From a virus, in the IMG/VR virus record IMGVR_UViG_3300034108_000114, positions 1 to 22,348 of that record: a stretch of 22,348 nucleotides of DNA; one strand, given 5' to 3'. The position numbers were made by a program, and so were the translations under genes. The notes beneath the pieces are model-generated. The model had not been told where the DNA came from. It was given only the letters and a program-made list of their open reading frames with translations, and made no database searches. This document shows positions 1-22,348 of the stretch, one piece after another (within the stretch, counting starts at the first letter, position 1; the number at the start of each line of letters is the position of its first letter).

Positions 1-3000
1 GAGACTAAGTCCCCTAGCTGAATTGTTGGGTTCGCAAAAATGCTTACGCCAATAGATTTTCTTGGTTTCATAATTTTAGAAATTAACCATTCCATAAGAT
101 TAGTTGCATCGTCATTACTTTGAATGTAACTAGAGTCTATAGAAAATTCATTTTTACCATAGGTAATTCTGCTATTCTTAATATCATCAAACAATTCTTT
201 TTGTTTGTTTGGTGACAAAATGGTATTGTCTTCTCTTATTATGGGATCTGAAAAGTCTGATCTTTTCTTAAAATACTCATCTACGGTTAACTCGTGTTTA
301 GAGTCTTGGGTAAAAGTAATGCCCTGAATTCTTAGATAGTTTCCCACAGTCTCATCCATAAACAAGAAGGTGTCTGTAGCATTAAAGATTAAGAACTCTG
401 CCCCGTATGCCCCAGCAAAAAATCCAGAAACAGTATATCCTCGAACATTGTTTACATTTGGAGATATCATTGCATACAATGCTGGGTAGGCTTTGTCATA
501 TTTAATGTTAAAATATGCTGCTTCCCTCATGATAGTTCCAAACTCTTCATAAAATATTTTATACTTTGGTCCTTCGGAAGCACTGATACCAGAAAGATAT
601 GTTGGCTGAACAATTCCATTAATAGCATACTTCCTAAAAGACTCGCTTGCATTTATATTTGTTTTATTAGTAAACACTGAGTTTGCGACTGGCTCTAGGG
701 CAAAGTTTGAGTTTTTAGAATAATTGTTTGATAAGGCGTAAACATTTTCAAACATACAGGAAGAGCTGCCTCTAACAAATAACCCTATATTGTTTGCATT
801 AATTAATGGCGATATTGGGCTTAGATCATCTACAGTCGCAATCTGAGAATCATTTAGGTATAAATAAAACCTTCTAACTCCAGAGGCAAAGTCTTCATAT
901 TCCAGGGCTAAGTCGTATACGGTGGTTATGTCTTCTGCGACTACCCTTGCCTGTCCTGCAAAATTTCCGTTGTCTACAACAATTGTCGATAGCCCACTCC
1001 AAAGTTTTACTGGGATAGCTTCTTCGTCTTTAGTTAGAACCCATTTTGAAGGTAGTGCTATATTATAGTTTGCTGGATTTACTCCAGAAACAACAGCAAA
1101 GTCTCCAGTAGACAAACCATGATTTTCAGCAGTGGTGTAGGTTATAAGCAGGGAGTCTTTGGTAATTTCAGAAATTGCAACACCGCTCCCCTCTGAAAGA
1201 TATTCAATAACGCTTCCTCCAGAAACATATGCTGGCAATGTATTGTTTGTTAAAATAGGAACTGTAAAAGTTTTTGGTCCAGTTACTGTAATTGGAATGT
1301 TTGACCCACCAGCATCTGTCACAGTGTAGTATCCATTCTCTTCTGGCTTAGGCTGACTAGTAACAGGATTTAGCTGGTTGGTTAAAAGCACCCTGTCCCC
1401 CGCTTTAACCCCGTCAATCAACAAGCCTAAAGAAAAGTTTGCCGCAGAAGATAGCTGATTCAAAGAATAGGACCCTACCAGATTGCTAGTTACTCTATGG
1501 TCATAGCTTTGGTTTTCCACTAACTTATAAAAGAATACATTAGAAACTCCGTCTGCAGTTGTATATTTGTCTACATTGCTTTCTGAAAGAGCTGCTATTT
1601 CAAAGTAGTATCCGCTATTTGTTTCTGGATTAAGAAGAGCAACAATCCCACCCCCACCGCCAGAAACTGTAGGGCTACTGTCAGAGCTTTTTTGGGTCAC
1701 ATTGTAATAAGTTGTTGCTCCTGCTGCGGTTTGAACAGATTTATCATTATTTTCAATTTTTCCAATAACTCTCATCCTAGTTCCAAAATGTTTAAAAGAA
1801 CCATCTAGCGGTTTACTAACATAAGAGATAAAATCTATTGGGGATTCTTGAGCCGAAAAAGCTGGGCCATTAAATGAAAGAGCCGAAGACTGAACTGTTT
1901 CTGAAGAAGATGACAGCTTATTTTTTCTAGAGCCTTCTTCGTTATAAGAAAATCCCAAAAAGTTTTTTATTAGGCCAGACCTGGAGCTTCTTGTGGCTAG
2001 TGGCTTGTTAACTCCAGCCTTGCCAACACCAGTCAAGCCTCCAAAAGAAGAGTTCCCAAATAGGTATTTTGATTTCATAGAGCAGCCGTAGACGTTGTTG
2101 TTGTCTGACCAGTGTGGGTTTAGGCCTGCCTTGTGCTCTGTAATTTCCGTGCCAAACTGTCCTCTTCCGTGCTTTGCAACTTCTCCATTAGACATTCTAG
2201 TTATATCATTAAAAGTTTCATAGTTAGGCTCTGCATAAATTCTTACACGTCCAGTTGGGTAAATCTTTCCGTTAAATGAAAGCTTTGAGAAATAGTCTTC
2301 ATATTCTTTTGGAGAGCTAATCCAAACATTACCGCCAGTAAATCCAGAGTTAAGAACGGAAGATGGCAATACCGAAACATTAAACTCTACCGCATCATAC
2401 TCAATAATTTCTCCGCTAGAATAAAAATATCCCGAGTATCGACCTATATATAAAATACCGTCGCCAAAGTCAATGATATTATTTACCAGTTCGTGGTTTT
2501 CAACTCTTGGAACTAATGAACTTAGGTCTGAGTTTAGGGGGATGGCTGACAAGGCGTATCGCTCACCAGTAGAGGTTTCTCCATTTCTAGGCTTTATATT
2601 TTCTGTTCCAGCTACCTCCCACAAAAGAGCTGGGCTATATATCCAAGAAACATCTTTATCGGCTTGGTATGCCTGCTTAATGGATCCCATTTCTCTCTTA
2701 ATGTATCTAGCCACATAGCTTATCTTTCCATCATTGTAAACATCGTTATCCACAGAGCTAATGTCTATGATGTTTTCAAGAACTCTTTTTTCAAAAATTT
2801 GGTTCGGATCTCGAATTTCTACAGCTAAATCATTGGTTGCCCCAACAAGAGTTATATCCAAATCTCTTTCGTTATTAGAGGGTAAAATATAGTTTTTACT
2901 CATCATTATGAAGTTATTGTACTCATCAAAGTACATTGCTGTTTGGGTAGCCCTAGCAAGGTCTTGCAAAACCTCTGCAATGTTTACCCCTGGAGCAACA

Positions 3001-4739
3001 AAAAAGTATGGAATTATGGGATCGGTTTCTCCAAGAACTCTTTTAAAAGAATAGTTGCTAAAGCCTATGCTATCAAAAAGCAATGCTAGAATATAAGACA
3101 AAGATGCATTTGGTATTAAAAGTTCTGGGGCTAACTGTGATTCAAAATGAAAGAACAGGTCTCTAAGTGGGATATCTAGCTGTCTTGTCTTTAAGTTTGA
3201 CTGTGGAAAAGACTCTGAGTATAATGTTTTTAATGGGACATAGAAACTCTTTTTTATCTTGTTACCGCTGTCGTTCAAAACCTCTACGTCAGGAATGACC
3301 TCATAAAGCTTTATCTGAATATTCTTGTTAATATATTTTGAGACAAGGCTTCCAGTCCCAGATTCTGGGTCCCAGACATTGCTTGAGTCGAACGCCTGAT
3401 CATAGTCAAACAGCGTTAGCTGCCCCGTAGAGGCCAGCAATTGACCAACTGGTAGTCCACTTACCCCTAAGTCTGAAGAGCTCTTGTTGATAGAATAAGA
3501 AACAGTTTTTCCAGTTATGTCTACCGTCAATCTTGGGGAAAGCTCAATCAAATCAAAAGTAGATCCAATTTTATTCATTGTGTCTACAACAATCCTAATT
3601 CCAGAAATAAAAACAAACTCTTCGTAGTCTGTTGCACCAAGCTGCCCAGCCGTGTATCTTTTTGGATTAGTTGTGTCTGTTACAAAGTTTGTAAGCTGGT
3701 CTACATTTTCGTCTACCACATACCACCCATACTTTGGGGCAAACTGCCGATACTCTCCATTAAACCATACATAGTATGTTCCAAGACTGTCTTCGTTTTC
3801 TCTAACCAGATAGGCCTGCCCATCCTCATTGCTTAGGGGAATAACTGTTATAGACGCTACGACTCCATTATTAAAAAAGTTAGCCCTAAAGGTTTCTGGA
3901 ACAATAAGCCCATATCCAATTTCTACATAACCATTAGAAGAAAAAATGGGTTCTCCGTTATTTCTAACTGAAGCTTTGTCAAAAGAAATAGCATCTATCC
4001 AGTCATTGTTTTTTAAATACTGAAGCTTCCATTTTACGGGAGTTGTCTTGTTTTGTTCCCCAAAAAATGGATCTGCAAAAGTTCCAGATGGGCCAGAGAA
4101 AGGTCCTAGATTTATATCTCCTACATTTGTTTGTGTTTTAATAACGATTCTGTTAACAGGAATTTCTTCTTTATACACAACGTAAGGAACGGCATCTTCG
4201 ATATGAAACTGTTCGTTTAAAGTGTTGTTTGCAATTCCATATTCTTTTCCACCCTCTGTTCTGTAAGATGTCCAATATTTAAATTTATCGTTTTTATCTG
4301 GCATGTAGTATCTAGGACGATTAAACATGTCTGTTCCACTATGATGAAGATACTTACCAGTAATACCATATCTAAGCTTGTTGATTCCAGACCTTGGTCT
4401 AAATTTTGCAAAACAGTCTTCTAAAGAAAATAGCAGTTTTTCTTTTTCTTTAACCTCTGTAAAAAGTGCTGGGGTAACTGCATCACTTTCTAAGCCTCCG
4501 TCAATTATTACGTCCGCCTGTGTTGCATTAGTATAAAAATTTCCAATGTCTCTTGGGTCGTAGAAGTTTGGAAGAGCCCCGTACTTTTCTCCGATGCCAA
4601 GCAATGGTCTGTGTCGATAGTTTCCTATGTCTGCAATGTTTTCAAAAAAGTTCATGTTCCATTCTGCAATTACAGCAGTTTGAGACTTTACTGTAGAAGA
4701 TGTTTGTAAGTGCTTCTCTAGATCTTTATCCCGAAACAT
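1..4739 (-). CDS. Large tail tip / minor tail protein (hub-like), 3' end beyond window
   Basis: I checked every codon of this frame from the ATG at 4739 to position 3: all 1579 are open, and the last visible residues are IQLGDLV, so the gene continues past the window. It probably forms part of the tail tip that contacts the host. Around residues 520-610 there is a hub-like stretch (LLFDSIGF, then TQTAMYFDEYNNF), typical of baseplate/tail-hub proteins. Near residues 860-890 comes HGRGQFGTEI...AGLNPHWSDN, a style I know from minor tail proteins of actinobacterial phages. A glycine run (SGGGGG, about residue 1024) acts as a linker, followed by GDRVLLTNQ...ENGYYTVTDAG, the common 'NGxYxV' tail-fibre motif. 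A LamG/concanavalin-like beta-sandwich lies near residues 1275-1340 (FYLYLNDSQIATV). The ATG directly abuts the previous gene's TAA (TAAATG), implying translational coupling. The general role is secure; the exact tip function is inferred. Confidence 0.85.
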   Translation of the reverse strand, partial: MFRDKDLEKHLQTSSTVKSQTAVIAEWNMNFFENIADIGNYRHRPLLGIGEKYGALPNFYDPRDIGNFYTNATQADVIIDGGLESDAVTPALFTEVKEKEKLLFSLEDCFAKFRPRSGINKLRYGITGKYLHHSGTDMFNRPRYYMPDKNDKFKYWTSYRTEGGKEYGIANNTLNEQFHIEDAVPYVVYKEEIPVNRIVIKTQTNVGDINLGPFSGPSGTFADPFFGEQNKTTPVKWKLQYLKNNDWIDAISFDKASVRNNGEPIFSSNGYVEIGYGLIVPETFRANFFNNGVVASITVIPLSNEDGQAYLVRENEDSLGTYYVWFNGEYRQFAPKYGWYVVDENVDQLTNFVTDTTNPKRYTAGQLGATDYEEFVFISGIRIVVDTMNKIGSTFDLIELSPRLTVDITGKTVSYSINKSSSDLGVSGLPVGQLLASTGQLTLFDYDQAFDSSNVWDPESGTGSLVSKYINKNIQIKLYEVIPDVEVLNDSGNKIKKSFYVPLKTLYSESFPQSNLKTRQLDIPLRDLFFHFESQLAPELLIPNASLSYILALLFDSIGFSNYSFKRVLGETDPIIPYFFVAPGVNIAEVLQDLARATQTAMYFDEYNNFIMMSKNYILPSNNERDLDITLVGATNDLAVEIRDPNQIFEKRVLENIIDISSVDNDVYNDGKISYVARYIKREMGSIKQAYQADKDVSWIYSPALLWEVAGTENIKPRNGETSTGERYALSAIPLNSDLSSLVPRVENHELVNNIIDFGDGILYIGRYSGYFYSSGEIIEYDAVEFNVSVLPSSVLNSGFTGGNVWISSPKEYEDYFSKLSFNGKIYPTGRVRIYAEPNYETFNDITRMSNGEVAKHGRGQFGTEITEHKAGLNPHWSDNNNVYGCSMKSKYLFGNSSFGGLTGVGKAGVNKPLATRSSRSGLIKNFLGFSYNEEGSRKNKLSSSSETVQSSALSFNGPAFSAQESPIDFISYVSKPLDGSFKHFGTRMRVIGKIENNDKSVQTAAGATTYYNVTQKSSDSSPTVSGGGGGIVALLNPETNSGYYFEIAALSESNVDKYTTADGVSNVFFYKLVENQSYDHRVTSNLVGSYSLNQLSSAANFSLGLLIDGVKAGDRVLLTNQLNPVTSQPKPEENGYYTVTDAGGSNIPITVTGPKTFTVPILTNNTLPAYVSGGSVIEYLSEGSGVAISEITKDSLLITYTTAENHGLSTGDFAVVSGVNPANYNIALPSKWVLTKDEEAIPVKLWSGLSTIVVDNGNFAGQARVVAEDITTVYDLALEYEDFASGVRRFYLYLNDSQIATVDDLSPISPLINANNIGLFVRGSSSCMFENVYALSNNYSKNSNFALEPVANSVFTNKTNINASESFRKYAINGIVQPTYLSGISASEGPKYKIFYEEFGTIMREAAYFNIKYDKAYPALYAMISPNVNNVRGYTVSGFFAGAYGAEFLIFNATDTFLFMDETVGNYLRIQGITFTQDSKHELTVDEYFKKRSDFSDPIIREDNTILSPNKQKELFDDIKNSRITYGKNEFSIDSSYIQSNDDATNLMEWLISKIMKPRKSIGVSIFANPTIQLGDLV

Positions 4740-5525
4740 TTAAACCTCTTCTAGGCTTACGGAAATATTCCAAAGGTCATGGCTTAAGCCTCCACGTTTT
4801 TCAACGGAATAGCTAAAATTAGAAATAAACATTTCTATAACTTCGTTATACTGTCCAAGCCTGTCGTATTTGTTTTCGTCTTCTTCTGAAAAGTTAGTAT
4901 ACTTATCGTAGGATAGGTATACCCAAAAAGAGTCTTGATGTGTGCTATACCATTCTAGCAATTCTACTCCACCAGCTCCGCCATCTGATGTAAACTGATC
5001 TGAAAGAGTAGTTGTGTTTGGCAACTGAGTAAAAGTAGTATCTGCTGGATTTATTTGTCCATTACTTAGCCTAGACTCTGGACTCCTTTTTCCATACTGA
5101 TAGCTGTCTCCAGACTTTGTGGCCTTGTTATAGACTGCTTCTGGAGTTCCATCATTATTAAAATCTGGAATAGCACTGGCATTAAAGTTTGGTTTGGTTT
5201 TAAATGATCTAGATGGAAGCATGTCCCAAGATGTAGACAGGGTTAGCTTATCTGCAATATGATAAGAACGCATTCTTCCGTTAATCATTCTTTCTCTTTT
5301 TTCAATTCTTAAAGTATCGAATTGTAGCGGAGAGCGATTGTCATCTGACAAAACCATAAATTCGTTTAGCAAGTCTTGGTTTTCTGATTCTGCTGGTGTT
5401 TGCCCTACCTCAAAACCGTTTGGAAGATATAGTCCTCCAGAGGTAGTCCCTGGATTGTTTGCCCAAAGCATAGCTTGAGGACGTTGATACTTTTTTCTTC
5501 CATTCATATAGGAAATTGAGGCCAT
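4740..5525 (-). CDS. Distal-tail-like / minor tail protein, 261 aa
   Basis: It lies directly after the tape measure and before the large tip protein, the place of the distal tail (Dit) protein in siphoviruses, which caps the tail tube and anchors the tip. No catalytic motif or signal peptide is visible. The N-terminus (MNGRKKYQRPQAMLWANN) is basic. The middle is rich in S, T, N and D and probably looped. The C-terminus (IEMFISNFSYSVEKRG, then DLWNISVSLEEV) reads as a beta-rich ending often seen in actinophage minor tail proteins. The start codon overlaps the tape measure stop by one base (TAATG), with no good Shine-Dalgarno, so it is probably translated by coupling. The Dit assignment rests mainly on gene order; 'minor tail protein' is the safer label. 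Confidence 0.75.
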   Translation of the reverse strand: MASISYMNGRKKYQRPQAMLWANNPGTTSGGLYLPNGFEVGQTPAESENQDLLNEFMVLSDDNRSPLQFDTLRIEKRERMINGRMRSYHIADKLTLSTSWDMLPSRSFKTKPNFNASAIPDFNNDGTPEAVYNKATKSGDSYQYGKRSPESRLSNGQINPADTTFTQLPNTTTLSDQFTSDGGAGGVELLEWYSTHQDSFWVYLSYDKYTNFSEEDENKYDRLGQYNEVIEMFISNFSYSVEKRGGLSHDLWNISVSLEEV

Positions 5526-8500
5526 TAGAATCTACCGTTTCTTACTCTTTGTGACTCAACTCTTTGAAGCTGGGCCATTACTGTTTGTGCAATTGTGTTT
5601 GGATCTGACTGAGACGCAACATTTACACTCAAGTTATAATTATACACTGAACTGTTATTATTTGCTGGAACTTGCTTGTCTGGTAACCTTACTGGTCCCT
5701 TGGAAATTCCTGGGTCAAACGGTATTCTAAATAATGGCTTATTGAATTCTGGTTTATTATAGGTACCAGTTGATTCGTCAAAATAACGACTTCCCCCCAG
5801 ATACATCATTCCCTGACTATTGCTAAAGGATCCAGAGTTAATCTTATTAAATAAATCTGTTCCGTACTTATTAACCATCGGCCTTCTTACTACAAACTCT
5901 CCAGGAGTTAGCATTGCTGGCACAGTATCCGAACCTAATGGAGAACCTCCATCTGACATATAGGACATAACCTTTCCGCCAGAGGACATTGCAATAAAGT
6001 TAGTGCCAAGTAGGCTTCCTCCACCTGGTACGACTACTGGTTTGCCACCATTTGGTGCTGGTGGTCCTGGTGGTTTTAATGGAGTTGGTCCTGCTGGGCC
6101 TGTAGGACCTGTTGGGGTGACGTCTCCCTCATTAACTGTCTTTACTGTATAAACACTTTCTTTTGGTTTCTCAATTTCGTTCCAGAGATCTTGAATTTTT
6201 TGAACTTCTTTTAGGGCCTCTGTCATTGCATCTTTATAAGTAGCACTATTTACTCTGGCCAGATCAATCTTGTTCTTGATAGCTTCCCATTCAGCTTTTG
6301 TGTTTCCAAGAACTTCCAGCTCTTTAATTCTCTTGTCTAGCTCAACTTGTCCTAGCCTAATTCTTTCTTGAGCTGGCTCTAAAGTCTTCTCTTCAATATC
6401 AAGAATGCTCTTTGTAAGCTCTTCAATTTTTCCTTCTATCTCAACTCTAGATAGTCCGTTTGCCCCCCTTACCTGACCTAGTGCCGACTCTCTTCCAGCA
6501 TTTAGTGCATCAGTTTGGCTTGAGAAATATCCAGAGGCAGATGTTGCTCTAAGGTCTTGAGCTGCTCTTGCAGTTGCGGCTAGGTCACCACGGGAGATAG
6601 CTTCTGCAACAGATAGCTTGCCCTTTTCTTGGTCTAGAACCTTCTGGTTAGCTGCCCTAACTTTTTCTAGTGCTTCTAGCTTTTCGTCGTAAGTTTTATT
6701 AATTGCTTTTTCTTGATCTTCTACACCACGAAGAGATGCTTCGTAATCATCAACCTCATATCTAATCTTAGCAATTTCATTTTCGGCTGCAGTTATTGCC
6801 TCCTGATCGTCTTTAAACTTAAGATCAAACTCTAGGGTTAGCTTCTTCTCTTCAGCGTCAAAGGCTTCCATAGCCTTGTTAAAGCCCTCTTCAAATACTT
6901 CTTGCAAACCTTCTGGAGTTAGTCTTGCAAGCCTCTTCTGCTCCTCTAAGACCCTCTTTCTTGCCTCTAGCATTTCTTGCACGTCAGCAGTTGTTACGTT
7001 GCCGCTAACAAGTGCAGCAGCAAGTTCGGCATCCTGTATTGCTTCGTAAGCTTCTGCAACTGAGTAGCCAGCAGCCCTAAGTTCATTAAAAGCCCCCACT
7101 TGGTTTTTTGCTTCTTGTGCAGCCCTTTGCTGATCATTAACATATTCACCAATAGCAATTGAGGATAGAGCTTCTCCGATGTTCATGAGCTTGTTCTTAA
7201 AGCCGATAATGGCTCCAGTCTCTTTATCAAAATTAAATAGAAGATTCTTCTTTTTCTCAAACTCTTCTGGGTCCATTCCAGCTATAGCACTTATAAGGCT
7301 TTCTCCAGCCCCGAGCCTTCTCATGCTTTGCTCTAGACCGTTAAATCCACTGATACCCTTGTTGCCACCAAACAGTTTGTCTAAGGCTGCTGAAGATGCG
7401 TCAAAGCCCTTTGTAACTCCGATTTGACTCTTACGAACATCTCTTAGCTTCTTTAGCATATCGTCTAGAGGAGAGGCTGCTGGACCACCACCACCACTAC
7501 CAGCGTCTTCTTCTGGTGCAGGGGCTCCTTCGCCAGAAAGAACCACTCCAGATGTAGTGACTTTTTGTGCCATAGAGTCGGCGTATGTTTCTTGCCACCA
7601 GGCATAGGAGTGCTCTCCTGGGAACGCTCCGTGCTTTGCTCCTTCATCACCTAGCCAGTTTTTAAAATCAGAAGATGCTATAAAGGTTGCTTCTGGAATT
7701 TGCATAATCATTCTAGAAACTAAAACGTAAGTTTCCTTTTGTGCATTTGATTGCAGGGTTGCAAAATATTCTTCGTTAAATGCATCTGCATATTTACCAT
7801 CAACAGTGAACTCTGGAACGACTTCGTAAACCTGTTCTACCGTCTCTACTTTTCTTTCATTTAAACCGCCCATCACTGCAGTTATTGCCTCAGAGTTTGC
7901 GGTATCATCTACAATAGCAGTAAATACAGTTTTAATGCTATTTTCCATTACGCCAGAACCACCGAGTGCAGCTACGTTGGTTGCAAGATCGATTAGTCTT
8001 TGTGCTTCTACAGAGTCTGTTCCCGTGGCCTCCACATCTAATAAGAACTTTGCAGATAGCTCATCATCTTTAATCATATTGGCAACCATCATGGCTTCAG
8101 TTGCCATAGGTCCACCAAGGTTAGAAATAATGTTAACAACCTTATCTACATCACCGACGGTTAGAAGTCTACTCAAGGCATCTAGGGGCAAGTCTGATAA
8201 AATTTGAGTTCTTATCATAGCTTCTTGACCCTTGTCAAGGTTTGCAGTTGCTATCTGATTATCAATTACTGGCATGTAGGTTGCAGCGTTTACATCATCT
8301 TTGTATTTAATGTTTGCTGCATTTTTCAATCCAGTTATAACGGCTTCCTGGCCACCCGCATCCATTTCGTTTACGGTACTTATAATGTCTTCGTTTAGGC
8401 TTGCCGCAGTCTGAGTGAGACCAAGTCTTTTTTCGTCATATTCTAACTGAAGTCTTTTGTACTCAGCTATATCCCCTTCGGCTGCTGCCTCATCCATTTT

Positions 8501-11500
8501 TTTAGCGTAAGTTTCATCTAGGACTGCTTTAATTTCATTTTGTTGTTGCACTGCGACAGTTAGGTCTGCTACAAAAGCTCCTGATGCAGCACCAACCTTT
8601 TTAGCAGCTTCTTCTAACAACGATGTTGCTGTAAAATATCCAGCAACTGCTCCGACAAGTGTTCCAGCAACTAGTCCCACTGCGGTTCCAAGACCTGGGA
8701 TTATGCTTCCAATACCAGCTCCTGCAAGAGCAAATGCTGCAACTGTTCCTCCAGCGGCTATGCCTCGGCCAGCTTCTGTATCAAGTCCCGCACCGAACAT
8801 GTTTCCTACACTAAGAGGGCTGCTTCTTGAATTTGCTAACTGAGCGTTCATGGCTTCTTTCGACTGCTCCATATTGTCTATAGATGTAGCTGCTAATCTT
8901 GTAGCAACAACTAGCTCATTGTTTTTTAAGTCTTCTCCTCCTGGACCAATTAGCTCTGTTATTTCACCTCTGACTTTTATTCCAAAAGATGCATCGTTCA
9001 GCTGAAGACCTATTTCTGACGCAATGCTGCCTGCCTGATCTGCAGATAGTGCCCCAGAAACAACGGACATTGACAGCTGGCTAGAAACTGCCTTTAGTGC
9101 AGATGCCGTGTCTCCACCACTATTAGCAACTTCTGTTTTCAAGTCCTTGAGCAATTCCTGTCCAGCCTCGTCTTGAATGTATGATTCACCAAAGGTAGCT
9201 TTTCCTGGAGCAACTTCCATTAATCTAAATCTGTTCTCTCTTCGTTTTTCAGCTTTTTCTCCAGCAGTTACGTTTCCAGCAAATTCTCCAAGCTTTCTGA
9301 TTGATTCCGTACTAGCACCAATAGACTGTTGCAGCCTTATGGCTTCTTTCTGAGCGTTTTGGTAAGCATCGTTTACTTTTAGAATGGCCATAGTCATTGC
9401 CCCGATCATGGCTACTGCCGCTACAAAAGCACCAGAGAGTGGACCCTGAATAAAAGAAGCTAGGGTGGTCATTGCCATAATAGGTCCAGCAATCTGTTGA
9501 GCGGTTTCTCCAACTACTCCTGGTATCATAGATGCCGCACTAGTAACCATGGATGCTATCATTCCAGTTTGGGCTAATTTTCCACCAAATTTTTGTATTT
9601 GTTCTTTTTCGGTTAGCGGCCTCTCAACGCCATCGACACCCTGTCCACCAGTTCCTGCTGCAGTAGTGTTTGTTGGGGTGGACTGATTTGTTGGGGTGGG
9701 CTGAGCTTTAGGACCAGCGTAATACTTACTATTTGGGTCTGTCTTTGGATCATAAACAACTTTTCCAGTTTTTTGATTAACTACCTCAGCATTTCCAGCT
9801 ATAGCCTGGCCCAGCTTACTCTTGGCCCAACCTCTTGCCATGCTGTCAGAAATGTTATCACCAACACTTGTTCCAATAACCTTTGCCTTCTCTAAAAGAC
9901 CCTCTCCTAATTGCTGAGCACCATCTTTAAATATTTGCCTAAAGCCTTTTTTATTTGGAGAAATTCCATCGCCATCAAACGCATTGGACGGACTTCCAAA
10001 TGGATCTGGACCTACAGGTGGTGCAAGAGGGTCCGAGACTCTAAACGGATCATTGCCTGGATCATATCCCTCGTTATATCCTGGAATATTTCCAGAAATC
10101 ATAGAACTAATTAGTGGGCCATACTTTTCTGCCATAGCAGCTGGAATAACAGCTTCTCCTGGGGAGAGCATGGCAGGGACAACGTCTCCTGCCCCCTTTG
10201 GCCCTGGGACAGAGACAACGCCCCTGGCATAACCAACTGGCTCCTTAACCTTTGGAGCCTTTGGCTTTGCAATTTTTACGTTAGAATGTAGTGTGTGGAA
10301 TTTTCTCCAGTCAACGGCGAGACCTGCTTCAAGCCTTCTAACCATATCGTCATACATACCAACGTCTGCTGGGTTTGTTAGCTTAAAGGATGCGATAGTT
10401 TCTTTAAGTCTTGGAAGAACCCTTTGGATCTCGCCAATCATTCTTTGGTGATATTGCTCTGGAGTTAGTCCAGCCATCAATCCTAGGGTAGCCTCTGCAA
10501 AAGCCCTCTTTGCACCGCCCTTAATTCCAAGAAGATTTATAAGTGCTTGGTCTTCCATGGATGGAAGGTTGCTTGAGTATTGCCTTAGCCCAGAGGCCCT
10601 GTCAAATACTCCAGCAGGCCCAACGTCTGCAACAACATCTCCGTAAACATTGGCTGCAGATAAGTCTTTGTCGGCACGTAGTAATGATGCAGCAAGCTGT
10701 CTAAAGTATTGCTCTTCATTGAACACACCCATTGGCTGAGTGTTGACAAATGTTGGATCCAGATCAGACTCTAATGCCAAGAACCTTCTTTGTCTTGTAA
10801 CATCCATTGGGTCTCTCATTACAACTACCCGTTGTTCTGGTGCCTTTAGTCCGTGAGCCTGTCTAGCAATTGCTGTGGCTCTCATTTCTGCCATGGCTGC
10901 AGTTTCGTCCATTACTGGCTTTACGAATACTTGCTTTGCTCCCTTTTGATATACCCCGCCGAGACCAAAGATTGGGAAGCTGTGCCCAGAAGTTGGAGAG
11001 ATCTGGTGACCATATTCTGTTGGAGGGGTATTTGCATAACTACTCTTTTTAAAGAGTTCGTATATTTCATCTCCTGCTGTGCGACCCTTAGAAACAGATT
11101 TTGCTGACTTTGGCATTCCAAGGAATACGCCCTTCATAAATCCTGGGATATTTCCAGCAATCATGTCTTGAATAAATGGTGCGTATTTTTCTGCTACCTT
11201 GGCTGGAATAACCGCTTCGCCAGGAGATAGCATTGCTGGAACAACGTCGCCAGCACCCTTCGGGCCAGGCACCGAAAGAGTTCCTCTTGCAAATCCAGTT
11301 GGTGCACCTTGAGCAGCGGAAGCTCTTCTAGGCCCCATAACTTGTGTTCCTGCAGAATTTATTGCAGTTGCAGCTATCTTAAACTGGTTAGCAGTTTCTG
11401 AAACCTCTAAGCCAAGGTTATTTGCTGCAGTCTTTAACTCTTCTACATTTTTTGTTGCAGCTTCGGTAGCTGTGGAAAGATTTGTGTTTTCGAGTGATTG

Positions 11501-14500
11501 CTCTTTAACTTTTTTAGTTGCAATTTCAGATGTTGTAGCTAGCTCATTTAACTGGTCTACATCAAAATTTCTAGTGCTTTCTGTGTCGTAAACTTCTTTT
11601 AGTGGTGCATTATTTAAGCCAACATTCTTCTTAGCTTGGGATCTTCTTCCCTCTGGTCGTGCCCTTAAGCCAAGTTCTTCTGACCTAACTTCTGCAACTG
11701 TTTGTGCTGACGTATCTAGAGCATTTACCACATTTGGAGCTGATGACTGAATATTTGCTCTGACCTTAGACCAAAGTTCTTCTACGCTAACTGCAGCTAT
11801 TTTTGCATCCCGTAGTGCAGCAGCGTCTTCAAACTTATCTAGAACCCTTGTTCCCTCTGGAAGCGATGCGATTAAGCTATCAAACTCTTGATTTAGTCTT
11901 GCTGTTTCTTCTGCTAAAAGCTTTGGGTCTCCCCCGCCCATTTGAATTGATGGATCCCATTTGTTATCTCCAGCTTCTCGGAAAGCAGCCTGGAACTCTT
12001 CTCTACTAACTCCCTCTTTTGTATTTAGTCTTGAGTTTATTATTGGATCAAAGTTAGACATTCCGAAACCAGATTTTAGACTTACCATTGCATCTTGGTT
12101 TGCCTGCATAGACTTGGTCTGTTTACCTGTTAGCTGTATCTCGCCCTGCTCTTGTAATCTAAGTGCTTCTCTTGCACTCATTTCTTTTCCGCCACCAATG
12201 TGTGCAAGGGCCTTTGCACCCTTGTTGTTTGGGTCGTACGGAACTCTGGCTCTTACCTGTTTTACAAGCTCAGCGGAATCGGAAACAATCTGAGTTGTTT
12301 CATTTTTTAGAGCATCAATCCTCTCAATAAGAACAGCTTCAAGCTCATTAAACTTTTGTAAGGCTTCCTCTGTTCCGTCTCCTGCTGCTTGGATAGCAGA
12401 TGAAAGAATTCTTCTTGCATTGGTTTTACTAACGTCTGCTTCTGCTAATCTTTCTACAAGCTGTGTTCCTCGGCCTGGAAACTTTTGATCTATTTCTGCT
12501 CTTGAATCTGGTATGGCTTGGTTTCTAGGAGGAACCCAATTTTCATAATCCTGAAGCCTAGCTGATTTTATATCTACGTTAGATTTTCTATATCCTGGGA
12601 TATTGTCTGCAACAATGCCCGCAATGAGTGGGCCATACTTTTCAGCTTCTTTAGCAGGAATAACCGCTTCGCCTGGTGACAACATTGCAGGAACAACATC
12701 TCCTGCCCCCTTTGGACCAGGTACAGAAACCACACCTCTTGCATATTGCTGAGGAGGTCCTTGCGGGGCCTGAACACGCCTACCCCCCATAGCGTTAGTC
12801 GATATAGTAAGCTCTGGCCTAGCTCTTGCAACTGGTGCGACTGCACTTAGGGCATTTGCTGCAATTACTGCTTGCTGGTATGCAGCAATAAGTCCTTGGA
12901 CTGCCTGTGTTTCAGCGGTAAAGATTTGTGCCAACTGGGCATGTGATTGACCCAACGATGAGGCAACTGCAGCAGCTTCTAGCTGTTCTTGGGTCAGGTA
13001 CTGGGTAGAGTTTGCTAAGCCGCTAGAGTCTCCACCAAGTTTGTTATAAAATAGCCTAAGAGCATTAAAAGCTTTAATAAGGTTTCCGACACCGTTAGCA
13101 ACAAGACCTACGGTCATCAGTACGACTGGGGCAACAAGACCCAAAACTGCAATTAGCCCTGTCACAAAAGCTTTAGAGCCATCGCTCATTTCGTTGAACT
13201 TCTTTAGCATCCCCGTAACAAATTCAACAATTGGAGTAATGAGTTTTAAGAACTGTTCTCCTAATGGAGCTATAGCAACTGTAATATCTTCTATAGCTTT
13301 TTGGAATTTAAATGCTGGAGAGTCTTCTACCTTTTTTAATTCTCGATCTGCCAGTACCGCTAATTCTTCGGCAGTTCGTTGACCTAGCTCTAAAACCCTA
13401 TTGGCCTGACTACCTTCCTTAATTACGTTCTGGAAAAGTGTTGATAGACGTGAGAACTGAAATTTTCCGAATAGTTGCTCAATTGCTTGTGCACGATTAA
13501 GAGGATCTAGGTCGTCTAGGGCCTTTGCAAACTGTACAACAATTCCCTGAACGTCTCCCTTATTGGCGTCGACAATGCCCTTGATGTTAATACCAAGACT
13601 GGCCAAAAACTCTGAAGCTTTTGCAGAAGGATTGATAAGAGATGCAAGACCAGACTTTAGTGCGTTAGCACCCTCAGATGCGTTAATTCCACCTTCCTTC
13701 ATGGCTGTCAAGAAGAAGGCTAGGTCTTCAACGTCGCCACCTAGCTGCTGGACTACTGGACCAGCTTTTGGAATAGCAATAGTTAGGTCTTCAATTGCAG
13801 TAACAGTTTGGTTTTCAACTGCGTTTAAAAAGTTAATTTTTGAAGCTAGATCTTCGGCTGCAATACCAAAAGCATTTGTAATAGAAATTGTTGTTTCTAA
13901 AGCTTCTTGCTGTTCTACCTCACCCAATACCGCAAGCCTTGTGGCTTGTGTTACCTGAGACATAAGTGCCACACCAGCAAAACCTTGCTGAGCTAAATCT
14001 GCTGCAAGACCCAAAGTTTTTTCAACTGCAACGCCATACTTAGTAAACTCATTAGCTAGGTCTCTAACTTCTTGCAACGCTTTTTCTGTTTCACCAGAAG
14101 AAGTAAACATCTCACCGTAAACACGTTTAAATCTAACAGCCTGTTTCTCAAGCTCCATAAAGCTTTGTGCGGCTTTAGTTCCTAGCAATGCAAGCGGTAG
14201 TGTAAAACCAACCATAAGTTGGCGACCAGCCCACTGGACATTCTTACCCCAGTTAACTAGATTGGTTGTTCCTTGCTTAATTAGCTGGTTCAAAAGCATT
14301 TGCTTTTGTGCAGCTATAGCCGTTTGAGTTCCCAGGTTTTGCATGTCAAGTGCAAGTGGACGGACTTTAATTGCTTGTAGTGCTCCATTGGCATCTCGAC
14401 CCATCTTAATGTACTGGGTTTGAAGAGTCTTTACTCTTTCGGTTGCAACCTTTTCAATTGTTGCAAACTCGGATTTAAATAATTTTCCAAAGCTTTGGGT

Positions 14501-14800
14501 CGAAGCACCAGCATAGCGAAAATATTCTTTTAGCCCAAGCTTATTTTTTTCTAGGGATGTTGTAAAATTCTCTGCACTGCTCTTGATGTTTGTTAGGCTG
14601 GCCGCAAATTTTCCAGTTGCGTTTATAGAATTTACTAAAGTCTTTTGCATGTTCTGGGACAATGCTGCGTTAGCAGCATTTCCAGATGCAAGCATTTGGG
14701 AGTGGAAGGCCGAAATCTGTCGTTGCAGATTCTTGATACTAGCCAAAGCGGCGGTAGTATCAATATCGACTCTTATTTGTGCATTGGCATCTTCAGCCAT
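5525..14800 (-). CDS. Tape measure protein with repeated PGEAVIP modules and inserted domains, 3091 aa
   Basis: This protein sets tail length, fills the tail tube and is ejected with the DNA. Residues 1-170 are helical. About 176-400 is the TP901-type tape measure core (NWGKNVQWAGRQLMVGF; NAFGIAAEDL; AMKEGGINASEGANALKSG). Hydrophobic segments lie near 544-570 and 1742-1810, and a glycine-zipper segment near 2007-2056. Three 52-residue repeats (686-737, 1170-1221, 1524-1575) share DVVPAMLSPGEAVIP, and a diverged copy is at about 2944-2994. Between repeats 1 and 2 is an unrecognised domain. Between repeats 2 and 3 is a kinase-like domain (about 1234-1500). A long coiled coil (about 2600-2885) precedes a collagen-like GPTGPAGPT linker (about 2893-2916). 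I see no lysozyme or peptidase motif. It is unusually long: most tape measures have 700-2000 residues. A Shine-Dalgarno-like AGAGGTG precedes the ATG. Confidence 0.97.
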   Translation of the reverse strand: MAEDANAQIRVDIDTTAALASIKNLQRQISAFHSQMLASGNAANAALSQNMQKTLVNSINATGKFAASLTNIKSSAENFTTSLEKNKLGLKEYFRYAGASTQSFGKLFKSEFATIEKVATERVKTLQTQYIKMGRDANGALQAIKVRPLALDMQNLGTQTAIAAQKQMLLNQLIKQGTTNLVNWGKNVQWAGRQLMVGFTLPLALLGTKAAQSFMELEKQAVRFKRVYGEMFTSSGETEKALQEVRDLANEFTKYGVAVEKTLGLAADLAQQGFAGVALMSQVTQATRLAVLGEVEQQEALETTISITNAFGIAAEDLASKINFLNAVENQTVTAIEDLTIAIPKAGPVVQQLGGDVEDLAFFLTAMKEGGINASEGANALKSGLASLINPSAKASEFLASLGINIKGIVDANKGDVQGIVVQFAKALDDLDPLNRAQAIEQLFGKFQFSRLSTLFQNVIKEGSQANRVLELGQRTAEELAVLADRELKKVEDSPAFKFQKAIEDITVAIAPLGEQFLKLITPIVEFVTGMLKKFNEMSDGSKAFVTGLIAVLGLVAPVVLMTVGLVANGVGNLIKAFNALRLFYNKLGGDSSGLANSTQYLTQEQLEAAAVASSLGQSHAQLAQIFTAETQAVQGLIAAYQQAVIAANALSAVAPVARARPELTISTNAMGGRRVQAPQGPPQQYARGVVSVPGPKGAGDVVPAMLSPGEAVIPAKEAEKYGPLIAGIVADNIPGYRKSNVDIKSARLQDYENWVPPRNQAIPDSRAEIDQKFPGRGTQLVERLAEADVSKTNARRILSSAIQAAGDGTEEALQKFNELEAVLIERIDALKNETTQIVSDSAELVKQVRARVPYDPNNKGAKALAHIGGGKEMSAREALRLQEQGEIQLTGKQTKSMQANQDAMVSLKSGFGMSNFDPIINSRLNTKEGVSREEFQAAFREAGDNKWDPSIQMGGGDPKLLAEETARLNQEFDSLIASLPEGTRVLDKFEDAAALRDAKIAAVSVEELWSKVRANIQSSAPNVVNALDTSAQTVAEVRSEELGLRARPEGRRSQAKKNVGLNNAPLKEVYDTESTRNFDVDQLNELATTSEIATKKVKEQSLENTNLSTATEAATKNVEELKTAANNLGLEVSETANQFKIAATAINSAGTQVMGPRRASAAQGAPTGFARGTLSVPGPKGAGDVVPAMLSPGEAVIPAKVAEKYAPFIQDMIAGNIPGFMKGVFLGMPKSAKSVSKGRTAGDEIYELFKKSSYANTPPTEYGHQISPTSGHSFPIFGLGGVYQKGAKQVFVKPVMDETAAMAEMRATAIARQAHGLKAPEQRVVVMRDPMDVTRQRRFLALESDLDPTFVNTQPMGVFNEEQYFRQLAASLLRADKDLSAANVYGDVVADVGPAGVFDRASGLRQYSSNLPSMEDQALINLLGIKGGAKRAFAEATLGLMAGLTPEQYHQRMIGEIQRVLPRLKETIASFKLTNPADVGMYDDMVRRLEAGLAVDWRKFHTLHSNVKIAKPKAPKVKEPVGYARGVVSVPGPKGAGDVVPAMLSPGEAVIPAAMAEKYGPLISSMISGNIPGYNEGYDPGNDPFRVSDPLAPPVGPDPFGSPSNAFDGDGISPNKKGFRQIFKDGAQQLGEGLLEKAKVIGTSVGDNISDSMARGWAKSKLGQAIAGNAEVVNQKTGKVVYDPKTDPNSKYYAGPKAQPTPTNQSTPTNTTAAGTGGQGVDGVERPLTEKEQIQKFGGKLAQTGMIASMVTSAASMIPGVVGETAQQIAGPIMAMTTLASFIQGPLSGAFVAAVAMIGAMTMAILKVNDAYQNAQKEAIRLQQSIGASTESIRKLGEFAGNVTAGEKAEKRRENRFRLMEVAPGKATFGESYIQDEAGQELLKDLKTEVANSGGDTASALKAVSSQLSMSVVSGALSADQAGSIASEIGLQLNDASFGIKVRGEITELIGPGGEDLKNNELVVATRLAATSIDNMEQSKEAMNAQLANSRSSPLSVGNMFGAGLDTEAGRGIAAGGTVAAFALAGAGIGSIIPGLGTAVGLVAGTLVGAVAGYFTATSLLEEAAKKVGAASGAFVADLTVAVQQQNEIKAVLDETYAKKMDEAAAEGDIAEYKRLQLEYDEKRLGLTQTAASLNEDIISTVNEMDAGGQEAVITGLKNAANIKYKDDVNAATYMPVIDNQIATANLDKGQEAMIRTQILSDLPLDALSRLLTVGDVDKVVNIISNLGGPMATEAMMVANMIKDDELSAKFLLDVEATGTDSVEAQRLIDLATNVAALGGSGVMENSIKTVFTAIVDDTANSEAITAVMGGLNERKVETVEQVYEVVPEFTVDGKYADAFNEEYFATLQSNAQKETYVLVSRMIMQIPEATFIASSDFKNWLGDEGAKHGAFPGEHSYAWWQETYADSMAQKVTTSGVVLSGEGAPAPEEDAGSGGGGPAASPLDDMLKKLRDVRKSQIGVTKGFDASSAALDKLFGGNKGISGFNGLEQSMRRLGAGESLISAIAGMDPEEFEKKKNLLFNFDKETGAIIGFKNKLMNIGEALSSIAIGEYVNDQQRAAQEAKNQVGAFNELRAAGYSVAEAYEAIQDAELAAALVSGNVTTADVQEMLEARKRVLEEQKRLARLTPEGLQEVFEEGFNKAMEAFDAEEKKLTLEFDLKFKDDQEAITAAENEIAKIRYEVDDYEASLRGVEDQEKAINKTYDEKLEALEKVRAANQKVLDQEKGKLSVAEAISRGDLAATARAAQDLRATSASGYFSSQTDALNAGRESALGQVRGANGLSRVEIEGKIEELTKSILDIEEKTLEPAQERIRLGQVELDKRIKELEVLGNTKAEWEAIKNKIDLARVNSATYKDAMTEALKEVQKIQDLWNEIEKPKESVYTVKTVNEGDVTPTGPTGPAGPTPLKPPGPPAPNGGKPVVVPGGGSLLGTNFIAMSSGGKVMSYMSDGGSPLGSDTVPAMLTPGEFVVRRPMVNKYGTDLFNKINSGSFSNSQGMMYLGGSRYFDESTGTYNKPEFNKPLFRIPFDPGISKGPVRLPDKQVPANNNSSVYNYNLSVNVASQSDPNTIAQTVMAQLQRVESQRVRNGRF
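5819..5971 (-). repeat. Diverged fourth copy of tape measure PGEAVIP repeat
   Basis: Residues about 2944-2994 of the tape measure read DTVPAMLTPGEFVVRRPMV then NKYGTDL. This is the widespread phage form of the motif (VPAML-PGEFVV-KYG). It is clearly related to the three internal copies but much more diverged. It sits just after the collagen-like linker, close to the C-terminus, where such motifs usually occur in tape measures. Confidence 0.8.
10076..10231 (-). repeat. Tape measure PGEAVIP repeat, copy 3
   Basis: This is a 52-residue in-frame repeat (residues 1524-1575) from YARGVVSVPGPKG through PGEAVIPAAMAEKYG to GNIPGY. It has exactly the same length as copies 1 and 2. The central protein stretch is identical among the three copies, while the DNA differs at many third codon positions. 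It closes the kinase-like insert and opens a low-complexity D/P/G-rich linker. Confidence 0.95.
10300..11100 (-). other. Kinase-like (HipA/PI3K-like fold) domain inside the tape measure
   Basis: Tape measure residues about 1234-1500 read as a globular enzyme-like domain rather than tape measure helix. Visible elements in kinase order are: a glycine-containing strand (FGLGGVYQKG), a strand with a lysine (VFVKPV, K1294), a helix with an acidic residue (MDETAAMAEMRA, E1305) and a hinge-like strand (RRFLALESDL). A catalytic-loop-like DKDLSAANV follows (D1377 or D1379, N1384), then a metal-site-like VFDRASG (D1400) and a helical C-lobe. This spacing recalls HipA and PI3/PI4-kinase-like folds. It is pattern recognition only; a pseudokinase or an unrelated fold is possible. 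Confidence 0.45.
11138..11293 (-). repeat. Tape measure PGEAVIP repeat, copy 2
   Basis: This is a 52-residue repeat (residues 1170-1221) running FARGTLSVPGPKG...PGEAVIPAKVAEKYA...GNIPGF. Similarity to copy 1 extends about 15 residues upstream (MGPRRASAAQGAPTG against MGGRRVQAPQGPPQQ). It separates the first inserted domain from the kinase-like insert. Confidence 0.95.
12590..12745 (-). repeat. Tape measure PGEAVIP repeat, copy 1
   Basis: This is a 52-residue repeat (residues 686-737) running YARGVVSVPGPKG...PGEAVIPAKEAEKYG...DNIPGY. It follows the core domain, the first hydrophobic segment and an alanine-rich helix, and precedes an unrecognised insert of about 400 residues. Confidence 0.95.
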
Positions 14801-14822
14801 CCACTAAACACCTCTTTTTATA

Positions 14823-15143
14823 TTACTTAAGATTTGTTAGAAGAGAAGCGTCAGATAGCTTTACGCCAGATGCCTCTTCAACAATCTTATAGACAGTTGG
14901 AAGATCCAAAGTTTCTTCCAATGCCTTCAAGTCTCCAGCAATTTCTGGGTTGTACTGTTGCATAGCAATCTGTACACACTCCATAAGTAGGCTGAGTGAC
15001 TTGTCATTATCCTCTGCTACTGCAGCAATGCCCTCGAATTTCTTCATGAACGGTCTGAGTAGAGAGATCTTGAGTGGTCTTACCTTAATCTCTGTTCCAT
15101 TGATTAGTTTGATTACTTTTTCTTCATATACTTCTGTACTCAT
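14823..15143 (-). CDS. Tail assembly chaperone, short form (gpG-like), 106 aa
   Basis: It lies directly upstream of the tape measure, the fixed place of tail assembly chaperones, which coat the tape measure while the tube polymerises. It aligns over its full length with the N-terminal ~105 residues of the chaperone at 15928-15206: INGTEIKVRPLKI against IDGTEVELSPLKI, IAMQQYNPEIA against VAMKQYYPKIA, LDLPTVYKIVEEASGVKL against MDLQGVYKVLEFAAGIKI. I estimate about 40% identity. It lacks the C-terminal T-like extension and ends at LLTNLK. It has its own extended -10 promoter and a Shine-Dalgarno-like GAAGGA about 11 bases before the ATG. Product level could thus be set independently of the long form, replacing the usual frameshift ratio. 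Confidence 0.85.
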   Translation of the reverse strand: MSTEVYEEKVIKLINGTEIKVRPLKISLLRPFMKKFEGIAAVAEDNDKSLSLLMECVQIAMQQYNPEIAGDLKALEETLDLPTVYKIVEEASGVKLSDASLLTNLK

Positions 15144-15167
15144 ATTTTTTATATTCCTTCCGCTATG

Positions 15168-15197
15168 AGGCTTTACTAATTATAACATAAAAAGCCT
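15168..15197. repeat. Inverted repeat enclosing a -10 element
   Basis: The arms AGGCTTT (15168-15174) and AAAGCCT (15191-15197) are perfect 7-base inverted repeats with 16 bases between them. The spacer contains the extended -10 element of the promoter for the short chaperone. It could be an operator, or form a hairpin in readthrough RNA. There is no T-run after it on the minus strand, so it does not look like an intrinsic terminator. Confidence 0.5.
15179..15187 (-). promoter_or_regulatory. Extended -10 promoter for short tail chaperone and downstream tail genes
   Basis: The minus strand reads TGTTATAATTA: a perfect TATAAT (15184-15179) preceded by TGn. No -35 hexamer is seen at the right spacing, as expected for an extended -10 promoter. 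The predicted start lies about 30 bases before the ATG at 15143. The same motif recurs before other modules of this window. Confidence 0.65.
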
Positions 15198-15205
15198 TGA
15201 CTTTT

Positions 15206-15928
15206 CTACTTCTTTTTGGTCAAGTCTTCGTATCCAAGACCCATGCCAATGCCAAAACCAGCCTTTTGGGCATTAACCCCCTGAAGCGACAAGACGTCAT
15301 TTCCGCTTGTAGCTTTGCCACCACTAAACACCCTAGCTTTCATTTGTTCCCATTTATTTTCTGGGGCCTGTCCGCTACTCTTATCCAGATCTACGCCCTG
15401 AATAGCAGCTAAAAATTTCTTTTCTTGGTAGTCAAGGTCTCTTCTTGTTTCTAGGCTGGCCATTAACTCTGGAATAGACATCTGTATTTCTAGCTCTTCA
15501 TAATTTTTCCAAATGCCTAGCAAGAACACTTCGGCTTCTAGTTTGGCTAAGTCTAGGCTTTCCCAAGAGGAGGACCCGCTTTCTTTTGCTTGAGATATTG
15601 CTTGGGCCTCTGCTTGGTCTTTGACCGTATCTTTTGACTTTTCATTAATCTTGATTCCAGCAGCAAACTCTAGAACTTTGTATACGCCCTGGAGGTCCAT
15701 AGAGTCTTGTAAGTCTTCCATATTTGCAATTTTTGGATAGTATTGCTTCATTGCAACTGCTGCACAATTTGATAAAAATACTATTGCCTCATCATCATTA
15801 TCTGCTGTTTTAACTAGAGTAAATGCATCCATAAACTCTCTTAAATATTTTATTTTAAGCGGAGACAGCTCAACCTCTGTCCCATCGATTAGTGTCACTT
15901 TCCCTGTTTTGTATACTGTAGTTGCCAT
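15206..15928 (-). CDS. Tail assembly chaperone, long form (GT-like in one frame), 240 aa
   Basis: The N-terminal ~105 residues are a gpG-like chaperone domain, paralogous to the short protein at 15143-14823. A linker rich in K, E, Q, A and S (about 105-128) leads to a T-like helical domain: LAKLEAEVFLLGIWKNYEEL, then ELMASLETRRDLDYQEKKF and LAAIQGVDLD. In most siphoviruses this second part is reached only by a programmed -1 frameshift; here it is read in one continuous frame. The C-terminus (GIGMGLGYEDL) is glycine-rich. I chose the ATG at 15928. The longer frame to a TTG at 15952 would begin inside the terminator T-run. No Shine-Dalgarno exists before this ATG; a -10 element ends seven bases before the A, predicting a leaderless mRNA. 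Confidence 0.88.
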   Translation of the reverse strand: MATTVYKTGKVTLIDGTEVELSPLKIKYLREFMDAFTLVKTADNDDEAIVFLSNCAAVAMKQYYPKIANMEDLQDSMDLQGVYKVLEFAAGIKINEKSKDTVKDQAEAQAISQAKESGSSSWESLDLAKLEAEVFLLGIWKNYEELEIQMSIPELMASLETRRDLDYQEKKFLAAIQGVDLDKSSGQAPENKWEQMKARVFSGGKATSGNDVLSLQGVNAQKAGFGIGMGLGYEDLTKKK

Positions 15929-15940
15929 ATTATAAGTATA
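15929..15940 (-). promoter_or_regulatory. -10 element predicting a leaderless transcript for the long tail chaperone
   Basis: The minus strand reads TATACT-TATAAT-ATG. If TATACT (15940-15935) is the -10 hexamer (-12 to -7), the +1 base falls exactly on the A of the ATG at 15928. TATACTTAT is shared with the major tail promoter at 16723-16731. If the second hexamer, TATAAT, were the -10, transcription would start inside codon 3, which makes no sense for this gene. No Shine-Dalgarno is present. Confidence 0.6.
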
Positions 15941-15943
15941 CCG

Positions 15944-15980
15944 TAAAAACAAAATTACCCAGCCTAAAAAGACTGGGTAA
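15944..15980 (-). terminator. Intrinsic terminator after the major tail protein gene
   Basis: The minus strand shows TTACCCAG, a 10-base loop, then CTGGGTAA: a perfect 8-base stem followed directly by TTTTGTTTTT. It starts 20 bases after the major tail protein stop and ends just before the next promoter. Confidence 0.9.
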
Positions 15981-16000
15981 CTCTGTGTTGTTAAGTTATA

Positions 16001-16672
16001 TTACGATACTGCTGGGATGGTGCGGTCTACGATCTTACCGTAGGATGCGTTATCGTTTGGCAGTAGACGGAATGAAACCTCGTACATTGTAGCCTCATCA
16101 CGCTTTGCAGAAACTGTAACACTCTCAATAGAAAGTGCACGGTATGCAACGTAAATACGCTCAATCTGCTCGTCTGGGTTACAGTCACCTGTTCCTGGAC
16201 CAACAGCCACTAGGCCACGCTCTACTGGACATTCTCCAATGTCACCAGCAGACATGTTTAGTGTTTGAGATCCTTGCTTGATGCCTGTAACACCTGCACC
16301 AGTAGTAGTTAGGTCGTCGTCTTTACCAGCCAACGAGAACAGCAAGTTCTCTAGTGTTGCCTCAGCAAAAGCAGTGTTCAGGTTAACCTGCATACCCTGC
16401 TTGTATAGCTTTGCAACGTCAAGAACCTGGTCAACCTGTACCTCACCAAAATCTGGCTGGAACTGTAGCTCTAGACCATTCATTGTGTAACCAACGTTAC
16501 GGAATGCTGCAGAGTCAGCTAGGGTTTCACGGTATGTTCCCGTTGTGTTTCCAACAGATCCTTCAACTTCGTAAGCTGGAAGACCTGCGTCTGTCAATAC
16601 TCCTGCTTCGTATGTGAACAAAGCAGCTGCACCAACGATAATGTTAGTGCTTGTACCTCTTGTATATGCCAT
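16001..16672 (-). CDS. Major tail (tube) protein, 223 aa
   Basis: It builds the tail tube. The evidence is position (after tail terminator-like genes, before the chaperones and tape measure), length typical of the family, and beta-rich sequence without transmembrane or catalytic motifs. The N-terminus MAYTRGTSTNIIVGAAALFTY and the segment GYTMNGLELQFQPDFGEVQVDQ look like a tube-subunit beta-sandwich. The C-terminus (YEVSFRLLPNDNASYGKIVDR) resembles other actinophage tube proteins. A good Shine-Dalgarno (AGAGGTGA) precedes the ATG. The gene has its own extended -10 promoter and its own terminator, giving a monocistronic unit. Its codons favour CGT for Arg and AAC for Asn, as in the capsid gene, consistent with very high expression. 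Confidence 0.88.
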   Translation of the reverse strand: MAYTRGTSTNIIVGAAALFTYEAGVLTDAGLPAYEVEGSVGNTTGTYRETLADSAAFRNVGYTMNGLELQFQPDFGEVQVDQVLDVAKLYKQGMQVNLNTAFAEATLENLLFSLAGKDDDLTTTGAGVTGIKQGSQTLNMSAGDIGECPVERGLVAVGPGTGDCNPDEQIERIYVAYRALSIESVTVSAKRDEATMYEVSFRLLPNDNASYGKIVDRTIPAVS

Positions 16673-16722
16673 TTATTTCACCTCTTCTTTTTATAGATAA
16701 TAGGCGTGTTTCCTCATTCATA

Positions 16723-16731
16723 AGTATAACA
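16723..16731 (-). promoter_or_regulatory. Extended -10 promoter for the major tail protein gene
   Basis: The minus strand reads TGTTATACTTATG, an extended -10 (TGn plus TATACT). It lies about 50 bases upstream of the major tail protein ATG and just after the methyltransferase stop codon. No convincing -35 is seen. It matches the promoter motifs at 15179-15187 and 20427-20435. Confidence 0.65.
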
Positions 16732-16748
16732 GCCTTTTTAAATCATCA

Positions 16749-17339
16749 TTATTTAACAAATCTAAACAGAGTATGTGGTTCAATGTCTGAGCCTAAAAAG
16801 CTACAATCTATTACCCTAGGATCAACGTACCAATCCTCAAAGTTTGACACGTTGTGAGCAACTATCTTGTAGCCATGACTGAGCAGAAAGTCGTAGGCCT
16901 CTGCTTGATACTTATCATTGTCTCCACCTACATATCTGTCATGCTCAAAGGTAATTACTGAATATCGGTAATTCATAGGCATGTTTAATAAAGCTTTCAG
17001 GCTTTGCTGAGCTGGCTCGATGTCAACCTGTAAATAATCAATTTGCTTTGGCCATTTGTTTTTAATAAAATAGGGCAGCAAATCGTAGGTTGTCGCATCT
17101 ACTGCTAAGCAGGGGTTTCTTCTAGACTCATTGTAAAGATCTGCCCTGTTTTGAATTATCTCTAGGGACACTCCAGACCAGTTATATTCAGTTTCTAACA
17201 GATAGGTGTTTGAATCCTTGGTAGCGTGATATCCACCAATTTCAACGTAGTAGCCATTTCTTTTTTCTTTTAGCTGGTTTAGCACAAATGATTCCTGGGC
17301 CGCCTGACTATTACTGTTTGGGATTATTTCCATTAACAT
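16749..17339 (-). CDS. FkbM-family SAM-dependent methyltransferase, 196 aa
   Basis: This is a class I methyltransferase of the FkbM (Methyltransf_21) type, which O-methylates sugars or other small groups using SAM. Visible family elements are GYYVEIGGYHATKDSNTYLLE (residues about 28-48; SAM-binding motif I, normally EIGAYDG), WSGVSLEI (family form W-GvlvEp, acidic residue binding the SAM ribose), QIDYLQVDIEPAQQSLKAL (form iDYLslDiEGsE) and YSVITFEHDRY. All core blocks are present, so it is probably active. It sits alone between the tail terminator-like gene and the major tail protein, with no Shine-Dalgarno before its ATG; a second ATG lies two codons on (17333). Substrate is unknown: virion protein, virion glycan or host surface sugar are all possible. 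Confidence 0.8.
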   Translation of the reverse strand: MLMEIIPNSNSQAAQESFVLNQLKEKRNGYYVEIGGYHATKDSNTYLLETEYNWSGVSLEIIQNRADLYNESRRNPCLAVDATTYDLLPYFIKNKWPKQIDYLQVDIEPAQQSLKALLNMPMNYRYSVITFEHDRYVGGDNDKYQAEAYDFLLSHGYKIVAHNVSNFEDWYVDPRVIDCSFLGSDIEPHTLFRFVK

Positions 17340-17393
17340 CTTATTTTATGCGGGATAAACGCTTTTCCTCAAAATTAAGTACATCAGCTTATT

Positions 17394-17978
17394 TTAAATA
17401 ATCTCTTTTGTGACTAATCTTGCTTCTGGAGACCAGTCTGAACTAGTCAGATCTGTCTTTTGGTGATAGTCATACTCGATAATGATCTTGTTACCGCCAT
17501 AAGTTCTAGCTGTTCCGAAATCAATAATGTCTCTGGACTCTTCTAGCTGATACACCTTAAAGTTATGGAAATAAAACATGTTGTCGATTAGGTCTGGGTT
17601 TTGCTGAGTTCCTAGATTTACCTGCCTATTTGATGCCCAGTTATTAACTTCTTGGGCAGTTTCATCTCCACGATCCATAAGCCTCAATACCTGCTCTTGA
17701 ATCTGAACCATCTTTTCAATGGGGTTTTCTCCGTTGGCGTAAAAGTAATACATTACCTGCTCACATTTTATGTGAGGAAAACTTTTCCTATTCATTTTGA
17801 TTAGTCTATCCCAGGTAGCCATTGTTCCCCCTGTTGGGAAATATGATGTCAGGTCGTTGATTGTTGATGGCAAGGTTGGGAAGAAGGGAGTATCCAAACT
17901 AGTGCCTTCTAGAATCTTGCTTTGTAAGTATTTGTTTACCCATAACACTGGTGTGTTTAGTAGTGAATCATTAGCCAA
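17394..17978 (-). CDS. Tail terminator-like protein, 194 aa, TTG start
   Basis: It lies between the gp10-like gene and the tail tube gene, where the tail terminator (which stops tube growth and joins the tail to the head) is expected. The sequence has the alpha/beta look of that family: FPHIKCEQVMYYFYANGE in the middle, NMFYFHNFKVYQLEESRD as a strand pair, and a C-terminal KIIIEYDYHQ strand. No catalytic motif is visible. The only sensible start is TTG at 17978, overlapping the previous stop by eight bases (TTGGCTAA), with GGGGGT as a possible ribosome site upstream. The ATG at 17971 is in another frame and meets a stop after four codons. The function is inferred from context. Confidence 0.65.
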   Translation of the reverse strand: MANDSLLNTPVLWVNKYLQSKILEGTSLDTPFFPTLPSTINDLTSYFPTGGTMATWDRLIKMNRKSFPHIKCEQVMYYFYANGENPIEKMVQIQEQVLRLMDRGDETAQEVNNWASNRQVNLGTQQNPDLIDNMFYFHNFKVYQLEESRDIIDFGTARTYGGNKIIIEYDYHQKTDLTSSDWSPEARLVTKEII

Positions 17979-18648
17979 TCTTATTTACCCCCGCATTTGC
18001 TATCCATTTGTATCCAGTAGATGTTCCAGCAGACTTTCCCAGCCTCTTGCCTTTACTTAAATTCTTTTTATAAGCTACTGGATTTTCCAGGTAAGCCGCA
18101 ATACCACTTGTTCTTAAAAAGGCTTGAGTAAAATACTTGTTAAAGAAATTATCAAAAACCTGTTCAAACTGGCCTTCTGCCTGTCCTCCAGGATTTAAAA
18201 CAGTTACTGGGGTTTTTGTAAAAACTTCTTCTCCGTTATCTGTAAACCTTAATGCTTGAGATTGTTTTGGTGCTATGGTGACTGGGATTCCCTCTTCCAT
18301 AATTCTTGCTTTGTCATAAAAGGGTTCTCTAGAACCATTTTGAATTGTTTTAGATTGTCTAAACGAAGAATTAAATGAAAGACCAAGATTGCTAACAGTA
18401 TAGACAATATCGTATAGCCTTCCGCTAGGACTACCTGTCTTATTCCACTCATAAACATGATGCAAAATTGATGGATTTACCCTTGCGTTAGAGTCTATAT
18501 ATCCTTTTAACAATTCTACAGTCTGAAGACCAAGGTTTTTTAAAAGATCTTGCTTTCCTAACTGAACTCCGTCCAAAAACCCAATAGAGTAATCCATCAT
18601 GTTTTTCATATCTTTATTAAATTTTCTAGTGTCAAATTTTGTTATCAT
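17971..18648 (-). CDS. HK97 gp10-like tail completion / neck protein, 225 aa
   Basis: The protein resembles gp10-like neck/tail-completion proteins. It has an N-terminal helical part (FNKDMKNMMDYSIGFLDGV, then LQTVELLKGYIDSNARVNP), a region YEWNKTGSPSGRLYDI, and the characteristic DKARIMEEGIPVTIAPKQSQALRF, where the family has an 'M-eG-P-' turn. The C-terminal tail is basic (KKNLSKGKRLGKSAG). The start overlaps the preceding stop as ATGA (four bases), so it is translationally coupled to the head-closure gene. Its length is somewhat above the usual 120-190 residues because of the C-terminal extension. Confidence 0.7.
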   Translation of the reverse strand: MITKFDTRKFNKDMKNMMDYSIGFLDGVQLGKQDLLKNLGLQTVELLKGYIDSNARVNPSILHHVYEWNKTGSPSGRLYDIVYTVSNLGLSFNSSFRQSKTIQNGSREPFYDKARIMEEGIPVTIAPKQSQALRFTDNGEEVFTKTPVTVLNPGGQAEGQFEQVFDNFFNKYFTQAFLRTSGIAAYLENPVAYKKNLSKGKRLGKSAGTSTGYKWIANAGVNKIG

Positions 18649-19094
18649 AGGTCTGCAGCCTGATTCTCTGATCTACGAACAACAACCTTGTAGTATTCTA
18701 CTGAGCCAAACGGCCCTATAAAAGGTTCGACAGTTGCTACCTCAAACAGGGTAGACTTTCCAGCTCTTGGTCCCGCTGTCTCTACAAAAACCTCATTAAG
18801 ATTTCTGTCCTTTATGTTAGTAACAATAATGTTTGTGATTGAATTCTGAACATCTTCATTTGAAAACCTAATGTCTGTCTTAACTCTGCCAAGCATTATG
18901 CTATCCTGAGTAATGTTTGCATTTGGCTTTATATCTTCTTTCCAAGCGGTGCCAGCAGAGTTAAAGTTACAAGCAATCGTCCTATCGTGAATCCAATTCT
19001 TTTTTACGTTACCGTAGGCACCCTGGTCAACAATAGGGTAGTAGATATCTGCAAGCATTGGGAAAAGTATTGATGGATTTTCGCAGGTAGCCAT
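18645..19094 (-). CDS. Head-closure-like connector protein, 149 aa
   Basis: It lies second after the head-tail connector in the joining operon, the place of the SPP1 gp16-like head-closure protein that seals the portal channel. The sequence is small and beta-rich: ADIYYPIVDQGAYGNVKKNW near the start, MLGRVKTDIR in the middle, and VEYYKVVVRRSENQ at the C-terminus. The early segment, YPIVDQGAYG followed by an aromatic and basic stretch, fits such proteins ('d-yG---k-w'). It starts with a one-base TAATG overlap and ends in an ATGA overlap, so it is tightly coupled on both sides. The assignment is by order and general character. Confidence 0.6.
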   Translation of the reverse strand: MATCENPSILFPMLADIYYPIVDQGAYGNVKKNWIHDRTIACNFNSAGTAWKEDIKPNANITQDSIMLGRVKTDIRFSNEDVQNSITNIIVTNIKDRNLNEVFVETAGPRAGKSTLFEVATVEPFIGPFGSVEYYKVVVRRSENQAADL

Positions 19095-19981
19095 TATAAG
19101 ACCCCAAGTCTAGTAATAGACTTAGCATACTTTGAAAGTATCTTGTCTACTATAATGTTTCCTGTTCCCTCGAATACCCTGCTATCAAACTGTAGCCTAA
19201 ACTGATCTGTGTTATAAGCAGAAATATATCTTTGGTAGTAATCATTTCTGCCACACTTGATGTCATCAATCAGCAGAGTTGCTGCTCTAACGATATCTGA
19301 GGGCACTGTGGGGTATCCCACTTCTAAAACAAACTTGTAGTCATATCCGTTAGGAAAGCCTCGTAGAGGTGGCAGGTTGGCATCTACAAGATCCGAACCT
19401 GCTGCTGGCAAGATTAGGGGAGCTTGCTCATTTCTGTTGACTCTATCGGTGGCAACTTCGGTGATTGCAGTTTTATCTCTAGTTATTTCATAGGTGCGGT
19501 CTGTAACCAACTCATTGTTTTCGTATACAGATAAAATTCTTTTTGCATCCCACCATAGAGGAATATAGTCTGCTCCGAGACCTACCACCTCTAAGGTTTT
19601 CTTTTTATAATAGAATCCTTCTGAGATAACTGAGTCAATAACTGCTCTTGCAATTTCCTCATATTTGGTATATTCTGCAATTTCTGAGGCAGTTGTCCCA
19701 AGAGTTGATGGATCTACATATGGCCTAATAATTCCATATGTCTCATCGTGAATGATGTCGCTAGATGCATCTGTAATAACAACACGGTAATCTGTGTCAT
19801 ACTTACTAGACAGACCTATTGTCCAAACATAGTTTGCATTGTCTGTTACAGTTTTTGTTGTATAAGAAAGATCTGTCAAATCAGTGATTGTTGCCACAAA
19901 AGCCTCATTTGAAACATAGGCAGTTGGGATTGTAAATGTAATATTTACGTCTTGATATGGTAGACCCCTTAAAATTTCCAT
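19094..19981 (-). CDS. Head-tail connector (adaptor) with N-terminal beta domain, 295 aa
   Basis: The protein docks under the portal ring. Residues about 1-88 form an immunoglobulin-like beta region (VNITFTIPTAYVSNEAFVA; DTDYRVVITDASSD). A helical region follows (TASEIAEYTKYEEIARAVID). Then comes a beta part with GADYIPLWWDAKRI, and a C-terminal helical connector segment: PSDIVRAATLLIDDIK, RFQLQ-like RLQFDSRVFEGTG and VDKILSKYAKS. The last part resembles gp6/gp15-type connectors, where a helix pair ends in 'tG---iD-iL--y'. Typical adaptors have about 100-150 residues, so the N-terminal half is an extra decoration. One-base TAATG overlaps occur at both ends. Confidence 0.72.
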   Translation of the reverse strand: MEILRGLPYQDVNITFTIPTAYVSNEAFVATITDLTDLSYTTKTVTDNANYVWTIGLSSKYDTDYRVVITDASSDIIHDETYGIIRPYVDPSTLGTTASEIAEYTKYEEIARAVIDSVISEGFYYKKKTLEVVGLGADYIPLWWDAKRILSVYENNELVTDRTYEITRDKTAITEVATDRVNRNEQAPLILPAAGSDLVDANLPPLRGFPNGYDYKFVLEVGYPTVPSDIVRAATLLIDDIKCGRNDYYQRYISAYNTDQFRLQFDSRVFEGTGNIIVDKILSKYAKSITRLGVL

Positions 19982-20403
19982 TAAATTCCGTACTCTCCAG
20001 CAACTTCTTCTGGGGTTGCAATTCTAATGTGGTTGCGTGTTGCCCACTTATCTGCAGCTTGTCTTGTCACAATGTTGTATCCCTTGGAAACCTGACCGAC
20101 TCCAGACCAAGTAACATTTTTTGTAGAGTAAATTGCAACTGTATTTTTTTCCTTAGATACTTTAGAATTAACCGCCTCTTTTTTCTCTGCACTGGCTGAG
20201 CCAATTACATTTTCTTCATTAGAGGTAACAGATAGGTTTGGGCTAGTAGCCATCTTATCTGAAGATATTACATCATTACGTTCTTCTTGAGCCTTTACGG
20301 CTTCTTTATATTTTTCTACAAGTTGATGTGGAATTAAGGCTTCTCCGTCTTCTAACTTAGCAAGAGGTACATCTTTAAATTTTGAATTATTGTTTTCGGA
20401 CAT
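19981..20403 (-). CDS. Conserved small phage protein with GEALIP motif and C-terminal NVTWSGVG domain, 140 aa
   Basis: Function unknown. The C-terminal ~50 residues (VAIYSTKNVTWSGVGQVSKG, then YNIVTRQAADKWATRNHIR and ATPEEVAGEYG) form a small compact domain that I associate with short proteins found after the capsid gene in actinobacterial phages. The N-terminal part has LEDGEALIPHQLVEKYKEAV, matching the tape measure repeat (SPGEAVIP....AEKY). The middle (about 45-85) is low-complexity, rich in S, N, E and K. A good Shine-Dalgarno (AGAAGGAGA) precedes the ATG, and an extended -10 promoter lies just upstream. It is the first gene of the head-tail joining operon and shares one base with the next gene. 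Confidence 0.8.
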   Translation of the reverse strand: MSENNNSKFKDVPLAKLEDGEALIPHQLVEKYKEAVKAQEERNDVISSDKMATSPNLSVTSNEENVIGSASAEKKEAVNSKVSKEKNTVAIYSTKNVTWSGVGQVSKGYNIVTRQAADKWATRNHIRIATPEEVAGEYGI

Positions 20404-20426
20404 TCTTATCTCCTTCTTTACCTTTA

Positions 20427-20435
20427 ATTATAACA
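20427..20435 (-). promoter_or_regulatory. Extended -10 promoter for the head-tail joining operon
   Basis: The minus strand reads CTGTTATAATTAAAGG: perfect TATAAT (20432-20427) preceded by TGn. It starts eight bases after the capsid terminator and precedes the Shine-Dalgarno of the 140-residue gene. No clear -35 is visible. Confidence 0.7.
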
Positions 20436-20443
20436 GATATTAG

Positions 20444-20481
20444 AAAAGGGAGCAGGAGATTTTACTCTCCTGCCCCCTTTT
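20444..20481 (-). terminator. Intrinsic terminator after the major capsid gene
   Basis: On the minus strand AAAAGGGGGCAGGAGA, a six-base loop and TCTCCTGCTCCCTTTT form a long stem with one internal mismatch, ending in a T-rich stretch (TTTTCT). Because the stem is flanked by A and T runs on both sides, it may work in both directions. It lies 19 bases after the capsid stop codon. Confidence 0.9.
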
Positions 20482-20499
20482 AGTAGGTTGCGTTAGACT

Positions 20500-21609
20500 T
20501 TAGGAATCGCTACCGTTTGCGTCAGCGAACGCAATTGCGTCCTCTTCTTCCCACTGAATACCAAAACGTACGAATACGGTGTACTCAATGGTGTCCTTCT
20601 TAGGAACATACTGACGGTTAACAGTGATGTCTCTCTGGAAACCCCATACACGGTTCTGTGGGAATGTAAGGTCTACATATCCTGCAGGGTAGTAAGGAAC
20701 TTCCTGAACATCGATGCCTAGAACACGGGTAGTGCGAGCACCACCGAATGTCTGGCCCTGGCCGTCAAGGTAAGCCTGGGTATTAGCCTGGGTGTTACCG
20801 TTCTGACCTAGTGCCTCAGCAATTGCATCTGATAGGGTTCCGTTGTTCTTAACGATTCCCTGGAATGCGTCTGTACCAGCGTAGAACTTAAGATTGCTCT
20901 TAAGTGCACGGTACTTCCTTGGCAATGCAAGAATAATCTTCTGCATTACGTCTGGAGTCCATGCGTTGTCTGCAACTGTTACAACTGCTTCGTGTGCATC
21001 TCCTGTTGTGGCCTTGTTAACGAATCCGTCCATAATGGATAGGAATGCGTCTGAGCCAGTACCAGTACCGTTGATTGCTAGATCCTCGATGTCATTTGCA
21101 AATGCATTTGTCATCAAACGAACTAGGTGATCCTCTAGAGCACCACCTTCAACGTTGTCTTCTAGTGCTTCAGCTGAAACTTCCCAGTCCAGACGAATCT
21201 TCTTGGTAGAAAGTTCGACCTTTGAGAATGTTGCACCTGTGTTTGTGTATACGGCATCAGCCTGAGCTGCTGCACGAATAACACGTTCGCCTACGTTAAC
21301 TTTTTCAAGTTCCATAGAGTTGGCTCGCATAGTTACACGACGACCATCTTTGGCGAGAATAGTGGCGTCCCATACGTAGTCAATAAAACGACGTGCCTGT
21401 TCAGGGCGTAGGATACCGCTTGCCGCATCACCCGAAGGATTTACGGCATTTGGACCACTTGTTACTCCTAGTGTTGCTGTTGGGATGTTACCCAGTGTGT
21501 CTGCACCTGGGTTTGATACACCACCAATTCCTCCAGACGCAAAAGCACCTTCGCCATTAACTTCGTTAGCACCAGCACCTGGATAGTTTTTAATAATCTC
21601 TTCCGACAT
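20500..21609 (-). CDS. Major capsid protein (HK97 fold), 369 aa
   Basis: It forms the icosahedral shell. The N-terminus is a glycine-rich arm (about 1-65: GAFASGGIGGVSNPGAD). Then come RPEQARRFIDYVWDATILAK and KVNVGERVIRAAAQAD, and KKIRLDWEVSAEALEDNVEG for the E-loop/spine-helix region. The P-domain helices include VRLMTNAFANDIEDLAINGT and MQKIILALPRKYRALKSN. The last part (VFVRFGIQWEEEDAIAF) is the usual closing strand and helix. Length fits unfused HK97-type capsid proteins. I chose the ATG at 21609 because AGGAGG (21623-21618) lies eight bases upstream. The GTG three codons earlier overlaps that Shine-Dalgarno. Codon use favours CGT, AAC and GTA, unlike the flanking genes. A dedicated terminator follows. 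Confidence 0.95.
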   Translation of the reverse strand: MSEEIIKNYPGAGANEVNGEGAFASGGIGGVSNPGADTLGNIPTATLGVTSGPNAVNPSGDAASGILRPEQARRFIDYVWDATILAKDGRRVTMRANSMELEKVNVGERVIRAAAQADAVYTNTGATFSKVELSTKKIRLDWEVSAEALEDNVEGGALEDHLVRLMTNAFANDIEDLAINGTGTGSDAFLSIMDGFVNKATTGDAHEAVVTVADNAWTPDVMQKIILALPRKYRALKSNLKFYAGTDAFQGIVKNNGTLSDAIAEALGQNGNTQANTQAYLDGQGQTFGGARTTRVLGIDVQEVPYYPAGYVDLTFPQNRVWGFQRDITVNRQYVPKKDTIEYTVFVRFGIQWEEEDAIAFADANGSDS

Positions 21610-21617
21610 AATTGTCA

Positions 21618-21623
21618 CCTCCT
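21618..21623 (-). promoter_or_regulatory. Perfect Shine-Dalgarno of the major capsid gene
   Basis: AGGAGG with eight bases to the ATG at 21609 sets the start. The frame would allow a GTG at 21618, but that codon begins in the Shine-Dalgarno itself. Confidence 0.9.
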
Positions 21624-21634
21624 GTGATTTTTGT

Positions 21635-22210
21635 TTATCTAAATAGATCGGCAGTTTTGAGGAAACGTCCGCCCCATAGGGATTTCTGAACCTGTTGTGG
21701 TTCAGATTCCTGAACGATCTCGCCTAGATCGCCAGACTTGCGGAAAGCTGTGTCTGCTTCTACTGCATCCACTCTCTTTCCAAACTCATTAAACTGTCCT
21801 TTGGCTTCTGTTACCTCATTTTTTACAGAGTCAATTGACTTGCTTAGTGCAGATACCTGCTCGTGTAGAGCTTTTACGGTATTTGCTAGATCGCTAAAGG
21901 CTGATGTTAGAGTACTTTGGATTTCAGTAACTGCATTAACAATTACCTCATCTGACTTAGATACCCCTTCTTCCTCAGCTACAGCTTCAGACTTCATTTC
22001 ATCCTGAGACTTCATTTCGTCTTCATCCATGTCATCAGACTTAACTTCTTCCTCATCCATTGATTTCTCTTCGGATTTGGCTTCGTCATTGTCCATAGAC
22101 TTTTCTACTGCATCTTCGGTTGTGGCGTCTGCCTCTGGAGCGACCTGTGATTCTTCTACTACATCGTCAGACTTTTCAACGATGTCTTCAGTGATTGTTG
22201 TTTCACTCAT
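21635..22210 (-). CDS. Capsid scaffolding protein, 191 aa (internal in-frame start)
   Basis: Scaffolds guide capsid assembly and are then removed. This protein is highly acidic and low-complexity in its first ~95 residues, with an iterated K-S-(M/E)-D/E pattern (EEKSMDEEEVKSDDMDEDEM). A coiled coil follows (LANTVKALHEQVSALSKSID, then VEADTAFRKSGDLGE), and a short hydrophobic/basic C-terminus (SLWGGRFLKTADLF) is likely to bind the capsid protein. It sits 25 bases before the capsid gene. The start ATG at 22210 has a strong AAGGAGG seven to eight bases upstream. The reading frame continues open to the window edge, so a longer product, such as a protease-scaffold fusion, may also exist. Confidence 0.8.
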   Translation of the reverse strand: MSETTITEDIVEKSDDVVEESQVAPEADATTEDAVEKSMDNDEAKSEEKSMDEEEVKSDDMDEDEMKSQDEMKSEAVAEEEGVSKSDEVIVNAVTEIQSTLTSAFSDLANTVKALHEQVSALSKSIDSVKNEVTEAKGQFNEFGKRVDAVEADTAFRKSGDLGEIVQESEPQQVQKSLWGGRFLKTADLFR

Positions 22211-22348
22211 AGGACTTACCTCCTTCTTAATCTCAATTGTATTAATGCCTTTAGCACTATCAACTAAGAACTTTATCATATCTGTTTTTTCGTTATCGTT
22301 TTTCTCAACGAAACCTATATTTTGCATTGGAGTTCCACTTGTAGGACT
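22211..22348 (-). CDS. In-frame upstream coding extension, partial (possible prohead protease C-terminus)
   Basis: The 46 codons before the scaffold start are open and in frame with it, and reach the window edge. They encode QNIGFVEKNDNEKTDMIKF and VDSAKGINTIEIKKEVSP, ordinary protein-like sequence. Two readings are possible. It may be the 3' part of an upstream gene, probably the capsid maturation protease, that runs on into the scaffold frame, as in lambda C/Nu3. Or the scaffold may start earlier, at the ATG at 22327, which has no good Shine-Dalgarno. I favour the nested arrangement because of the strong internal ribosome site, but the upstream gene lies outside the window. Confidence 0.5.
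22217..22224 (-). promoter_or_regulatory. Strong internal Shine-Dalgarno for the scaffold
   Basis: The minus strand AAGAAGGAGGTAAGTCCTATG gives a near-perfect ribosome site with proper spacing to the ATG at 22210, inside a longer open frame. It decides the scaffold start. Confidence 0.85.

Follow-up and report, generated by a model that had tools for sequence, protein, structure and literature searches.

Does the tape measure protein (TMP) of an uncultured phage carry a kinase and, if so, what might such an enzyme do there? The question is raised by a 22,348-base stretch of viral DNA, analysed here over its whole length and referred to as the window, in which a sequence-only reading had picked out a compact enzyme-like block inside the TMP and likened it to HipA/PI3-4K-like kinases. 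The answer we favour, with a probability of about 0.55, is that the block is a tail-borne, exchangeable, ATP-dependent enzyme of a kinase-like type that modifies a host component at or after entry.

The tape measure protein and its phage

The window is a complete viral record, possibly a piece of a larger genome, and encodes a siphovirus-like structural module on its minus strand. The ORF that carries the block (Table 1) matches PF10145 at aa 247–445 (E 1.7e-27, Pfam) as well as PHROG families of tape measures (the best at E 3e-100). Besides this N-terminal domain there is the gene order of a TMP locus, with the major tail protein first, then the chaperones, the TMP and the tail tip, and the tail gene order of the window is the same as that of phage LukeCage. 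Two adjacent minus-strand ORFs upstream of the TMP gene (14823–15143 and 15206–15952) are 40% identical over 100 aa and appear to be duplicated tail-assembly-chaperone-like genes, the longer one with a C-terminal extension. Elsewhere on the same strand, a 196-aa ORF in the tail gene cluster (16749–17339) looks by eye like an FkbM-type methyltransferase and has no Pfam match, and a small ORF in the head region (19981–20403) contains 'LEDGEALIPHQLVEKY', which is similar to the TMP repeat 'LSPGEAVIPAKEAEKY'.

The closest isolates by TMP N-terminus (~30%) are the Stanwilliamsviridae, represented by the Streptomyces phages LukeCage and Tomas, and Streptomyces phages are also the closest isolates by major capsid protein (~42%). 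Six Streptomyces phage TMPs that we checked (~2130 aa) have no kinase-like domain. The gene whiB, which marks actinobacteria as well as the phages that infect them (PMC6802176), was found in 16 of the 25 related long records, and a search of 14 control genomes was positive only in C. glutamicum. The group thus appears to consist of actinobacteriophages, an assignment that applies to the relatives and not to the 22-kb window itself.

Table 1. Features of the TMP gene and of its kinase-like domain (nucleotide positions in the window; residue numbers refer to the TMP)
Feature	Position	Strand	Remarks
TMP ORF, 3091 aa	5525..14800	-	Carries the kinase-like domain
Kinase-like domain, aa 1225–1520	10241..11128	-	Homologous block in 198 sources; AlphaFold2 model; fold matches
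K1294, predicted beta3-type ATP-binding lysine (VFVKP)	10919..10921	-	120/120; model strand 65–71
E1305, alphaC-type glutamate	10886..10888	-	118/120, Q in 2; model helix 75–91
Catalytic loop D1377-K-D1379-L-S-A-A-N1384 (D-x4-N)	10649..10672	-	D1377, D1379, L1380 and N1384 120/120
D1392-V-G1394, predicted DFG-equivalent metal-binding DxG	10619..10627	-	D1392 and G1394 120/120
D1400, non-conserved	10601..10603	-	D in 28/119; the other residues include S, K, Q, G and E
PGE repeat copy 1	12589..12745	-	
PGE repeat copy 2, bounding the kinase-like domain upstream	11137..11293	-	
PGE repeat copy 3, bounding the kinase-like domain downstream	10075..10231	-	
Another exchangeable module, aa 720–1165, lying between PGE repeats 1 and 2	11306..12643	-	

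Predicted fold, catalytic residues and relationship to known kinases

Structure prediction, one of the checks proposed together with the original observation, gave a confident kinase-like model of the domain. AlphaFold2 reached a mean pLDDT of 85.3 and a pTM of 0.85 for the window domain, and 89.1 and 0.87, respectively, for that of relative L280, which is 43% identical to it. Both models place the lysine on a strand and the glutamate in the next helix; two strands then lead to the hinge, which is followed by a helix, the D-x4-N loop, a hairpin, the DxG and a helical C-lobe. This modelled order of strands and helices is kinase-like, with D-x4-N following an alphaE-type helix, and aa 1225–1520 are predicted to form a discrete, self-contained domain with a kinase-like fold. 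In fold searches, both models had CtkA chains as their top PDB matches (E values of 1.3e-3 and 1.9e-4 at prob 1.00). Of the other PDB matches listed, nearly all were protein kinases, and HipA (3dnu) and CylM, a lanthipeptide synthetase with a kinase-like fold, also appeared. The TM-scores are modest (0.35–0.48 for the best matches), which places the domain at a distance from other members of the kinase fold, and its predicted two-lobed, protein-kinase-like architecture is assigned at the superfamily level. That AlphaFold and Foldseek coincidentally cast a new fold as a kinase, as the low TM-scores and the lack of kinase sequence homology could suggest, is highly improbable: two confident models of diverged members share the same top match, the other matches listed are nearly all kinases, and invariant residues occupy kinase positions in kinase order.

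To follow these residues we collected the family from IMG/VR. A single-sequence scan found 42 loci that encode the domain with 49–94% identity to the window; two scans guided by a profile yielded 202 and 391 confirmed stretches, the best 80 of each being taken further; and a scan with the TMP N-terminus added more diverged domain copies, down to 35% identity. The conservation alignment comprised 120 homologous sequences, 35–94% identical to the window domain. In addition to the positions listed in Table 1, V1293 and P1295 on either side of the lysine are invariant, as are G1272, S1274 and G1282 in the glycine-rich segment of the N-lobe, and the hinge-region pair E1344-S1345 is kept in 119–120 of the 120 sequences. 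The kinase set of beta3 Lys, alphaC Glu, catalytic Asp, Asn and DxG Asp is conserved and, since the catalytic residues are invariant across the family, the alignment rules out a chance assembly of motifs. With dN/dS values of ~0.06–0.10 in comparison with its closest relatives, the domain of the window is under purifying selection. In the L033–L037 group, the alphaC glutamate is replaced by Q (motif ALSQQRAT), the sole departure seen at the canonical catalytic positions.

The sequence-only reading had named K1294 in VFVKPV, E1305, D1377/D1379 and N1384 in DKDLSAANV, and D1400 in VFDRASG, and all these residues are where it placed them. Its expectation that K1294, N1384 and D1400 would be conserved held for the first two, both of which are invariant, whereas D1400 varies freely (Table 1) and can be dismissed as the DFG aspartate. 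That catalytic role passes to the invariant D1392 in the sequence ADVG: because D1392 and G1394 are invariant and D1400 is not, we take D1392-x-G1394, eight residues past N1384 and connected to it via a short predicted hairpin, as the DFG equivalent.

TMPs are mainly structural and nucleotide binding by the domain is a prediction from its residues, so that a pseudokinase might be considered, that is, a degenerate fold retained as a structural or binding module such as a tail plug or a host-protein binder. Pseudokinases, however, usually lose some of the catalytic positions, which in these 120 diverged sequences are invariant or nearly so, and we regard this alternative as very unlikely. With good confidence, we infer a catalytically competent domain that would bind ATP and carry out phosphotransfer.

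Sequence comparisons link the domain to none of the known families. Searches of Pfam, PHROGs, NCBIfam, PADLOC and PDB sequences gave no significant match to it; the Pfam profile of PI3/4-kinases (PF00454) matched neither the window domain nor any of 61 family members, and the HipA family (PF07804) likewise showed no Pfam match to the domain. The profile search suggested for the HipA link produced no significant score: a single profile–profile comparison with 65 HipA sequences had an E value of 0.043, and one of 100 column shuffles scored higher. A sub-threshold alignment with HipA pairs VFVKP with K181 and the catalytic loop with D309/N314, and sets 'E...IAR..HGL..P' (the alphaC/beta4 segment) on HipA 'E...LAKELGLNVP'; as, with the larger HipA profile, the column-shuffled control reaches the score in 1 of 100 cases, we treat it as only suggestive. 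Membership of the HipA or PI3/4-kinase families by sequence is not supported, no search having given a significant match, and the lack of a family match together with the non-significant HipA score points to a new kinase-like family that is not HipA by sequence. What stands of the proposed HipA/PI3-4K-like assignment is the fold, the K/E/D-x4-N set and a HipA-type likeness; in its modelled anatomy the domain resembles a CtkA/HipA-type kinase, but membership of either family is unsupported by sequence. A search of 84,980 species genomes with short peptide patterns, which would miss distant relatives, found no stand-alone or bacterial relatives, and tblastn of three diverged members against 50,697 isolate phage records returned nothing credible at E values up to 10.

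The reaction might also be something other than protein phosphorylation. SelO and SidJ have kinase-like folds with other chemistry, a precedent that counts in favour of a kinase fold performing AMPylation, glutamylation or small-molecule phosphorylation, which would still make it a delivered effector. CylM, found among the structural matches, uses its kinase-like fold as a lanthipeptide dehydratase, sequence comparison places the family in none of the protein-kinase families, and the K/E/D/N/D set fits either reaction. Both fold searches are nevertheless topped by CtkA, which is a kinase. We consider such chemistry unlikely, although it is, together with a role in assembly (see below), the strongest rival of the reading that we favour.

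Distribution and exchange of the domain

The domain was found only inside the TMPs of environmental phages. It lay within a large ORF in all 198 sources checked (many of these loci overlap on the same contigs, and they contain 100 distinct domain sequences), the shortest complete ORF being 1790 aa long, and each of the 22 long carrier records had a single copy, located in the TMP. One TMP ORF (L283, 1229 aa) stops within the kinase domain (aa 1003–1229), so that the copy is either broken or misassembled.

Within TMPs, the domain is accessory. Among those that share at least 64% identity with the window TMP over the N-terminal 560 aa, it is present in 27 and absent from 40 complete proteins (redundant entries kept, window included); a further 14 TMPs of this set are incomplete. 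Complete carriers have a median length of 2961 aa versus 2674 aa for non-carriers, and the difference of 287 aa (p 5e-5) corresponds to about one domain, which fits an insert that lengthens the TMP and does not take the place of ruler sequence. These numbers bear on the idea that the enzyme acts late in the infected cell, on tail or chaperone proteins or on the TMP itself during assembly. The TMP would be made in the cytoplasm together with the tail proteins, where ATP and substrates are at hand. However, the 40 complete proteins without the domain indicate that it is not required for tail assembly in itself and, since such close relatives build their tails without it, the assembly role is disfavoured and in our view improbable.

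The TMP sequence bears out the earlier placement of the block between copies 2 and 3 of the 'GPKGAGDVVPAMLSPGEAVIPA' repeat. The three copies of this PGE repeat are 71–76% identical to one another as DNA, and across the family the domain lies downstream of PGE repeat copies, often between them. In several relatives it is better conserved than the TMP N-terminus, with 81% versus 58% identity in L063 and 82% versus 58% in L046, and in relatives with a well-conserved domain the adjoining modules are 32% identical or absent. For example, the module at aa 720–1165 is only ~32% identical in L001 and L003, whose kinase domains are 93–94% identical to that of the window; in L001, the flanking N-terminus and the kinase are both 94% identical. 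The same module follows the kinase in L014 and L290 and occurs without it in L282. Other TMPs have different inserts at the place of the kinase, two of them with weak DUF3626 matches: these are the kinase-less L219 and L232, whose inserts at aa ~700–1450 give E values of 1e-4 and 2.7e-4, below the family cut-off. These comparisons show that neighbouring modules are exchanged between PGE repeats. A weak internal copy of the aa 720–1165 module is seen in the window TMP at about aa 1558–1685.

Proposed role and comparison with known systems

If the domain is a host-directed enzyme, as we favour, it would be incorporated into the tail along with the rest of the TMP, using K1294 and E1305 for ATP, D1379 as the catalytic base and N1384 and D1392 for metal. 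A general view in the field holds that the TMP may exit the tail and extend across the envelope of the host (PMC10721106). On leaving the tail, the TMP would bring the domain to the cell envelope or the cytoplasm of an actinobacterial host, and there the domain would modify a host component, probably by phosphorylating a protein or a small molecule, at or just after entry. We see about an even chance that the domain is delivered with the TMP at entry and then modifies a host component. A point against this reading is that a folded 300-residue domain must fit the narrow tail tube. The domain would be one of several interchangeable cargo modules between PGE repeats. A broader and more tentative suggestion is that the TMPs of uncultured environmental actinophages might serve as modular injection cassettes, in which interchangeable PGE-flanked enzyme domains (kinase, DUF3626-like and others) are delivered with the genome and alter the host during entry.

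If active, the domain would represent a kinase family that has no recognised sequence relatives and is so far confined to phage TMPs, and it would add ATP-dependent, possibly host-modifying enzymes to the cell-wall hydrolases already associated with TMPs. Module exchange between fixed repeats offers a testable route to more tail-delivered effectors in phages of uncultured bacteria.

Among known kinases, CtkA of Helicobacter pylori (3akk, 3akl) matches both models over nearly the full length (prob up to 1.00) and is of similar size (279–288 residues), with 10–13% identity and TM-scores of 0.32–0.40; it is a stand-alone bacterial protein, whereas the phage domain is part of a tail protein. The HipA family, exemplified by E. 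coli HipA, shares with the phage domain the order K / E / D-x4-N / D, and the spacing of D1379-x4-N1384 equals that of D309-x4-N314. The distance from the asparagine to the following aspartate differs, being 8 residues in the phage domain and 18 in HipA (N314 to D332), and the phage domain lacks the HipA N-terminal domain. Whereas the HipA family is also characterised by a HipB-type antitoxin, the phage domain sits in a structural protein, and the search turned up no gene encoding it on its own. Among predicted viral structures, the best matches include the unnamed viral protein A0A516M4V9 (E 9.2e-5) and the PI3/4-kinase-annotated A0A6J5MJB0 of an uncultured Caudovirales phage (E 1.9e-4); both are 14–19% identical to the phage domain.

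Some TMPs hold enzyme domains, namely a cell-wall peptidase or transglycosylase, that are dispensable for length determination. Those domains are likewise embedded in the TMP but attack peptidoglycan at entry, whereas the domain of the window has an ATP-dependent, kinase-type predicted fold. The Alt ADP-ribosyltransferase of phage T4 is a preformed, virion-carried enzyme that enters with the DNA to modify host targets; the logic is similar, although Alt is a separate head protein with ADP-ribosyltransferase activity. The sequence-only reading knew of no standard description of a kinase embedded in a tape measure, and we likewise found none in the literature searched (subscription papers were mostly outside its scope), where papers containing both terms deal with other genes. 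Enzyme-bearing TMPs and virion-delivered host-modifying enzymes are thus each known; their combination, and the kinase-like family itself, appear to be new.

Follow-up and report, generated by a model that had tools for sequence, protein, structure and literature searches.

Two genes in place of a programmed frameshift: a fused GT and a separate G tail assembly chaperone in a clade of probably actinobacterial phages

Introduction

Most long-tailed phages produce two tail assembly chaperones, G and GT, by a −1 programmed frameshift that has been kept despite great sequence divergence, and the usual explanation for this conservation is the need for a fixed ratio of the two proteins. A replacement for the slip has a precedent: to go by the title of a 2022 paper by Vladimirov, Gautam and Davidson (Virology 566:9-15), T4-like phages reportedly produce their tail assembly chaperones without a frameshift. 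The T4-like phages are a separate lineage, and nothing in our data links them to the DNA analyzed here.

In phage lambda, a single gene yields both G and GT because ribosomes slip at a low level, with a G:GT ratio of approximately 30:1, and roles have been assigned to both proteins (PMC5009743). The isolates nearest to the DNA analyzed here infect Streptomyces and belong mostly or entirely to Stanwilliamsviridae (127 records); a few others infect Rhodococcus (Francesca, Trina). These isolates have one G gene, and the T that follows in the −1 frame overlaps that gene's 3′ end. Records of Yaboi, Francob, Sham, and Francesca annotate the join; in 10/10 isolates examined, the −1 frame of T stays open across the overlap, which holds C CCA AAT, C CCG GAA or G GGA AAA as its heptamer. 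Where a genome has two chaperone genes but no joined one, the authors of PRFect supposed an annotation error (PMC10885494).

Here, we analyze the tail module of a 22,348-nt (22.3-kb) virus fragment, IMGVR_UViG_3300034108_000114 (hereafter, the window), and its relatives. A fused GT accompanied by a duplicated G, or a leaderless GT gene, was not described in the literature that we searched, outside which most subscription papers lie.

Results

The window encodes a fused GT chaperone and a free-standing G paralogue

The tail module occupies the minus strand of the window, and its genes run in the following order:

16672-16001 (16001..16672), minus strand: tail tube (major tail) protein; matches PHROG 2175 and, weakly, PHROG 885, and has the position of the major tail proteins annotated in isolates
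15928-15206 (15206..15928), minus strand: fused tail assembly chaperone GT; ATG at 15928, single frame, 240 aa
15143-14823 (14823..15143), minus strand: free-standing G chaperone paralogue (the short G); ATG at 15143, 106 aa, no T domain behind it
14800-5525 (5525..14800), minus strand: tape measure protein; 3091 aa, PF10145 with E = 1.7e-27 and PHROG 10030 with E = 3e-100

An original prediction, made from the sequence of the window, had described a long GT-like form read in a single frame and a separate paralogue of its G domain alone; the coordinates, strand and frames that it gave for both ORFs were exact, and the long form is indeed a single frame. Its G domain covers approximately residues 1–100 and its T domain approximately residues 120–240. 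The short protein aligned by BLASTP with the first 100 residues of the long protein (40/100 identities, 71/100 positives, E = 6e-26), in agreement with the ~40% identity that had been estimated by eye.

PHROG 10504 matched both the N-terminal domain of the long protein (E = 1.7e-19) and the short protein (E = 1.2e-21), and PHROG 10474 matched the C-terminal part of the long protein (E = 3.1e-14). G and T of phage Targaryen scored 1.7e-64 and 6.6e-48 against the same two families, which therefore represent the G and T of Streptomyces phages. The G and T domains of the window are thus homologous to Stanwilliamsviridae-type tail assembly chaperones, and they lie between the tail tube and tape measure genes, as in those phages (Yaboi, Sham, Francob, Targaryen) and in Francesca and Trina. 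The arrangement nevertheless differs: Stanwilliamsviridae and the Rhodococcus phages have a single G, whose slippery heptamer precedes a T in the −1 frame, whereas the window has two genes. Lambda shares with the window a short and a long form with a common N-terminal domain, both encoded directly upstream of the tape measure gene (PMC5009743), but makes both from one gene by a low-level slip, while the window uses two genes with the long one first. The tape measure protein is the expected partner of both chaperones, and the tail tube protein that of the T domain.

Matches to chaperones of known fold were weak: HK97 chaperone 2ob9 gave Z = 4.0 over 84 residues in a fold comparison, and N15 GT was matched in BFVD with E = 9e-3 and prob 0.96. 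Foldseek against the PDB returned no significant match, a profile search of PDB sequences nothing meaningful, and a search of NCBIfam no match.

We also noted, by eye, three near-copies of a module, SVPGPKGAGDVVPAMLSPGEAVIPA...EKY.P.I..MI.GNIPG, along the tape measure protein (5525-14800, minus strand), and a fourth, looser copy, GSDTVPAMLTPGEFVV; the copies are spread through the protein. Separately, a 196-aa ORF (16749-17339, minus strand) lies between tail-terminator-like genes and the tail tube gene, where Streptomyces phages have no counterpart. It resembles FkbM-type methyltransferases by eye and has no Pfam match.

Fused and frameshifted loci exclude each other

Repeated scans of IMG/VR, together with the isolates, yielded 407 loci, which we classified with profile models of G and T in the three forward frames. 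T was fused in frame to G, with one further G downstream, in 239 of them. One more fused locus (L026) had a short G broken by a single-base loss, and in five others the contig ended before a short G could appear. In 159 loci (six near a contig end), T was in the −1 frame and there was no second G; we refer to this arrangement as shifted. In the shifted locus L090, G was split into two model pieces, and one further locus of the 407 was cut. None of the 407 loci mixed the fused and shifted states.

Some of these loci are repeats of one contig, so 90% protein clusters of these first 407 loci provide a better count. Among 107 fused clusters, 106 had a short G, the exception being at a contig end; among 79 shifted clusters, none had one. 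Two further scans, with the short G and a sister G as single-sequence queries, added 103 fused loci with a short G and 50 shifted loci (one of them, L408, from a GTDB contig), again none mixed; two additional fused loci from these scans (L484/L548) represent one contig, with G broken near the contig end. Moreover, no second G was detected in Streptomyces phage records with the short-G query, at one place per record. T lies in the frame of G in the window and in all fused relatives, and not in the −1 frame as in lambda.

Upon alignment, the G proteins of the Rhodococcus phages (L091:2007-2489 and L090:2019-2510) showed an insert of ~45 residues midway through the G domain. The short G of L026 (L026:3750-4060) lost its one base in an A-run, as judged against L025; this is either a sequencing error or a recent pseudogene.

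WhiB genes provided information on hosts. Among 14 control genomes, the WhiB search matched only Corynebacterium; it found WhiB on 11/18 fused and 7/8 shifted records tested. WhiB on both kinds of record points to actinobacterial hosts, and the environmental phages of the fused clade probably infect actinobacteria. The GTDB genomes contained one relative, L408, a single-G locus without a fused gene: a G of this chaperone family (L408:3001-3700) here sits on a contig labeled uncultured cyanobacterium, although its relatives point to actinobacterial hosts. L408 is probably a phage contig that was binned wrongly.

The fused junction lacks the slippery site of the frameshifting relatives

A heptamer of one of five kinds was present in the G/T overlap of 77/79 shifted clusters (GGGAAAC in 16, CCCAAAC in 41, CCCAAAT in 11, GGGAAAA in 2, and CCCGGAA in 7), and a strict heptamer was found in 35/35 distinct new shifted G genes from the G-side scans. 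The original prediction had called for a search for such a site in the long gene. By contrast with the shifted clusters, none of the ancestral types (GGGAAAC, CCCAAA[CT], GGGAAAA, CCCGGAA) occurred at the fused junction in 107/107 clusters (0/107 positive), and the 107 junctions had no slippery heptamer in common toward the end of G, of the kind that lambda has. Nor did we find a frameshift between the two genes, which would have told against the prediction: the short gene leads into no T domain. The sequence GGA AAC after Ala-Ser in some short genes (L023, L033) was considered as a relic slippery site and discarded, as it did not align with the ancestral site.

The long gene could still make G itself if ribosomes slipped onto a nearby stop, in a dnaX-like manner, which would leave the second gene as an accessory paralogue. 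A stop codon is indeed close beyond the end of the G domain (median 6 codons in the −1 and 1 codon in the +1 frame), and 20/107 fused junctions carry some other strict heptamer, mostly A-rich. These heptamers are sporadic, however, and the one that recurs, AAAAAA[AG] at nt 483 of the fused gene, falls on conserved Lys-Lys codons within the T domain. Moreover, every complete fused locus contains the short G, which never accompanies a shifted T, as if it supplied the G function. Single members with an A/T-type junction heptamer may slip; as an account of the clade, we consider hidden slippage highly unlikely, given that no junction heptamer is conserved and that the ancestral types are missing throughout.

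The two genes carry different, conserved start signals

Predicted signals for transcription and translation of the two genes in the window are as follows:

15945..15986, minus strand: intrinsic terminator after the tail tube gene; 17-bp stem, 4-nt loop, T-run, −24.9 kcal/mol, z = −7.75
15935..15940, minus strand: −10 box TATACT, whose first base lies 12 nt upstream of the ATG of the fused gene; this gene lacks a Shine-Dalgarno site
15179..15187, minus strand: extended −10 box TGTTATAAT of the short gene; box in 106/106 clusters
15154..15161, minus strand: Shine-Dalgarno site GGAAGGAA of the short gene; strong, in 99% of clusters

A terminator-like hairpin preceded the fused gene in 103/103 fused clusters and in 1% of shuffles. 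TANNNT was found at −16 to −5 of the fused gene in 99% of 107 clusters, as against 22% when shuffled, with the first base of the box at a median of −12; the start ATG was invariant (107/107), and 3% of the 107 clusters had a Shine-Dalgarno site. In Actinobacteria, TANNNT around 12 bp before the start, with no Shine-Dalgarno site, marks leaderless genes, approximately 20% of the total (PMC3160421). The window and the fused clusters show this same TA-led pattern, and the fused GT gene accordingly looks leaderless. The published pattern concerns cellular genes genome-wide, whereas in the present phage tail operon one of two paralogues bears it.

For the short gene, the window alone is insufficient to show a promoter, as the region has seven promoter-like sites where 4.8 are expected. 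The claim that this gene has a promoter of its own gains its support from the relatives: a TGnTAnnnT box lies within 60 nt of the start in all 106 short-gene clusters. No terminator precedes the short gene in any of them (0/106). In shifted phages, an extended −10 box usually lies ~31–37 nt before G, a Shine-Dalgarno site is present in 97–100%, and a terminator after the tail tube gene was detected in 56–73%. The conserved start signals thus differ between the two genes: the short gene keeps the ancestral layout, and the fused gene appears to use another mode of initiation.

Elsewhere in the module, the stretch TTATACTTATGAAT (16715-16735, minus strand), upstream of the tail tube gene, is similar to the fused chaperone gene's −10 region and may be another promoter.

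The fused loci form one clade, and both G copies are under selection

In a tree built on a random subset, the fused T domains formed one clade (99/93), so that these data contain a single switch and not many. A quick T tree had put the shifted locus L114 inside this clade; in the careful tree it fell outside. Locus numbers are therefore not numbers of independent events, and conservation within the fused clade amounts to few independent tests. Together with the strict mutual exclusion across ~560 loci, the single clade of fused T domains argues for what had been proposed for the window, namely that duplication has taken the place of a programmed frameshift.

The fused G domains also grouped together (100/100), at the end of a long branch, and a separate clade held the short genes (bootstrap 94–96). 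A grouping of short and sister G in a quick G tree was not preferred by careful trees or by AU tests, which did not separate the branching orders of fused, short and sister G (p = 0.26–0.28). Mean identity to the sister frameshifting G was 59% for the short gene and 42% for the fused G domain, and the short gene scored higher in 100/100 clusters. By this comparison, the short gene is clearly the less diverged copy and resembles the ancestral G, and the fused G domain is the more diverged. Purifying selection acts on both G copies (median dN/dS ~0.10 for each).

These results bear on two further explanations. First, the short protein might have acquired a new role, such as modulating the tape measure protein, which would leave the fused protein as the sole chaperone. 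The two copies do differ at 60% of positions; even so, it is the short gene that is closest to the frameshifting G, that retains the start layout and that still precedes the tape measure gene, and within the clade it evolves more slowly than the fused G domain (divergence 0.344 vs. 0.466). We thus regard a new role as very unlikely. Second, an assembly or sequencing error might have fused G and T or duplicated G. Isolated broken cases exist (the short gene of L026, and G near the contig end in L484/L548), but 107 divergent clusters, recovered from many metagenomes, have the same two-gene structure, and both copies evolve under purifying selection; an artefact is scarcely credible.

Returning to duplication, a tandem duplication of a G/T cassette would be the likely origin of the two genes. 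The first copy would have undergone in-frame fusion, its G domain then diverging, and the second would have lost T and the slippery site. Such a path would explain why the long gene comes before the short one.

Tape measure length was considered as a driver of the switch and set aside: lengths overlap between fused (1711–3184 aa) and shifted loci (1608–4579 aa), with no clear link, and those of the nearest shifted sisters (2410–4579 aa) also overlap the fused range.

Discussion

Our results make it very probable that phages of the fused clade obtain their two chaperones from two genes, a fused GT and a separate G, in place of one gene with a −1 slip. The sister phages have a unit consisting of a promoter, a leader with a Shine-Dalgarno site, G with its heptamer, T in the −1 frame, and the tape measure gene. 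In the fused clade, we propose that the GT gene has its own promoter, with RNA starting at or beside the AUG, and that leaderless translation would yield GT as the minor protein. The short gene, which has a promoter and a strong Shine-Dalgarno site of its own and also lies on read-through RNA from the GT promoter, would yield G as the major protein. G would then coat the tape measure protein, and GT would bridge it to tail tube subunits via T, as in lambda. Since the start signals of the two genes are conserved and different, two promoters and two modes of initiation probably determine the G:GT dosage, in keeping with the original prediction that transcription and translation would set this ratio. 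Collectively, the data favor a scenario, which we hold to be likely, in which a clade of actinobacterial phages escaped the frameshift by duplicating G and fusing one of the copies to T, in which a leaderless GT with a Shine-Dalgarno-led G sets the ratio, and in which both forms are open to independent evolution and regulation.

The fused clade cautions against taking every chaperone pair that lacks an annotated frameshift for an annotation error, as was supposed with PRFect (PMC10885494). It also suggests that two genes can meet the need for a ratio. With close relatives on both sides of the switch, it offers material for testing the purpose of the frameshift, as G and GT are here free to vary separately.
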